The position numbers were made by a program, and so were the translations under genes. 64,000 bases of DNA from Niallia circulans (GTDB lineage: Bacteria; Bacillota; Bacilli; Bacillales; Cytobacillaceae), in the NCBI RefSeq assembly GCF_003726095.1, contig NZ_CP026031.1:558001-622000 (forward strand), given 5' to 3'. The notes below the pieces were generated by a model that did no database searches, was not told the origin of the DNA, and saw only the letters and a list, made by a program, of their open reading frames with translations. Each line of letters begins with the position of its first letter. Position 1 is the first letter of the stretch. This document shows, in pieces, positions 1-64,000 of the stretch.

Positions 1-40
1 TTAACAAAAGATAAAACAAAGAGTGCTACTAGAAGAAAAT

Positions 41-78
41 AAAAAAATTTCCCATCAGTAAATTCCTTCACTGATGGG
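41..78 (-). terminator. Intrinsic terminator of the acyltransferase gene
   Basis: A 9-bp perfect stem (CCCATCAGT at 51-59 against ACTGATGGG at 70-78) with a 10-nt loop. Read on the minus strand it is followed by an A/T tract ending in seven T residues (41-47 on the plus strand are A). It lies six bases past the stop codon of the minus-strand gene at 85-1110, so it most likely ends that transcript. Confidence 0.85.
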
Positions 79-84
79 AACAAG

Positions 85-1110
85 TTATCTATTTGTTTGA
101 AGAGAGCGCTGTACTCTTGAAAAAAGCTTTTTTAATTTAGAACTTTTTAATTCAATAATAGGCTGTGTAAAGGAAATAATTATATTGCTTGAAAGCAGTA
201 CTGTAATTAAGAATGATACAATTACGATCATAACATAGGACCTAGGTGATTCAAAAATAGCGGGTAAGTCACTTTGTCTAAAAAGACGGATAAAAAAGCC
301 ATGCAGTAAATATACATATAATGTTGATTTTCCAAGCTTAGTAAAGAAATATTCCTTTTTTGGTACACAAGCAAAAAAACAAAAAATCATCAGAAAACTT
401 AATAGATAGAAAAATAATCGAATAGCCATTCCTATAAAATAACCTTCTCCAAGGGCTTCATAAGATTTTGAGCCGAATAGCCATTGATAATTAACGGTAG
501 GGAATAGGTGAAATCCTATAAAAACAATCGTGAAAATAACAATAGCAAGGATGGTTGCTTTTCTTGTTTTTACTAAAGCAAAATGTTCTTTTTTCATATA
601 AAATCCTATTAAGAATAAAGGGAAGAACACAAAGGTTCTCGTTAAGCTTAAATAGCTAGACGTCCAATCGACCATTCCAATCGCTAATCCTAGTACAAAG
701 GAAAGTAAAATTCCATGTATAGGCTTTAACTTTACAAACACTAATAAAAAGATGTTCCAAAAAAACAAACTAATTAAAAACCATAAGGACCAATGTGGGG
801 TCAACGGTTCAATGGCAAAAGTTGATTTACCATATAGAAAATAATAAAAAATGCTATATACAAGTTGGAAGATAAGGTAGGGAATGATTAGTTTTTTTGC
901 ATATTTTTTTATATATCCCTTTTCTGCTATACCTTTGGCAAAAAATCCTGAAATAAGAATAAATGCTGGCATATGGAAAGTGTAAATTACTTTATATAAC
1001 GTATAAATATTTTGATTGTCATTTATGAATGATTGGATAAAATGACCGAAGACAACGAAAAAAATCAAAATAAATTTTGCATTATCAAAATAGTAATCCC
1101 GTTGTTTCAT
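85..1110 (-). CDS. Membrane acyltransferase 3 family protein (YkrP-like)
   Basis: A 341-residue polytopic membrane protein with about ten hydrophobic segments. The N-terminus (MKQRDYYFDNAKFILIFFVV, then a GHF motif) is the typical start of acyltransferase_3 proteins, which move acyl groups onto cell-surface or secreted sugars. The first-segment histidine of the FGHF motif is the usual catalytic candidate. A good ribosome site (AAAGGATG) precedes the ATG. In B. subtilis the homologous slot next to kinE holds ykrP, an acyltransferase-like gene, so orthology is likely. The acceptor substrate cannot be told from sequence. A terminator follows directly, so the gene is probably monocistronic. Confidence 0.8.
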   Translation of the reverse strand: MKQRDYYFDNAKFILIFFVVFGHFIQSFINDNQNIYTLYKVIYTFHMPAFILISGFFAKGIAEKGYIKKYAKKLIIPYLIFQLVYSIFYYFLYGKSTFAIEPLTPHWSLWFLISLFFWNIFLLVFVKLKPIHGILLSFVLGLAIGMVDWTSSYLSLTRTFVFFPLFLIGFYMKKEHFALVKTRKATILAIVIFTIVFIGFHLFPTVNYQWLFGSKSYEALGEGYFIGMAIRLFFYLLSFLMIFCFFACVPKKEYFFTKLGKSTLYVYLLHGFFIRLFRQSDLPAIFESPRSYVMIVIVSFLITVLLSSNIIISFTQPIIELKSSKLKKLFSRVQRSLQTNR

Positions 1111-1636
1111 AAGCTCATCCTTTCATGAACGGAAATATCGTATAGTTCATTTCACTAACTATATATAACACAAATTCGATTGTTTTAATCCCCTGTCGTT
1201 AATCTGTTAACTAAATAACTTCTGTTTATTACATAATTGAAATGTACGTTAGACGAAAGAAAAATAAAAATCCTTATTAATAATAGGGAAGGCTTAATTT
1301 TTTGTTTGAATTTTAAGGGGGAATAAAGGGAGAGGTAGATATTAAAATGAATATACTTGCGATCAGAAATACATCGGTTGCTATATTGAGGGAGGGACAT
1401 AAATATTTTAATCAAATATAAACCCGAACAATAATTAATTTTTTAAGAAAGATGGAACGATTGATTTCACCACTAAATTAGAGATTGTTTGTCCTTATCC
1501 GTTATATATTTTATTTTCTCAGCAGTTGACTAATCTTAGTATGTTTTTTTCTTTAAATTCTTCAGAAGGAAAGGAAATTCAAGAATAATGTAGAATTATG
1601 TAATCACTACGTTTGAAAAGGGGGGTATCCATAAAG
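1111..1636. other. Intergenic region upstream of the KinE-like kinase
   Basis: About 525 bases of AT-rich sequence between two divergent genes. It must hold both promoters, but no near-consensus SigA promoter stands out. A 76-codon minus-strand open frame (1185-1415) has no ribosome site and no recognisable family, so it was not called. Nothing else is seen. Confidence 0.4.
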
Positions 1637-3505
1637 ATGGATAGTATATCCTATTCTGAAGAATATCGACAATTACAAAATAAACTGAGGGAATTGGAAA
1701 GAGAGAATACCCTTCTAAAGGAAGAATTAGAAGAAAATAAACTTGTCCGGGATAGGAGATTCATTGCTTTCCAAACAATAAATGTAGGGATGGTTATATT
1801 TGATAATAATGGAGTGATTCGAGATATTAATCCATGTCTTTGTGATTATTTTAACGTGAATATGAATCAAGTAGTTGATAGGAATATAACGCATTTTGTG
1901 AAGCAGGAAGAACGTTCGGTGATAAGGGAGCATATGGAAGCTATAAAAACCAAATCAGGTACTTTTCAAAGCGTATTCCTATTAACTATTAATGGGCGAA
2001 AACGCTATTTTGAAACGCAAACTAGTCGCTTGCCCGATGAGCTGGGATTTATAACAATTATTGAAAAGATAACAGAGGAATTTGAAAGAGAAAAAGAGAA
2101 AGAAGAAGCACAAAAGCTGTATAATGATTTTTTTACAGAAGCACTCGATGGTATTGTTCTTTGGAAAGAAACAGGGCAAATTATTGCAGCTAATGAATCA
2201 GCTTTAAAAATTTTTGAAAGTTCTGAAGAAAAGTTACTAAAATCAAGGATTAGTGATTTTATTTATAAAAAAGATAAACGCTACGTGGATATGATTACAA
2301 ATCTCTATTATAAGAAATCTAATCGAGAAGAATTGATGTTTTTGATGCCTAATGGACAGAAAAAAATACTAGAATTTACAACCAAACTTCATTCGGTAGA
2401 AGGGCTAAACATGAGTATTTTCCGTAATATTACGGAACGTTATAAAATGGAAGAAGAATTACGTGAAAGTAAGGCGATGTTTGAGAATACTTTTGAAGAA
2501 GTTTTTGACGGTATTATCATTTGGGATCAAAACTATCAAATAATTGATATGAACAAAGCGGCTGAACGTCTTCTTCATAAAAGTAAAGAGGGTTTAATCG
2601 GTGCAGATTTAATATCCTTTTTCCCTCCTGCAAAAACAATTGGAGAAGATATAAAGCCAAAATTATTAAATGTGGACAAAGATGGACAAAATAGGGGGCT
2701 TTATACAGTAAAGTTTCCTAATAATAGAGAATATACGCAGCTTGAATATCGTAATAAATTTAATATTTATTCAGGATTAAGTATTACTACATTACGTGAT
2801 GTTACAGAAAATGCCTTGTTGGAAGAACAGCTGAGAAAGTCATCTACTTTAAATGTAGTAGGAGAATTGGCAGCGGGAATAGCTCATGAAATTCGAAATC
2901 CAATGACAGCTTTAAAGGGATTTATTCAATTGTTAGAAGATGGAGTTGCCTCAAAGGAAAATGATATGTATTTTTCTGTGATAAAAACAGAGCTTACTAG
3001 GATTGAATCCATTATTAATGAATTTTTATTACTTGCTAAACCACAAGCTGTTCAATATGTAAAACGAGATATAAGACAAATTATGAATGATACAATCGAA
3101 TTGCTGTATGCACAAGCGGTGCTACAAAATGTTCAAATTATAAAAATGTATGCAGAAGATATGCCGATTATCTATTGTGAACCAAATCAAATGAAACAGG
3201 TATTTATAAATATTATAAAAAATGCAATAGAGGCATTAGAAGACGGTGGGGAAATAGCTGTTTCCATTGAATGTAAGCAGGATTACTTTCAAATAGCAAT
3301 CCGTGATAACGGAAGAGGAATGGGCAAGGAAATACTTGCAAGAATTGGGGAACCTTTTTATACGACCAAAGAAAAAGGAACAGGCTTAGGTTTACTAGTA
3401 TCGTATCAAATTATTGAAGAGCATCAGGGGAAAGTGACAGTTGAGTCAGAGCTAGGGGTTGGTACGACGTTCTACATTGTACTTCCAGTCAAACTAAATG
3501 AATGA
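1637..3505 (+). CDS. kinE: Sporulation-type PAS sensor histidine kinase (KinE-like)
   Basis: A soluble kinase of 622 residues without transmembrane segments. It has a short coiled coil (about 5-40), three PAS-type domains (about 40-150, 165-270 and 285-395), a HisKA domain with the phospho-acceptor His near residue 417 (AHEIRNPMTALKG), and a HATPase domain with N, G1 (DNGRGMG) and G2 (GTGLGL) boxes. The H-box is of the Spo0F-phosphorylating class, so the expected role is feeding phosphate into the Spo0A phosphorelay. A TTG at 1613 extends the frame, but the run AAAAGGGGGG is 11 bases upstream of the ATG at 1637, so that start is chosen. Position next to a ykrP-like gene supports KinE. The ligands of the PAS domains are unknown. 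Confidence 0.8.
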   Translation: MDSISYSEEYRQLQNKLRELERENTLLKEELEENKLVRDRRFIAFQTINVGMVIFDNNGVIRDINPCLCDYFNVNMNQVVDRNITHFVKQEERSVIREHMEAIKTKSGTFQSVFLLTINGRKRYFETQTSRLPDELGFITIIEKITEEFEREKEKEEAQKLYNDFFTEALDGIVLWKETGQIIAANESALKIFESSEEKLLKSRISDFIYKKDKRYVDMITNLYYKKSNREELMFLMPNGQKKILEFTTKLHSVEGLNMSIFRNITERYKMEEELRESKAMFENTFEEVFDGIIIWDQNYQIIDMNKAAERLLHKSKEGLIGADLISFFPPAKTIGEDIKPKLLNVDKDGQNRGLYTVKFPNNREYTQLEYRNKFNIYSGLSITTLRDVTENALLEEQLRKSSTLNVVGELAAGIAHEIRNPMTALKGFIQLLEDGVASKENDMYFSVIKTELTRIESIINEFLLLAKPQAVQYVKRDIRQIMNDTIELLYAQAVLQNVQIIKMYAEDMPIIYCEPNQMKQVFINIIKNAIEALEDGGEIAVSIECKQDYFQIAIRDNGRGMGKEILARIGEPFYTTKEKGTGLGLLVSYQIIEEHQGKVTVESELGVGTTFYIVLPVKLNE

Positions 3506-3538
3506 TCATTAGACCTGGTAGAGTAACTTTTAAGGAAT

Positions 3539-3567
3539 GGGCTTATATTAGGCCCTTTTTATTTTTG
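3539..3567 (+). terminator. Intrinsic terminator after kinE
   Basis: A 7-bp stem including one U-G pair (GGGCTTA against TAGGCCC) with a 3-nt loop is followed by a T-rich tract (TTTTTATTTTT). It lies 34 bases past the kinase stop codon. Confidence 0.75.
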
Positions 3568-3671
3568 GTTGTTTTGAATTGTTAGAGGAGTAAACATAGG
3601 GAAACTCAGAAGGATTTGTCTAGTGGTCTTCTCAACGGAAAATGTAGACTTAGAAAATATTATACCATATC

Positions 3672-3729
3672 TTGACATCATCACCTACTTTGATTATTAT
3701 CTAATTAGATGATAGTCAAAGTAGGTGAT
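3672..3729 (+). promoter_or_regulatory. SigA promoter with concentric palindromic operator of the ArsR-type gene
   Basis: TTGACA at 3672-3677 and TATTAT at 3695-3700 are separated by 17 bp, a near-consensus SigA promoter. A 50-bp palindrome (3680-3729) is centred between 3704 and 3705. Its outer 14-bp arms (ATCACCTACTTTGA / TCAAAGTAGGTGAT) are perfect, and the inner 12-mer ATCTAATTAGAT is a perfect palindrome on the same centre. Only two of the 25 half-site positions mismatch. The left arm fills the spacer between -35 and -10 and the right arm carries the ribosome site of the downstream gene. This arrangement suggests autorepression by the ArsR-type protein. Confidence 0.8.
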
Positions 3730-3732
3730 CGA

Positions 3733-4305
3733 ATGCAATTAGATAAAATGGTTGCATTTCATAAAACTATGGGGGATCCCACCAGAATTAAAATAATTTC
3801 CTTGTTAGCAAACAAACCATGGAATGGTCAAGCAATCGCAGAAAAACTGGGTCTATCTGCTCCAACCATTACTCATCATTTAAAGAAATTGCGTGACATA
3901 AATGTTGTGTATGAACGCAGAGATAAAAATACGATTTATTTTTTCTTGAATAAATCAGTCATTTTACAACAAAACGAGTCTTTAAGAAAATTAACAAATG
4001 GAATGGAGGAGAGTATTATGACTGTTACTAAAGAGGAACAAGCAAAAATCATTGAGAACTTTTTTACTAAAGAAGGGAGACTTAAAAATATTCCTTCGCA
4101 AAGAAAGAAAAAGTTAATAGTGCTCAAATACATGCTTGAGGGGCTGGTTTTTGGCAGAAAATATGAAGAAAAAGAAATAAATGCTTATATTCAACAATAT
4201 TTTGATGACTACGCGACAATAAGAAGAGAATTTATTATTAATCACTTTATGTATCGAGAAAATAGTATATATGAACTCAACCCTGAGGAAATGTGGGCGA
4301 AGTGA
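3733..4305 (+). CDS. ArsR-type winged-helix regulator with C-terminal DUF2087 domain
   Basis: 190 residues. The N-terminal 80 form an ArsR/SmtB-like winged helix (GDPTRIKIISLL, then the recognition helix around LSAPTITHHLKKL). The C-terminal 85 (FFTKEGRLKNIPSQRKKK through to YELNPEE) match what I know as DUF2087, a domain often fused to such helices. No cysteine pair typical of metal sensing is present, so the effector is unlikely to be a metal. The frame opens at 3709, but that ATG would be almost leaderless. AGGTGA lies seven bases before the ATG at 3733, which is preferred. The palindrome over its promoter points to autorepression. No obvious target gene is adjacent. Confidence 0.8.
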   Translation: MQLDKMVAFHKTMGDPTRIKIISLLANKPWNGQAIAEKLGLSAPTITHHLKKLRDINVVYERRDKNTIYFFLNKSVILQQNESLRKLTNGMEESIMTVTKEEQAKIIENFFTKEGRLKNIPSQRKKKLIVLKYMLEGLVFGRKYEEKEINAYIQQYFDDYATIRREFIINHFMYRENSIYELNPEEMWAK

Positions 4306-4346
4306 AGAAAAAGGACTGTTTATCACTTATCTGATATAAACAGTCC
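4306..4346 (-). terminator. Terminator between convergent ArsR-type gene and mtnU
   Basis: An 11-bp perfect stem (GGACTGTTTAT / ATAAACAGTCC, 4313-4346). On the minus strand it is followed by TTTTTCTTC, so it works best for mtnU. It may also stop the plus-strand transcript, though the plus side lacks a T-run. Confidence 0.8.
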
Positions 4347-4366
4347 TAGGTTAATATGTATAAAAA

Positions 4367-5149
4367 TCACGTATAATATGCTGGTTTTCGATCAGCAAAT
4401 ATTGGGATGGTTTTACGTACCTCTGTTACTTTATCTAAATTAATCGCAGCTGTTAGAATTTCTTCCTTCTCGCCGGCTTCTGCAATAATTTCTCCCCATG
4501 GGTCAATAATCATGCTATGCCCAGCAAAGATATTATTTGGGTCATTTCCGACACGATTACAAGCAATTACATAACATTGATTTTCAATGGCTCGTGCAAT
4601 AAGCAGGCTTCTCCAGTGTGCCAATCTTGGTTTTGGCCATTCAGCCACTACAAAGATGGCTTCAGCTCCTTTTGTTGTATGTGCTCTTATCCACTCTGGA
4701 AAACGAATATCGTAGCAAATCATACTAGCAAAATTTCTATCCTCTAAAGAAAAAAGGCCATTAGATGTCCCGCTCTTTAAATATAGATGTTCATCCATCA
4801 GCTGAAAAAGATGAAGCTTATCATACGTATGTACCACATCACCAGATTTATTTATCACAATAAGTGTATTATAAACCCCTTTTTCTTTATTATTAGCAAT
4901 AGATCCGCCAATGATATGAACATTATATTTGGAGGCTAATTTACTTAAAAAAGAAATAGTATTTTGAGCTTGTTTATCAGCAATCGCAGCTAATCTTGTT
5001 AAATCATAGCCGGTTGACCATAACTCTGGCAGTACAATGATATCACTATTATCCTTGCACGCAGCAATTTTTTTCTCTACCTGTTTAAAATTCTCTTCAG
5101 GCCTGCCAAATGCGATATCCATTTGAATTAAACTAATCTGAAATTTCAA
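4367..5149 (-). CDS. mtnU: Carbon-nitrogen hydrolase, omega-amidase type (MtnU)
   Basis: 260 residues of the nitrilase superfamily with the full Glu-Lys-Cys triad: E42 in VLPELWSTGY, K111 in TYDKLHLF and C145 in ASMICYDIRFPEW. In B. subtilis the equivalent gene ykrU/mtnU lies beside the methionine-salvage transaminase mtnE, and the enzyme is thought to hydrolyse the 2-oxo acid amide left when glutamine is the amino donor. Here it is divergent from mtnE across about 215 bp, supporting this role. The rest of the salvage genes are absent from the window. Ribosome site is weak (AGAGGTGTAATC upstream of the ATG). Confidence 0.85.
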   Translation of the reverse strand: MKFQISLIQMDIAFGRPEENFKQVEKKIAACKDNSDIIVLPELWSTGYDLTRLAAIADKQAQNTISFLSKLASKYNVHIIGGSIANNKEKGVYNTLIVINKSGDVVHTYDKLHLFQLMDEHLYLKSGTSNGLFSLEDRNFASMICYDIRFPEWIRAHTTKGAEAIFVVAEWPKPRLAHWRSLLIARAIENQCYVIACNRVGNDPNNIFAGHSMIIDPWGEIIAEAGEKEEILTAAINLDKVTEVRKTIPIFADRKPAYYT

Positions 5150-5366
5150 ATGATTACACCTCTATTCATCTTCGTTAAATTCCGTTATAATGTTAACCAA
5201 CAAAAAAATTCAATTATTATATTAATTTCGTTATATCATAAAAAAGCGAATTATTAAACGATTATTTCTATTTTAATCACTTATGGAATGTTTATAATCG
5301 AATTTTCTAATAGAAGTTTATCCAATAATAATTGGAAGGTTTTATCATTGAAGAAGGTGTGTGTAC

Positions 5367-6542
5367 ATGAAGAAATATGATCAATCTCAATTATTAAAGA
5401 ATTTACCAGAGCAGTTTTTTGCTTCATTAGTTAGTAAAGTTAATAGCTATATTGAAAAAGGATATGATGTGATTAATTTAGGGCAAGGAAATCCAGACCA
5501 ACCGACACCTTCTCACATTATCAAGAGCTTGCAGATGGCTGCCGAACAGCCTAAGAATCATAAATATTCTCCATTTCGAGGATATAAACATTTAAAGGAA
5601 GCTATTAGTGAATTTTATAAAAAAGAATACGATGTTGACTTAGATCCTGAATCAGAGGTGGCGATATTATTTGGAGGAAAGGCCGGCCTTGTAGAGATAC
5701 CCATATGTTTATTAAATCCAGGCGAAACAGTAATGGTTCCAGACCCTGGTTATCCGGACTATTTATCTGGGATTGCTTTAGCGAATGCAGAGACGGTTTT
5801 CATGCCATTGCGTGAAGAAAATAACTTTTTACCAAACTACAAGGAAGTGAGAAAGGAAGAGTTAGAAAAAGCAAAGTTAATGTTCTTAAATTATCCTAAC
5901 AATCCTACTGGAGCAATAGCAACAAAAGAATTTTTCGCTGAAACAATTTCTTTAAGTAAACAGCATGATATATGTGTTGTCCACGATTTTGCATATGGAG
6001 CGATTGGGTTTGATGGAAAAAAACCGCTTAGCTTTTTACAAGTAGAGGGTGCCAAAGACATTGGTGTTGAAATTTATACTTTATCTAAGACATTTAATAT
6101 GGCAGGTTGGCGAGTTGCCTTTGCAGTTGGAAATCAAAGTGTCATTTCCGCTATAAATCTTTATCAAGATCATTTATATGTTAGTTTATTTGGAGCGATT
6201 CAAGAAGCTGCCTATACGGCATTAACAGAATCTTTAGCGTGTATTAGAGATATGAATCAGCTTTACGAACAAAGACGTAATATCTTCATAAATGGACTTA
6301 AAAAAATTGGATGGGAAGTCAATGCGCCTGAAGGTTCATTCTTTGCATGGTTAAAAGTACCAGATGGATTTACTTCACAAGAATTTAGTGATTACTTATT
6401 AGAAACGGTACATATTGCAATGGCTCCAGGCTCAGGATTTGGTGCATTTGGGGAGGGATATGTCCGAGTTGGTCTATTGACAGAAGAAGAGAGATTGCAA
6501 GAGGCGGTTGATAGATTAAAAACACTCTCGATATTTAAGTAA
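5367..6542 (+). CDS. mtnE: Methionine-salvage aminotransferase (MtnE)
   Basis: 391 residues, fold type I PLP aminotransferase of class I/II. The PLP lysine is K241 in YTLSKTFNMAGWRVAF, the Asn-Pro motif is in YPNNPTGA, and the phosphate-binding Arg is R249. It is expected to convert 4-methylthio-2-oxobutanoate to methionine in the last step of 5'-methylthioadenosine recycling. The frame can open with GTG at 5361, but AAGGTG overlaps that codon, so the ATG at 5367 is used. No S-box riboswitch fits between it and mtnU, and a poorly supported -10 (TATAAT at 5293) is the only promoter element seen. It could alternatively act on other aromatic or branched amino acids. Confidence 0.85.
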   Translation: MKKYDQSQLLKNLPEQFFASLVSKVNSYIEKGYDVINLGQGNPDQPTPSHIIKSLQMAAEQPKNHKYSPFRGYKHLKEAISEFYKKEYDVDLDPESEVAILFGGKAGLVEIPICLLNPGETVMVPDPGYPDYLSGIALANAETVFMPLREENNFLPNYKEVRKEELEKAKLMFLNYPNNPTGAIATKEFFAETISLSKQHDICVVHDFAYGAIGFDGKKPLSFLQVEGAKDIGVEIYTLSKTFNMAGWRVAFAVGNQSVISAINLYQDHLYVSLFGAIQEAAYTALTESLACIRDMNQLYEQRRNIFINGLKKIGWEVNAPEGSFFAWLKVPDGFTSQEFSDYLLETVHIAMAPGSGFGAFGEGYVRVGLLTEEERLQEAVDRLKTLSIFK

Positions 6543-6577
6543 TTCCTCGATAATGGATAAGAATTCAGTCGAAAAAA

Positions 6578-6626
6578 GGCAAAGAATCATGGGAAACAAC
6601 AACTTCATATGATTCTTTGCCTTTTT
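6578..6626 (+). terminator. Intrinsic terminator of mtnE
   Basis: A 13-bp perfect stem (GGCAAAGAATCAT at 6578-6590 / ATGATTCTTTGCC at 6609-6621) is followed by TTTTT. It lies 35 bases after the stop codon. Confidence 0.9.
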
Positions 6627-6733
6627 GCTCTTAATAAACTAATTTCCAGAAGGGTTGATGCTCCTTCATACTAAGATGTTTTCTATTAGGCGAAAGTGAC
6701 TAAAAAGAAAGCGTTTTCTATTATTGCGAGTTG

Positions 6734-6768
6734 TTTTCGACTCTTTTCATCAGTGGTTTTGTCGAAAA
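6734..6768. promoter_or_regulatory. Inverted pair of Spo0A-box-like sequences upstream of the spo0E-like gene
   Basis: TTTGTCGAA at 6758-6766 agrees with the Spo0A box consensus (TGNCGAA core). An inverted partner, TTTTCGAC at 6734-6741, forms an 8-bp perfect inverted repeat with GTCGAAAA at 6761-6768. The gap 6543-6933 otherwise holds only the mtnE terminator and AT-rich sequence. Binding by Spo0A is an inference from the motif and from the downstream gene. Confidence 0.45.
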
Positions 6769-6933
6769 AAAGAAGCGGAATCAAGAAAAAATAAGTACAA
6801 ATACCTATTTTGACTTAGAAAAATGTCTAATATTGCGAATCTATTTACTTTTATTTGTTTTATTGTAATAATTCATCAAGTAAACAAATAATGCATTGTT
6901 TGTAAGTAAGGAATTTGATTAGGAGGAAGTAAG

Positions 6934-7203
6934 GTGTATTGTAAGAAAACAGAATTATTATTTGAAATTCAAGATAAAAGGGAGGTAATGATTAAAACAG
7001 CGAAAGAGCGTGGAACAATTGATGAAGAGACCATTAGATTGAGTCAAGAACTCGATAAATTAATCTATGAATATCAGCTTGTATTTCGCTACGAAAGTGA
7101 GAAAAGAAAACAAATAAAAAGACAATATAAAAACACGCGAATTTTTTGGTCCAATGCTAACCGATATAAGCGGAAAAATTATTCCGAGGTTGTATATAGA
7201 TAA
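6934..7203 (+). CDS. spo0E: Spo0E-like aspartyl-phosphate phosphatase
   Basis: 89 residues. The N-terminal half carries the Spo0E-family signature S37-Q-E-L-D41 in a helical hairpin (LSQELDKLIYEYQ), the motif that removes phosphate from Spo0A~P and so delays sporulation. It starts at GTG with AGGAGG seven bases upstream. The C-terminus is rich in Lys, Arg and Asn and has no recognised domain. In B. subtilis spo0E lies between the mtn genes and kinD, exactly as here, so it is probably the true orthologue rather than one of the smaller YisI/YnzD paralogues. Confidence 0.82.
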   Translation: MYCKKTELLFEIQDKREVMIKTAKERGTIDEETIRLSQELDKLIYEYQLVFRYESEKRKQIKRQYKNTRIFWSNANRYKRKNYSEVVYR

Positions 7204-7327
7204 CTAAATGGCGAAGGGTAATGGCAGTGATTACCTTAATAATATTTCATCCAAATCAATGCCCTTCTTTAAAGAAAGATGTGACCTCCATTAAATTACT
7301 TATCCTATTATCCACTAATATTTTGAC

Positions 7328-7403
7328 AAAATAAAAAACGCTTCTTTTGTTCAAAAGCTACTATTCTTCTTTTAAGAAGAATAATAGAAAATGAACAGCG
7401 TTT
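7328..7403 (-). terminator. Terminator of the kinD gene
   Basis: On the minus strand two nested stems are seen: AAACGCTGTTCA pairs with TGAACA and AGCGTTT across a small bulge, and an inner 9-bp stem (ATTCTTCTT / AAGAAGAAT) caps it. The structure ends in TTTTTTATTTTG. It follows the kinD stop codon by about 30 bases. Confidence 0.75.
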
Positions 7404-7431
7404 ATGATGCAAGAAGCGAATAGATAAATAA

Positions 7432-8922
7432 TTATTCCATAATAGGTAAGATTATATTTACCTTTGTGCCTTTCTTTTCCCTACTGGATATATGGATTTC
7501 ACCATCGAATGATTCAACGATTCTTTTACATACAACGAGCCCCAAGCCAGTCCCTGTTTCCTTCGAAGTATTAAATGGCTCAAATATTTTCTTTAACTGT
7601 TGATTGGACATGCCAATGCCATTATCGGTGATTGTAATGATTACGTTTGACTTAACGGAACGTATGGAAAGTTCTAACTGCCCGCCCTTTTCCATTGCTT
7701 CAAGCGCATTTTTGGTTAAATTAAGTAATACTTGTTTCATTTGATCGGCGATTCCGAGAATATAAATGTCTTGGTCAGATATCTTTTCTGTATATTTTAC
7801 ATTATATAAATTTGCTTCCGAAACGATAAGCGGATTAAGTTCTGCGATGATTAATTTTAAGTTTATTTTTTGCTTATTTTGTGCAGTTGGCTTTCCTAAG
7901 ATAAGGAATTGACTTACGATTTCATTTATCCGTACAATTTCTTTTTGGATAATAGAAAAATAAAACTGGTCTTGCTGATCATGATATTTCTCACTTAATA
8001 ATTGAATGAGACCTTTGATACCAGTTAGAGGATTCCTAATTTCATGTGCAGAACTAGCGGCTAAATTGCCGACAAGTTCTAATTTTTGAATTTCGTTTTG
8101 TTTTGCTTCTTCTTCTCTTATTTTACGATGATAGTAAAGAATTAAAAGCATATAAAAGAAATGGAAAATCACCATAAAAAAAAGAAGGACCCATATTTTC
8201 GATTTTACGATATTCCAAATATGTGGTTTTTCTAATTCCACAATGATGGTCCAAGGCAGGCGATCAATGGGCATACTTATAACTTCTTTTTTATTGATTG
8301 ATGCACCATCATTTATATAAAAAATGCGTTCTTTTTGTTCATTCATAATGGCGATGTTTTCCTCTGAGGATAGCATTTTCGTGATATTTATTAAGTGATC
8401 GACACGGAGATAAGCAGTTATAATTGAATTTAATTGATTATGGTCACTGATAATAGGCATGGCAATACCGATTACTTTCTGACCGTTGCTTAATACTTCC
8501 TCTCTATTAGAAATCACTAAGTCCTTTGAATTAATAACTTCCATTATATAATCCTCTTCAGAGATATCAATCGAATCATACGTATCATTAACCCCAGCAA
8601 TTGTTTTACCTGAACTATCAAGTAAGAATATACCACCATAAATATGCTCATTCGTAAACACTTTTTTTAATAGGTTATTAATTTCTTCTGCTGAATCGGT
8701 ATTAGTTTGAATGGAGAGACTTAGAATATTTAAAGAAGAGACGATTTTGTTTATATAAGAGTCCCATTGTCTTTGGTGAATAGAGGCCACCCATTCTGCA
8801 TGAGCCTTATTTTTTGCTTCTTCTCTATTTACTTGGTAATAAAAAAATAGAATAGTTGTAATAAGGATCGGAATAACGACAATTGCAAAATATAAAAGCT
8901 TTTTGTGTGTGTTTATTTTCAT
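7432..8922 (-). CDS. kinD: Membrane sensor histidine kinase (KinD-like)
   Basis: 496 residues. One transmembrane segment near the N-terminus (LLYFAIVVIPILITTILFFY), an extracellular PDC/dCache-like sensor of about 200 residues, a second membrane span (IWVLLFFMVIFHFFYMLLIL), then HisKA with the acceptor His at 293 (SAHEIRNPLTGIKG) and a HATPase with DNGIGM and GTGLGL boxes. The domain order and the place between spo0E and mhqR match KinD of B. subtilis, a phosphorelay kinase. The longest frame starts at 9009, but GGAGA lies eight bases before the ATG at 8922, giving a length near the family norm. The ligand of the sensor is not readable from sequence. Confidence 0.82.
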   Translation of the reverse strand: MKINTHKKLLYFAIVVIPILITTILFFYYQVNREEAKNKAHAEWVASIHQRQWDSYINKIVSSLNILSLSIQTNTDSAEEINNLLKKVFTNEHIYGGIFLLDSSGKTIAGVNDTYDSIDISEEDYIMEVINSKDLVISNREEVLSNGQKVIGIAMPIISDHNQLNSIITAYLRVDHLINITKMLSSEENIAIMNEQKERIFYINDGASINKKEVISMPIDRLPWTIIVELEKPHIWNIVKSKIWVLLFFMVIFHFFYMLLILYYHRKIREEEAKQNEIQKLELVGNLAASSAHEIRNPLTGIKGLIQLLSEKYHDQQDQFYFSIIQKEIVRINEIVSQFLILGKPTAQNKQKINLKLIIAELNPLIVSEANLYNVKYTEKISDQDIYILGIADQMKQVLLNLTKNALEAMEKGGQLELSIRSVKSNVIITITDNGIGMSNQQLKKIFEPFNTSKETGTGLGLVVCKRIVESFDGEIHISSREKKGTKVNIILPIME

Positions 8923-9016
8923 CAATAGATTCTCCATAGGGTAATTCCAATATATAGATATAATTATAACATGAAATAGAGAAAGCTCAATGAAGGGGAA
9001 GGTTTTCATCTGGAAA

Positions 9017-9063
9017 TTGACAAAAGACCTAGGGAATAATATAATTTATCTGAATTCGAGATA
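9017..9063 (+). promoter_or_regulatory. Consensus SigA promoter and MhqR operator of mhqR
   Basis: TTGACA (9017-9022), a 17-bp spacer and TATAAT (9040-9045) form a perfect SigA promoter. Immediately downstream is TATCTGAATTCGAGATA (9047-9063), which differs from the inverted repeat known for MhqR (TATCTCGAATTCGAGATA) by one missing C. The operator covers the expected transcription start near 9052. This predicts strong expression that MhqR itself represses. Confidence 0.85.
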
Positions 9064-9095
9064 GTGAATTATATACTAATAAGGGAAGTTTATAA

Positions 9096-9536
9096 ATGGC
9101 AAAAAAAGATATCGATCAATCATTAAAGTTATATATTGTATTATCACGTGCTTATCGAGCAATAAATGAAAATGTTAATAAGGCAATCACGGCAAACGGC
9201 TTGAATCCGACAGAGTTTGCAGTCCTGGAATTGCTGTATCATAAAGGCGATCAGCCGCTACAGCAAATTGGGGGAAAGATTTTGTTAGCAAGTGGGAGCA
9301 TCACTTATGTGGTAGATAAATTAGAGGAAAAAGGATATTTAAAAAGGGTTGCCTGCCCAACTGATAGACGAGTTACATTTGCACAAATTACTGATAATGG
9401 TAAAGGATTAATAGAGAGTATTTTCCCAAATCATGAGCAAAGAATTCATGAAATCATGTCTGAATTGACACCAGATGAAAAAGATACTGCAATTGAATTA
9501 ATAAAAAGACTTGGATTATCTGTTGGGGATAAATAG
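9096..9536 (+). CDS. mhqR: MarR-family repressor MhqR (YkvE)
   Basis: 146 residues with a MarR winged helix (LASGSITYVVDKLEEKGYLKR and DRRVTFAQIT wing). MhqR in B. subtilis represses dioxygenases and reductases that detoxify quinones and is induced by catechol and hydroquinone stress. Identification rests on the family, the position beside kinD, and the operator. Only one cysteine is present (in VACPTDRR), the wing-adjacent position. Ribosome site AGGGAAG precedes the ATG. No mhq target gene lies in this window. Confidence 0.85.
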   Translation: MAKKDIDQSLKLYIVLSRAYRAINENVNKAITANGLNPTEFAVLELLYHKGDQPLQQIGGKILLASGSITYVVDKLEEKGYLKRVACPTDRRVTFAQITDNGKGLIESIFPNHEQRIHEIMSELTPDEKDTAIELIKRLGLSVGDK

Positions 9537-9557
9537 GACAAGAAAAACTTATTATAA

Positions 9558-9626
9558 GCGAGTATTTCAGAAGGAAGATTTATTTTGATAGGAAATAAAT
9601 CTTTCATTATGAATATTCGCTTTTTT
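9558..9626 (+). terminator. Terminator after mhqR
   Basis: An outer stem GCGAGTATT / GAATATTCGC with one wobble encloses a perfect 10-bp stem (AGATTTATTT / AAATAAATCT). The structure is followed by TTTTTTG. Confidence 0.8.
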
Positions 9627-9692
9627 GTATTGGTCTTCCTAGATTTCATGTATAATTAGAGAAGCCAGTTAAAAATGGAGGGATATAAAAGA

Positions 9693-11387
9693 ATGAAGTT
9701 TTCGGAATTTACATACAAAAGACCAGATATAAATGAATTTACAATTAGAATGGACGAATTATTAGTAGAGTTTAATCAGGCAGAGCATTTAGATCAACAA
9801 ATGGCAGCAATGGAAAAAATAAATGAGCTTAGAAATGACATTTCTACTATGTTTAATTTATGCTATATCCGCCATTCTGTTGATACAAATGATGAGTTTT
9901 ACCAGCAAGAACAAGATTATATCGATGAGATATCACCAAAGGTAGAAGGGCTTATTACAAAGTATTATCAAGCGCTTGTTCAATCTAAATTTAAACCAGA
10001 ATTAGAAGAAAAATGGGGCAAGCAATTATTTGCATTAGCAGAAGCGCAACTAAAAGTATTCTCAGAGGATATCGTTGAATTACTTCAGCAAGAAAATAAA
10101 CTCTCTACTGAATATACTAAGCTTGTTGCCTCTGCCAAGATTTTGTTTGAAGGGGAAGAAAGAACACTGGCACAATTACAGCCATTTACAGAATCAAAAA
10201 ATCGCGAGACGAGAAAGGCAGCAAGTGAAGCCCGGTTTGCTTTTTTCCGTGAACATGAAGAGCAGTTAGATAGAATATACGATGATATGGTGAAGGTTCG
10301 GACAGAAATTGCTAATAAGCTAGGCTATAAAAACTTCGTCGAGTTAGGTTATGATCGTATGTATCGCACAGATTATAATGCAGATATGGTTGCGGCTTTT
10401 AGAAAACAAGTTGAAGACTATATCGTCCCCCTTGCAACTAAATTAAAAGAAAGACAAAGGGAGAGAATCGGAGTTGACTCCTTAAAATTTTATGATGAAC
10501 CATTCGAATTTGTAACTGGAAATGCAGCTCCTAAAGGAGATTCAGAGTGGATCGTTGAAAATGGACAAAAGATGTATAATGAATTATCAAAAGAAACGGG
10601 TGATTTCTTCTCTTATATGAGAGAAACAGAATTAATGGATTTGGTCGCTAAAAAGGGAAAAGCTGGTGGTGGCTATTGTACTTTTATCGAAAATTATAAA
10701 GCACCATTTATTTTCTCAAACTTTAATGGTACATCAGGCGATATTGATGTCTTAACCCATGAAGCAGGTCATGCATTTCAAGTGTATTCTAGCGGCGGCT
10801 TTGCTATCCCAGAATACTATTGGCCAACATATGAAGCAGCAGAAATTCATTCCATGAGTATGGAGTTTTTCACATGGCCATGGATGGATTTATTCTTTAA
10901 AGAAGATGTAGAAAAATATAAGTTTTCTCATTTAAGTTCTGCCCTGCTATTCCTTCCGTATGGAGTATCAGTTGATGAATTTCAGCATTGGGTTTACGAA
11001 AACCCGACGGCTACTCCATCAGAAAGGAAGCAAGCATGGAGAAAGATAGAAAGAAAATATAGTCCTCATCTTGATTATGATGGAAATGAATATCTGGAAA
11101 ATGGAGGTTTCTGGCAAAAACAAGGACATATTTATAATTCTCCATTCTATTATATTGATTATACATTAGCACAAATATGTGCCTTCCAATTTTGGAAACG
11201 TTCAAGAGAGAATAAAGAAGAAGCTTGGGAAGATTATGTCAAGCTTTGCGGCTTGGGAGGCAGTATGCCATTTACAGAATTAGTCAAAGCAGCTAATTTA
11301 ATTTCTCCTTTTGAAGAAGGCTGTGTGGAATCTGTAGTAGGGGAAATCGATGAATGGTTAAATTCAGTAGATGACCGTAATTTATAA
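9693..11387 (+). CDS. M3-family oligoendopeptidase (PepF-like)
   Basis: 564 residues. A zinc peptidase of the thimet/oligoendopeptidase F group: the HExxH motif is H356-EAGH in DVLTHEAGHAFQ, and a third ligand Glu follows about 28 residues later in YEAAEIHSMSMEF. It is expected to cut short peptides in the cytoplasm. No signal peptide or membrane span. A frame ATG exists at 9675, but GGAGGG lies ten bases before the ATG at 9693. This gene replaces the motAB genes that follow mhqR in B. subtilis. A local RBS and its own terminator suggest a single-gene unit. Confidence 0.85.
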   Translation: MKFSEFTYKRPDINEFTIRMDELLVEFNQAEHLDQQMAAMEKINELRNDISTMFNLCYIRHSVDTNDEFYQQEQDYIDEISPKVEGLITKYYQALVQSKFKPELEEKWGKQLFALAEAQLKVFSEDIVELLQQENKLSTEYTKLVASAKILFEGEERTLAQLQPFTESKNRETRKAASEARFAFFREHEEQLDRIYDDMVKVRTEIANKLGYKNFVELGYDRMYRTDYNADMVAAFRKQVEDYIVPLATKLKERQRERIGVDSLKFYDEPFEFVTGNAAPKGDSEWIVENGQKMYNELSKETGDFFSYMRETELMDLVAKKGKAGGGYCTFIENYKAPFIFSNFNGTSGDIDVLTHEAGHAFQVYSSGGFAIPEYYWPTYEAAEIHSMSMEFFTWPWMDLFFKEDVEKYKFSHLSSALLFLPYGVSVDEFQHWVYENPTATPSERKQAWRKIERKYSPHLDYDGNEYLENGGFWQKQGHIYNSPFYYIDYTLAQICAFQFWKRSRENKEEAWEDYVKLCGLGGSMPFTELVKAANLISPFEEGCVESVVGEIDEWLNSVDDRNL

Positions 11388-11392
11388 AAATA

Positions 11393-11424
11393 AAAACCGT
11401 GGGAATAATTCCTCCCACGGTTTT
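11393..11424. terminator. Bidirectional terminator between the M3 peptidase and clpE
   Basis: A 12-bp perfect stem (AAAACCGTGGGA / TCCCACGGTTTT) with an 8-nt loop. The A and T flanks serve both strands, and the two genes converge on it. Confidence 0.88.
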
Positions 11425-11436
11425 AGCTATTTATTT

Positions 11437-13593
11437 TTATGATAATGTTTTAGAGAGAACTGGTTTTATTTTAATTTGGTCATCCTCTAGAACAGCTGTT
11501 AATTCTGTTACAGATGGATCATCAAGAATAACATCTGCCAGTTGATCTTCTAAATGTTCTTGAATCACTCTTCTTAAAGGACGAGCTCCGAAGCTTGGAT
11601 GGGTACCGAGTTCAACAATTTTCTCTTTTGCAGTGTCCTCTACATGTAAAGTAATATTCTGTTCTTGCAAGTTTTGAGCAAGTTCTTGTATCAATAAATC
11701 AGTAATGCGAAGTAAGTGTTCTTTTTCCAGTGTTTTAAACTCAATAATCGCATCAAAGCGGTTAAGAAATTCAGGTTTAAAGAAGTTTCCTAATGTTTGT
11801 AATAAATTACTTTCTTCAATGGCATCATTATTTCCAAAGCCAACCACTTTGTGCTTATGACCAACACTAGCATTACTTGTCATGATAATAACAGAATCCT
11901 TGAAGCTTACTGTACGTCCTTGACTATCTGTTAAACGTCCATCTTCTAAAATTTGCAGGAAGATAGATTGGATATCAGGATGTGCTTTTTCGATTTCATC
12001 TAGCAGGATAATGCTATATGGATTTCTTCTTACTTTTTCCGTTAATTGTCCTGCTTCTTCATGACCGACATAGCCTGGAGGAGAACCAATTATTTTACTA
12101 ATACTATGTTTCTCCATATATTCACTCATATCTAATCGAATCATGCTGTCTTTGTTGCCAAATAATTCTTCTGCAAGTGTTTTAGTAAGTTCGGTTTTTC
12201 CGACCCCAGTTGGACCGACAAATAGGAAGCTTCCGATTGGTCTTGTTTTTGATTTTAGTCCTGCTCTACTACGCTTAATAGCTTTCGCCACTTTGCGGAC
12301 TGCCTCGTCCTGGCCAATCACTTTTGCAGCTAAACGTTCACTCAAAAACTTCATTTTTTGTTGCTCATCTTCCTGTAATTTTCCAACAGGAATCCCCGTT
12401 TTCTTTTCGATAAGTTGTTGAATAAGGGTAACATCGACAATCGGTTTTTCTTCTATATTTGGTTCGTTTATAGCTTTTTCAAGCTGTTGCTCTTCTCTAC
12501 GTAATTCTGCTGCTTTCTCGTAATTTTCTTCTTTCAATGCTTGTTCTTTTTCTTTTGCTATCATAGCAAGACGATTTTCAATTTCTTCTGTGTTTTGATA
12601 AGTAGAAGAAAGATTCATTTTAGAACCAGCCTCATCCATTAAATCAATTGCTTTATCTGGTAAAAAGCGATCTTGGATATAACGATGAGAGAGCTCTGCA
12701 CATGCTTTAATCGCATCCTCAGTATAAGTAACTTCATGGAACTTTTCATACTTATCCTTAATACCATTTAAGATGGAAAGAGTTGCCTCAACAGATGGCT
12801 CACTTACCTGTACCGGCTGGAATCTTCGCTCTAATGCAGCATCTTTTTCGATTTGACGGTATTCTTTTAAGGTAGTTGCCCCAATGATATGCAATTCGCC
12901 ACGAGCGAGTGCCGGTTTTAGAATATTACCTGCATCCATTGATCCTTCTGCAGAACCTGCCCCAACTAACTGGTGAATTTCATCGATAAAGACGATTACA
13001 TTCTTTCGAGCTTGTACTTCTTGAATTACTTGCTTCATTTTTTCTTCAAATTGTCCTCGAATTCCAGTATTCGAAACAAGGGAAGCAACATCCAATAAAT
13101 AAATTTCTTTGTTTTGTAATTTTTTTGGAACATTACCTTCTATAATTTTTAATGCTAAGCCTTCCGCTATTGCTGTTTTTCCGACACCAGGTTCGCCAAT
13201 TAGCACAGGATTGTTTTTATTTCTACGATTTAGGATTTCAATAACACGTTCGATTTCATTTTCTCTGCCGATAACGGGATCAATCAAACCAGCGTTCGCC
13301 ATTTGATTTAAATTTTTTCCGTGTTTATCAAGAATACCTGCTTTTTTATGGTTGTTAGTAAAAGGAGCTTCCTTTGAAGTACTAGCTCCCCCTAATGGAT
13401 TTGATTGGTTAAATGATTGAAATAACTCATCAAAAGGGGAAGGTTGGAAAAACATTGGGCCACTTTGTGCTGTCATTTTTTGCTTTTCTTTTTGATAGCA
13501 TGCATGACATAGATTCATTGTGCTTTCCATATTGTTAAAAACAAATCGTAAACTGATTGTTGCATTATTTTGTTGGCACATTTCACATTTCAT
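11437..13593 (-). CDS. clpE: ATP-dependent Clp protease ATPase subunit ClpE
   Basis: 718 residues. An N-terminal treble-clef zinc finger (CEMC at 3-6 and CHAC near 30) replaces the usual Clp N-domain, which is diagnostic of ClpE. Two AAA+ modules follow, with Walker A motifs [12 protein letters not shown] and [16 protein letters not shown]-type coiled coil lies between them. ClpE is a heat- and stress-induced unfoldase that works with ClpP. Two CtsR operators overlap the promoter, in keeping with CtsR control. Confidence 0.93.
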
Positions 13594-13614
13594 TGTAAAT
13601 ATCCTCCTTTTGAA

Positions 13615-13673
13615 TTTGACTAATATTGACCTTTTGTAATTATGATTATACTTTGACCTTTTTTGACTTTCAA
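13615..13673 (-). promoter_or_regulatory. clpE promoter with two CtsR operators
   Basis: On the minus strand TTGAAA (13668-13673) and TATAAT (13645-13650) are 17 bp apart. A perfect CtsR heptad repeat, AGTCAAA-AAA-GGTCAAA, fills that spacer (13652-13668). A second one with one mismatch (GGTCAAT-ATT-AGTCAAA, 13615-13631) sits just downstream of the expected start. Binding at either would block the polymerase. Confidence 0.9.
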
Positions 13674-13852
13674 GTATTTTGCTTCAAAATAAAATTTAGA
13701 AATTTATGTATATAGGAAATTTCTTTGTGTCTATACCAATTTTCCTATTTTAAAAGGGTTAAACGTCATGGATAAAATAAATTTTTAATAGGCTAAAATG
13801 CTCGTCATTGTTTGTCCATTTCTACATATAGTTGATGTAAGGAGGGAAATAT

Positions 13853-14884
13853 GTGAAAAATAAATGGAGTGCTGCAATTCAGCTTGCAGCAGTTTATGTA
13901 GGCACGGTAGTTGGTGCTGGCTTTGCGACAGGGAGAGAAATAGTGGTGTTCTTTTCACAATATGGATTTATTGGCTTTTTAGGGATACTTTTAAGTGGGA
14001 TTATTTTTGCCTATTTCGGAGCAAAATTAATGAGGATATCTGTCAAAATAAAGGCATCTTCCTATCAAGAATTTACCATTTACTTGTTTGGTAACATTGT
14101 TGGAAACATGATTAACTTTCTATTATTATTAATGCTTTTAGGTGTTTGCGCCGTGATGTTTTCAGGAGCGGGTGCTGTATTTGAAGAGCAGCTTGGGCTG
14201 AATAAAAGCACTGGTGTCATCTTTACTATTATTCTTTCCTTACTTGTTATGAGAGTTGGTACAAAGGGATTGTTTGCTGTAAACACTTTTGTTGTACCTA
14301 TTATGATTACTTTTAGTTTTATTTTATTTCTACTTTCTATATCTTTGCCTGGGTTTTTTGGTGAGATATTTCAGATGGAGAATATTTCATGGAAAACGAT
14401 CAGTTCTCCATTTTCGTATACTGCTTTAAATTTAGCTTTGGCCATTGCGGTTCTAGTACCTGCTGCCTCTGAAATCGGCGATGAAGAAGTGGCAAAATGG
14501 GGAGGGATATTAGGTGGAATCGCTTTAATGCTTATTTTAATATCTAGTCATTTTTCTCTTATTATGCTATCAGATGTTTACCGGTATTCCATTCCGATGG
14601 CTGTCATTATGAAAAATTTGGCTCCTCAGCTTTCATGGGTATATATATTAGTGATTTATGGAGAAATTTTCAGTTCTGTTATTGGGAATATCTATGGATT
14701 AGAGAGGCAGTTGCGCAGTTTTATTCCTTTACCAAGCATGGTTATAATTGGAGGAATTATTTTAATTTCTTATCTAATTAGTTACGTCCAATATGGTACG
14801 CTATTATCCTTTTTATATCCTATATTTGGATATATAAGTTTAGTTTTCTTACTATTCTTATGGAGAAAGCCCATACCAAAATGA
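13853..14884 (+). CDS. ykvI: YkvI-family polytopic membrane protein
   Basis: 343 residues with about ten transmembrane segments. The first segment contains GTVVGAGFATGRE, a small-residue motif shared with amino-acid/sodium symporter-like folds of the LeuT group. YkvI of B. subtilis has no established function. Start is GTG with GGAGGG six bases upstream; the overlapping ATG is followed directly by a stop. clpE is divergent, about 260 bp away, and no shared operator is seen on this side. Transport of an amino acid or similar solute is a guess from the fold. Confidence 0.8.
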   Translation: MKNKWSAAIQLAAVYVGTVVGAGFATGREIVVFFSQYGFIGFLGILLSGIIFAYFGAKLMRISVKIKASSYQEFTIYLFGNIVGNMINFLLLLMLLGVCAVMFSGAGAVFEEQLGLNKSTGVIFTIILSLLVMRVGTKGLFAVNTFVVPIMITFSFILFLLSISLPGFFGEIFQMENISWKTISSPFSYTALNLALAIAVLVPAASEIGDEEVAKWGGILGGIALMLILISSHFSLIMLSDVYRYSIPMAVIMKNLAPQLSWVYILVIYGEIFSSVIGNIYGLERQLRSFIPLPSMVIIGGIILISYLISYVQYGTLLSFLYPIFGYISLVFLLFLWRKPIPK

Positions 14885-14894
14885 TGAATAGCAA

Positions 14895-14942
14895 GACAAG
14901 AAGTTCCCTATTGCTCAGGAAAAGATAGGGATACTTCTTGTC
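14895..14942. terminator. Long hairpin between convergent ykvI and the PFL gene
   Basis: GACAAGAAGT-T-CCCTAT pairs with ATAGGG-AT-ACTTCTTGTC around a 13-nt loop. Neither flank has a T-run, but the position between two convergent stops suggests a shared terminator. Confidence 0.6.
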
Positions 14943-14954
14943 CAGTATATAATA

Positions 14955-16316
14955 CTAATTAATTAAAGCTTGTAGAGGAGATGGAATACGTCCACCACGA
15001 TTAATTAATTTATCAGAGCTATACGGATTGACACCCATAACAGGTGCTCGACCTAATAATCCGCCGAATTCAACGATTTCTCCTTCTTTTTTCCCTGGAA
15101 CAGGAATAACGCGAACAGCTGTTGTTTTTTTATTAATCATCCCAATGGCTGCTTCATCGGCAATTATGGCAGATAAAGTAGCAGCTGTAACATCTCCAGT
15201 AAGAGCAATCATGTCAAGGCCAACAGAGCAGACACATGTCATTGCCTCTAATTTAGACAGGGTTAAGCTATTGTCTAAAATCCCTTTAATCATTCCATTG
15301 TCTTCGCTCACTGGAATAAAGGCTCCGCTTAATCCGCCCACATAGCTGCTTGCCATTGCACCACCTTTTTTTACTGCATCATTCATTAAGGCGAGGGCAG
15401 CAATAGTGCCATGAGTTCCAACTCGTTCTAAGCCGATTTCTTCTAATATCTCTGCAACACTATCGTTAATAGCGTTTGTTGGAGCAAGAGATAGGTCCAT
15501 AATACCGAAAGGCACGTTTAATCGTTCCGCAACGACACGACCTATTAATTCACCAGCACGAGTAATTTTAAAGGTTGTTTTTTTGATGATATCTGATACT
15601 TCGCCTAAATCTGCTGCAGGATATTTTTTTAGTGCACTTAAAACGACTCCAGGACCACTAACCCCTACATTGATAACAACTTCTCCTTCACCAGCTCCAT
15701 GGAAAGCACCTGCCATGAAGGGATTATCCTCCACAGGATTACAGAAGACAACGAGCTTAGCGCAAGCTAAACCATTTGTATCTTTCGTATTTTCTGCTGC
15801 TTTTTTGATAATTTCTCCCATTTGTTTGACAGCATCCATATTAATTCCTGTTCTTGTCGTAGCAACAGAGACAGAAGAACAAACACGTTCCGTAACAGAA
15901 AGTGCTTCTGGGAGAGCGTCTAATAATGTTTGATCCCCTTTAGAAATCCCTTTATGAACAAGAGCAGAATATCCACCAATGAAATCTACATTTAAATCTT
16001 TTGCTGCTTTGTCTAGGGTTTTGGCAAGCGTTACAGCCTGTTCTACTGTACTATTTCCAAGTATTTCGGCAATAGGGGTGATGGAAATCCGCTTATTAAT
16101 AATAGGAATTCCATACTCCTTTTCTACCGCATTTGCTACTTCTGTTAATTTGCTTGCATAAGTTGTAATTTTTTTGTATACAGAATCATTTAATTTTTGG
16201 AAATCAGAATCAGCACAATCATAAAGACTGATTCCCATTGTCACAGTACGAATATCAAGATTCTCCATCTGTACCATGTTGATTGTTTCCATCATTTCAT
16301 TTAATGCAATTTTCAT
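14955..16316 (-). CDS. PFL-family protein (UPF0210/DUF711)
   Basis: 453 residues of the UPF0210 family, distantly related to the glycyl-radical PFL fold but without a glycyl-radical signature. Conserved stretches such as GVSGPGVV, the [15 protein letters not shown] block and a C-terminal SPLQALIN are visible. Function is not established. It nearly always follows an ACT-domain gene of the UPF0237 family, as here (17-bp gap), so the two are one operon. The operon is preceded by a glycine-type riboswitch, hinting at a role in amino-acid metabolism. The start ATG is preceded by AGAGGG. Confidence 0.85.
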
Positions 16317-16333
16317 TATTGGACCCTCTTTTC

Positions 16334-16612
16334 TTAAACGCGGTGCATAGATTGGAAGATTTCTTCTAATTGGATATTTATTTTTAAATGAAGTTGCTCG
16401 CTTAGTTCGTCAAACTGTTTTGTTAAGTTATCTAAGTTTTCTTTATCAGTGATATCTACGAGCATCATCATCGTAAAGAAATCCTGGAGAATGGTTTGAC
16501 TTATATCTAGGATATTGATGTGATTATTAGAAAGGATTGTTGTAACCTTACTGATAATTCCGATTTGATCTTTTCCAATTACGCTGACAACTGCGCGACG
16601 TTGTTGAACCAT
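16334..16612 (-). CDS. ACT-domain protein (UPF0237)
   Basis: 92 residues that form one ACT domain ([20 protein letters not shown]...[13 protein letters not shown]), the small-molecule-binding fold that usually senses amino acids. Two ATG codons are adjacent; GAGGTG sits only two bases before the first, so the second (16612) is preferred. It is the first gene of the operon with the PFL-family gene. A terminator and a glycine-type aptamer lie upstream, so glycine may govern its expression. Confidence 0.85.
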
Positions 16613-16673
16613 CATTTCACCTCATAATTTCCTATTGTTTTACATCTTAAATAAAAGAGTAGGGAAGAATGTA

Positions 16674-16706
16674 TGAAAAAAACAGATTGGAGACACCAAT
16701 CTGTTT
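16674..16706 (-). terminator. Attenuator terminator between riboswitch and ACT gene
   Basis: On the minus strand AACAGATTGG pairs with CCAATCTGTT around a 5-nt loop, followed by TTTTTTT. It lies after the aptamer and about 60 bases before the ACT start codon. The upstream segment AACCAAT (plus-strand 16749-16755) is complementary to ATTGGT of the 5' arm, so it could form an antiterminator. Confidence 0.82.
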
Positions 16707-16758
16707 AAAAGGATAAGAAGAACCAGGACATGATAACTTTAAGTATGTATTGGTTGAT

Positions 16759-16826
16759 CTTCTGTCCTTTTACCTGAGATTGTGAATCCTTCGGTGCCGT
16801 TTTTTACAGAACGGTCTCTCCAGAAG
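16759..16826 (-). promoter_or_regulatory. Glycine-type riboswitch aptamer
   Basis: Read on the minus strand the segment has the conserved glycine aptamer blocks in order: CTTCTGGAGAG, a short hairpin (ACCGTT..AACGG), CACCGAAGG, AATCTCAGGTAAAAGGACAG, and AAG closing P1 (CTTCTG with CAGAAG). Only one aptamer is visible; the second of a tandem pair is absent or decayed. A terminator follows, suggesting transcriptional control of the ACT/PFL operon. Glycine as ligand is inferred from the motif. Confidence 0.85.
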
Positions 16827-17042
16827 CTGCTCCTGTTATAGTTTGATCCATAACATTCATAGCATGCAATTATTTAAGAAATATAATGTGATGTTAACAG
16901 TTTTTTATCAAGTGGTCAACAGAATATTTGCAAACATAGTGTCATTTAGATGGGGGAGAATAAGTCTTAAAACGTTAAGAAAGAAATGGATACAAAACGA
17001 AATACTGTTCATGATAAAACGGAAAGGATGGAGGTGAGAAAA

Positions 17043-17147
17043 GTGTCAAAAGCGCAGAGCGAAAAAGAAAGAGAATGGACTGTACGTAAGCAGAAACAAA
17101 AGCCGCATGGAAAAGTAAAAACGAAAAAGGAATTAGCAGAAGAGTAG
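17043..17147 (+). CDS. Small basic protein, DUF6254-like
   Basis: 34 codons starting at GTG with a strong ribosome site (GGAGGTG, six bases upstream). The product is highly charged: MSKAQSEKEREWTVRKQ at the start and KPHGKVKTKKELAEE at the end. I recall a family of short Bacillus proteins (DUF6254, YkzE) with the same EKER-W and PHGKVK motifs. Function is unknown. A good bidirectional terminator follows. Confidence 0.75.
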   Translation: MSKAQSEKEREWTVRKQKQKPHGKVKTKKELAEE

Positions 17148-17187
17148 TCTCTTCTTTATAATATAGAAGTTAGGTGTAAAGCGCATA

Positions 17188-17236
17188 CAAAAAAGAAGTC
17201 AATAAGTGGGGAAATTCCCAATCTGACTTCTTTTTT
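17188..17236. terminator. Bidirectional terminator
   Basis: AAAAAAGAAGTCA (17189-17201) pairs perfectly with TGACTTCTTTTTT (17224-17236). It separates the convergent DUF6254-like gene and ykvS. Confidence 0.88.
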
Positions 17237-17247
17237 AGGTTTCTTGA

Positions 17248-17421
17248 TTATTTTATGATACGATAATTTTTATGGTTAACAACAGTTCTTTGCTCTAGCT
17301 CTAAATCGCGATAATTACTCATATAAGTCAAATCAACAATAACTGAATTTTCATTTACTTTTTCTACAATGCCTTGCAAGCCTCTAAATTCAATAATATT
17401 TCCAACCTCAGCTATTTTCAC
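17248..17421 (-). CDS. ykvS: YkvS family protein (DUF2187)
   Basis: 57 residues, starting at GTG with GGAGAG nine bases upstream. The sequence has the DUF2187 pattern: VGNIIEFRGLQGIVEKVNEN, then SVIVDLTYM and RTVVNHKNYRII, a small SH3-like beta barrel. B. subtilis ykvS lies between ykvI and ptsHI, the same place. The molecular role is not known. Confidence 0.85.
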   Translation of the reverse strand: MKIAEVGNIIEFRGLQGIVEKVNENSVIVDLTYMSNYRDLELEQRTVVNHKNYRIIK

Positions 17422-17890
17422 GCACAATCTCTCCTTATCATTCCAAAATTTATATAAATTCTGAATATAGTTTTCACTACTTCGAACTTATTCGTAAACA
17501 TATAAGTATATAAACTTACTAAATATATACTATGAAAATATGAATAAAATGTGTGTTACTAACTTTTTTGAAATAGGTTTAATGCTTGTTACTAAATAAT
17601 TAATTCTCCTTCATTAATAGGGAAACGCTGGTTAATCGAAAAATTATGTATTTTGTGTGAAAAGAAAGTGGTATAAGGAACCATTTTCTCGAATAACCGA
17701 TTATTCGACTATCCTTGATGATTAAAATGCATACACTTTTCTGATATTAGATGATATTATAACATAATTAGTAGAATTATACATAATAATATCAGAAATA
17801 GTTCCATAAAAAGGAATTATGCAGAATTCTTTACTTAAAGTCAAAAAGTAATTTAAAATATGGTCAAAAAAATAATGGAAAGGTTAATTG
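17422..17890. other. AT-rich intergenic region with two inverted repeats
   Basis: Two perfect inverted repeats are seen. CGAATAA-CCGA-TTATTCG lies at 17690-17707. TTTCTGATATTA (17738-17749) pairs with TAATATCAGAAA (17787-17798) across 37 AT-rich bases. Both are upstream of the small gene at 17891 and could be operators or folded leader RNA. Promoter elements are not clear. Confidence 0.5.
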
Positions 17891-18094
17891 GTGAAATGGA
17901 TGAATAAAGAAATAGTCGAAGAAATTTTAGATAAGTTAATGAAGAGAGAAATAGAAAGCTATCGAGTGAAAAAAGAAGATTTTCTTGCATTCCGATCAGA
18001 ATTAGTAAAGAGGGAAGATTTCAAACATTTTAAAGGAATTGCCGAAATAGGAGGAGATGTTACATATAAATATATGGATGAACCGAGAAGTTAA
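17891..18094 (+). CDS. Small conserved-looking hypothetical protein
   Basis: 67 residues. I do not recognise the family. The N-terminal two thirds are helical and highly charged (NKEIVEEILDKLMKREIESY, then KKEDFLAFRSELVKREDFKH), and the end GIAEIGGDVTYKYMDEPRS is glycine and aromatic rich. No membrane span. TTG, GTG and ATG starts are possible; AAAGG seven bases before the GTG at 17891 decides it. It is followed by a stem-loop and is therefore probably a real single-gene unit. Confidence 0.6.
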   Translation: MKWMNKEIVEEILDKLMKREIESYRVKKEDFLAFRSELVKREDFKHFKGIAEIGGDVTYKYMDEPRS

Positions 18095-18137
18095 ACTGTT
18101 GAAATAAATCGTTTCTATAGTATACATAGTGCATACA

Positions 18138-18170
18138 AACAAACCTCGCTTTTTTATAAGCGGGGTTTGT
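18138..18170. terminator. Stem-loop between convergent small gene and PilZ gene
   Basis: ACAAACCTCGCTT pairs with AAGCGGGGTTTGT (one mismatch) around a T-rich loop. T-runs are short on both strands, so termination efficiency is uncertain. Confidence 0.55.
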
Positions 18171-18217
18171 CAATAGATGTAAACGAAAATCTATTACTTG
18201 TGCTATTGAGGTGTATC

Positions 18218-18574
18218 TTAGTTCTCTATTCGTGAAAGTTCCTTCAGTCCCCTGATGATCTGCTGCTTGGCTTCCGGAGTTCCTGTCCCTTCAAAGCCAT
18301 ATTCATATAGGTTCCCGATCTTTTTCTTCCACGATATATGACCAGGCATTACTATTTCCCTTCCATTTAGAGGGAACTGTAGTTGTAAAAGTAATCGTGT
18401 ATCATCAGCTGGTAAGTCATATTCTGTTCGAAAACGTAACCCATTGGGGCTTATATTATTTATAGAAGCATGACCTTTACTAGAAAGAGTAGCTTCGTCA
18501 ACTTTTACAGTAAATGTAGCATCTATAAAATCAGTTAATTGATATCGAAAAGATTCTTTCCGGTTGTATCTCAT
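18218..18574 (-). CDS. PilZ-domain c-di-GMP-binding protein
   Basis: 118 residues forming a single PilZ domain. An N-terminal basic motif (RKESFR at 5-10) corresponds to the RxxxR site, with Lys in the first Arg place when strictly aligned, and NISPNG corresponds to the (D/N)xSxxG site. Such proteins bind c-di-GMP and act on motility or matrix targets. GAGGAG lies four bases before the ATG at 18574, so the longer frame is rejected. Two EAL-type proteins lie 13-18 kb away. The partner of this PilZ protein is unknown. Confidence 0.8.
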   Translation of the reverse strand: MRYNRKESFRYQLTDFIDATFTVKVDEATLSSKGHASINNISPNGLRFRTEYDLPADDTRLLLQLQFPLNGREIVMPGHISWKKKIGNLYEYGFEGTGTPEAKQQIIRGLKELSRIEN

Positions 18575-19233
18575 AATTCTCCTCACTTTAGTCCATGATC
18601 CAGTTAAAGCATTAATGTTTGTAGAAAAATGGCATTAATCTTGATAACGATTTAGTTTCCATTCTAAGTACATCTTAATAATGTTTACATAGAATTTACG
18701 TAACATGAAAGTTTTAATAATATTTAAGCTTGTTTAAGGAGATAATGCAATATATTTTTCAGTTTATATTGGTTTCTATGCAAATCCGTAACTGAATAAA
18801 AGTTTATAATATGGGGATTTTATAAAACAGGAATTAATCCCAAAATGGACTAATTCCCCTAAAATTCCCCATAAAGTTAACTATTTTTTGTCGTTTAGTA
18901 AATTTTGATTGTCTATATAACAAAGAAATGCTATTCTTTCATTTGAGATGTCTTTTTCAAAAACTTAAATTACCTGCCTATTTTGAACACTATCTTACAT
19001 GTTCTCATCTTTTTAGAAGATGCTATAAATGGTTGTAAAGAAAGTTTGTGTGCATAGACAATTAATTTTTTTTTCGACAAAATACATAGCTTTCAGTTTA
19101 CAATTGTAATATATAAATTATATATTATTTATGATAAACAATTGTTGGTTTATAATTAAGGTTGTTTAAGTTTGAAAAGTTTAGCTTATGTTAACATCTT
19201 ATAACTTAATCGATAAAGGAGAATGATTTTATT
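18575..19233. other. Long AT-rich region upstream of ptsH
   Basis: About 660 bases with no gene. Two small palindromes are seen near its end: TTACAATTGTAA (19098-19109) and AACAATTGTT (19137-19146). A possible promoter is TTTACA (19097) with TATATT (19121), 18 bp apart, overlapping the first palindrome. No ptsG and no GlcT antiterminator target is visible, unlike B. subtilis. Confidence 0.45.
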
Positions 19234-19500
19234 ATGGTAGAAAAACAATTTAAAGTTATTGCAGATACAGGAATTCATGCTAGACCGGCGACTCTTTTAG
19301 TACAAGCTGCTAGCAAGTTTGATTCAGATATTCAATTAGAATATAAAGAGAAAAAAGTGAATCTTAAATCGATTATGGGTGTTATGTCATTAGGTATTGC
19401 TCAAGGTGCTGATATTAAAATTATTGCTGAAGGTAACGACGAACAAGAAGCAATTAATGGATTACAAGAAACTTTAAATAAAGAAGGTTTGGCAGAATAA
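19234..19500 (+). CDS. ptsH: Phosphocarrier protein HPr
   Basis: 88 residues. The phospho-acceptor H15 lies in [10 protein letters not shown], and the HPr-kinase regulatory S46 lies in [11 protein letters not shown]. Both sites are intact, so it can pass phosphate to sugar permeases and, when phosphorylated on serine, act with CcpA in carbon control. Strong ribosome site AAAGGAGAATG. It overlaps ptsI by one base (TAATG), a translationally coupled pair. Confidence 0.97.
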
Positions 19501-21218
19501 TGAGTTTTTTACAAGGAATTGCTGCATCTAGTGGAATAGCCATTGCTAAAGCTTATCGCCTAGTTGAACCAGATCTTTCTTTTGAAAAGACTAGTGTGGA
19601 AAATGCAGAAAGTGAAATTTCTCGTTTTCAAGAAGCTTTAAATAAAGCGAAATCAGAATTAGAAGCTATTCGTGAAAAAGCTAATAAAGAGCTTGGTGCA
19701 GATAAAGCTGCTATTTTTGAAGCGCATTTATTAGTATTAAGTGATCCAGAATTAATTGCACCTATTGAAGACAAAATTAAAACAGATCTAGTGAACGCAG
19801 AATTTGCATTAAAAGAAACAACAGACATGTTTATTACGATGTTTGAATCAATGGATAACGAGTATATGCAAGAAAGAGCTGCAGATATTCGTGATGTAAC
19901 AAAACGTGTAATGTCTCACCTTTTAGGCGTACATTTAGCAAATCCAAGTATGATTTCTGAAGAAGTAGTTGTAGTTGCAGAAGATTTAACACCATCTGAT
20001 ACTGCACAACTTAACCGTCAATTTGTTAAGGGATTCACAACAGATATTGGTGGAAGAACATCTCACTCAGCTATCATGGCTCGTTCTTTAGAAATTCCTG
20101 CTGTTGTAGGGACAAAAAAAGCAACAGAAGAAATTAATAATGGCGATTTAGTCATTGTTGATGGATTAAAAGGAGAAATCCATGTTAATCCAACACCTGA
20201 AGTAGTCGAAAGCTATAAAAAAGTTGCTGAGCAATATGAACAGCAAAAAGCAGAATGGGCTAAGTTAGTGAATGAACAAACAGTAAGCTCTGACGGTGTT
20301 CATGTTGAACTTGCAGCAAATATCGGTACACCTAATGATTTAGAAGGGGTAACGAATAACGGTGCAGAAGCTGTCGGTTTATATCGTACAGAATTCTTAT
20401 ACATGGGAAGAGATCAGCTTCCAACAGAAGATGAGCAATTTGAGTCTTATAAAGCTGTTCTTGAAGGCATGAAAGGGAAGCCAGTTGTTGTTCGTACATT
20501 AGATATTGGTGGAGATAAAGAATTACCTTATTTAGATCTGCCAAAAGAAATGAACCCATTCTTAGGTTTCCGTGCAATTCGTCTTTGCTTAGAGGAGAAA
20601 GATATTTTCCGTACGCAATTAAGAGCATTGCTGCGTGCAAGCTCATATGGAAATCTAAAAATCATGTTCCCAATGATTGCTACATTAAATGAATTCCGCG
20701 CAGCTAAAGCTCTTTTAGAAGAAGAAAAGGCTAATTTAGTGTCTGAAGGCGTTAAAGTTGCAGACAAAATCGAACTAGGAATCATGGTGGAAATTCCTTC
20801 TACAGCAGTGCTTGCAGATCAATTTGCGAAAGAAGTTGACTTCTTTAGCATTGGAACAAATGATTTAATCCAATATACAATGGCTGCAGACCGTATGAAC
20901 GAACGCGTTTCATACCTTTACCAACCATACAATCCTTCTATTCTGCGTCTTGTTAAAATGGTTATTGATGCAGCACATAAAGAAGGTAAATGGGCAGGTA
21001 TGTGTGGAGAGATGGCAGGAGATGAAACGGCTATTCCTTTATTATTAGGATTAGGCTTAGATGAATTCTCTATGAGTGCTACATCCATCTTAAAAGCAAG
21101 ATCACAAATTCTAAATCTTTCTAAAGCAGAAATGGAAGAGTTAGCAGAAAAAGCATTACAAATGTCTACAACGGAAGAAGTTATGGAAGCAGTTAAAGCT
21201 GCTGCAAAACTTTCTTAA
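19500..21218 (+). CDS. ptsI: PTS enzyme I
   Basis: 572 residues, the usual length. The active-site H189 is in [12 protein letters not shown], and PEP-binding motifs such as [10 protein letters not shown], the [13 protein letters not shown] block, GIMVEIPS and the C-terminal MCGEMAGD are intact. It transfers phosphate from PEP to HPr in the cytoplasm. It overlaps ptsH by one base and has the strong codon bias of highly expressed genes. Confidence 0.97.
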
Positions 21219-21258
21219 ATAAACAGGTTTATCCTTAAAAATAGTGGGTATAAATAAA

Positions 21259-21350
21259 AATAGCATAAGCTCTTTTTACAAGTTAGCTTAACGCTATTCT
21301 CATTTTCCCCTTATTTGAACTGACTAGATGACTCTAGTCAGTTTTTTTTT
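21259..21350 (+). terminator. Two successive hairpins ending the ptsHI transcript
   Basis: The first hairpin, AATAGCATAAGCT against AGCTTAACGCTATT (21259-21298), has only a weak T flank. The second, AACTGACTAGA-TGAC-TCTAGTCAGTT (21318-21342), is perfect and is followed by eight further T residues. The second is the main terminator. The rest of the gap to 21576 shows nothing else firm. Confidence 0.88.
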
Positions 21351-21576
21351 GCCTATCTTTAACGTTTCATCCATACATGAAAAGGAAAGACGGAGGCAAA
21401 ATACAAATATTCTATTGTTTTTTTAGACAGGTTTATAGAAATTAAATAATGGGAAGGGGTTTTAAATAGAAGTATGCCACTATACATATGAACAGAGAAC
21501 AGTTTATTTGTTCCATTTCATCATTGTCAAAAAAGGAGTTAATAAGGCGGAACAATAAGGAGTTGAATAAAGTCAC

Positions 21577-24225
21577 GTGGAATTTTATCAAAAGGATAAA
21601 GAAGCAGTATTAAAAAATTTACAGTCATCTGAACAAGGACTATCAACAGACAAAGTAAAAGAAATTTTGGAAAATGAGGGTTACAATGAGCTTCAAGATA
21701 AAGAAAAAGTACCAACTTGGAAGCTCTTTTTAGAAACATTTAAAGACCCAATGGTTATTGTCTTATTACTAGTAATTATTATCCAATTAATCATGGGTAA
21801 ATTTGTAGAATCTCTTATTATCTTTTTAGTGTTATTGCTAAATTCTGTTATTAGTGTGATTCAAACAAAAAAGGCAGAAAGTTCTTTAGATGCTTTGCGT
21901 AATATGAGCGCACCGGAGGCAAAAGTAAGGCGAGATAATACCAATATCACCATTCCTGCACGGGAGTTAGTTCCAGGAGATATCGTCTTTCTAGAAGCTG
22001 GTGATTTTATCCCCGCAGATGGACGTATTTTAGAAAGTGGTTCTCTGAAAGTAAACGAAGGAATGTTAACAGGGGAATCAGAAGCTATTGAAAAACAAGA
22101 AAAAGTAATAGACGAGGAAGCAGCACTTGGCGACCGGATTAATATGGTATACAGTAGTTCACTAGTCGTTTATGGCCGAGGGATCTTTGTTGTAACCGGC
22201 ACTGGGGAAAAAACGGAAATTGGTAAAATTGCTGATATGCTTAATAAAGCAGAGGAAAAGCAAACACCATTACAACAGAAGCTTGCAGAATTTAGTAAAA
22301 AATTAGGAGTAGGAATACTTCTCTTATCTATTCTTATTTTTGCTATTCAAGCATTAAGGATATGGTTAGGAGATGGAAATGTTGATGTTACAACTTCTAT
22401 TCTTAATGCGTTACTATTTGCCGTAGCCGTAGCCGTAGCGGCTATTCCAGAAGCTTTATCATCTATTGTAACCATTGTCTTGTCGGTTGGAACCAATAAA
22501 ATGGCAAAACAGAGTGCTATTATACGAAAATTGCCTGCAGTCGAGACGCTAGGTTCTACCAGTGTGATATGTACAGATAAAACTGGAACACTGACACAAA
22601 ATAAAATGACTGTAACCGATTATTTTATACCGGAAGGAGAAAGAGAACATTTACCACCAGATCCTTCCCAATGGAATCATTCAGAAACTTTTTTACTAAA
22701 TATAGCTGTATTATGTAATGATTCGTACATTAATAAAGAAAATAGAGAAGTGGGAGATCCCACAGAAGTAGCGCTTATTAACTTTTATAATGATGGTAAA
22801 AGAAATTATGAACAAATTCGCTCTAGATATCCGAGAGAAGCAGAATTACCGTTTGATTCGGATCGCAAACTAATGTCTACGATTCATACCATTGATAATA
22901 AACGTTTCATGCTTGTAAAAGGTGGCCCAGATGTTATGTTTAACCGGGCGACAAAAATATTAGTAAATGAAAGGGAAGAACCTTTTACAAATGAATGGTT
23001 AAAGAAACTGCAGGAGGCTAATGAGGATTTTTCCAATCAAGCTTTAAGAGTTCTTGCATATGGATATAAGCATGTACCTAATGATAAGACAATTATAACG
23101 GAAGAAGATGAATCGGAACTCATCCTTGTTGGTTTAACGGCGATGATGGATCCACCACGTGAAGCTGTTTATGGATCGATTGAGCAAACAAAAGATGCGG
23201 GGATTCGAACAGTAATGATTACAGGAGATCATAAAACTACCGCACAAGCCATTGGTCGTAAAATCGGCTTGATGGAGGATAATGATATTGCTTTAACGGG
23301 GCAAGAATTAGATGCATTATCAGAAGAAGAACTGAATCAAAAATTAGAACAAATTTCTGTCTATGCACGTGTTTCTCCAGAAAATAAAATTCGCATTGTG
23401 CGAGCTTGGCAAAAGAAAAATCGAATTGTTGCTATGACAGGTGATGGTGTTAATGATGCGCCAGCATTAAAACAGGCAGACATCGGTATTGCAATGGGAA
23501 GCGGGACAGATGTTGCCAAAGATTCAGCTGACATGATTCTTACGGATGATAACTTTGTTTCGATTGTAAATGCTGTAGGAGTAGGAAGAACTGTTTTTGA
23601 CAATATCAAAAAATCAATTGGCTATTTGTTTGCAGGGAACTTCGGCGCTATTATAGCGATCTTGTTTGCAGTGATTGCAGGATGGGCAAATCCCTTTACA
23701 GCATTACAATTATTATTTATAAACTTAGTAAATGACTCCTTACCAGCCATTGCTCTTGGAATGGAGAAATCAGAGCCTGGTGTAATGAAGCGAAAACCTC
23801 GAGACGTCAAAGAAGGAATTTTTGCAGGTGGGACGCTTCGGGCGGTTGTTGTAAGAGGGGTATTAATTGGGATTGCGGTAATTATCTCTCATTATATTGG
23901 TTTACAGCATTCAGATGAATTAGGAGTAGCGATGGCTTTTACCACGTTAATCCTTTCTCGTTCCTTGCAAACCTTTGCTGCGCGTTCTAGCACCCAAACA
24001 ATCATTGGAGTCGGATTATTTTCTAATAAATATGTATTAGGAGCAGTAGGTATTTGTTTCTTACTTTATTTAGTTACTATCCTGCCTTTTGCTAGAGAAG
24101 TGTTCGCCATTCCTGATTCCTTTGGCTTAAATGAATGGTTAATTGCAGCTGGATTGGCCATCGGAGCAGTAATAGCAATGGAAATACTGAAAATGCTTCT
24201 TGTGCGGGTATTACGTAATAAGTAA
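21577..24225 (+). CDS. Calcium-type cation-transporting P-type ATPase (type II)
   Basis: 882 residues with the P-type ATPase plan: N-terminal cation ATPase domain, M1-M4, the actuator motif LTGESEA, the phosphorylated D334 in CTDKTGTLTQNK, the nucleotide domain, the MITGDH and GDGVNDAPALKQADIG motifs, then M5-M10. PEAL in M4 and NLVNDSLPAIALG in M6 are the ion-site motifs of the SERCA/PMR1 class, so calcium (possibly manganese) export is expected. B. subtilis YloB is the nearest relative I can name. It begins at GTG; AAGGAG is 14 bases upstream, unusually far. It is not part of the syntenic set and may be a local insertion. Confidence 0.85.
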   Translation: MEFYQKDKEAVLKNLQSSEQGLSTDKVKEILENEGYNELQDKEKVPTWKLFLETFKDPMVIVLLLVIIIQLIMGKFVESLIIFLVLLLNSVISVIQTKKAESSLDALRNMSAPEAKVRRDNTNITIPARELVPGDIVFLEAGDFIPADGRILESGSLKVNEGMLTGESEAIEKQEKVIDEEAALGDRINMVYSSSLVVYGRGIFVVTGTGEKTEIGKIADMLNKAEEKQTPLQQKLAEFSKKLGVGILLLSILIFAIQALRIWLGDGNVDVTTSILNALLFAVAVAVAAIPEALSSIVTIVLSVGTNKMAKQSAIIRKLPAVETLGSTSVICTDKTGTLTQNKMTVTDYFIPEGEREHLPPDPSQWNHSETFLLNIAVLCNDSYINKENREVGDPTEVALINFYNDGKRNYEQIRSRYPREAELPFDSDRKLMSTIHTIDNKRFMLVKGGPDVMFNRATKILVNEREEPFTNEWLKKLQEANEDFSNQALRVLAYGYKHVPNDKTIITEEDESELILVGLTAMMDPPREAVYGSIEQTKDAGIRTVMITGDHKTTAQAIGRKIGLMEDNDIALTGQELDALSEEELNQKLEQISVYARVSPENKIRIVRAWQKKNRIVAMTGDGVNDAPALKQADIGIAMGSGTDVAKDSADMILTDDNFVSIVNAVGVGRTVFDNIKKSIGYLFAGNFGAIIAILFAVIAGWANPFTALQLLFINLVNDSLPAIALGMEKSEPGVMKRKPRDVKEGIFAGGTLRAVVVRGVLIGIAVIISHYIGLQHSDELGVAMAFTTLILSRSLQTFAARSSTQTIIGVGLFSNKYVLGAVGICFLLYLVTILPFAREVFAIPDSFGLNEWLIAAGLAIGAVIAMEILKMLLVRVLRNK

Positions 24226-24230
24226 AAGAA

Positions 24231-24289
24231 AAAACTACCTAGTATTATCCAATTGGTTTAGAAAGATTGGGATATTGGGTAGTTTTTTT
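24231..24289 (+). terminator. Terminator of the P-type ATPase gene
   Basis: AAAACTACC pairs with GGTAGTTTT at the base of a longer imperfect hairpin (inner TCCAAT / ATTGGG), followed by TTTTTTC. Confidence 0.8.
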
Positions 24290-24386
24290 CTATTAGCAGT
24301 TTTCAATCTTATATAGAAGAATTATACATGCTTTCATGATACTATTAGAAAAAGAAAGTTATTTGCCAAAAAAGGGAGAGGATCGG

Positions 24387-25262
24387 ATGTTGGCGAAAGA
24401 AACAACTATAATTGGTTTTATTGGTACTGGTGTAATGGGAAAAAGTATGGCAAGCCATTTATTGCATGCAGGATATCCTGTTATGGTGTATAACCGTACG
24501 AAAGCAAAGGCAGACGAACTAGTAGCTGCTGGAGCAGAATGGGCAGACAGTCCCTATGAAATTGCTTTAAAAGCAAATGTCATTATTACAATTATTGGTT
24601 ATCCGAAAGATGTAGAGGAAATATATTTAGGAGAACTAGGATTAATTAACAATGCCAAAGAAAATACATATTTAATCGATATGACCACCTCCACTCCTAG
24701 TCTTGCTAAGAAAATATATGAAGAGGCGAAAAAGAAAAATATATATGCAGTAGATGCCCCTGTAAGTGGTGGAGATGTAGGGGCAAGAGAAGGAAAGTTA
24801 TCCATTATGGTAGGTGGGGAAGAAGCGGTTTTCCAACAGCTTCTGCCTCTATTCGAGATACTGGGCACTAATATTGTCTATCAAGGGTCTGCAGGTTCTG
24901 GTCAACATACGAAAATGTGTAATCAAATTGCCATTGCTTCTACAATGATTGGTGTAAGTGAAGCTATCGTTTATGCGCAAAAAGCGGGACTAGATCCTGA
25001 AAAAGTATTGCAGAGTATCTCAAGCGGAGCCGCGGGGAGCTTTTCCTTAAGTAATTTAGCACCTAGAATGATAAAAGGGGATTTTGAACCAGGATTTTAT
25101 ATCAAGCATTTTATAAAAGATATGAGAATTGCCCTTAAAGAAGCAGAGGAAATGCAAATGGAAACACCAGGATTATCTCTTGCGGAAACATTGTACAGCC
25201 GCTTGTCAGCAAAAGGAGAAGATGAGAGCGGAACACAAGCTTTATATAAATATTGGGATTGA
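24387..25262 (+). CDS. ykwC: 3-hydroxyisobutyrate dehydrogenase-family oxidoreductase (YkwC)
   Basis: 291 residues. An N-terminal Rossmann fold (IGFIGTGVMGKSMA), the substrate motif DAPVSGGDVGAREG, and the catalytic lysine in GSGQHTKMCNQI mark the beta-hydroxyacid dehydrogenase family. The true substrate of YkwC is not established. The ATG at 24387 is preceded by GGGAGAGG and gives the family length; the upstream ATG at 24336 is rejected. B. subtilis has ykwC just before patA, as here. Confidence 0.85.
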   Translation: MLAKETTIIGFIGTGVMGKSMASHLLHAGYPVMVYNRTKAKADELVAAGAEWADSPYEIALKANVIITIIGYPKDVEEIYLGELGLINNAKENTYLIDMTTSTPSLAKKIYEEAKKKNIYAVDAPVSGGDVGAREGKLSIMVGGEEAVFQQLLPLFEILGTNIVYQGSAGSGQHTKMCNQIAIASTMIGVSEAIVYAQKAGLDPEKVLQSISSGAAGSFSLSNLAPRMIKGDFEPGFYIKHFIKDMRIALKEAEEMQMETPGLSLAETLYSRLSAKGEDESGTQALYKYWD

Positions 25263-25309
25263 AAAAACAGCTTCTAATCGGTGAAAGCCAAGATTAGAAG
25301 CTGTTTTTT
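25262..25309. terminator. Bidirectional terminator between ykwC and patA
   Basis: An 18-bp perfect stem (AAAAAACAGCTTCTAATC / GATTAGAAGCTGTTTTTT) with a 12-nt loop. It overlaps the last base of ykwC and the stop codon of patA. Confidence 0.92.
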
Positions 25310-26465
25310 ATTTTGCTAGATGTAGTTTTATATATTCCTCTAATCGATTACAAGCCTCTTCCAATGTTTCCATAGAATAGGCAAAGGAAATTCGAAAATA
25401 TCCTTCCCCTAATTCAGAAAAAGCACTTCCAGGAACAACCGCTAGATTTACTTTATCGACTAGATCAAGGCAAAAATCAAAAGAATTCAATTTAGTTGTT
25501 GGAACTTTTATGAAGAAGTAAAACGCCCCATCTGGCATGACTACATCCAATCCGATAGAGGACAAGCGATCATACACATATTTTCTTCTTCTTTGATAAT
25601 CTTCTCTCATAGGTGCTGCATCATTAATACCAACAGTTAAAGCTTCTAATGCCGCTTTTTGCGAGATTGAAGAGGCACAAGTTACATTATATTGATGGAC
25701 TTTAAGGATTTGTTGACAAAGATAGGAAGGAGCAAATAATAGACCAACTCTCCATCCAGTCATGCTATGTGATTTAGAAAGACCATTAATCACAATAGTT
25801 TGTTCGCGTAGATATTGAGCAATGGATACATGCTCTTGATCATATAATAATTCACTGTATATTTCATCGGCTAAAATAAAGATATCTTTTCCTTTAATTA
25901 GGGCTGCAATCTCCTTGATTTCTTCTTTTGTTAGGCTGACACCTGTTGGATTTGATGGATAGGGTAAGACGATACATCTTGTTCTTTCCGTGATATATTT
26001 TTTTATGACCTCAGCTGTAAAGCGGAAAGACGTATGACGAATATCAGCATGCACAGGAATCGCACCACATAAACGAATAATTGGTTCGTATCCAGGATAT
26101 ACAGGTCCTGGCAGGATGACCTCCACTCCATCGTCGAGAATCGTTCGAAATGTAACATCAATAGCTTCGCTAGCTCCCACGGTAACAATCACTTCTTTGG
26201 AAGGATCATAAGAAAGATTATATTTTGTATTTACAAATTGAGATGCCGCTTCCCGTAACGCAAGGTCTCCAGCATTATGTGTATAGGAAGTATAGTTTTC
26301 ATCAATGGAGGTTTTTGCTGCCTCTTTAATATGTAGTGGAGTAGGAAAATCGGGCTGGCCAATGGTTAAAGAAACCATTCCTTTTTTTCCAGCGACCATA
26401 TTAGCGAACTTTCTGATACCAGAAATCTCAATATTTTTAACTTTTTTATTGATTAAATGTTCCAT
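25308..26465 (-). CDS. patA: N-acetyl-L,L-diaminopimelate aminotransferase (PatA)
   Basis: 385 residues, PLP aminotransferase class I/II. The PLP lysine is K231 in NGLSKSHSMTGWRVG, with YPSNPTG and ADEIYSELLY motifs. PatA makes N-acetyl-LL-diaminopimelate from the keto acid in the acetylase branch of lysine and peptidoglycan synthesis. The other branch genes, dapH and dapL, are at 40-42 kb in this window, which supports the call. AGGAGA precedes the ATG. Confidence 0.85.
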   Translation of the reverse strand: MEHLINKKVKNIEISGIRKFANMVAGKKGMVSLTIGQPDFPTPLHIKEAAKTSIDENYTSYTHNAGDLALREAASQFVNTKYNLSYDPSKEVIVTVGASEAIDVTFRTILDDGVEVILPGPVYPGYEPIIRLCGAIPVHADIRHTSFRFTAEVIKKYITERTRCIVLPYPSNPTGVSLTKEEIKEIAALIKGKDIFILADEIYSELLYDQEHVSIAQYLREQTIVINGLSKSHSMTGWRVGLLFAPSYLCQQILKVHQYNVTCASSISQKAALEALTVGINDAAPMREDYQRRRKYVYDRLSSIGLDVVMPDGAFYFFIKVPTTKLNSFDFCLDLVDKVNLAVVPGSAFSELGEGYFRISFAYSMETLEEACNRLEEYIKLHLAK

Positions 26466-26532
26466 AACAAGTCTCCTATCGTAACGTATTCTATTATGAT
26501 ATCAAAAGCGATGATTGTTTTAAATACATAAA

Positions 26533-26573
26533 CAAATAAAAAGAGCAGGGTATAGAAGAATCTATCCCTGCTC
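26533..26573 (-). terminator. Terminator of the 63-codon minus-strand gene
   Basis: GAGCAGGG-T-ATAGA pairs with TCTATCCCTGCTC (26543-26573), followed on the minus strand by TTTTTATTTG. It lies between patA and the small gene, whose transcript it would end. Confidence 0.8.
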
Positions 26574-26598
26574 CAAGCTTGCTCTAATATATATTTAA

Positions 26599-26790
26599 TT
26601 AGTAACCATAATCCCAATCAACGTCTTCCTCCATTAATAAAAGTTGTTCATGGTTTGATTGATTCAGATGATTTTCTAAAGGCTGTTTCCGATTGTCCAT
26701 TTTATCTGTTTTTTTCCATATCTCTAAATCGATATTTTCTAGAAAAGTTACCGTTAAGTCATCGTGAAAAAGAATTGCAGTACCCTTCAT
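26599..26790 (-). CDS. Small hypothetical protein
   Basis: 63 residues, not recognised. It starts MKGTAILFHDDLTVTFLENI, then a polar middle, and ends in an acidic tail (EEDVDWDYGY). No membrane span or cysteine pair. AGAGAGGACGAG lies about ten bases upstream of the ATG, and a dedicated terminator follows, which together make a real gene more likely than a chance frame. Confidence 0.55.
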   Translation of the reverse strand: MKGTAILFHDDLTVTFLENIDLEIWKKTDKMDNRKQPLENHLNQSNHEQLLLMEEDVDWDYGY

Positions 26791-27073
26791 TGTGTACTCG
26801 TCCTCTCTTTAATTAGTTAAATAATTTACGGTTTTCTTCCTTCACAACTTACACTATTAGCGTATTCTAATAACATAAAATCGTCTAGGTTTTTGTTTGA
26901 TATTTCACAAATTAGAAAAAAACAAATAAACATTTTATGAACTTTTTAAGCAAAGAAGCAGGATGGTTTTTCTAATGTTTATTAATTGTAATTCAACCAG
27001 TACCAGTCATTTCATAAAAAAGGTTGTTTAGAAAATAAATACCATTTATCATATTAGAAGGAGGGGAAAATAA

Positions 27074-27601
27074 ATGGTAACAACTATACAAATAGAAGAA
27101 AAGGAAAATCATCCTCAATATGCAGGATTTTGGATTCGTTTTGGAGCATGGGCAATCGATAGTATCATTTTAGGTATTCCTTTATTATTTTTTTCTAATA
27201 TCATTTTTGCTTTATTTATCAGTTCAATGGAAATACCTAATGAATTATTGTTGGATCCAGCAAGTATAAATGCATTATCTGATTCTGAAATTTTATCTCT
27301 ATTAGGCTCCATAATGACCGCTTTTTTTGGAACGATGGCAGTATGTATGTTTATTAGTCTTTTTTATTATTCACTGTTTCATGCTTCTAAATGGCAAGCG
27401 ACAATTGGAAAGAAATTATTAGGTTTAAAGGTAGAGGATTTGAAAGGAAATAAGCTTTCTTTCTGGAGAAGTTTAGGAAGATACATAGTATCAAGTCTCC
27501 TTTCAGGAATTTTATTAATTGGCTTTATTTTGGCAGCGTTCACGGAGAAAAAACAAGCGTTACATGATTTAATTGTAGGTTCCATTGTTGTAAGAAAATA
27601 A
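27074..27601 (+). CDS. RDD-family membrane protein
   Basis: 175 residues. The RDD domain is seen from residue 17: GFWIRFGAWAIDSIILG carries the conserved Arg and Asp, a second segment has the aromatic FYYSLFHAS motif, and the last Asp is in KKQALHDLIVGSIVV. Three to four transmembrane spans. RDD proteins have been proposed to take part in ion or osmolyte transport, but the role of this one is open. Ribosome site GAAGGAGGGG. Confidence 0.82.
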   Translation: MVTTIQIEEKENHPQYAGFWIRFGAWAIDSIILGIPLLFFSNIIFALFISSMEIPNELLLDPASINALSDSEILSLLGSIMTAFFGTMAVCMFISLFYYSLFHASKWQATIGKKLLGLKVEDLKGNKLSFWRSLGRYIVSSLLSGILLIGFILAAFTEKKQALHDLIVGSIVVRK

Positions 27602-27616
27602 TTCATAAACTCTGTG

Positions 27617-27662
27617 GGCTTATCTATAATGTGAGTGAGACGACAAACATTATGGATAAGCC
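27617..27662. terminator. Hairpin after the RDD gene
   Basis: GGCTTATCTATAATGT pairs with ACATTATGGATAAGCC (16 bp, one mismatch) around a 14-nt loop. No T-run follows, so it may be a weak terminator or an RNA-processing stem. Confidence 0.55.
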
Positions 27663-27741
27663 AAATGGTTCTTAAGGGAAACAAACAGGAGTATGTTATT
27701 TTATCGCTACATACCCGCTATTTGAGAGGAGAGCTTGATAG

Positions 27742-29043
27742 ATGGAACCGATAACCAATAAAACAGAAATGAAAAAAAGAGGGTTGGCATTATATTTTAC
27801 TTTGCCCATAATATCATGGGCCCTTTATGATGCGGCTAATACTATTTTTTCGTCTAATATTAATACAATCTTTTTCCCCTTGTATTTACAAGATATGGTT
27901 GGTTCGAATGAAGTAACCAAACAGATTGCTTCGACTTTTATTACATATGCGAATGCATTAGCAAGCTTTCTGTTAGTTATCTTTACACCATTATTTGGCG
28001 TAATGATGGATCGAACTGGAAAAAAGAAAAAATATATTGTTATTTTAACATTATTAACTGTATTTGGAACCATTGCTATGGGGTTTTTCTCTTTTATCCC
28101 GTCTACACAACAAATATTTGGAATTCCGATATCCTTAGCACTTGTTATCCTCTTTTTTGTTTTATCTAAATTTACTTATCATTCTAGCTTAGTGTTCTAT
28201 GATACGATGATTTCTGATTTAGGAACAAAGGAACAGATTCCATTAATCTCTGGATTTGGTGTAGCCATCGGTTATATTGGAACACTGATTGGATTAACTG
28301 TTTATCTCTTTATAGATGAAGGGGCATATAATCAATCCTTTATTCCAACTGGTATTCTTTTTTTACTTTTATCCTTGCCATTATTTTTTTTCATTAAAGA
28401 TACACCAAAAGAAAATATCCAAAAACAATCTGTTCTTTCTGGATATCGAGAAATAATAGAAACTTTTAAACAAATGAAAAGTTATCGGAAAATTTTCACC
28501 TTTATGCTTGCTTACTTTTTTCTAAATGATGCATTAGCCACTACTATTGCGACGATGTCTGCATATGCCAATGCGGTTATTGGATTAGATACTGGTAAAT
28601 TTATTGTTCTTTATCTTGTGTCAACCATTGCAAGTATTATTGGTTCCTTTGTTTTTGGATATATAACGAAAAGTGTTGGTGCATACAGAGCTGTTCGTTA
28701 TGTGGGGATACTGTTAGTTATTGCGATTATTATTGCAACGCTTGCTAAAAATGAAGGGTTATTCTGGGTAGCTGGCAGTTTATTTGGAGTGGCGCTTGGA
28801 AGTATGTGGGTAACAACAAGAACCTATATCGTTGAAATTACCCCAGAAGAGAAAAGAGGACAATTTTTTGGTTTATTTGCTTTTTCTGGAAAAGTATCAT
28901 CTATTATCGGTCCTTTAATATATGGGACAATTACATTGGTTTTTGCTGAGTACGGTAATATTGCAAGTAGATTTGCGCTAAGTTCTTTAATCATTCTAAC
29001 TATTATCGGATTAGTGATTCATGCACGTATAAAGGAAGACTGA
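27742..29043 (+). CDS. MFS transporter of the UMF1/Atg22-like family
   Basis: 433 residues with twelve predicted spans. ISWALYDAANTIFSSNINTI near the start and GVMMDRTGKKKKYI in the first cytoplasmic loop are typical of the UMF1 group, to which B. subtilis YxiO belongs. Yeast Atg22 of this family exports amino acids from the vacuole, but the bacterial substrate is unknown. GAGAGGAGAG precedes the ATG. It is not part of the B. subtilis gene order here. Confidence 0.8.
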   Translation: MEPITNKTEMKKRGLALYFTLPIISWALYDAANTIFSSNINTIFFPLYLQDMVGSNEVTKQIASTFITYANALASFLLVIFTPLFGVMMDRTGKKKKYIVILTLLTVFGTIAMGFFSFIPSTQQIFGIPISLALVILFFVLSKFTYHSSLVFYDTMISDLGTKEQIPLISGFGVAIGYIGTLIGLTVYLFIDEGAYNQSFIPTGILFLLLSLPLFFFIKDTPKENIQKQSVLSGYREIIETFKQMKSYRKIFTFMLAYFFLNDALATTIATMSAYANAVIGLDTGKFIVLYLVSTIASIIGSFVFGYITKSVGAYRAVRYVGILLVIAIIIATLAKNEGLFWVAGSLFGVALGSMWVTTRTYIVEITPEEKRGQFFGLFAFSGKVSSIIGPLIYGTITLVFAEYGNIASRFALSSLIILTIIGLVIHARIKED

Positions 29044-29111
29044 TGGAAAAAAGATTTCTTCCTTCCAAATAGAAGAGGAAAACGAAGCTGTTTATGAATG
29101 CTAACAAAAGC

Positions 29112-29140
29112 AAATATTCCGTGAGAAGGTGGAATATTTT
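29112..29140 (+). terminator. Terminator of the UMF1-type transporter gene
   Basis: A 9-bp perfect stem (AAATATTCC / GGAATATTT) with a 10-nt loop and a moderately T-rich downstream flank (TTCATATTGTTCTTT). It is the main feature in the gap before cheV apart from the SigD-type promoter. Confidence 0.65.
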
Positions 29141-29266
29141 CATATTGTTCTTTCATGAATAGCTTTTTATTAGCCTTTTTTGCAAAAAAATGGATACTAA
29201 AAATACTATAGGTTGTAGAATAACTTTTCTTCACCTCAAAATTTAGGAAATTTAAAGAGCCTTACT

Positions 29267-29292
29267 TTAAGAGTAGATAAAAAGTCCGATAT
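29267..29292 (+). promoter_or_regulatory. SigD-type promoter candidate for cheV
   Basis: TTAA (29267-29270), a 15-bp spacer and CCGATAT (29286-29292) fit the motility sigma factor consensus (TAAA-N15-GCCGATAT) in all but one -35 base and the leading G. cheV is SigD-dependent in B. subtilis. The start of transcription would be about 70 bases before the cheV ATG. Confidence 0.6.
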
Positions 29293-29368
29293 AAAAGATA
29301 GGTATAAATAATTTGATGTAGTCTGGCTAAATAAGTGAATTTTTAGGCGAGCGAAAGGACAAACAGAA

Positions 29369-30274
29369 ATGAAAAATGATAAAGGGATACTTTTAGAAAC
29401 GGGAACAAATGAATTAGAAATTGTAGAATTCAGCGTAGGAAAGAACCATTTTGGAATCAATGTGATTAAGGTTAAAGAAATCATTAATCCAGTGCCAATC
29501 ACGCCAATCCCACACGCACACCCATATATAGAGGGGATTATGGAGTTAAGGGGAGAAGTATTAACTGTTGTTAATCTTGCAAATGTACTTGGTTATCCTC
29601 CTTCTGATACTCCTGAAAAGGACAAATATATTGTTTCTGAATTTAATAAAACAAAAATAATTTTCCATGTTCATAATGTAACACAAATTCATCGAATATC
29701 ATGGGAAAACATTGAAAAACCATCTGAAACGTACTATGGAACGGACAGCCAGATTATCGGAGTAGTAAAATTAAAGGGAGAAATGATTTTATTATTAGAT
29801 TTTGAAAAAATCGTTGTTGATATTAATCCGGAGTCGGGAATCAATGTTCAACAAGTAAAAAAATTAGGTGATAGAAAAAGAAGTGACAAGAAATTAATTG
29901 TTGTGGAAGATTCTGCCCTGTTAAGAAAATTATTAGAAGATACTTTAAATGCTGCTGGATTTCAGGAGATCACCTTTTTCGAAAATGGGCGTGAAGCTTT
30001 AGCCTATTTAACAAAAACTATAGAGGATGGTCATTCGGTTGAAGAAGTGGCTCAATTAATGATTACCGATATAGAAATGCCGCAAATGGATGGACATCAT
30101 TTAACAAAAGTAGTAAAGGACAATCCTAACTTAGCAACATTGCCAATTGTTATATTTTCTTCGTTAATCACAGATGATTTAAGACATAAAGGTCAAGTAG
30201 TAGGAGCAAATGCTCAAGTAAGTAAACCTGAGATTAATGAATTAATTCATATTATCGATAACATCATATTATAA
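29369..30274 (+). CDS. cheV: Chemotaxis coupling protein CheV
   Basis: 301 residues. An N-terminal CheW domain (about 10-160, LEIVEFSVGKNHFGINV...) is fused to a C-terminal receiver domain with the acidic pair in VVEDSA, the phosphorylated D234 in ITDIEMPQMDG and the lysine in VSKPE. CheV links chemoreceptors to CheA and helps adaptation. It shows that the organism is chemotactic even though no flagellar gene lies here. Ribosome site GAAAGGAC. Confidence 0.94.
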   Translation: MKNDKGILLETGTNELEIVEFSVGKNHFGINVIKVKEIINPVPITPIPHAHPYIEGIMELRGEVLTVVNLANVLGYPPSDTPEKDKYIVSEFNKTKIIFHVHNVTQIHRISWENIEKPSETYYGTDSQIIGVVKLKGEMILLLDFEKIVVDINPESGINVQQVKKLGDRKRSDKKLIVVEDSALLRKLLEDTLNAAGFQEITFFENGREALAYLTKTIEDGHSVEEVAQLMITDIEMPQMDGHHLTKVVKDNPNLATLPIVIFSSLITDDLRHKGQVVGANAQVSKPEINELIHIIDNIIL

Positions 30275-30388
30275 ATGCTGATGAATTAGCAGTCTGCATG
30301 GGAGTTGCCTTTTTGCTTAAGAGAAGGGAAGCGAATCCAGCTTCCTTTGTCTTTAAGAACTACTTTGAGAGACTGGCACATGGGTGTC

Positions 30389-30452
30389 CCAACCAATTAT
30401 ACGGAGAGGTTAATAAAGATTTCGTATAATTGGTTGGGTTTTTATTCTTTTT
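30389..30452 (+). terminator. Strong terminator downstream of cheV
   Basis: A 15-bp perfect stem (CCAACCAATTATACG at 30389-30403 / CGTATAATTGGTTGG at 30423-30437) followed by GTTTTTATTCTTTTT. It lies 115 bases after cheV; no gene is seen between. Confidence 0.88.
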
Positions 30453-30586
30453 AGGAAAGAAGGCTTGTGGTAAATACCACAGACTTAAATACACTTCACT
30501 TTTCATGGGCTATACCTGTATTATTTCCTGGAGCCTCTTTACAAATAAATTCTTTTCACTATTTTATATTCAAATCAAGCATTATA

Positions 30587-30817
30587 TTATGCATTATTAT
30601 TTTGCATAATATCTTTATGTATTTTCTCAAATAGTTCTACTGGTAGGGAGTATTTAGTTGTTTTAAAGTTTTGCCAATTAGTAATGATTTCTACCATATT
30701 ACCCTTTTTCTCAACTTCTAGAAGGGCATTTTCGCCAATATCCCTTACAGATATGAGCCTGTCTCCGTTTTTTTTCTCCGTCTGTTTATATTCATAATTA
30801 ATACCAAATTTACGCAT
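30587..30817 (-). CDS. Small hypothetical protein
   Basis: 76 residues, not recognised. It has an alternating hydrophobic pattern that suggests a small beta-rich domain (RLISVRDIGENALLEVEKKG, then MVEIITNW) followed by a helix. No signal peptide or membrane span. The ribosome site AAAGGAGAGG, five to seven bases upstream of the ATG, is excellent, which is the main support. No clear terminator lies just downstream. Confidence 0.6.
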   Translation of the reverse strand: MRKFGINYEYKQTEKKNGDRLISVRDIGENALLEVEKKGNMVEIITNWQNFKTTKYSLPVELFEKIHKDIMQNNNA

Positions 30818-30972
30818 AATACCTCTCCTTTAAAATAGTTTTATAGTATTACCTTATCATAAGTTATATGTGTGGAGACTAAACAAACATTAAGATAGCC
30901 GTAAATAAAATATTATTATTCGGGTTACGGTTTACGTAACAATATTTTTTGAAACACCCTTTTTATACCGTA

Positions 30973-31017
30973 AAACAGCCACCCCATCATTCCAACTTAT
31001 GTATGGGGTGGCTGTTT
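30973..31017 (-). terminator. Terminator of ykyB
   Basis: AAACAGCCACCCCAT pairs perfectly with ATGGGGTGGCTGTTT around a 15-nt loop. On the minus strand a T-rich flank follows. It lies 100 bases past the ykyB stop. A second small hairpin (GTTACG / CGTAAC, 30924-30940) with a T-run on the plus strand lies nearby without a clear owner. Confidence 0.7.
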
Positions 31018-31117
31018 CTTAGGTGAAATGTATCCTAGCTGCATTATAGTATTAATTGCTCTCTTTTAGTTGATATAATCGAGGGGATTACCGTTTTCAT
31101 TCAAGGTACATTAAAAA

Positions 31118-31585
31118 TTAATAGCTTTCACCAAGTTTTTTAAAAACAGGCTTTTGGTATTTCTTTTTGCGGATTGAATGATTAGGTGGCGTATCTTCTT
31201 TTAATCCAGTATAAGTGGATAAAAGCTTTTTAGACTGTGTTAAGGAAAGAGTAGATTTGGGATTTCGAATACTTTGATTGAGAGATCCTAAATGTGGCAA
31301 TTCCTCAAAATCCTTTTTAGTCGGAGGCAAATGAAATGTATAGTTTTCACACGCAATCAATAAATCTGATTGTTGTTGACTATATTTTGGATTATTTGAG
31401 AAGTGTAGACCGATTTTCTTTGCTTTTCCTTCTGCTAATAGTTTATGTAAACTGTCATGCTTTAATTTATATAAAAACTTTGGGTTTGGAGCAGTTTTTG
31501 CATGACGGTTTACAACTGAGATTGCTTGAAGAAGATTTACAACAGTAGGTTGTATTGGCGGCGGATATTGTTGCTGCTTATTCAA
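31118..31585 (-). CDS. ykyB: YkyB family protein
   Basis: 155 residues. The YkyB pattern is visible: QPTVVNLLQAISVVNRHAKTA, LYKLKHDSLHKLLAEGKA, then KKIGLHFSNNPKYSQQQSDLL. No known catalytic motif, no membrane span, and a basic C-terminus. B. subtilis has ykyB next to cheV, as here. Function not established. GGAG precedes the ATG with adequate spacing. Confidence 0.85.
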   Translation of the reverse strand: MNKQQQYPPPIQPTVVNLLQAISVVNRHAKTAPNPKFLYKLKHDSLHKLLAEGKAKKIGLHFSNNPKYSQQQSDLLIACENYTFHLPPTKKDFEELPHLGSLNQSIRNPKSTLSLTQSKKLLSTYTGLKEDTPPNHSIRKKKYQKPVFKKLGESY

Positions 31586-31855
31586 TTGTTTTAACTCTCC
31601 CTTCTATTGTTTAGTACAAGTTATTATACTATTTTTTGCGAAAGAAGGAAATAAAAAAGAAATATCTTGTCTATCAAGTGTGCTCCTGAAGCAAGGTTAA
31701 GATAAATTTTATTTTAAGAATAGACATAATTTTTTATCTATTTGAGTACAGAAATGGATTCACATGCCGATAATAGTAGTAAAAGAAAAGTTGATAGGTT
31801 GTGTACATTTTTTTAGAACAAATTATTATATTGCTGCATGTAAGGAATGAGATGG

Positions 31856-33955
31856 ATGGACAAATATAATGAGAATAGCACAAGTAAGAAAATAATCGCT
31901 CAATCCAAATCAAATATAGAGAATATTATTTTTGAAATTATTTTTATGTATATTAAAGATATGGTCTTTATCATGAAAGTAGAGAAAGGGGAAATTTTTC
32001 GCTATATTTTTGTAAATGAAGCTGCATTCTTGTTCGCTAAATTACCAATCAACTTTATAGGGAAAAAAATCCAAGATGTTAATTCTGCGTACATATCTGC
32101 TAGATTACAAAAGGAATATTCTACAGTGTGTAAGAGGAAGGAAAATCATAGTTATACAGATCAAATCAAGCTTAATGATGGAGAGCTTATCTATGCAGAA
32201 TCTGTTTTAACGCCTATAAAGGATGATAAAGATGAGGTGAAATACATTGTTTCTATAACGAGAGATATTACAGAATCCATCAAGGAAAAACTTTTATTAT
32301 ATGAAAGTGAACAACGATATCGTTCATTAGTAGAGAATAATTTAGATGCTGTTCTCACAGTCAATTTAGATGGCGTTATACAGGAGGTGAATCCTGCTGG
32401 GTTGAAATTAATTGGTTTTAGTGACGAAGCTAAAACGATTTTTTCGCTTTATGATCTAATAGATGAGGAGAATACACTTTTTTATGGTAGTTTTAAAAAG
32501 TGTAAACTGACAAAAACATCACAATCAGTTGATTGTAAATTAATAAGTAAAAATGGAAACGAATTATCTGTTCATTCGAAATTCGTACCTATTATAGTGA
32601 ATCATACCATTAAGGGGATTTATGTCATCTTAAGAGATATTTCAGAAAAGAAGAAGACAGCAGAAAAGATTCAGTTTATGTCTTTTCATGATCAGCTGAC
32701 AGGACTTTATAATAGACGGGCTCTAATGGAGGCTATAAACCTTGAAATAAAAAGAGCGGAAACAGACCAAGCTGCTTTCGCTTTAATGACCATTGATTTA
32801 GACAGATTTAAATATATTAATGATACATTTGGTCATATTGTTGGCGATCAAATTCTTGTAAAAGTCGCGGAACGCTTATTAGAGTTTAATAATTACAAAT
32901 GCCATGTGTATCGTCAAGGAGGAGATGAATTTAATATTCTTCTTTCGCAAACGAATAGACAAGAAGTAGCAAGTATTGCTCAACAAATACTTTCAACCTT
33001 TGCTAATTCTTTCTATCTAGATTCTCAGGAATATTATATAAGTCCCAGTATAGGAATTAGTATGTATCCACAGGATGGAGAAGATATTGAAATATTGATT
33101 AAAAATGCTGATGAGGCACTTTTTCGAGTAAAAGAAAGAGGCAAAGCACACTATCAATTTTATCGTTCCGATATGACAACAGCTTTAACTAATATAGTAT
33201 CAGTTGAAACAAAATTGCGAAAAGCTGTTCAAAGGAATGAACTGAAATTGTATTTTCAGCCGCAAATTGATTTGAACAATTATACTTTCAATAGCTTTGA
33301 AGCGCTATTACGGTGGGAGAGTCCCTCCTTAGGCTTGGTTGCTCCCAATGACTTTATACCCCTTGCGGAGGATACGGGTCTCATAATATCGATTGGCAAT
33401 TGGGTTATTGAAACGGCGTGTGAGCAGATAAAAATTTGGAAGTCACTTTACAATCTAGATGTCAGAATCGCTGTGAATATTTCTCCCAAGCAATTTCAAC
33501 AACCTAATTTTGTAGAAGTGATTCGCGAGGCTATCAAAAAATATAACATTCAGCCATTCCTCTTAGAAGTGGAAATTACAGAAGGGGTTATGGAGAATAT
33601 TAAAGAAGCAGTTCCTATTTTGCGGAATTTAAAGGAGTTGGGTGTTATTATTTCTGTTGATGATTTTGGAACCGGCTATTCTTCTCTTAGCTATATAAAG
33701 CAATTTCCCATCGATGTGTTAAAAATTGACCAGTCTTTTATTAAAGATGCTGTGACAAACGCAAAGGATGCTGCCATTACAACCACTATTATTCACTTAG
33801 GTCAAAACTTAGGAATGGAAGTAATTGCAGAAGGTGTCGAAAATAAAGATCAGGAAGATTTTTTAAAGAAGGCAAATTGTCAGAAAGCACAAGGTTATTA
33901 TTATTCAAAGCCATTGACTTGTGAAGACGCAGAACAATTTCTTAGGCAGTTTTAA
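31856..33955 (+). CDS. PAS-PAS-GGDEF-EAL cyclic-di-GMP enzyme
   Basis: 699 residues: two PAS-type domains (about 20-130 and 150-260), GGDEF (about 275-430, intact GGDEF at 355-359) and EAL (about 440-695, intact EAL at 482-484 and loop DDFGTGYSS). Residues nine to six before GGDEF are NYKC, so the RxxD inhibitory site is absent. Both cyclase and phosphodiesterase sites look functional. No transmembrane segment, so the PAS domains probably read a cytoplasmic signal. AAGGA abuts the first ATG (31847) but is nine bases from the ATG at 31856, which is preferred. The gene is absent from this place in B. subtilis. Its net activity cannot be predicted. Confidence 0.88.
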   Translation: MDKYNENSTSKKIIAQSKSNIENIIFEIIFMYIKDMVFIMKVEKGEIFRYIFVNEAAFLFAKLPINFIGKKIQDVNSAYISARLQKEYSTVCKRKENHSYTDQIKLNDGELIYAESVLTPIKDDKDEVKYIVSITRDITESIKEKLLLYESEQRYRSLVENNLDAVLTVNLDGVIQEVNPAGLKLIGFSDEAKTIFSLYDLIDEENTLFYGSFKKCKLTKTSQSVDCKLISKNGNELSVHSKFVPIIVNHTIKGIYVILRDISEKKKTAEKIQFMSFHDQLTGLYNRRALMEAINLEIKRAETDQAAFALMTIDLDRFKYINDTFGHIVGDQILVKVAERLLEFNNYKCHVYRQGGDEFNILLSQTNRQEVASIAQQILSTFANSFYLDSQEYYISPSIGISMYPQDGEDIEILIKNADEALFRVKERGKAHYQFYRSDMTTALTNIVSVETKLRKAVQRNELKLYFQPQIDLNNYTFNSFEALLRWESPSLGLVAPNDFIPLAEDTGLIISIGNWVIETACEQIKIWKSLYNLDVRIAVNISPKQFQQPNFVEVIREAIKKYNIQPFLLEVEITEGVMENIKEAVPILRNLKELGVIISVDDFGTGYSSLSYIKQFPIDVLKIDQSFIKDAVTNAKDAAITTTIIHLGQNLGMEVIAEGVENKDQEDFLKKANCQKAQGYYYSKPLTCEDAEQFLRQF

Positions 33956-34074
33956 ACATGATTGATGAGCGGAGAACATAAACTTTTAGGAGGGAAGGAT
34001 GGTTGGCAAATTTGCCATTATAATTTAAGTGTATAGTTAAGACTGGATTTTTATTAGGAATAATAGGGAGGAGA

Positions 34075-34171
34075 GTAAGCCAGCCTGAATACACGATCCT
34101 TAGCGCGTCAAGAAGACTCATACCGGTGTTTGCCCGCATACAAAGTAAAGTGTATTCAAGCTGCTTGCTTA
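34075..34171. repeat. GC-richer intergenic inverted-repeat element
   Basis: Between the GGDEF-EAL gene and the C39 peptidase gene lies a stem formed by GTAAGCCAGCCTGAATACAC (34075-34094) and GTGTATTCAAGCTGCTTGCTTA (34150-34171), about 17 pairs with two bulges. The 55-base loop is close to half GC, well above the surroundings. A second small stem (GCTTGC.. GCAGCAAA) follows. It could be a structured RNA or a dispersed repeat. The 80-codon minus-strand frame across it has no ribosome site. Confidence 0.5.
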
Positions 34172-34261
34172 TTACTTGCAGCAAATAACAAAGGGAATCA
34201 GTCAGCCCACTAAGAGTTATTCAGCTTTAACCAATATTAAAGTGAAAAAAACTTTTTGGCT

Positions 34262-34984
34262 TTACCGATAACTAATTGCTCTTGACTTTAAAGCATGCCA
34301 GGAGTCAATAAAGTTTTTTTTATTTACCTTGACGTTTTTCTTACCAGATAAAGGATCATTTAAGTAAACATGCTCTTTACTGAACCCGACTAAAACAACT
34401 GCATGTAAATCTAATGGCGTTTTAATTGTTCTTCCATTATGTTCCCATGATTCCCATCTATCAGGTAAACGATAATCCCCTGTCGTCCATACGACAATTG
34501 GGTAACCATTCTCAACATGTTTCTCTAAGTCATGAAAAGAGGAATTTGTTAAATTAACTGCTCTTTCAGGTAAAAATTTGTTAACAAGGTCTTCCATCGG
34601 TCTATCAAACACAGCATAACCAGCCTTTTTCCCAGTCATATCTCCAACAAATCCAGTAGAAGGATCTCCCCATTTAATAATATTTCCGTTTTTTCGGACT
34701 AATGGATCTAAGTCCTTCTCTATGTCTTTAAAAAGGTCCATTTTCGTTACTTTAACACCAGCATAATTTAAGACCATGGTTAAACTTGTTACCTCACATC
34801 CATATCGTAATTCTGGATTTTGTTTTACCAAAGGAACATCTAATAGTATTTTATTAGAGGAGCTTGATACTTGACTTACTATTTCGCTTTTTTGTCTTGG
34901 ATGGTCATCAATATGGAAGTATTCCCAAACTTGCTCCGAACCAAAAAAGGGAGCGAGCAAAAGTAATAGTTTCAACAACTGCAT
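34262..34984 (-). CDS. Secreted C39-family peptidase-like protein (YvpB-like)
   Basis: 240 residues. A hydrophobic N-terminus (MQLLKLLLLLAPFFGSEQVW) serves as signal or anchor. The catalytic Cys is in RYGCEVTSLTMVLNYAG, the His in LDLHAVVLVGF and the Asp in LNDPLSGK, the C39/papain-like triad in the usual order. The target is unknown; relatives are found as cell-surface or secreted proteases. The open frame reaches 35086, but AAAGAGGCAG before the ATG at 34984 and the signal-like N-terminus support the shorter form. Confidence 0.8.
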   Translation of the reverse strand: MQLLKLLLLLAPFFGSEQVWEYFHIDDHPRQKSEIVSQVSSSSNKILLDVPLVKQNPELRYGCEVTSLTMVLNYAGVKVTKMDLFKDIEKDLDPLVRKNGNIIKWGDPSTGFVGDMTGKKAGYAVFDRPMEDLVNKFLPERAVNLTNSSFHDLEKHVENGYPIVVWTTGDYRLPDRWESWEHNGRTIKTPLDLHAVVLVGFSKEHVYLNDPLSGKKNVKVNKKNFIDSWHALKSRAISYR

Positions 34985-35333
34985 ATGACTGCCTCTTTCT
35001 TGCCAACTCCTAACGTTATCATACGAAATTCTCATCAAAATATGAGGGCATATTATTACCAAAAAGGTTAAATTAAGTTGATTCAAATTTAGACTTCATC
35101 CATAATGATAGGGTTGAATAGAAAGAATTTTCTATCATTATTTCGAAAGCTAGGAGTTTATATGATATAATTAGGCTTATTTAAATTTCTTAATATAAAG
35201 TGAAGAACCTTTGCTAACTAATTAATAAATCCATTTAAGTATAGGGGTTTTTTATTTGAAAAGCGTCGATTTGACAAAGTTTAATTATGATATGCAAAGG
35301 AGCTTGCTTTTCTTATAGGGAGGCGATCAAAAT
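34985..35333. other. Intergenic region between divergent C39 gene and ykuI
   Basis: About 350 AT-rich bases. AATGATAG pairs with CTATCATT (35104-35139) around an inner AGAAA/TTTCT stem. TTGACA at 35271 lacks a well-spaced -10. No gene was seen. Confidence 0.4.
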
Positions 35334-36551
35334 ATGGATGCTTTGGATATTTTGACTGATTTAGAAAATGTCATCCCTTATTTTCAAGCTATTTTTAGCG
35401 CTGATGAACATCGGGTTATTGGATATGAGGTATTAGGTAGATATAATGGGCAAGATGGAGCGGAAAGTCTTGGTAACTTTTTTGCAGATGAAGGAATTCC
35501 AGATGAATACAAGCTTGAAGTAGATCAAGTTATTTTGACAAAAGCTTTAGATAAAGCTTTATCTCTTGATGAGGACGTATTGCTTTTTATCAATAGAGAT
35601 GCTGAAATGCTGATGAAGGATGATGGAGAAGCCTTTTTAGATACCTTATTGGAGTACGAAGGGAAAGGTATCAAGCTGAATCGAATCGTTCTAGAGCTAT
35701 CCGAAAGAAATTATCAAGGACAATTTGATCATTTAGATCATTTACTAATTTACTATCGCACATATGGTATAAAGATTGCGATTGATAAAATGGGAAGCGA
35801 TAGCAGTTATCTTGACCGTCTAAGTGATTTAGGACCTGATATTTTGAAAATTGATCTATTGGCTTTGCGGTCTACGTCCACCTCACATACTTATCAAGAT
35901 GTATTGTATTCATTATCTATGCTTGCTCGAAAGATTGGTGCTACTTTATTATTTGAAAATATCGAGATGGTTTATCAGCTTCAATTCGCTTGGAAAAATG
36001 GAGGAAGATTTTATCAAGGGTATTACTTACATTATCCAGAGGAGAATTTCGTTGAACGTAATAGTAGAAAAGAAACATTGAGAAACATGTTTCATGAATT
36101 TATCCTTTCAGAAAAGAAGAAATTAGCGACGATTTATGATTTAACAGAAGAGTTTCAAGGTCAATTACAAGCATTGCTTGTCAAATACAAGAAATATTCT
36201 TCCTATGAAGAGTTATTAAAATTATTGTCAGCTGAGTTAACAGAGGCTGCTTTTCGAATGTATGTTTGTGATGAAGATGGGTTTCAGAAATCTGCCAATA
36301 TTATTAAATATGAGAATGATTGGCTTATACAACCTGAATATGCACATAAAAATTGGAGTTGGAGACCATATTTTTTAGAAAATATTATGAAGATGCGAAA
36401 TGAAAAAAAAGGGATATTATCTGATCTATACAGTGATATTGAAACCGGCGAAACGGTTAGGACGTATTCTTATCCGTTAAATTCAAAAGAATATTTATTT
36501 ATTGATTTATCCTATAATTATCTTGATCGAATGAAATTATTGCTTCCTTAA
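35334..36551 (+). CDS. ykuI: EAL-domain protein YkuI, probably a c-di-GMP binder
   Basis: 405 residues. An EAL-type barrel (about 10-245) with EVL (32-34) in place of EAL is followed by the YkuI C-terminal PAS-like domain (about 250-405). The catalytic loop reads IDKMGSDSS rather than DDFGTGYSS, so hydrolysis is unlikely, as is known for B. subtilis YkuI, which binds c-di-GMP without clear turnover. The protein may be a sensor. A good ribosome site (AGGGAGGCGATC) precedes the ATG. A terminator follows. Confidence 0.88.
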   Translation: MDALDILTDLENVIPYFQAIFSADEHRVIGYEVLGRYNGQDGAESLGNFFADEGIPDEYKLEVDQVILTKALDKALSLDEDVLLFINRDAEMLMKDDGEAFLDTLLEYEGKGIKLNRIVLELSERNYQGQFDHLDHLLIYYRTYGIKIAIDKMGSDSSYLDRLSDLGPDILKIDLLALRSTSTSHTYQDVLYSLSMLARKIGATLLFENIEMVYQLQFAWKNGGRFYQGYYLHYPEENFVERNSRKETLRNMFHEFILSEKKKLATIYDLTEEFQGQLQALLVKYKKYSSYEELLKLLSAELTEAAFRMYVCDEDGFQKSANIIKYENDWLIQPEYAHKNWSWRPYFLENIMKMRNEKKGILSDLYSDIETGETVRTYSYPLNSKEYLFIDLSYNYLDRMKLLLP

Positions 36552-36552
36552 C

Positions 36553-36590
36553 AACAAGCTGAAGAGATTTTCTCTTCAGCTTGTTTTATT
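36553..36590 (+). terminator. Terminator of ykuI
   Basis: AACAAGCTGAAGAGA pairs perfectly with TCTCTTCAGCTTGTT around a 3-nt TTT loop, followed by TTATT. Confidence 0.85.
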
Positions 36591-36653
36591 AGGAATAGAA
36601 AGGGTATGGAAGAGTAATGAAGTGGTAGAGCAATTAGAGAAGGGAAGGATTTG

Positions 36654-37262
36654 ATGAAAAAAAGCTTCTTTATCTTATTGATTATTTCTATGTGGAGTGT
36701 TTTTCCGTATTCCATTGACGCCGCCAGCCGTTTGACAAGTAGAGAGGAAGTATTCGCTTTTGTAGAAAAGGCATTCCGGGCACAAGTATCATTAAGTAAA
36801 GAAGCGAGAGAAATGGAGGAGATAGAAGAAATCTTAACGCCTTATTTTTCAGACAAACTAATTTATTTATTTCTTAATGAAAACCTGAAGGGAGAACAAG
36901 GGAACTTTTTTACATATGGTAATGAATTTGGTAAATATTATCTACCTTTTTATCAATTATCAGAACAAACTTTTGTAGAACAAGAAGAGAATAGTATACT
37001 CCTATATGAATATTATGAACCAATTGTTATTGGAGAAAAAGTATATGAAGGTTCTTATGAAGGGATTTTGATCAGAAAATTGAATAATAAATGGCTTATA
37101 ACAAATATGTTTTCAGATAAAGAGGTAAGGTCCATTTTAAAGAGTAAAGAAAAAAACTATAGTACTTTAGTGTATATGCCGTTATTTTCCATTGATAATC
37201 AAGTTACTTATATAAAGAATGAGAATAAAAACTATAATGATGTCAACACAAATCATCTCTAA
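36654..37262 (+). CDS. Secreted hypothetical protein (possibly DUF3993)
   Basis: 202 residues with a clear signal peptide (MKKSFFILLIISMWSVFPYS, cleavage probably after SIDAA). The mature part starts with a helical stretch and has a C-terminal beta-rich half (YEGSYEGILIRKLNNKWLIT). It resembles what I recall as DUF3993, found in Bacillus next to ykuI. No lipobox cysteine and no catalytic motif. A TTG directly upstream is disregarded; AAGGGAAGG precedes the ATG. Role unknown. Confidence 0.7.
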   Translation: MKKSFFILLIISMWSVFPYSIDAASRLTSREEVFAFVEKAFRAQVSLSKEAREMEEIEEILTPYFSDKLIYLFLNENLKGEQGNFFTYGNEFGKYYLPFYQLSEQTFVEQEENSILLYEYYEPIVIGEKVYEGSYEGILIRKLNNKWLITNMFSDKEVRSILKSKEKNYSTLVYMPLFSIDNQVTYIKNENKNYNDVNTNHL

Positions 37263-37317
37263 TATAATCATTTTAAAGTTTATGGCGCACATTAGGTGCT
37301 GTACGCCACAATAAGTA

Positions 37318-37554
37318 TTAAGAAAGATTCAAAGCTTCCTTTAGCTTTTCCAAATCAAATCCATAAATGACCGTTCCATCAATTACGAATGTTGGAGTGG
37401 AAAAAGATTGATATTTCTTTATTAAGTCTTTTTTGGCATGAGGGTCCTTTTGAATATCTCTCATTTCGAAATCAAAACCATGTTCTTTTAAGAATAGCTT
37501 TGAATATTCGCAAGGGGGACAATCTGGTTGAGTAAACAATGTGATTTGATGCAT
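37318..37554 (-). CDS. Glutaredoxin-like thiol-disulfide protein (NrdH/Grx type)
   Basis: 78 residues with a thioredoxin-like fold: active site C12-P-P-C15 in LFTQPDCPPCEYSKLFL, the cis-proline in FSTPTFVIDG, and the final helix LEKLKEAL. Such proteins reduce disulfides, perhaps using bacillithiol or thioredoxin reductase. GTAGGAGGAG directly before the ATG at 37554 makes that start certain over the longer frame. Confidence 0.85.
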   Translation of the reverse strand: MHQITLFTQPDCPPCEYSKLFLKEHGFDFEMRDIQKDPHAKKDLIKKYQSFSTPTFVIDGTVIYGFDLEKLKEALNLS

Positions 37555-37911
37555 AATGCTCCTCCTACTTTTATCTTTAACTAAAATCATACAAAGAAAG
37601 TTATTATCATGCAATTCTTTTGAGTGATAAAAGAAGTTCTTGTCATCATTTTAGCAAGAAATTATGCTCCTAAGGAAAGTGTGTATGTTAATTTGTGAAA
37701 TGGTAAGAATATTCAGAGGAAATAAATAATAAAAAAACACCGAGTTTTTTTCAGTTTTACTTGGACAAACTCTCGACAATCTTTTATTCTGTTAGTATTG
37801 GCATTTTACACAAGAGGCGAATTGTAACTAAATTAAACGAAGAAAGTGTATAGAAACATGCTAATAGTGAAACCTATGCTTAATAAAGGTTTGTTTGAAA
37901 GGAGAGAGAGC
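37555..37911. other. Intergenic region upstream of ykuJ
   Basis: About 355 AT-rich bases between divergent genes. A loose inverted pair (CGAGTTT at 37752 and AAACTCTCG) is visible. No strong promoter match and no gene were seen. Confidence 0.35.
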
Positions 37912-38148
37912 ATGTCACAATTACAAGGCATATTAACAAGATTGAAAAATCTACAAGAGCAGGCAACTGGGGGAGAACCAACTCAACGTTTCTTTGAGGT
38001 AAATGGAGAGAGAAAGTGTCAAGTAACATTTCATCCGAAAACTGAGACGTTTGAACTAGAAGTATATAATGACAAGGAAAAACCAAAAAGATATCAATTT
38101 GATAATGTTGATATGATTACGATTGAGATTTTTGATTTAATTCAGTAA
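37912..38148 (+). CDS. ykuJ: YkuJ family protein
   Basis: 78 residues, matching the YkuJ family in length and sequence (MSQLQGILTRLKNLQEQATG, then RFFEVNGERKCQVTFHP and FDNVDMITIEIFDLI). A small alpha/beta protein of unknown function. GAAAGGAGAGAGAG lies just upstream of the ATG at 37912, so the longer frame from 37846 is rejected. B. subtilis has ykuJ between ykuI and ykuL. ykuK, its neighbour there, is missing. Confidence 0.88.
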   Translation: MSQLQGILTRLKNLQEQATGGEPTQRFFEVNGERKCQVTFHPKTETFELEVYNDKEKPKRYQFDNVDMITIEIFDLIQ

Positions 38149-38164
38149 TCTTATTTAAAAAAAT

Positions 38165-38206
38165 CTTCAGCAAGGTGGAACAGTCCATTTTGCTGAAGGT
38201 TTTTTT
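38165..38206 (+). terminator. Terminator of ykuJ
   Basis: CTTCAGCAA pairs perfectly with TTGCTGAAG (38165-38198) around a 16-nt loop; seven T residues follow after GG. Confidence 0.85.
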
Positions 38207-38336
38207 AGTTTTTAGTACTAACAGCTAGTAATTCAGGAGAATTTAATCAATATTAGGATAAAAAGCTCTAAAGATTGAAAATATTTCCTACATGAAAAAA
38301 ACATGAGAATCCATACTAATGGTTGAGGTGATAAAC

Positions 38337-38480
38337 ATGATGCCAATGGTTATTTGTCCAGAATGTTCACAGGAAGAAAAACTGGAAAATGTCTTAACTG
38401 CTCAATCTAATCAAAATGTGATTTTTCGATGCCCACATTGTCAACTGCTTGTAAGGAATATAAAAACGAGTAAGGGTTAA
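38337..38480 (+). CDS. Small zinc-ribbon-like protein
   Basis: 47 codons, too short for a standard gene call. Two CxxC pairs (VICPECSQEE and FRCPHCQLLV) spaced 22 residues apart form a plausible zinc ribbon. GAGGTGAT lies five bases before the ATG. It lies between ykuJ and cbpB, where B. subtilis has ykzF, but I cannot confirm that they are the same. Function unknown. Confidence 0.7.
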   Translation: MMPMVICPECSQEEKLENVLTAQSNQNVIFRCPHCQLLVRNIKTSKG

Positions 38481-38546
38481 AAGAGCATAATGCCGAGAAC
38501 TATGATAAAATGAGATATAAATATATTTTGTGAGGAGTTTTCGGCT

Positions 38547-38999
38547 ATGATAAGTATGCACAGCGAAGAGTTTTTAAACATTACTTTACAGGACTTATTA
38601 ATTCCATCTGAACGAGTAGCACATGTGCAGATAGGAAATAGTTTAGAACACGCTCTGCTTGTCTTAACAAAAAGTGGATACTCAGCAATACCAGTATTAG
38701 ATGCTCATTATAAACTCCATGGCTTAGTCAGCACTCCGCTCATCATGGATAGCATATTAGGCTTAGAAAGAATTGAATTTGAGAAGCTTGAAGAAATAAA
38801 AGTGGAAACAATTATGAATAAGGTAATACCAAGAGTGAAGAGCAATAGTTCTGTATTACATACGATAAAATATTTAGTAGACCATCCTTTTATTTGCGTG
38901 GAAACAGACGATGGCTATTTTGATGGAATTTTAACAAGAAGATCCATACTAATGCGACTTAATATTTATTTGCATCAACTCAATCAAAATGAACGCTAA
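38547..38999 (+). CDS. cbpB: c-di-AMP-binding CBS protein CbpB/DarB (YkuL)
   Basis: 150 residues made of two CBS motifs (about 15-75 and 85-145), a stand-alone Bateman module. In B. subtilis and Listeria the orthologue binds c-di-AMP and, when free of it, activates the (p)ppGpp synthetase Rel and pyruvate carboxylase. Position directly before ccpC is the same as ykuL. GAGGAG is nine bases before the ATG. Another c-di-AMP target, KtrC, is encoded 5 kb away. Confidence 0.87.
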   Translation: MISMHSEEFLNITLQDLLIPSERVAHVQIGNSLEHALLVLTKSGYSAIPVLDAHYKLHGLVSTPLIMDSILGLERIEFEKLEEIKVETIMNKVIPRVKSNSSVLHTIKYLVDHPFICVETDDGYFDGILTRRSILMRLNIYLHQLNQNER

Positions 39000-39099
39000 A
39001 AGTAATATTCCTTCATCTACGGCTACCGCTCTTGTCTGCCTCTTCATTAGAGATGTATCCCTCTTTTGATAACAATTTTTATTTTATGAGGATAATGTC

Positions 39100-39999
39100 A
39101 TGTCAACGATTTCTGAATTACAACTATTAACTGTACTTTCACAGGAAATGAATATGCGCAAAGCAGCAGAGAGATTATTTGTCACCCAGCCAGCTCTTTC
39201 TCAAAGGCTGCAAAATATTGAGAAAGACTGGGGAACCCCGTTATTTATTAGGTCACAAAGAGGCCTTTCTCTTACTGCAGCTGGCGAATTAGTAACGACA
39301 TTTGCAAGGGAAACATTAAAAAAAGAAGAAGAAGTAAAAGAATCCATTCATGCATTTAAAGAAGAAGTATATGGAACATTAAAAATAGCTGTCGCAAGTA
39401 TAGTTGGACAAAATTGGCTTCCAGAAGTATTAAAACGATTTGTTGAGCGCTATCCACAAGCAAAAGTATCATTAGTAACTGGTTGGAGCAGCGATATGAT
39501 GAAATCAGTTTCAGAGGATAATATGCATATCGGTATCATAAGAGGTGCATCTGATTGGAAAGGGATAAAAATGCATTTATTCGATGATCCACTTTATTTA
39601 GTGGATCGAGAAATTGCTAAGTTAGAAGATATTGCCTTAACTGATCGACCGTTTATCCAGTTTAAAAGTGATTCTAACTATTACGAAGAAATACAAGTTT
39701 GGTGGCATCAGAATTTGCAAATGCCTCCTAAGAATACTATTGTTGTAGATCAAATTGAAACATGTAAACAGCTTTCTTTTAATGGCATTGGATATAGTAT
39801 CTTACCTTCCATTGCCTTAAGAAAAGCTGATGAGTCACTATCAAGAATACCATTATTTAATGATAATAATAAACCTATTACAAGAGGGACTTGGTTAATT
39901 GGCTATGAAGCGAATTTTCAATTAAAGCAAGTTCAAGCGTTCATAGAGATTGTCAATGAATACCTTGAAGAAGAAAAAGTGAAAGCAATTAATCCTTAA
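39100..39999 (+). CDS. ccpC: LysR-type repressor CcpC
   Basis: 299 residues: an N-terminal LysR helix-turn-helix (MNMRKAAERLFVTQPALSQRL) and a two-lobed effector domain. CcpC of B. subtilis represses citZ and citB, is relieved by citrate, and lies between ykuL and dapH exactly as here. No citB or citZ gene is in this window. GAGGATA precedes the ATG. Confidence 0.87.
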   Translation: MSTISELQLLTVLSQEMNMRKAAERLFVTQPALSQRLQNIEKDWGTPLFIRSQRGLSLTAAGELVTTFARETLKKEEEVKESIHAFKEEVYGTLKIAVASIVGQNWLPEVLKRFVERYPQAKVSLVTGWSSDMMKSVSEDNMHIGIIRGASDWKGIKMHLFDDPLYLVDREIAKLEDIALTDRPFIQFKSDSNYYEEIQVWWHQNLQMPPKNTIVVDQIETCKQLSFNGIGYSILPSIALRKADESLSRIPLFNDNNKPITRGTWLIGYEANFQLKQVQAFIEIVNEYLEEEKVKAINP

Positions 40000-40087
40000 T
40001 ATTATAATAATAATTGCTTGTTTTCATAACTTTTGTTTGGTAAAGTAATTTTTATATTGTAATTTATACATAACTGGAGGTAAAGAA

Positions 40088-40798
40088 ATGAAAATGATGG
40101 ATGCAAATGAAATTATTTCATTTATTCAAAATAGTACAAAATCTACACCTGTTAAGGTATATGTAAAAGGGGATTTATCAGCTGTTGAATTTGGTGAGAA
40201 TATCCAAACCTTTATTAGCGGGAATTCTGGTGTGATTTTTGGAGAATGGACAGACATTCAAAGTGTAATTGAAGCTAATAAGGATAAAGTAACAGATTAT
40301 GTAGTTGAAAATGATCGTAGAAATTCCGCTATTCCTTTATTAGATTTAAAAAATATTAAAGCTCGTATTGAGCCAGGCGCAATTATTCGTGACCAAGTTG
40401 ATATTGGTGATAATGCTGTTATTATGATGGGTGCTGTTATTAATATTGGTGCTGTTATCGGCGAAGGCACAATGATTGATATGGGAGTTATTATGGGTGG
40501 ACGAGCTACTGTCGGTAAAAACTGTCATATTGGAGCAGGTGCAGTATTAGCTGGTGTAATTGAGCCTCCATCTGCTAAACCAGTTATAATTGAAGATGAT
40601 GTATTGGTTGGTGCAAATGCTGTTATTGTAGAGGGTGTAACTGTAGGAAAAGGGTCTGTAGTTGCTGCAGGAGCTATCGTATTAGAAGATGTTCCAGCGA
40701 ATACATTAGTAGCAGGAGCTCCTGCACGAGTAGTAAAAGAAATTGATGATAAAACAAAATCAAAAACAGAAATTATGCAAGAGTTACGTCAATTATAA
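40088..40798 (+). CDS. dapH: 2,3,4,5-tetrahydropyridine-2,6-dicarboxylate N-acetyltransferase
   Basis: 236 residues. An N-terminal DapH domain precedes a left-handed beta helix of hexapeptide repeats ([20 protein letters not shown], then [15 protein letters not shown]). The enzyme acetylates tetrahydrodipicolinate with acetyl-CoA, opening the acetylase branch to diaminopimelate. GGAGG is eight bases before the ATG. A weak hairpin separates it from dapL, but the two probably share a transcript. Confidence 0.94.
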
Positions 40799-40805
40799 TT
40801 TTGAT

Positions 40806-40834
40806 GAAAAGCGTGGAGAAACTTCCGCGCTTTT
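40806..40834 (+). terminator. Hairpin between dapH and dapL
   Basis: GAAAAGCGTGGA pairs with TCCGCGCTTTTC with one G-T pair. The flank is only TTTTC-TTG, so it may attenuate rather than stop transcription into dapL. Confidence 0.6.
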
Positions 40835-40895
40835 CTTGTAGGTAATCTAATGAGCTATGTAAAATTGTATAAAAAAGGAAGAGTAGGGGAGCTAT

Positions 40896-42023
40896 ATGGG
40901 GAATACGATAGATTTAGTTACTATTCGCAGACAGCTGCATAGAATTCCGGAGCTTGGATTTAAAGAATTTAAAACACAGCAATATTTACTACAGATGATT
41001 CAAAGCGTCGCAGATGAACGTGTAGAAGTGAAAACATGGAAGACTGGGATTATCGTAAAAGTGAATGGACTTAATCCAACAAAAACGATTGGCTATCGTG
41101 CTGATATGGATGGATTACCGATTGTGGAAGAAACATCATTATCCTTTGTATCAGAGCATCCGACTGAAATGCATGCTTGCGGTCATGATTTTCATATGAC
41201 GATCGCATTAGGTGTGCTAACTAATATTATTAATAATCCAATTAACGATGATGTGGTATTTATCTTTCAACCTGCAGAAGAGGGACCAGGCGGTGCTGAA
41301 CCGATGTTGAAAAGTGAGGAGCTCCAAGCATGGAAGCCAGATATGATAATAGCTCTTCATGTTGCTCCGGAATATCCTGTAGGGACGATTGCGATTAAGC
41401 CTGGCTTATTATTTGCGAATACATCAGAACTCTTTATTGATTTAAAAGGGAAAGGGGGACATGCAGCCTATCCTCATTTAACAAATGATATGGTTGTTGC
41501 TGCATGTACATTAGTATCCCAGTTACAGTCCATCGTGTCTAGAAATATAAATCCACTTGAAAGTGCTGTTGTAACGATTGGGAAAATCACAGGCGGAACG
41601 GTTCAAAATGTTATCGCCGAAACAGCAAGGCTAGAAGGAACGATGCGTACGCTTTCTAGTGAAGCAATGGAAAAAGTAAAAAAACGCGTTCAATCTTTAG
41701 TAAAAGGAACTGAAATCGCCTATGACTGTGAATGCACCATTGATTTCGGAAGTGGTTATTATCAAGTCTATAATAATGAGTTATTAACGAAAGAGTTTAT
41801 GGATTTTATTATAGAGGAAACAGAAGCAACCTTATTTGAATGTAAAGAAGCCATGACAGGGGAAGATTTCGGTTATATGTTAAAGGAAATCCCAGGATTT
41901 ATGTTTTGGCTAGGAGTTGACTCTACCTTTGGATTACATCATAGCAAGCTTAATCCGAAAGAGGATGCTTTACAGTTGGCTGTAAATGTATTAACAGCGT
42001 ATTTAACCAAAAAAGGCAATTAA
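40896..42023 (+). CDS. dapL: N-acetyldiaminopimelate deacetylase (DapL/YkuR)
   Basis: 375 residues, M20 metallopeptidase family. Metal ligands appear in [10 protein letters not shown], the catalytic Glu pair in QPAEEGPGG, and later ligands in HVAPE and GLHHSK. It removes the acetyl group after PatA acts. Its place after dapH fixes the substrate better than sequence alone, since amidohydrolases of this family are similar. GGGGAG precedes the ATG. Confidence 0.88.
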
Positions 42024-42054
42024 GAATAGAGGAACTCTGTTTTATATAAAAGAG

Positions 42055-42090
42055 AAGGCTTACTGCAAAATGGACAGTAAGCCTTTTTTT
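42055..42090. terminator. Terminator between dapL and ykuT
   Basis: AAGGCTTACTG pairs perfectly with CAGTAAGCCTT (42055-42085), followed by TTTTT. On the other strand the flank is weaker. It overlaps the ykuT stop codon. Confidence 0.85.
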
Positions 42091-42940
42091 AACTCTTTTT
42101 ATCTACTATAATCGGAGTTTCTGGAAGTTTAATACCATTTTCATCAAGTGCGATTTTTACTTCTTGTCTGATTAATCGTTCGACACCCCATTGCTCCATA
42201 TTGATTGTTTTGGCTAGTATTCTAATAGTAAGAGTATTTGGTCCCATGTTTTGTATGCCAACCACATCTGGTCCATCCGTAATGACTGTGTTTTCTTTGG
42301 CGATATGTTCACATAGAGCCTTTAAAATTTCTAATGTTTTTGGTATATTATTATGTACAGAAATTTCTATATCGACTAAAGCTTGCATTTCTCCCCGAGA
42401 ATGGTTACTAAGCTGTGTGATTTCTCGATTAGGAATAAAGTGCAATGTTCCATCAGCACCTCTAATTTGTGTTGTTCGCAGCCCTACTTGTTCGACAGTA
42501 CCTGAAAAATCCCCTATCGATACAAGTTCCCCCACATCTAACTGTTTTTCTAATAACAAAAAGAATCCTGATACTAGGTCACTTACTAAACCTTGTGCAC
42601 CAAAACCAACTGCTAATCCAATAATACCAGCTCCAGCTAATATGGCTGTTGCATCAATTCCTAGCAATTGAAGAATAGTAATAATGAGTATAAAAAATAA
42701 TACATAGGTAATTAGATTATTCGTTAAGCTTTCTAAAGTGAAGGCTCTGCCACGTGAGATAGAATGCTTTTGAATATAAGTTTCGAATAATTTATTTATT
42801 ACCTTTTTAGCCATCTTTTTGATGAAAATATAACTTAACAGAATCAAGATAATTTTTAACGCTAATAGAGAAGATTCTAGAAGGAAATCTCCCCATTCTA
42901 TATTTTGGATATACGTTTTTAGTTTATCAACATAAATCAT
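42089..42940 (-). CDS. ykuT: MscS-family mechanosensitive channel (YkuT)
   Basis: 283 residues. Three N-terminal spans, the pore-lining helix with the small-residue pattern AILAGAGIIGLAVGFGAQ, then the MscS beta domain (VGELVSIGDFSGTVEQVGLR) and a C-terminal alpha/beta domain. Such channels release solutes upon hypo-osmotic shock. B. subtilis has ykuT at this position. AAAGGAG lies about 12 bases before the ATG. Confidence 0.88.
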   Translation of the reverse strand: MIYVDKLKTYIQNIEWGDFLLESSLLALKIILILLSYIFIKKMAKKVINKLFETYIQKHSISRGRAFTLESLTNNLITYVLFFILIITILQLLGIDATAILAGAGIIGLAVGFGAQGLVSDLVSGFFLLLEKQLDVGELVSIGDFSGTVEQVGLRTTQIRGADGTLHFIPNREITQLSNHSRGEMQALVDIEISVHNNIPKTLEILKALCEHIAKENTVITDGPDVVGIQNMGPNTLTIRILAKTINMEQWGVERLIRQEVKIALDENGIKLPETPIIVDKKS

Positions 42941-43177
42941 TAGAAATTGTACTCCTTTTAATGAAAAATAAGTTTTTTCTTTTTATTCCCTTTAAAGTAT
43001 TTGATAAACTAGGAGATGGATCTATTAAGCTTCGTATAAGTTAGTTACTTGATAGATTTGCAAATAAGGATACTCTGTTTATCTAAAAGCGGGGAGACAT
43101 GATTCACTAACTTTTTATGTGATTAGTTCAGCAAAAAATATGCGTATAGGAATAAAAAGAAAGAAGGTAACGAATCA

Positions 43178-43624
43178 TTGAAAATAGGTGAGCAACTTCC
43201 AAACTGGAATACTCCGACCATATGGATTAACGGGGAAACAAAGCTTACAAATGAAATAGGCGATAAGCTGATTTTAATGCACTTTTGGTCTGTAAGTTGT
43301 TATTTTTGTAAAAGGGCTATGCCCGAATTAAACCAATATAGGGAGTTATATCAAGATAATCTTCTAATAATATCTGTGCATTTCCCTCGAACAGAGCGAG
43401 ATTTAGATATTGATTTAATAAAAAAGACTGCCAAGACGTATAGTATGACACAGTCCATTTATGTAGATCATGATTTTCAGCTAGCCAAGGCATTTTCGAA
43501 TGAATATGTTCCCTCCTACTATTTATTTGATAGGGAAAGAAAGCTGCGGTACTACCAGGCGGGCGGAACTAATTTAAAAATGTTAAATACACGTATCAAC
43601 CGTGTCATAAATAATCAACAATAA
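43178..43624 (+). CDS. ykuV: Thiol-disulfide oxidoreductase YkuV
   Basis: 148 residues, a thioredoxin/TlpA-like fold with active-site C41-Y-F-C44 in FWSVSCYFCKRAMPEL and the cis-proline in EYVPSYYLFD. No signal peptide, so cytoplasmic, as for B. subtilis YkuV. It starts with TTG; AAGAAGG is ten bases upstream. The neighbour ykuU (peroxiredoxin) of B. subtilis is missing. Confidence 0.87.
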   Translation: MKIGEQLPNWNTPTIWINGETKLTNEIGDKLILMHFWSVSCYFCKRAMPELNQYRELYQDNLLIISVHFPRTERDLDIDLIKKTAKTYSMTQSIYVDHDFQLAKAFSNEYVPSYYLFDRERKLRYYQAGGTNLKMLNTRINRVINNQQ

Positions 43625-43732
43625 CTGGCTGGAAAACAATCATTAGCTTTTATATATTAATCAAGTGGTTTAATGTTATAATAAGGACGATTTATTTAGG
43701 TGAAATTTTTATAATTGTTGGAGGATTTTATT

Positions 43733-44392
43733 GTGAAAAGAGCATTTGCGGTTATTGGCCTTGGAAGATTTGGTGGTAGTATTTGCAAGGAATTGACCGA
43801 ACTAGGTATGGATGTAATGGTCATTGATAAAAGTGAAGAAAAAGTAAATGAATACGCAAATCTAGTTTCGCATGCAGTGGTAGGTAATGCGGTAGATGAA
43901 ACAGTATTGAAAGGTCTTGGGATCCGTAATTTTGACCATGTTATTGTTGCAATAGGGGAAGATATCCAAGCAAGTATTTTAACAACTTTAATGCTGAAAG
44001 AATTAGGTGTGCAAAATATAACGGTAAAAGCCCAAAATGATTATCATGAGAAAGTACTAAGTAAAATTGGAGCAGATGCAGTTGTTCATCCTGAAAGGGA
44101 TATGGGCAAGAGAATAGCTCATAATATTGTCTCTAACAATGTCCTTGATTATTTAGAGCTATCGGATGAGCATAGTATTGTGGAAATTAAAGCAAGTCAT
44201 AAATTAGATGGTCGTTCGATCATTGATTTAGATATTCGTGCCAGATATGGAATCACTATTGTTGCCATAAAAAGAGGGAAGGAAATTATCGTTTCTCCTC
44301 AAGCATCAGAATCAATTAGAGAAAAGGATATCTTAATTGTAATTGGAGCTGACTCGGATATTAATCGTTTTGAGAAAAAGGTTATGTCTTAA
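43733..44392 (+). CDS. ktrC: Potassium channel gating subunit KtrC (RCK)
   Basis: 219 residues. An RCK_N Rossmann domain (VIGLGRFGGSICKEL) and an RCK_C domain (about 140-219). KtrC forms a ring under the KtrD channel; ATP and c-di-AMP control gating, the latter at RCK_C. GTG start at 43733 with GGAGG seven bases upstream. An extended -10 (TGTTATAAT ending at 43682) is a possible promoter. The rok gene found upstream in B. subtilis is missing. Confidence 0.9.
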   Translation: MKRAFAVIGLGRFGGSICKELTELGMDVMVIDKSEEKVNEYANLVSHAVVGNAVDETVLKGLGIRNFDHVIVAIGEDIQASILTTLMLKELGVQNITVKAQNDYHEKVLSKIGADAVVHPERDMGKRIAHNIVSNNVLDYLELSDEHSIVEIKASHKLDGRSIIDLDIRARYGITIVAIKRGKEIIVSPQASESIREKDILIVIGADSDINRFEKKVMS

Positions 44393-44396
44393 CAAG

Positions 44397-44440
44397 AAAA
44401 AGGAGCTATTTGTTCGATATAGAACAAATAGCTCCTTTTT
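44397..44440. terminator. Bidirectional terminator between ktrC and rnjA
   Basis: AAAAAGGAGCTATTTGTTC pairs perfectly with GAACAAATAGCTCCTTTTT around GATATA. Both genes converge on it. Confidence 0.93.
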
Positions 44441-44446
44441 ACTTAT

Positions 44447-46114
44447 TTATACTTCCATGATAATAGGAAGGATCATTGGGCGACGTTTTGTTTTTTCATA
44501 TAGGAATGGAGAAATAGTATCAATTATTTCATTCTTTATTTCTGACCATTGTGTCGTTTTGCGTTCCATTACTTTATTTAAATGTTTACTTATTAGTGTT
44601 TGTGCATCATTGATTAAATCACCAGACTCACGCATGTACACAAATCCTCTTGAAATAAGATCAGGTCCAGCGGCGATTCTAAAATCAGTCATATTAATAC
44701 TCACCACGACAACCACTAAGCCTTCTTCTGAAAGAATTCGACGATCACGTAAAACAATATTTCCAATGTCGCCAATTCCGCTTCCGTCAATATATACATT
44801 TCCAGATGGAATTTTACCTGCAACCTGTGCTGAATCGCTTGAAAGTGCTAATACTTCACCATTATCCATAATGAAGCAGTTCTCTTCTTTGACGCCACAA
44901 TCAACAGCAGTTTGAGCGTGTGTTTTTTGCATTCTAAACTCACCATGGATTGGCATAAAGAATTTAGGTTTAATTAATCGAAGCATTAGCATTTGCTCTT
45001 GTTGACCACCATGACCAGAAGTGTGAATATTGTTAAGTGGTCCATGAATTACTTCCGCACCTGCTCGGTAAAGTTGATTGATTGTTTTATTAACACTTAA
45101 TGTATTACCTGGTACTGGATTGGAAGAGAATACCACAGTGTCACCAGGGATAATCTGGATTTGTCTATGCGTACCATTAGCAATTCTTGATAGAGCTGCC
45201 ATTGGTTCACCTTGGCTTCCTGTACAAAGTATGACCACTTGATTAGCTGGCAGTCGGTTAATTTGTTGCGGATCAACAAAAGTTTCTTTTGGTGCTTTTA
45301 TAAAGCCAAGTTCCAAACCGATGTTAATAGCAGCTTCCATACTGCGTCCAAAAACAGCTATTTTGCGGCCAAATTCTACGGCTGCATCTGTTACTTGCTG
45401 TAAGCGATAAATATTGGAAGCGAAAGTAGCAAAAATCAATCTACCGTCCGCCTTTATAAAAGTATCATGGATGCTTTTTCCGACTTTTTTCTCCGACATA
45501 GTAAAATTAGGAACTTCACTATTTGTACTATCAGATAATAAGCACAAAACGCCTTCTTTCCCTATTTCAGCCATTTTTGTTAAATTGGCAGGTTCCCCAA
45601 CTGGCGTAAAGTCAAATTTAAAATCTCCAGTGTGTACAATGTTCCCAGGTGGTGTTTTGACAACAATCCCATAGGAATCAGGTATACTATGAGTAGTTCT
45701 AAAGAAAGAAACCGATGTTTTTCTAAATTTAATGATATCGTCTTCTTGAATTTCATGCATCGTTGTTTGGCGCAATAATCCATGCTCTTCCAATTTGTTA
45801 CGAACAAGTGCTAATGCCAGTTTGCCTCCGTAAAGAGGGATATTAACTTGTCTTAAAAGGTAAGGAATACCACCAATATGATCTTCGTGACCATGCGTGA
45901 TAAATAAGCCTTTAATTTTGTCTACATTCTTCTCTAAAAAAGTATAATCAGGAATAACATAGTCAATTCCTAAAAGCTCGTCCTCAGGAAATTTAATTCC
46001 AGCATCAATTAAAATAATTTCATCTTGAAACTGGACACCATACGTATTTTTACCGATTTCCCCTAATCCTCCTAGGGCAAATACAGCAGTTTGATCATTT
46101 TTTACAAATTTCAT
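44447..46114 (-). CDS. rnjA: Ribonuclease J1
   Basis: 555 residues. The metallo-beta-lactamase core has H74-G-H76-E-D78-H79, followed by the beta-CASP domain and the C-terminal domain. RNase J1 degrades and matures RNA with both endo- and 5'-exonuclease activity. It overlaps the stop of rpoY by one base (TAATG), as expected from the B. subtilis rpoY-rnjA operon. Confidence 0.96.
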
Positions 46115-46326
46115 TATTCAATCTCCAATACTGTAAAGTCTTCGTTTTGTTGTTCATATTCTAAGAATGCACCTTCTACGCCAGTAATAAACTCGATATT
46201 ATATGGTTTTTCTGCTAATTTTGTTCGAACATCTCTTTCTGATGAACCTTTAACGAAAATAGTTCGCGTATTTTCTCTTACTGGTACCTCTGTTTTTAAA
46301 TCTTGAAAATATACTTTAAATATCAT
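46114..46326 (-). CDS. rpoY: RNA polymerase epsilon subunit RpoY
   Basis: 70 residues, a small Gram-positive polymerase subunit (YkzG). [19 protein letters not shown] and the acidic C-terminus [15 protein letters not shown] fit the family. AAGGAG lies 11 bases before the ATG at 46326, so the frame start at 46347 is rejected. It is translationally coupled to rnjA. Confidence 0.93.
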
Positions 46327-46559
46327 TGTAAATCGCTCCTTAATCATTTGTTTCTGAAATTTATTATATAAAAAAATAACATGGTTTTCATGTTTTTTCT
46401 TTTAATAGCCATTATATTAGAAAGGTTCTTTTCTCAGTGAGTTTATGTGAAACTGATGGATGGAAAAAGATATTTACCCTCTATATATTATTATGAAACA
46501 TATTAATATTACATAAGTTTATGTATGATCATTCTTATGAAATCGTTATTAAAACAAAA

Positions 46560-46642
46560 GGTCAGACTCAATACCATAATGCTTGGTTTGTATAGCGGTA
46601 TAATAACCACTATATTTAACTAAGCGTGGTATTGGCCAGACC
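46560..46642 (-). repeat. 83-base near-palindromic hairpin
   Basis: The arms pair in four blocks: GGTC/GACC, CAATACCA/TGGTATTG, GCTTGGTT/AACTAAGC (one G-T pair) and TATAGCGGT/ACCACTATA (one mismatch), around a 6-nt loop, with small internal loops. On the minus strand it follows the stop of the 23-codon peptide gene by 21 bases and is followed by CTTTTGTTTT, so it could terminate that transcript. It could also be a small mobile palindrome. Confidence 0.7.
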
Positions 46643-46663
46643 ATAAAAATACCCTTCAATTTT

Positions 46664-46735
46664 TTAAGCTATTGTTTTTTTGCGAAGTAAATCTTTCCAC
46701 TGTTTTAAAAGCTTCTTTCTTAGCTTCTTTAACAT
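46664..46735 (-). CDS. Putative 23-residue cationic amphipathic peptide
   Basis: Too short for standard gene calls. ATG-Leu-Lys-Lys-Leu-Arg with the core LRKKLLKQWKDLLRKK gives a helix with leucines on one face and eleven or so basic residues on the other. AAGGAG lies ten bases upstream of the ATG. Such peptides bind membranes or act as small toxins or regulators, but I recognise no family. The remaining gap (46327-47240) shows no other gene. Confidence 0.5.
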   Translation of the reverse strand: MLKKLRKKLLKQWKDLLRKKTIA

Positions 46736-47240
46736 AGTGGATCATCTCCTTAATTCTATTTTAAACCATTCTTGTACAAAGTAAAGTCATCTTCTCATTT
46801 TATATTTCTTTTTGTAAAAAAATAGTTTATTAAATGGTGTTTTTTCAATCCGATCATTCAAAATTGAAGGCGGTTTTACATTATTTGGATACGAAAGAAT
46901 GGTTTATTCCTTTTATTTGGCTAATTTCATAGTGGGTCGTTAGATAAGAGTATTTAGGAAGCGTCAATTTTCTAACTTAGTGTGAAGCTAATAGAACTAG
47001 ACATGTTTTAGAGACGATAAGCATTCCTTTTATTTTCTATGAAAACAGCCTTTTATATAAATAGTATATGAATATTTTTGTAAGATTCTCATGGATAATG
47101 TTGGTAATTGTAAAATAGGCTGAATGGAGAGCGATCCTCTGTAGCAGGATAAAACCTTATTTAGTATAAAACAGGGAAGTAGAAGGGAAAGAAGAAGAGG
47201 CTCGAATAGTAATGATCGAACCGTTTCTTTCTATAAAAAG

Positions 47241-47795
47241 TTATCTTTCAATAGGTATTGCGTTATCAATAGGAAGAAAAGGATCTTTTTCATTGATATG
47301 ATCATAAAACATCACGCCGTTTAGATGATCAATTTCATGTTGGAAAACAATTGCTGGTAATCCTTTAAGGCGTAATTTTACTTCTTTTCCTTCTAAATCA
47401 ATCCCTTTCAAAGTAATTCTTGCATACCTTGGAACGAAACCTGGAATGGTTTCATCGACAGAAAGGCAGCCTTCGCCAGTTGTTAAATAAGCTTTTTCAA
47501 TGGAATGGCTGATGATTTTAGGATTGAATAAAGCGTAGCTGTATTGCTTGTCATTTTCATCTTTAACGTGCACAGCAATCATTCTTTTGGAAACATTTAT
47601 TTGCGGAGCAGCTAAGCCTACCCCGCCTCTTAATCCATACTTATCTGCTAATTCGGGATTTTGGCTATTTATTAAATATTCCATCATGCTTTTTAGAATG
47701 TTTTTTTCCTCTTCGCTTGGTGGCATGATAACTTCGCTTGCCACTTGTCTCAATGTCGGATGGCCATCGCGAATAATATCTGTCATTGTTATCAA
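47241..47795 (-). CDS. def: Peptide deformylase (DefB/YkrB type)
   Basis: 184 residues with all three motifs: [14 protein letters not shown] and QHEIDHLNG, which bind the metal and carry the catalytic Glu. It removes the formyl group from new proteins. Of three possible starts (GTG 47804, TTG 47795, ATG 47786), TTG 47795 has AAGGAA at nine bases and gives MITM as in the B. subtilis protein, so it is chosen. No partner fmt gene is near; this is the solitary copy type found upstream of ykyA and pdh. Confidence 0.92.
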
Positions 47796-47903
47796 AATAA
47801 TCACTTCCTTGTATCTAACTGTTTATAAAAGTAGTCTAACAGAGATAGAATAAAAAGTTAATAAATGAGAATAGTACTTTATGCAAGAAGATAATTAGAT
47901 ATA

Positions 47904-47921
47904 CCTATAATATATTATAGG
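47904..47921. promoter_or_regulatory. 18-bp perfect palindrome between def and ykyA
   Basis: CCTATAATATATTATAGG is a perfect palindrome in the divergent def/ykyA gap and contains TATAAT in both directions. It could be overlapping -10 elements or an operator. The rest of the 329-base gap shows nothing firm. Confidence 0.45.
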
Positions 47922-48124
47922 ACAAGCTAATATGTTTATAATATAAAAATATTTCTAAAGTCATCAGTGCTGCCTGTTAAAAAAATGGAAACGGACAATT
48001 ACGCAGGGAAGAATGGAGTTTTTATTAGATTCTTAAAACAGTCTAGATGATTAAGACGAAGGGAACCATTATTGTCAAAGTACAGAAGAATCGATATAGT
48101 AATAAGAAAGTGAGGAGGAAACAA

Positions 48125-48805
48125 ATGAAACGAAGTGTTTTAATTAGTACAATTATGCTATTTACGATAATTGCTGCTGGGTGCAATTTTAATTCTCCAA
48201 GTGAGAAAATGTATGACAAACTAGAAGAAGTAGTTAAGATTGAAAGTGGTTTTGAAGAACAGCAAGATCCTCTTGTCAAATTAGAAAAGAAGGAACAAGA
48301 TATTTATTCTAAAATAATTAGTCTTGGATTAGAGGATATGGATGAAATTACAAAATTATCGGACGAAGCTCTAGAATCCATTTCCAAAAGAAAAGAATAT
48401 ATGGATAAAGAAGCAGATAGTATAAAAAAGTCACAAGAAAAGTTTGAAACAATAACAACAGACATAGAAGAACTAGAAAAAAAGGAGGAAAAATCATTAA
48501 AGGATAAAGCGGATAATCTATACCAAACAATGATGGCCCGTTATAAAGAACATGATAAATTATACGCAAATTACATAGAAGGGCTTAATAGTGATAAAAA
48601 GCTTTATGAAATGTTTAAAGATAAAGATGTGAATATGGATGATTTAGAAAAACAGGTAAAAAAAATCAATGATACGTATGAGAAGGTTTATGAAAATAAC
48701 AAAACATTTAATGAATTAACGAAGAAATATAATGATTTGAAAGTAGACTTCTATAAAGAAGCCGGCATAAAAATCAAAATGAATGAAGAGGAAGAAGAAA
48801 AATAA
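48125..48805 (+). CDS. ykyA: YkyA-type lipoprotein
   Basis: 226 residues. A lipoprotein signal peptide (MKRSVLISTIMLFTIIAAGC, lipobox IAAGC) precedes a long charged coiled-coil region typical of the YkyA family, ending in EEEEEK. It would be anchored on the outer face of the membrane. Function is not known. AGGAGG is eight bases before the ATG at 48125. B. subtilis has ykyA between defB and pdhA, as here. Confidence 0.85.
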   Translation: MKRSVLISTIMLFTIIAAGCNFNSPSEKMYDKLEEVVKIESGFEEQQDPLVKLEKKEQDIYSKIISLGLEDMDEITKLSDEALESISKRKEYMDKEADSIKKSQEKFETITTDIEELEKKEEKSLKDKADNLYQTMMARYKEHDKLYANYIEGLNSDKKLYEMFKDKDVNMDDLEKQVKKINDTYEKVYENNKTFNELTKKYNDLKVDFYKEAGIKIKMNEEEEEK

Positions 48806-49049
48806 AGTAATATTTATTACTTGTAGCTTGTCGACAAAAAGATATTGGAGAAGTAAAAATGCATTTTCATGCGTTGCTTGGAGTGGAGGGGGTGAGACTC
48901 CTGTGGGATTAGCGCGAGCCCCACGGAAAGCGAACCCCCGGAGCGGAAAGTAACGTCTAAATTCAAAGAGATTAATAAATACTTTACTCAAACTTCTATT
49001 TCCAAAATACAGGAGTTTGTCTACAGTCTGAAGTAATATTTATTACTTG
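48805..49049. repeat. Composite repeat flanked by 19-bp direct repeats
   Basis: AAGTAATATTTATTACTTG occurs at 48805-48823 and again at 49031-49049. Between them, at about 48880-48953, is a copy of a palindromic element widespread in Bacillaceae genomes (GGAGTGGAGG, GAGACTCCT, AGCGCGAGC, CGGAAAGCGAA), here with GTGGG/CCCAC and GGGGGT/ACCCCC arms. Its outer parts (TTGTCGACAAAAAG at 48829 and AGTTTGTCTACAGTCTG at 49014) resemble a second copy after yktA. No coding potential. Confidence 0.65.
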
Positions 49050-50794
<1,745 letters not shown>

Positions 50795-50797
50795 GCC

Positions 50798-51775
50798 ATG
50801 GCGCAAATGACTATGATTCAAGCAATCACTGATGCGTTACGCACAGAATTACGTAATGATCCAAACGTATTAGTATTTGGAGAAGACGTAGGTGTAAACG
50901 GCGGTGTATTCCGTGCGACAGAAGGTCTTCAAAAAGAATTCAGCGAAGATCGTGTATTTGATACTCCATTAGCTGAATCTGGAATTGGCGGTTTAGCAAT
51001 CGGTTTAGGACTTCAAGGATACCGTCCAGTACCGGAAATTCAATTCTTTGGTTTCGTTTATGAAGTAATGGATAGTATTTCTGGACAAATGGCTCGTATG
51101 CGCTATCGTTCAGGTGGTCGCTACAACGCACCAGTAACTATTCGTTCTCCATTTGGTGGTGGAGTTCATACTCCTGAACTTCATGCCGACAGCTTAGAAG
51201 GATTAATGGCACAACAACCTGGTCTTAAAGTTGTTATCCCATCAACTCCTTATGATGCTAAAGGTTTATTAATTTCTGCTATTCGTGATAACGATCCGGT
51301 TATCTTCTTAGAGCATATGAAATTATACCGTTCATTCCGTCAAGAAGTTCCAGAAGAAGAGTATACTATTCCTCTTGGAAAAGCGGATGTAAAACGTGAA
51401 GGTAAAGACCTTTCTATCATTACTTATGGAGCAATGGTTCAAGAGTCTATTAAAGCAGCAGAAGAATTAGAAAAAGAAGGATACTCAGTGGAAGTAGTTG
51501 ACTTACGTACTGTAAGCCCACTTGATATCGAAACAATCATTGGATCTGTTGAAAAAACAGGTAGAGCTGTGGTAGTTCAAGAAGCACAAAAACAAGCTGG
51601 TATTGCAGCTAATGTTGTTGCTGAAATCAATGATCGTGCAATTCTAAGCTTAGAAGCTCCAGTTCTACGTGTAACTGCACCAGATACTGTTTTTGCATTT
51701 ACACAAGCTGAAACTGTATGGCTTCCAAACTTTAAAGATATTATTGAAACAGCTAAAAAAGTTCTAACTTTCTAA
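50798..51775 (+). CDS. pdhB: Pyruvate dehydrogenase E1 beta subunit
   Basis: 325 residues, transketolase-type pyrimidine-binding and C-terminal domains ([19 protein letters not shown], then [17 protein letters not shown]). It completes the E1 active site with PdhA. The ribosome site AAAGGAG lies inside the end of pdhA. A small inverted repeat (CGAATA-A-TATTCG, 51783-51795) follows before pdhC and may be a processing or regulatory site. Confidence 0.96.
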
Positions 51776-51864
51776 TTAAAACCGAATAATATTCGCACAA
51801 GAATTAGAAGATAAGTTAGTTAAAAGAAGAAAATTTTTTCATAAGATATTAGGAGGTTGTCACA

Positions 51865-53142
51865 TTGGCTTTTCAATTTAGATTACCTGACATTGGTGAA
51901 GGTATTCACGAGGGCGAAATCGTAAAATGGTTTGTTAAACCAGGCGATAAAGTTCAAGAAGATGATGTATTATGTGAAGTTCAAAATGATAAAGCAGTAG
52001 TAGAAATTCCTTCCCCAGTTGAAGGTACTGTAGAAGAAGTGAAAGTGGAAGAAGGAACTGTTGCAGTAGTAGGAGATATCTTAATTACATTTGATGCTCC
52101 TGGATATGAAAACCTTCAGTTCAAAGGCGATCATGGTGATGAAGCTCCAGCTGCTGAAGAAGCAAAACCTGAAGCTGTTGAAGAAAGCAAAGGTCAAGAG
52201 GCAGAAGTTGATCCAAGCAGACGTATTATCGCAATGCCTTCTGTACGTAAATATGCTCGTGATAAAGGTGTAGAAATTCAACTTGTTTCTGGTACTGGTA
52301 AAAACGGACGTATTTCTAAAGAAGATATTGATGCTTACTTAAATGGTGGTGCAACACCTGCTAGCCAACCAGCTGCAGAAGCTGCTCCAGCAGAAACAGC
52401 AGCGGAAGCTCCTAAGCCGCTTGCTATTCCAGAAGGTGACTTCCCAGAAACTCGTGAGAAAATGAGCGGAATCAGAAAAGCTATTGCTAAAGCAATGGTA
52501 AATTCTAAGCACACTGCTCCTCACGTAACATTAATGGATGAAGTAGAAGTGTCAAAATTAGTTGCACACCGTAAGAAATATAAAGAAGTTGCTGCTGCAA
52601 AAGGTATCAAATTAACTTTCTTACCTTATGTAGTAAAAGCTTTAACAAGCGCATTAAAAGAATTCCCAGCTTTAAACACATCATTAGATGATGCTACAAG
52701 CGAAATCGTTCATAAGCATTACTATAATATCGGTATTGCTGCTGATACAGAAAAAGGTTTATTAGTTCCTGTTGTTAAAAATGCTGATCGTAAAGGTATC
52801 TTTAACATCTCTAACGAAATTAATGAACTTGCTGTTAAAGCAAGAGACGGTAAATTAGCTCCAGCTGAAATGAAAGGTGCTTCTTGCACAATTTCTAACA
52901 TTGGATCTGCTGGTGGACAATGGTTTACTCCAGTAATCAACCATCCTGAAGTTGCTATTTTAGGTATTGGTCGTATTGCTGAGAAAGCTATCGTTAAAGA
53001 TGGAGAAATTGTCGCTGCTCCTGTATTAGCACTTTCTTTAAGCTTTGACCACAGAATGATTGACGGAGCTACTGCTCAAAATGCAATGAATCATATTAAA
53101 CGTTTATTGAACGATCCAGAACTATTGTTAATGGAGGCGTAA
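51865..53142 (+). CDS. pdhC: Dihydrolipoamide acetyltransferase (E2)
   Basis: 425 residues: one lipoyl domain (lipoylated K43 in [12 protein letters not shown]), an Ala/Glu/Pro-rich linker, the subunit-binding domain ([17 protein letters not shown]), a second linker, and the catalytic domain ending in [14 protein letters not shown]. It starts at TTG with AGGAGG eight bases upstream. Only one lipoyl domain is present, as in other Bacillus E2 proteins. It forms the core of the complex. Confidence 0.95.
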
Positions 53143-53146
53143 AAAC

Positions 53147-54556
53147 ATGGTAGTTGGAGATTTTCCTATTGAAACAGATACTATAGTCATTGGTGCGGGT
53201 CCTGGTGGATATGTTGCAGCAATTCGTGCAGCACAATTAGGACAAAAAGTTACAATTGTTGAGAAAAACGTATTAGGTGGAGTTTGCTTAAACGTTGGAT
53301 GTATTCCTTCAAAAGCTTTAATCTCTGCTGGACACCGTTACGAGCATGCTGCACATTCTGCAGACATGGGTATTACAACTGAAAACGTAACAGTTGACTT
53401 CTCTAAAGTTCAAGCTTGGAAAGACAGTGTTGTTAAAAAGCTTACTGGTGGAGTTGAAGGTCTATTAAAAGGGAACAAAGTTGATATTGTATACGGTGAA
53501 GCATATTTTGTAGATGCTAACACTTTAAAAGTAATGGATGAAAAATCATCTCAAACTTATACTTTTAAAAATGCAATTATCGCAACTGGATCTCGTCCAA
53601 TCGAAATTCCTACTTTCAAATTCTCTAAACGTGTTCTTGACTCAACTGGTGCACTTGCACTTCAAGAAGTTCCAGAGAAAATTGTAGTAATCGGTGGAGG
53701 ATACGTTGGTACTGAGTTAGGTGGAGCTTATGCTAACTTTGGTACACAAGTAACAATCCTTGAAGGTGCTGATGAAATTCTTGGTGGTTTCGAAAAACAA
53801 ATGTCTTCATTAGTTACTCGCAACCTTAAGAAAAAAGGTGCTGAGATCATTACAAAAGCAATGGCTAAAGGTGTGGAAGAAACAGACACTGGCGTTGTTG
53901 TTAAATATGAAGTTAAAGGCGAAGAAAAATCAGTGGAAGCTGATTATGTATTCGTAATGGTTGGTAGAAAACCTAATACAGACGAACTTGGTTTAGAACA
54001 AGTTGGTATTGAATTAGGCGAACGCGGAATCATTAAAACAGATAAGCAATGCCGTACAACTGTAAGCAATATCTTTGCTATCGGTGATGTTATTTCTGGT
54101 CCTCCATTAGCGCATAAAGCTTCTTATGAAGGTAAAATTGCTGCTGAGGTTATTGCTGGACATAACTCAGAAATCGACTATTTAGGAATTCCTGCAGTAG
54201 TATTCTCTGAGCCAGAATTAGCAACTGTTGGTCACACAGAAGCTTCTGCTAAAGAAGCTGGTATCGAAGTGAAAGCTGCTAAATTCCCATTTGCAGCAAA
54301 CGGTCGTGCGTTAGCACTTAACGATGCTGAAGGTTTCTTGAAGCTTGTTACACGTAAAGAAGATGGTCTTGTAATCGGTGCGCAAATCGCTGGTCCAAGT
54401 GCATCTGATATGATCGCTGAATTAGGCTTAGCAATCGAAGCTGGTATGACAGCTGAAGATTTAGCTATGACTATCCATGCTCATCCAACTTTAGGTGAGG
54501 TAACAATGGAAGCAGCGGAAGTTGCAATTGGCAGCCCAATTCATATCTTACGCTAA
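53147..54556 (+). CDS. pdhD: Dihydrolipoamide dehydrogenase (E3)
   Basis: 469 residues. FAD-binding [15 protein letters not shown], redox-active C47-LNVG-C52, NAD-binding [12 protein letters not shown], and the active-site His in HAHPTLGE. It reoxidises dihydrolipoamide with NAD. GGAGG in the last codons of pdhC is its ribosome site. A strong terminator follows, ending the pdhABCD operon. Confidence 0.96.
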
Positions 54557-54560
54557 TTAT

Positions 54561-54597
54561 AAAAAAGAAGTCCTCGTCCCGAGGGCTTCTTTTTTTA
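54561..54597 (+). terminator. Terminator of the pdhABCD operon
   Basis: AAAAAAGAAGTCCTCG pairs with CGAGGGCTTCTTTTTTT (one mismatch) around a TCC loop region, giving a stable hairpin with a seven-T tail, five bases after the pdhD stop. Confidence 0.92.
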
Positions 54598-54764
54598 TCT
54601 TAAAAACGATTCGAGAAAACTTTTTTTGTATCTAATCTAGTTTTAGGGAAGAAAATTAGCTAGTAGAATTTAGACATATTACTGTTTTTTGAAATGAAAT
54701 AATTATAAAATAAAACAAAAGATTGGTACATATACTAGTATTAATTGTTAATGGAGGAAAGGTG

Positions 54765-55019
54765 GTGTTTTTCTTGAAGGTTTATACAGCAATTTTATTT
54801 CAGCTAATCATTTGGAGTGGGTTTTCTATTATTGAATGGTTATCAAGATATGATTTAATTTTATATAAGGTGTTTATGTTTGGTGTGTTCTTTTATTTAG
54901 CGATTATCATAGGAAATACAATTATAAAATCAACAAGAAAAACAATGCTAGCCACCATGATCAGTTTATCCATTTACGGTTCTTTTCATTTAATTATGAC
55001 AATTATATCAGTTGTATAA
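54765..55019 (+). CDS. Small membrane protein of unknown function
   Basis: 84 residues with three hydrophobic segments (AILFQLIIWSGFSIIEW, VFMFGVFFYLAIIIGNTII and ATMISLSIYGSFHLIMTII). GTG at 54765 has GGAGG seven bases upstream, so the longer frame is rejected. I recognise no family. B. subtilis has slp and ykzW in this slot, but no similarity is evident. Confidence 0.6.
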   Translation: MFFLKVYTAILFQLIIWSGFSIIEWLSRYDLILYKVFMFGVFFYLAIIIGNTIIKSTRKTMLATMISLSIYGSFHLIMTIISVV

Positions 55020-55167
55020 ATCATATAAACATAACACTATGATTTATTTTAAATATAGTCTTTCTTTAGAAGTGAAGAAGAAAACAGTTCTCTTAACCTA
55101 ATATTGCGAAAAGAGCAGACTTTTTCTCATTATGAAATTCCTCCTATACAAATATAAATTCAGCACA

Positions 55168-55202
55168 AAAAATGCCTTAATCTAAAAATAAAGGCATTTT
55201 TT
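55168..55202. terminator. Bidirectional terminator
   Basis: AAAAAATGCCTT pairs perfectly with AAGGCATTTT. It separates the small membrane protein gene from the convergent gene at 55226. Confidence 0.85.
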
Positions 55203-55225
55203 AATACAACTAAATTCTTAAGTAG

Positions 55226-55561
55226 TTATAATCTCCTTTTTGTTGATTTTTTTCCAAAAAAGCTACTAAAAACGGTGGAAATCGCTAGAATTAATAAGAA
55301 AAATACAAGAAAACTAAAAATAAACGGAATAGGATGGAAAATAGTTTTTGATTGCACCGGCGATTCGAATGTAATTTCTAAAGGGTATGCCTCAACGGAA
55401 GTGGGCAGCAGCTTTTTTTGTTCAGCAAATGGGATTGGACCACCGAAATGGAAAGCCTGTTCTAATTGTTCAGGTTTTTGTGCCACATAATTTTTAAAAA
55501 TAAACGGAGAAACTAGGCTAATTAGTAAACTGATAATCATGATAACAATATATTTTTTCAA
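55226..55561 (-). CDS. Small two-span membrane protein of unknown function
   Basis: 111 residues with an N-terminal span (YIVIMIISLLISLVSPFIF), an extracellular middle of about 50 residues, and a C-terminal span (IPFIFSFLVFFLLILAISTV) followed by basic residues (GKKSTKRRL). TTGGAG is nine bases before the TTG at 55561, and the upstream ATG (55591) has no ribosome site, so TTG is chosen. Family not recognised. Confidence 0.55.
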   Translation of the reverse strand: MKKYIVIMIISLLISLVSPFIFKNYVAQKPEQLEQAFHFGGPIPFAEQKKLLPTSVEAYPLEITFESPVQSKTIFHPIPFIFSFLVFFLLILAISTVFSSFFGKKSTKRRL

Positions 55562-55673
55562 AAAGGAAAACTCCAATCTTTCTATATACAATAAACAAAT
55601 GCCGTCTTTTCATTTATCACCAAATTAAAGACAGGAATACCCTATATATGGCATCCCTGCTCTCAAAATTTAT

Positions 55674-57143
55674 TTATCTTATTGCACGATGCTCTTTAAT
55701 AACACGAAGCTTTTTGAAATCGTAATCCTCAGGCCCCTGAACAGGCAATCCTGCCTCCATATTTCTTTTTATATAAGCAAGGTTATCTTCTGTAATAATT
55801 TCGCCAGGAATGAAAATAGGGATTCCTGGAGGGTATACCATAATAAACTCCGCAATTACTCTTCCCACTGAATCATCAAAATCGATTAATTCGGTTTCTG
55901 AGTAGAATGCATCTCTCGGCGTTAGTGCCAGTAAAGGGATGTTTGGCAGCATCACTCGTGCTTCTACTTTTGAAGCCTTATCTTTTCGTTCTACTGCAAG
56001 AGCTTTTAAGGCGTCAATTAAAATATTGGCCTCTCTTTCGGAATCCCCTGGTGTAATAATGCACAGAATATTATACAAATCGGACATTTCTACTTCAATG
56101 CGATAATGTTTCCGAAGCCATTCTTCCGCATCGTGGCCAGTTAAGCCAAGGTCTTTCACAGATATAATGAGTTTTGTTGGGTCATAATCGAAAGCAGAAT
56201 CTGATTCCAGAATTTCTTCGCCCACACAATATAGATGTTCTACGTCATTAATCTGTCTTCGAATGTATTGTGCAAGATTAATCGTTTTATCAATCAGCTC
56301 TTTTCCTTCTGTTGCAAGACGCTTTCTGGCAACATCTAAAGAGGCTAGCAGCAAATAGGAAGTACTAGTTGTTGTCAACATACTTAAAATAGATTGTACA
56401 CGTTTATAGCTAATAAGGTCGCCTCTCATATTTAAAATAGAGCTTTGTGTCATCGACCCACCGAGTTTATGCACACTTGTTGCGGCAATATCTGCTCCGG
56501 CTTGCATTGCAGACATTGGCAGTTCCTCGTGAAAATGAATGTGAACTCCATGTGCTTCATCTACAAGGACAGGGATATCATAGGAATGCGCCAAATCTAC
56601 AATCGTCTTTAAATCAGCAGAGATGCCAAAATAAGTTGGATTAATAACTAAAAGCCCTTTAGCATCTGGATGAATATCTAAAGCATGTTGAACAGACTCG
56701 ACGGTGATTCCATGAGAAATTCCAAGATTCTTATCTACTTCAGGGTGGATGAAAATTGGAATTGCTCCAGCAAATATTATGGCAGACATAACAGATTTAT
56801 GGACATTTCTAGGAACAATAATTTTATCTCCTGGGCCACAAACACTCATGATCATCGTCATGATAGCACCACTTGTGCCTTGAACGGAAAAGAAAGTATG
56901 ATCTGCTCCAAATGCCTCAGCAGCAAGCTGCTGTGCATGTTTAATCATCCCTTTTGGATAATGAAGATCATCAAGAGGACCAATATTAATAAGGTCTATC
57001 GAAAGGGCGTTTTCTCCGATAAAGTTTCTAAATTCTGGATCCATTCCATTCCCTTTTTTATGACCGGGTATATGAAATTGAATCGGATCCCTTTTAACAT
57101 GTTCCAATAATCCGTGGTATAACGGTGTTTCGTGTTGTGACAA
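55674..57143 (-). CDS. speA: Arginine decarboxylase SpeA (Orn/Lys/Arg decarboxylase family)
   Basis: 489 residues of the aminotransferase-fold decarboxylases. The PLP lysine is K226 in ATSVHKLGGSMTQSS, with QGTSGA, VDEAHG and PGIPIFIPGE motifs intact. In B. subtilis speA lies between pdhD and yktA, as here, and makes agmatine for polyamine synthesis. The family also holds lysine decarboxylases and cannot be split by eye, so the substrate rests on position. Confidence 0.87.
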   Translation of the reverse strand: MSQHETPLYHGLLEHVKRDPIQFHIPGHKKGNGMDPEFRNFIGENALSIDLINIGPLDDLHYPKGMIKHAQQLAAEAFGADHTFFSVQGTSGAIMTMIMSVCGPGDKIIVPRNVHKSVMSAIIFAGAIPIFIHPEVDKNLGISHGITVESVQHALDIHPDAKGLLVINPTYFGISADLKTIVDLAHSYDIPVLVDEAHGVHIHFHEELPMSAMQAGADIAATSVHKLGGSMTQSSILNMRGDLISYKRVQSILSMLTTTSTSYLLLASLDVARKRLATEGKELIDKTINLAQYIRRQINDVEHLYCVGEEILESDSAFDYDPTKLIISVKDLGLTGHDAEEWLRKHYRIEVEMSDLYNILCIITPGDSEREANILIDALKALAVERKDKASKVEARVMLPNIPLLALTPRDAFYSETELIDFDDSVGRVIAEFIMVYPPGIPIFIPGEIITEDNLAYIKRNMEAGLPVQGPEDYDFKKLRVIKEHRAIR

Positions 57144-57522
57144 TTTATTACCACACCTCTTTATTTAGTATTTTTATGCAATTTTAAGCGAACTTTATTT
57201 AAATTTCTTATGTACATCTAAAAATTTTATTGTACATTGCTGCCGCTATTCTGTCTTTAATTTCATTACTCTTAACAAGTTTTACCCTAATCTCAAAATA
57301 TAAAAATCAGAAAACAAAAGAATTATAGCATTTTTTATTTTCTTTGCATACAATTAGTTTTCACTATAGGAAAAAGAATTATTTTTTTTCTCTATTTTTT
57401 CTTTCTTCAGTTTAGCTAGTAGAGGAAAGGAACTTGGGAAAAGAATCAATATTTTACTTTCTTAGCTACTTAAATTACAATAGTTTTTATCTGAAAAACT
57501 TCAATTAATAGGATGTGGAAAT
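57144..57522. other. AT-rich divergent region between speA and yktA
   Basis: About 380 bases. TGTACAT occurs twice, 21 bases apart start to start, in the half nearer to speA. No near-consensus promoter or gene was seen. Confidence 0.35.
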
Positions 57523-57795
57523 ATGGATTATCAATACCCAATCGATATTGATTGGTCAACGGATGAAATTATTACTGTCGTTAAATTTTTTGAATGCATT
57601 GAAAAAGCATATGAAAAAGGGGTAGAGAAGGCAGAATTAATGGAGCAATACCGTGCCTTTAAAAAAATTGTCCCAGGAAAAGCGCAAGAAAAAAAAGTAT
57701 GTGATGAATTTGAAGAAGTAAGTGGTTATTCAACCTATCGAACCATCAAAAAGGCGAAAGAAGCTTCGGATGATAGTAGAATAAAGATGTCATGA
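57523..57795 (+). CDS. yktA: UPF0223 family protein YktA
   Basis: 90 residues, matching the UPF0223 pattern: [20 protein letters not shown], then [21 protein letters not shown] small helical cytoplasmic protein of unknown function. It lies next to yktB and speA, as in B. subtilis. Ribosome site is weak (ATAGGATGTGG). Confidence 0.88.
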
Positions 57796-57814
57796 TAGGT
57801 GATATAAAATATTT

Positions 57815-57913
57815 TGCTTGTAACTTTTTACAAAAAGATAATGAAAAACTGTAAACAAACCGCTGATTTTAGTTTGCTTACAGTCTAGGAGGCTGTATAA
57901 CGGCCTCTTTTTT
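57815..57913 (+). terminator. Repeat-derived hairpin and terminator after yktA
   Basis: GAGGC-N9-GCCTC (57889-57907) followed by TTTTTT is the likely terminator of yktA. Before it, CTGTAAACAAAC (57849-57860) pairs with GTTTGCTTACAG (57872-57883) with one mismatch. The segment GCTTGTAACTTTTTACAAAAAG to TACAGTCT resembles the outer parts of the composite repeat after ykyA. Confidence 0.75.
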
Positions 57914-57929
57914 CATAGTTAATCCAAAT

Positions 57930-58550
57930 CTAATACTCCAATGATAATTTATAAATGGGAAGCAGGGTATCATAAGTTTTTTCAATTAATGCAAGCAGTT
58001 CTTCTCCATTTGATAGAATAGAATCTCCAGCAGCGATTTTCTGACCTACTAAAAATTCAGCTTTTTTTACATCACGGAATCTTGTTAAGGCTGCTTCTAA
58101 GTTTGTTTCTCCAATTTTAACTGCCTCTTTTTTCATATGGTCCATGGATAGAACATAATCTTGTGGCAAAGTGGACTGCAGAATCTCATAATTTGCCAAA
58201 AAACCTTCAGCGATTTCTTTCTTTTTTGGAAGTTCATATATATATGCTAACCATATAAAGACATGGTCATCAAATAAGCCGACTTGGAAATGTGGATGTT
58301 GTTTGTAGCCTCGTTTATTACTTGCGATGGCAAGCCAAGTATCCTTCGGCGGGTTAACTGTTCGTCTTGCATGTTTTGCAATATGTAGAAACATTTCCAT
58401 GCCAAGCTTTCCAGACAGCTCTTCAGTAAGCTGTGTGCCAATTTCGCGAAACTTTGGCTGAATTCTTTCCTGAATCGCTTCCATTCGAGCATCTAGTCCA
58501 TCAATTGTAAAGGTATCAAAATCTTTTTGTGTAAAACCAGTGAATGCCAT
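57930..58550 (-). CDS. yktB: UPF0637 family protein YktB
   Basis: 206 residues. The UPF0637 pattern is clear (GFTQKDFDTFTIDGLDARM, HIAKHARRTVNPPKDTW, GYKQHPHFQVGLFDDH). A cytoplasmic protein of unknown function with a solved fold but no assigned activity. It converges with yktA, as in B. subtilis. Confidence 0.88.
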   Translation of the reverse strand: MAFTGFTQKDFDTFTIDGLDARMEAIQERIQPKFREIGTQLTEELSGKLGMEMFLHIAKHARRTVNPPKDTWLAIASNKRGYKQHPHFQVGLFDDHVFIWLAYIYELPKKKEIAEGFLANYEILQSTLPQDYVLSMDHMKKEAVKIGETNLEAALTRFRDVKKAEFLVGQKIAAGDSILSNGEELLALIEKTYDTLLPIYKLSLEY

Positions 58551-58811
58551 TATTTCTTATCTCCTTTTTAGTTTATCTCCATTGTTTACGGGTAAATACT
58601 GTATATAAAATCAAGTAAGCTATTTAGTCACTTAAAATGTAGCTTCAACTTAGCTAGCCTTTTCGCAAATATTGTAGCATACATAAATAATATTATGAAG
58701 GAATTTGGATTGCGCTGGGTTATAGCACAAAATAGGAGCAAGCTAATTAGTTTCCACATAATATATATGAAATCAACAGAAATGCAAGTCGATGAAAGGG
58801 GTGTTCTGTCA

Positions 58812-59006
58812 GTGAAACAATTGATGAATTTAGCGAAGAAAATGGAAGTGGAAAAGGAAAAAAAAGCTGTTCTTCGTCTAGAAATGGATTATGAATTGGC
58901 TACCTTATTCGATGCGATGAATGAAAAGGATGAAAAACAAAAAAAATTAAGTAAGCAAAAGTTAGAAAGAATTAGGCAGGAACTTCTAAGACTTAAAGCA
59001 TTATAA
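58812..59006 (+). CDS. Small helical protein (YkzI-like)
   Basis: 64 residues. Highly charged and almost entirely helical (KKMEVEKEKKAVLRLEMDYE, then KLERIRQELLRLKAL). AAAGGGG is ten bases before the GTG at 58812; the open frame reaching 58695 has no ribosome site. The length and position between yktB and yktC match B. subtilis ykzI. Function unknown. Confidence 0.68.
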   Translation: MKQLMNLAKKMEVEKEKKAVLRLEMDYELATLFDAMNEKDEKQKKLSKQKLERIRQELLRLKAL

Positions 59007-59027
59007 CTAATGAATAAGCTGATAGGT

Positions 59028-59088
59028 AATCATGCAGCTGACTCTATAGGAAGCAACCTTTCATTCCTATAAAGTCAGCTGCATGATT
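59028..59088 (+). terminator. Long terminator hairpin after the ykzI-like gene
   Basis: A 25-base arm at 59028-59052 pairs with 59064-59088 with one mismatch (AATCATGCAGCTGACT start, AGTCAGCTGCATGATT end), followed by TTG. The T-run is short, but the stem is very stable. The remaining gap up to 59378 shows nothing else. Confidence 0.75.
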
Positions 59089-59378
59089 TTGCATACCAAT
59101 AGAAAAATGAGCTTTGGAAATATTGTTTAGCTTAAATGGACGTTGTCACCGCATTGACGAAGAGAGAGGGAAAGGGAAGGGGGTATAGGCTGGGCTCTTA
59201 GTAATAGACTTTAAGAAGAAAATACATAATATTATCCAAAGAACCTGTATTCATAGAATTTTCTTATTTTATGATACTATATAGAAGAAGGATAGATTTT
59301 TTAGAAGTATGTTTAGGGATGATCTAAGCTAAAATATAGGAAACGATGAAAAAAAGAATGTAAAGAAGGGTTGAGAAG

Positions 59379-60179
59379 ATGACAAATTGGCTGGAAATCG
59401 ATAAATATGCGAAAGAATGGATTAAAGAGGCAGGAGCAAGAATTATCAAGTCTTTTTCTTCTGAGCTCATTATTCAAACGAAATCAAATAAAAATGACTT
59501 GGTCACCCAAATAGATAAGGGGACAGAAGAATTTTTGATTAATAAGATCAATAAAGTTTTTCCTTCCCATCGTATTTTAGGCGAAGAGGGAGTATGTGAG
59601 GCACTAGAAGATTTGAAAGGGATAGTCTGGATTATTGATCCTATTGATGGAACGATGAATTTTGTCCATATGCAGCGGGATTTTGCCATCTCTATTGGAA
59701 TTTATGAAGATGGAGTAGGAAAGATTGGTTTAATATATGATGTAGTGGCAGACGAGCTGTACCATGTTCGAAAGGGAAATGGTGTTTTTATGAATGACTT
59801 AAAGCTATTACCTTTAAAAGATACGGCCGTGGATGAGGCTATTATCGGATTAAATGCTACATGGGTAACAAAAAATAAACGGATTGATCCGACTATCTTA
59901 GAACCACTTGTAAAAGCATCAAGAGGAACGAGATCTTTTGGATCTGCCTGTTTAGAATTAGCGTACATAGCAGCCGGAAGAATGGATGCTTATTTAACCT
60001 TAAGATTATCGCCTTGGGATTATGCAGCAGGTAAGATAATGGTTGAAGAGCTAGGCGGCAAGGTAACAACTTTAAGAAACGAACCGCTTGATTTATTAAC
60101 GCAACAATCTTTTTTTGCATCCAAACCTGGATTACATGATGAAATACTTCAAAAATATCTAAAAGATGGAAACTGGTAA
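59379..60179 (+). CDS. yktC: Inositol monophosphatase family protein YktC
   Basis: 266 residues. Metal-binding motifs of the family are intact: GEEGV, DPIDGTMNFVH and WDYAAGKIMVEELGG. B. subtilis YktC hydrolyses inositol-1-phosphate and NADP-type substrates have been proposed for the family. Cytoplasmic. AAGGGTTGAG precedes the ATG. No terminator is seen before the convergent ylaF-like gene. Confidence 0.88.
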   Translation: MTNWLEIDKYAKEWIKEAGARIIKSFSSELIIQTKSNKNDLVTQIDKGTEEFLINKINKVFPSHRILGEEGVCEALEDLKGIVWIIDPIDGTMNFVHMQRDFAISIGIYEDGVGKIGLIYDVVADELYHVRKGNGVFMNDLKLLPLKDTAVDEAIIGLNATWVTKNKRIDPTILEPLVKASRGTRSFGSACLELAYIAAGRMDAYLTLRLSPWDYAAGKIMVEELGGKVTTLRNEPLDLLTQQSFFASKPGLHDEILQKYLKDGNW

Positions 60180-60191
60180 GAGTTGTTAAGG

Positions 60192-60377
60192 CTAGTTTTC
60201 GGTTACATGAAGAACTTTCTTTTTTTTATGGGATTTTAAGAACCAAATTCCACAGAATAGGCAAAAACAAATAAGAGTACCAGCTAATGTTTTTTCTAAA
60301 ATACATATTCCGATGCTTATAAAACTAGATGCCCCATAAACGTTATAGTAAAAATATGGATAATTATCAAAATTCAT
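60192..60377 (-). CDS. ylaF: Small membrane protein, YlaF-like (DUF5325)
   Basis: 61 residues. A hydrophobic segment with ISIGICILEKTLAG followed by a second span and a basic tail (KSHKKKK) fits the YlaF family as I recall it. Position just upstream of typA and divergent from it also matches. AAAGGAAG is seven bases before the ATG. Function unknown. Confidence 0.6.
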   Translation of the reverse strand: MNFDNYPYFYYNVYGASSFISIGICILEKTLAGTLICFCLFCGIWFLKSHKKKKVLHVTEN

Positions 60378-60440
60378 GTTTATCTTCCTTTATTATGGTC
60401 TATATTTATCAAAATTAATAGCGTATGATAGTAAAGAAAT

Positions 60441-60469
60441 CCCACAGCGAAATGTTGTGGGTATTTTTT
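60441..60469 (+). terminator. Plus-strand terminator upstream of ylaF
   Basis: CCCACA pairs with TGTGGG around a 9-nt loop, followed by TATTTTTT. The only plus-strand gene before it is yktC, so the yktC transcript probably runs antisense through the ylaF-like gene before stopping here. Confidence 0.65.
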
Positions 60470-60570
60470 AACCGTGTCTCCTCTATCATACTATGTTATG
60501 GAATGGAAAGAACAGCCATAATGTAAATAAATTGTTATATTCAAGCATAAAATGATGATAAAATAAATTT

Positions 60571-60610
60571 TTTTATCAAAATAACGTTTACATTTGTTAT
60601 TTTGATAAAA
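60571..60610. promoter_or_regulatory. 15-bp perfect inverted repeat upstream of typA
   Basis: TTTTATCAAAATAAC (60571-60585) and GTTATTTTGATAAAA (60596-60610) are a perfect inverted repeat with a 10-base spacer. A third GATAAAA copy lies at 60557. No T-run follows, so it looks more like an operator than a terminator. An extended -10 (TGATATAAT ending at 60644) lies just downstream. Confidence 0.6.
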
Positions 60611-60713
60611 GGTTTTAGGTTTCTGTGAAATTATGTGATATAATGACTCAGTTATAATATTATTAAAAAAATAAATTAATCCAGATAGACATATTTAGGT
60701 AGGAGTGAAATTT

Positions 60714-62546
60714 TTGAAAATTAGAGAAGATATTCGTAACATTGCTATTATTGCTCACGTTGACCATGGGAAAACAACTTTGGTTGACCAGCTGTTAAAA
60801 CAATCCGGCACATTCCGTACAAATGAACATGTGGAAGAACGTGCAATGGATTCCAACGATTTAGAAAGAGAACGTGGAATAACAATATTAGCGAAAAATA
60901 CTGCTATTCAATATAAAGATAAACGTATTAATATCCTAGACACACCAGGACATGCTGACTTTGGTGGAGAAGTAGAGCGTATCATGAAAATGGTTGATGG
61001 TGTTCTACTTGTTGTTGATGCATATGAAGGTTGTATGCCACAAACACGCTTCGTATTAAAAAAAGCTTTAGAGCAAAACTTAACTCCAATTGTTGTTGTT
61101 AACAAAATTGACCGTGACTTTGCTCGTCCTGCTGAGGTTATTGATGAAGTATTAGATTTGTTTATTGAGTTAGATGCGACAGAAGAACAATTAGAATTCC
61201 CTGTTATCTATGCATCAGCTATTAATGGTACAGCTAGCACAAACCCTGAAAAACAAGATGAAAACATGCAATCATTATATGATGCAATTGTAGATCATAT
61301 TCCTGCACCAGTTGACAATCGCGAAGAGCCTTTACAATTCCAAGTAGCTCTTTTAGATTACAATGATTATGTTGGAAGAATCGGTATCGGTCGTGTATTC
61401 CGCGGTACGATGAAGGTTGGTCAACAAGTAGCGTTAATGAAATTAGATGGAACAGTGAAGCAGTTCCGTGTAACAAAAATCTTTGGTTTCTTCGGATTAA
61501 AACGTCAAGAAATTGAAGAAGCATACGCTGGAGATTTAATCGCAGTATCAGGAATGGAAGATATAAACGTTGGTGAAACAGTATGTCCATTTGAACATCA
61601 AGATGCACTACCAGTTTTACGTATCGATGAGCCAACTCTTCAAATGACATTCTTAGTTAATAACTCTCCTTTTGCAGGTAAAGAAGGTAAATATTTAACT
61701 TCAAGAAAAATTGAAGAAAGATTGCGTGCACAATTAGAAACAGATGTAAGTTTACGTGTTGAAAATACAGACTCACCAGATGCATGGACGGTATCAGGAC
61801 GTGGAGAACTTCATTTATCTATCTTGATTGAAAATATGCGTCGTGAAGGTTACGAGCTTCAAGTGTCAAAACCTGAAGTTATCGTTAAAACTATTGATGG
61901 AGTTCGTTGTGAGCCAATTGAACGTGTACAAATCGATGTTCCTGAAGAGCATACAGGTTCAGTTATGGAATCGATCGGTGCTCGTAAAGGAGAAATGTTA
62001 GATATGATCAACAACGGTAATGGACAAGTTCGTTTAATCTTTAACGTACCTGCTCGAGGACTTATTGGTTATACAACTGAATTTTTAACATTAACACGCG
62101 GTTATGGTATCATCAACCATACATTCGATAGTTATCAACCAATGGCATCAGGTCAAGTTGGTGGACGTCGCCAAGGTGTATTAGTAAGTATGGAGTCTGG
62201 AAAATCATCTACTTATGGAATTATGCAAGTAGAAGATCGTGGAATTATCTTTGTTGAAGCTGGGACTGAAATTTACGAAGGAATGATTGTTGGGGAACAT
62301 ACTCGTGAAAATGACATCACTGTTAATATCACAAAAGTAAAACAAGCAACAAACATCCGTTCAGCAAACAAAGACCAAACGGCAACAATGAAAAAACCAA
62401 GAATTATGACTTTAGAGGAATCTTTAGAATACTTGAACGATGATGAGTATTGTGAAGTAACTCCTGAATCAATTCGTTTACGCAAAAAAATCTTAAATAA
62501 AGCAGAACGTGAAAGAGCTGGCAAGAAGAAAAAATCTGCTGAATAA
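60714..62546 (+). CDS. typA: Translational GTPase TypA/BipA
   Basis: 610 residues. G1 [11 protein letters not shown]2 region with RGITI, G3 [12 protein letters not shown]4 NKIDRD, then EF-G-like domains III and V and the BipA-specific C-terminal domain. It binds ribosomes and helps assembly and stress growth. AGGAG is eight bases before the TTG at 60714, giving MKIRED as in B. subtilis (MKLRND); the GTG at 60705 is within the ribosome site. Strong codon bias. Confidence 0.96.
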
Positions 62547-62557
62547 TAATAGATAAG

Positions 62558-62588
62558 GAAGTCATCTGTTGATGGCTTCTTTTTTTTA
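62558..62588 (+). terminator. Terminator of typA
   Basis: GAAGTCATC-TGTT-GATGGCTTC (one G-T pair) is followed by a run of eight T residues, 12 bases after the stop codon. Confidence 0.92.
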
Positions 62589-62692
62589 TTTTGAGTGAAG
62601 TGGAGGTATAGGCTTTAACTGAGAATGCAAGCAAGGAAACTAAGTGATTGTGAACAAAGAAGAGTCTTCTGTGACTGTAAGGAAGTTGGAAG

Positions 62693-63092
62693 AATGGTGT
62701 TCATTATTTTGAATTGTGAGAGAGGGAAACGGAGTTCATGGAGAAATGAACACCATTTTTGCATTGGGAGAGCAGAAGAATGGTGTTCATCGAGGAAATG
62801 AAAGCCACATTCAGCATGGAGAGTGTAGAAAATGGTGTTCATCGAGGAAATGAAAGCCACATTCAGCATGGAGAGTGTAGAAAATGGTGTTCATCGAAGG
62901 AATGAAAGCCACATTCAGCATTGGGAATGTAGAAAATGGCGTTCATCAAGGGAATGAAAGCCACATTCAACATTGGGAATGTAGAGAATGGTGTTCATCG
63001 AGGAAATGAAAGCCACATTCAGCATGGAGAGTGCAGAAAATGGCGTTCATCAAGGAAATGAAAGTCACTTTTGGCATGAGGACAAAGAAATC
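62693..63092. repeat. Tandem array of 52-bp units with flanking inverted repeat
   Basis: Six units begin at 62781, 62833, 62885, 62937, 62989 and 63041, each exactly 52 bases apart. Units one and two are identical; the others differ by up to about ten bases and the last decays at its end. A diverged unit precedes them (62741-62792). AATGGTGTTCATT (62693-62705) and AATGAACACCATT (62745-62757) form a 13-bp perfect inverted repeat at the array's left edge, and every unit repeats half of it. Since 52 is not a multiple of three, the array is not a coding repeat. It fills most of the gap 62547-63249. Confidence 0.9.
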
Positions 63093-63249
63093 AGAGTGAA
63101 AGGTCATGGAGACCATCTCTCGTAGCTCTCATAAGTTAAACCCAATCTCTAATCGTAATAGAAGCACATATTCAAAAATAAATTAGTTGTATTCTTCAAC
63201 CAACCTCTAAACTTATAATTAGTAAATAAAGGAAAATGAGGAATGGGAA

Positions 63250-63614
63250 ATGAAAATTTTTCGATTTAATAAAGAGTCTGGAAAGCAAATCACTCAATTT
63301 AATTCCTGTTTTATTATGAATCGCATCCTGGGAACTAAGAAAGAAGCATATATTGGATGTATGTATCTTGAAGAAAATGGGATTATTGGTTTACATCAAG
63401 CTGTAATACCACAACTTCTGTTAATTGTTAGCGGCATAGGCTATGTTCGAGGAGAAAAGAATGAAGGTTTCAAGTTAGAAGTGGAGAGGCGGTGTATTGG
63501 GATAAAGAGGAATGGCATGAAACGAAAACAGATATTAGCTTAACAGCCATCGTTATTGAAAGTGAAGAGATAATGCCTGATTTAATGATACCATTAAAAG
63601 AGAAGAGCATATAA
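63250..63614 (+). pseudogene. Cupin-domain protein with a -1 frameshift
   Basis: The frame from the ATG at 63250 reads a small cupin (GIIGLHQAVIPQLLLIVSGI, YVRGE) to about 63482. There the sequence lacks one base: the other frame continues smoothly as GEAVYWDKEEWHETKTDISL and then AIVIESEEIMPDL, to a stop at 63612-63614. As written the first frame ends early at 63543 with a nonsense tail. Either the gene is inactivated or there is a sequencing error. GAGGAATGGGAA precedes the ATG. It would be about 120 residues when intact. Confidence 0.75.
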
Positions 63615-63650
63615 AAAAGAAGACCTTACTAAAAGATCTTCTTTTTATTT
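63614..63650. terminator. Terminator between the cupin pseudogene and ylaI
   Basis: AAAAAGAAGA (63614-63623) pairs with TCTTCTTTTT (63637-63646) around a 13-nt loop, with A and T flanks for both strands. Confidence 0.8.
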
Positions 63651-63665
63651 ATAATGCTTGTCTAC

Positions 63666-63866
63666 TTACCAATCATCTTCTTGAGTTTTGTTTTGATAAA
63701 GAACAAAGTTACCCGAATCGATTCTTTTCTTTGTGTTTTTGGCGATTCTATCATCACACTCATTACACATATACGTATGGATTGGCCGATTTCGTAGTCG
63801 TTTTGCCTGAAAGGAGTTTTCGTCTATATCTTCAATTTTATCACATATCACACATTTAACTTTCAA
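63666..63866 (-). CDS. ylaI: YlaI family zinc-finger-like protein (DUF2197)
   Basis: 66 residues with two CxxC pairs (VKCVICDK and YMCNEC) around AKRLRNRPIHTY, the YlaI hallmark. A small zinc-binding protein of unknown function. AGAGGTG is six bases before the TTG at 63866; the GTG at 63875 is part of that ribosome site. B. subtilis has ylaI close to typA. Confidence 0.87.
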   Translation of the reverse strand: MKVKCVICDKIEDIDENSFQAKRLRNRPIHTYMCNECDDRIAKNTKKRIDSGNFVLYQNKTQEDDW

Positions 63867-63936
63867 TAGTTGCACCTCTAATCATAAAATAGATTATAGG
63901 CACATTATAATATATAATCGTATAGAAAATCGAATT

Positions 63937-64000
63937 TTAATCTCTTATATGATTATTTGATTGTTCATCTTGGTTATTTTTCAGCTCTTTTTCTTCTTTA
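63937..64000 (-). CDS. Partial open frame at the window edge
   Basis: On the minus strand a frame entering from beyond the window ends with a Lys/Glu/Asn-rich tail (KEEKELKNNQDEQSNNHIRD) and a stop at 63937-63939. It could be the C-terminus of a gene upstream of ylaI, but only about 21 codons are visible. The family cannot be named. Confidence 0.3.
   Translation of the reverse strand, partial: KEEKELKNNQDEQSNNHIRD

Follow-up and report, generated by a model that had tools for sequence, protein, structure and literature searches.

The tandem array behind typA in this Niallia genome looks like one member of a Bacillaceae-wide class of intergenic tandem arrays, which appear old and maintained and not the product of a one-off duplication. 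Each unit carries a palindromic TTCAT/ATGAA dyad and repeats every 52 bp, and many array positions are shared between species. We found no description of such arrays in the literature searched; the nearest described kind are the STAR elements. Tentatively, we favour a role at the level of double-stranded DNA, weighed below against several alternatives.

The array downstream of typA

Within the window, that is, the whole 64-kb stretch of DNA analyzed, Tandem Repeats Finder (TRF) places the array at 62774..63068 with a period of 52, 5.7 copies and a score of 462, the top of 12 rows; the runner-up scores 70. The array proper (62786..63062, + strand) contains six full TTCAT-N7-ATGAA dyads, and its purine-rich strand is the + strand, which is the leading strand here. 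These dyads start at 62786, 62838, 62890, 62942, 62994 and 63046, each step being exactly 52 bp, and exact dyads of this form occur nowhere else in the 64-kb window. A sequence-only reading of this DNA had reported six units at exact 52-base spacing, two of them identical, and both observations hold, the identical pair being the units that start at 62786 and 62838. The same reading gave every unit the same motifs: TTCAT-N7-ATGAA is indeed present in six of six, but GGTGTTCAT occurs in only four of the six full dyads, with GGCGTTCAT in the remaining two. The spacer of the unit at 63046 is degraded. An example of the 25-bp locus-specific spacer, running from the right arm of one dyad to the left arm of the next, lies at 62808..62832 (+).

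A diverged dyad, TTCAT-N6-ATGAA (62735..62750, +), stands 51 bp ahead of the first regular dyad. It corresponds to the diverged seventh unit noticed earlier, whose 13-bp inverted repeat is perfect, although the dyad centre is 6 bp and not 7. The left arm of this repeat, AATGGTGTTCATT, occupies 62693..62705 (+), and the right arm, AATGAACACCATT, occupies 62745..62757 (+), overlapping the diverged dyad. The lone left arm at 62693..62705 is probably a remnant of an older unit.

Upstream of the array lies the ORF at 60705..62546 (+), which we take to be typA/bipA, a name that comes from the sequence-only reading and from inspection by eye. A terminator-like stem-loop with a T run (62555..62582, +) follows it on its 3′ side and precedes the array, in agreement with the earlier placement of the array past a terminator. 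Downstream is a 97-aa ORF (63250..63543, +), presumably cupin-like as judged by eye; within 63250-63615 its end seems to continue in another frame, possibly reflecting a disrupted gene. The array is non-coding, as had been stated: no frame is open throughout 62786-63092 on either strand, the longest stop-free runs covering 42-43 of 101-102 codons. An Rfam search of 62500-63260 matched no family up to E = 1. Elsewhere in the window, a glycine riboswitch aptamer at 16752-16833 (-) scores 54.3 bits, relative to an Rfam gathering score of 32.

Distribution in Niallia and other Bacillaceae

Genome-wide and cross-genus searches give further arrays, supporting the proposed membership of a repeat family. 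When two units were used as BLAST queries, 6 of 41 genomes gave matches, and every one was a Niallia. A covariance model of the unit (R1), which is a narrow model, gives at least 147 matches in this genome (G000). Across the family, R1 matches 7 of 193 genomes, six of them Niallia; within the genus it matches 6 of 13. This genome carries at least 21 arrays of three or more units, comprising 20 fetched loci and one array at 86 kb that came from a repeat scan covering 32% of the genome.

Beyond the genus, a pattern of two dyads 51-53 bp apart, applied to named species genomes, matched at least 118 stretches, nearly all from Bacillaceae and near kin. The genera include Neobacillus, Metabacillus, Cytobacillus, Sutcliffiella, Heyndrickxia, Ureibacillus and Lysinibacillus; the single hit in Saprospiraceae (L088), probably coincidental, was left out. 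For a second model (R2) we took one unit from each of 81 loci among the other 117; at E 1e-6 it has matches in 60 of the order's 397 genomes and in 32 of its 133 genera. A typA match is absent from these 117 other-genus loci, which are stretches of 8 kb or shorter. One closed 4.8-Mb genome (G495) holds roughly 15 arrays within the 200 kb at 3.0-3.2 Mb of its contig C1 (L294-L303), belonging to several families and reaching up to 36 units in one case.

Conservation of array positions

Related species inherit the positions of arrays, but the number of units there changes. We matched loci by BLAST, using flanks with the arrays masked. For at least 11 of this genome's 20 array loci, the corresponding place in its relative G001 also carries an array of at least three units. 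Ten of these have both flanks alike and one (L030) has a single flank alike; L021 adds a place with two units there. All ten fetched loci of a second relative, G012, match a locus in this genome, nine of them with arrays on both sides. A stretch of Niallia circulans NBRC 13626 (L102:4600-6100) shares 100% identity with G012 and 92% with this genome, which places the source of the window near N. circulans within Niallia. Since the relatives were represented by array-bearing loci only, plus sample stretches of G001, losses are undercounted; one G001 place facing a G000 array is without a three-unit array (L167 against L174).

Unit numbers at the typA locus are 6, 6 and 7 in G000, G012 and G001, respectively, and at other orthologous loci, in the same order, 17/3/6, 15/7/6, 3/8/13 and 4/7/4. 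The suggestion of recent duplication at typA thus survives in part: the identical pair fits recent local copying, but the locus itself is old, with an array behind typA also in G012 and G001.

Unit design and array edges

The 52-bp unit consists of an arm of about 10 bp, a 7-bp centre, a second arm of about 10 bp and a spacer of about 25 bp. Niallia arms read GGYGTTCAT and ATGAAMRCC. Elsewhere they include TGTCCTTCAT and ATGAAGGACA, AGGTCTTCAT and ATGAAGACCT, and others, with TTCAT/ATGAA and the 7-bp centre in this second set (other genera) fixed by the search pattern. Spacers differ between loci and are homogenized within each array, while the arms are conserved. Consecutive cores with at most one mismatch are separated by 52 bp in 616 cases, 51 bp in 46 and 53 bp in 15, other distances being rare, and the centre is 7 bp in 706 core-like pairs near arrays, the next commonest length being 23 (9 pairs); most loci behind both counts were selected with a pattern of 7-bp centres and 51-53-bp steps. 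Interior units vary least in TTCAT/ATGAA (diversity 0.024), where the search rule itself helps to keep the value low. Diversity rises to 0.107 in the arm extensions, which played no part in the search, and to 0.188 in the spacers and 0.205 in the centre.

The edges of the arrays indicate where the amplified unit begins and ends. Array starts (n=99) show a lone right half in 43 cases and a lone left half in 2, with both in 6 and neither in 48; array ends (n=99) show a lone left half in 38 and a lone right half in 3, with both in 5 and neither in 53. These asymmetries, 43 versus 2 and 38 versus 3, imply an amplified unit bounded by two successive dyad centres. At readable edges, the junction with unique DNA usually falls inside a dyad centre, a position not expected if each dyad were simply a dimer site. 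Some loci also contain higher-order repeats, of 104 or 156 bp.

Periods and other array families

TRF was run on 1.664 Mb of this genome that had not been chosen for arrays (four 400-kb blocks plus the window; periods of at least 30 bp and at least 2.5 copies). Nine rows had a period of 52 bp, and two of these lacked the TTCAT core. Six loci had a 41-bp period, in which ATCAGCCAAA recurs every 20-21 bp; one of the six was also read as 62. The remaining rows comprised multiples on the same loci, three rows of 30 bp, one of 45 bp and a 156-bp repeat consisting of small ORFs; a further 13 rows of 20-28 bp were left unsorted. At about 4621850-4622850 in G000, tandem 156-bp units each encode a peptide of about 39 aa ending in ASWFFC and are followed by an ORF resembling an ABC exporter. 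By eye, this arrangement resembles a cluster of multi-copy bacteriocin or lanthipeptide precursors.

We also tested the array loci in 3.45 Mb, some of which had been picked for a 52-bp period, for open reading frames: 13 of 187 fell inside such frames, including those of 30 and 45 bp. The 174 loci outside open frames have periods of 52 bp (142 loci), 41-42 bp (12) and 50, 51 or 53 bp (six), the rest being 24-29, 62, 83, 103, 104, 125, 150 and 156. The 200 kb from G495, a genome selected because of its many arrays, yields mainly 52, along with 53, 42, 62, 104, 124-125, longer composites and one period of 26; G313 yields 52 and one of 34. Most periods lie near whole helical turns at 10.4 bp, whereas 24-29, 34 and 150 are off. 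Few of these periods are independent, and several families share 52 bp. The 150-bp repeat at L188 7276-7883, not a helical multiple, has four copies with 98% matches.

Arrays with other arms share the 52-bp period. Five of 13 such arrays reach 9-10 of 10 arm matches, as against 2 of 136 shuffled units; a 7-bp centre is possible in three of the five and is not clearly preferred in other-arm families. Arrays of the GGGAAAAGAG-AAGCGTG-CTCTGTGCCC type at G000 88181-88458 and 4870551-4870787 have 7 and 8 of 10 arm matches, respectively. Grouping the array families by shared 8-mers lumped almost all of them together, and the result was discarded.

Strand bias and replication direction

In this genome, dnaA lies at 3.924 Mb and a dif-like site, which matches the dif motif with 3 mismatches, at 1.379 Mb. 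On the leading strand, 19 of 20 arrays have purine fractions of 0.653-0.779; the exception, at 1276 kb, has 0.482. Comparison intergenic DNA averages 0.526, with a maximum of 0.63 among 88 segments. The 86-kb array stands at 0.52, so that the 21 known arrays comprise 19 with leading-strand purine skew, two unskewed and none reversed. The two strand changes fall in the intervals 3.45-4.63 Mb, which holds dnaA, and 1.04-1.395 Mb, which holds the dif-like site. The array at 1276 kb (L167, matching L102) has 12 units, sits about 100 kb from the dif-like site and is without purine skew.

Orientation can part from that of neighbouring genes: L031 in this genome and L037 in G001 are leading-strand oriented despite both flanking genes pointing the opposite way. 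For 126 arrays, with flanking genes called by longest ORF, the 5′ and 3′ flanks relative to the array are co/co in 42, co/anti in 26, anti/anti in 22, anti/co in 9 and incomplete in 27, both flanks being called for 99 arrays. In the 41-bp family (six arrays, at G000 239k, 249k, 3065k, 4688k, 4759k and 4785k), five of six have a leading-strand purine excess with the motif pointing either way, which suggests that the skew belongs to the array DNA and not to the dyad.

The leading-strand rule extends to related genomes. It is obeyed by 18 of 19 places in G001 (19 of 20 with one partial match), the terminus being placed between 2.6 and 2.9 Mb by GC skew, and by 9 of 9 in G008. Outside Niallia, with the terminus taken as the antipode of dnaA, 47 of 56 places follow it among the matches listed: 10 of 12 in H. 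coagulans 36D1, 10 of 11 in N. mesonae (one further place being undecided), 4 of 5 in G211, 1 of 2 in G212, 2 of 4 in G213, 2 of 3 in G214, 9 of 9 in G313, 3 of 3 in G360, 4 of 5 in G429 and 2 of 2 in G495. As R2 was built from purine-oriented units, its strand is the purine call. The repeat scan added exceptions, namely several G495 arrays (one with the TTCAT core) and one other-arm array of G313. Given that the purine-rich strand tracks the leading strand in Niallia, we infer that replication direction either shapes the arrays or is read from them.

Comparison with described repeats

Several kinds of bacterial intergenic repeat vary in copy number, including the bcr repeats of the Bacillus cereus group, MIRU-VNTR and other minisatellites. 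The Niallia arrays, too, are direct repeats between genes whose copy number varies and whose spacers are specific to each locus, features that they share with STAR (Staphylococcus aureus repeat) elements. STAR elements lie between genes as direct repeats of a short conserved core, have recurring spacers particular to each locus, and expand and contract (PMC3532100). Their core is a 14-bp GC-rich sequence, T(G/A/T)TGTTG(G/T)GGCCC(C/A), with at least 40 bp between cores; their function is described as unknown, and their loci differ between staphylococcal species (PMC3532100). In contrast to STAR, the Niallia arrays are built on a TTCAT/ATGAA dyad, have a period that is nearly always 52 bp and occupy many positions common to species. 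Inspection of the unit alignments and consensus did not find the 14-bp STAR core. Nor are the arrays CRISPR-like, in keeping with the sequence-only reading, as the spacers repeat inside each array.

At the level of architecture, a parallel exists with sopC of plasmid F, whose ten functional 43-bp repeats each span about four helical turns (PMC7205306). Both are tandem arrays of palindromes near whole helical turns, with protein binding shown for sopC (PMC7205306) and putative here. The difference is that sopC is one array per plasmid with its own SopB, whereas here at least 21 arrays share one chromosome and the binder is putative.

Possible roles and origins

The chain of RNA hairpins proposed by the sequence-only reading finds partial encouragement in two results. 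Arms outside TTCAT/ATGAA covary between loci (95 double-change cells versus a shuffled mean of 43.4), and the predicted fold of 62686-63092 lies well under shuffles on both strands (z -5.8 and -6.6), although tandem inverted repeats fold well under any kind of selection. An RNA hairpin is expected to tolerate G.U above A.C. Counts favour G.U in the Niallia alignment alone (25 versus 5, mostly from one pair), but they are level over all loci (89 versus 86), and A.C is the commoner in the other-genera alignment (24 versus 32). Compensation within arrays is not seen, interior units having no pairing excess either within the same dyad (z 1.0) or across the spacer (z 0.7). Watson-Crick pairs within a dyad seemed in excess in one count, at 2552 compared with 2524.8 expected and with 0 of 500 shuffles as high, but that count included degraded edge units, and the excess vanishes for interior units. 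Promoter-like sites in 62400-63320 do not exceed those in shuffles (2 versus 2.5), and 22 of 99 arrays run antiparallel to both flanking genes. A hairpin chain functional in RNA, for example in stability or as a protein sponge, is therefore improbable. Palindromes that persist between lineages without pairing at the level of units agree better with a dimer that recognizes each dyad in double-stranded DNA.

The reading that we prefer, while giving it somewhat less than an even chance, treats the array as a series of dyad sites in double-stranded DNA, phased at five turns and probably occupied by a putative dimeric protein. The selected feature would be the double-stranded DNA itself, with a putative dimeric DNA-binding protein sitting on each dyad; the five-turn spacing would bring all bound dimers to one face in a regular nucleoprotein array, and units could be gained and lost via unequal recombination or replication slippage. 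Arm constraint, shared positions, near-helical periods and the lack of RNA-type pairing favour this reading, and edges at dyad centres, off-helical periods, the small number of independent periods, the absence of normalized A-tract phasing in Niallia, the lack of a clear preference for a 7-bp centre in other-arm families and strand-rule exceptions outside this genome stand against it. Among the structural, protein-binding and neutral roles named earlier for the typA array, the near-helical periods of several families favour one at the DNA level. A bolder and unlikely extension would treat the arrays as helically phased dyad stations, in sequence-unrelated families (52 and 41-42 bp) with family-specific dimers, that read or record replication direction as a chromosomal counterpart of the sopC type. 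If they are DNA stations, they would form a layer of chromosome organization in these bacteria that, as far as we found, is previously undescribed. Two other DNA-level candidates were rejected. Intrinsic curvature gave a positive un-normalized A-tract test that was lost in Niallia on normalization (z -0.4); other genera give z 4.6, with three other harmonics raised too. Clusters of Chi (AGCGG) or of the SpoIIIE SRS (GAGAAGGG) on the purine-rich strand fared no better, AGCGG occurring in 7 of 115 units (expected 6.7) and GAGAAGGG in none (expected 1.1).

Two further readings, neutral or selfish minisatellites and Rho-dependent terminators, are not mutually exclusive with the preferred double-stranded DNA array. 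The arrays may be neutral or selfish minisatellites arising by slippage, unequal exchange or template switching at hairpin tips, with period and palindromes as mutational by-products. Differing unit numbers between species, the higher-order repeats, and patchy presence (R1 in 6 of 13 Niallia genomes, R2 in 32 of 133 genera) are in line with such an origin, as are junctions at dyad centres, which tip-directed breakage or template switching predicts. However, arms are more conserved than spacers within arrays, an identical TTCAT-N7-ATGAA and 52 bp recur across many genera, positions are retained between species, and near-helical periods occur in families with different arms; on balance we regard neutrality as a serious though rather unlikely account. 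If it is correct, the arrays point to a mutational process that counts helical turns. Alternatively, the arrays could be one-way Rho-dependent terminators that block head-on and antisense transcription while purine-rich RNA made in the leading direction escapes. Rho of B. subtilis favours long (>150 nt) stretches of C over G together with T-richness (PMC13323073). Head-on RNA across an array would be long, C-rich, G-poor and T-rich: by composition, 19 of 20 arrays fit, their C minus G reaching at least the 97.5th percentile of 150-nt genome windows; 16 reach the 99th and 11 the 99.9th. Such skew is missing at the 1276-kb array, at the 86-kb array, which lies outside the 20, and at several G495 arrays, and terminators of this kind do not require the dyad, the 7-bp centre or regular periods. 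The flanks, with the 5′ gene along and the 3′ gene against the array in 26 cases and the reverse in 9, would suit a terminator, but the bias is equally expected from avoiding divergent promoters. From composition and gene order, we consider this role decidedly unlikely; one-way terminators, if present, would help explain the exclusion of head-on transcription from leading-strand genes. In every reading, the arrays offer a possible typing marker.

Finally, the arrays might be REP-like elements served by a RAYT (REP-associated tyrosine transposase). REP elements are short intergenic palindromes that often occur in groups (PMC3733652), and a RAYT-like gene is present here. RAYT-like Y1 proteins of a lower-scoring class, a grouping of our own by score, occur in 10 of 10 array-bearing genomes and in none of 7 array-negative Niallia genomes, leaving aside a 44-aa fragment in G006; the seven negatives were judged by R1 alone and may be one clade. 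The G000 protein scores 74.9 bits with the NCBIfam model REP_Tyr_transpos, just under its cut-off of 80, and matches the solved TnpArep chain 4er8 (E 0.0019). This match of presence and absence looked perfect, but the flanks of the genes are without array units. At 12 loci, one without a gene call, 320 bp on each side of the 11 genes contained no array, with single arm-like matches (at most two mismatches) at four. Unlike REP elements, the arrays also lack a GTAG or CGTC tag and have a strict head-to-tail 52-bp arrangement; by inspection, the consensus columns beside the dyad are GAAAAG or AAA and CAAAA. A search for single units in 1.664 Mb of this genome gave 12 solo dyads outside arrays versus 6 in one shuffle, which is no clear excess, and 11 of the 12 are without a degenerate neighbour. 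RAYT service is accordingly the most improbable of the readings weighed here. The same count led us to drop a transposon reading with terminal inverted repeats, whose predicted boundaries fit. About 9 of the 11 RAYT-like gene flanks carry, by eye, another palindrome (at L259, L304, L305, L307, L308, L309, L311 and L314), either GTGNCAG..CACC, often followed by ATAAAAAGACA, or GGGGTCAGTCCCC. Judged by eye, these palindromes are perhaps the genes' own REP.
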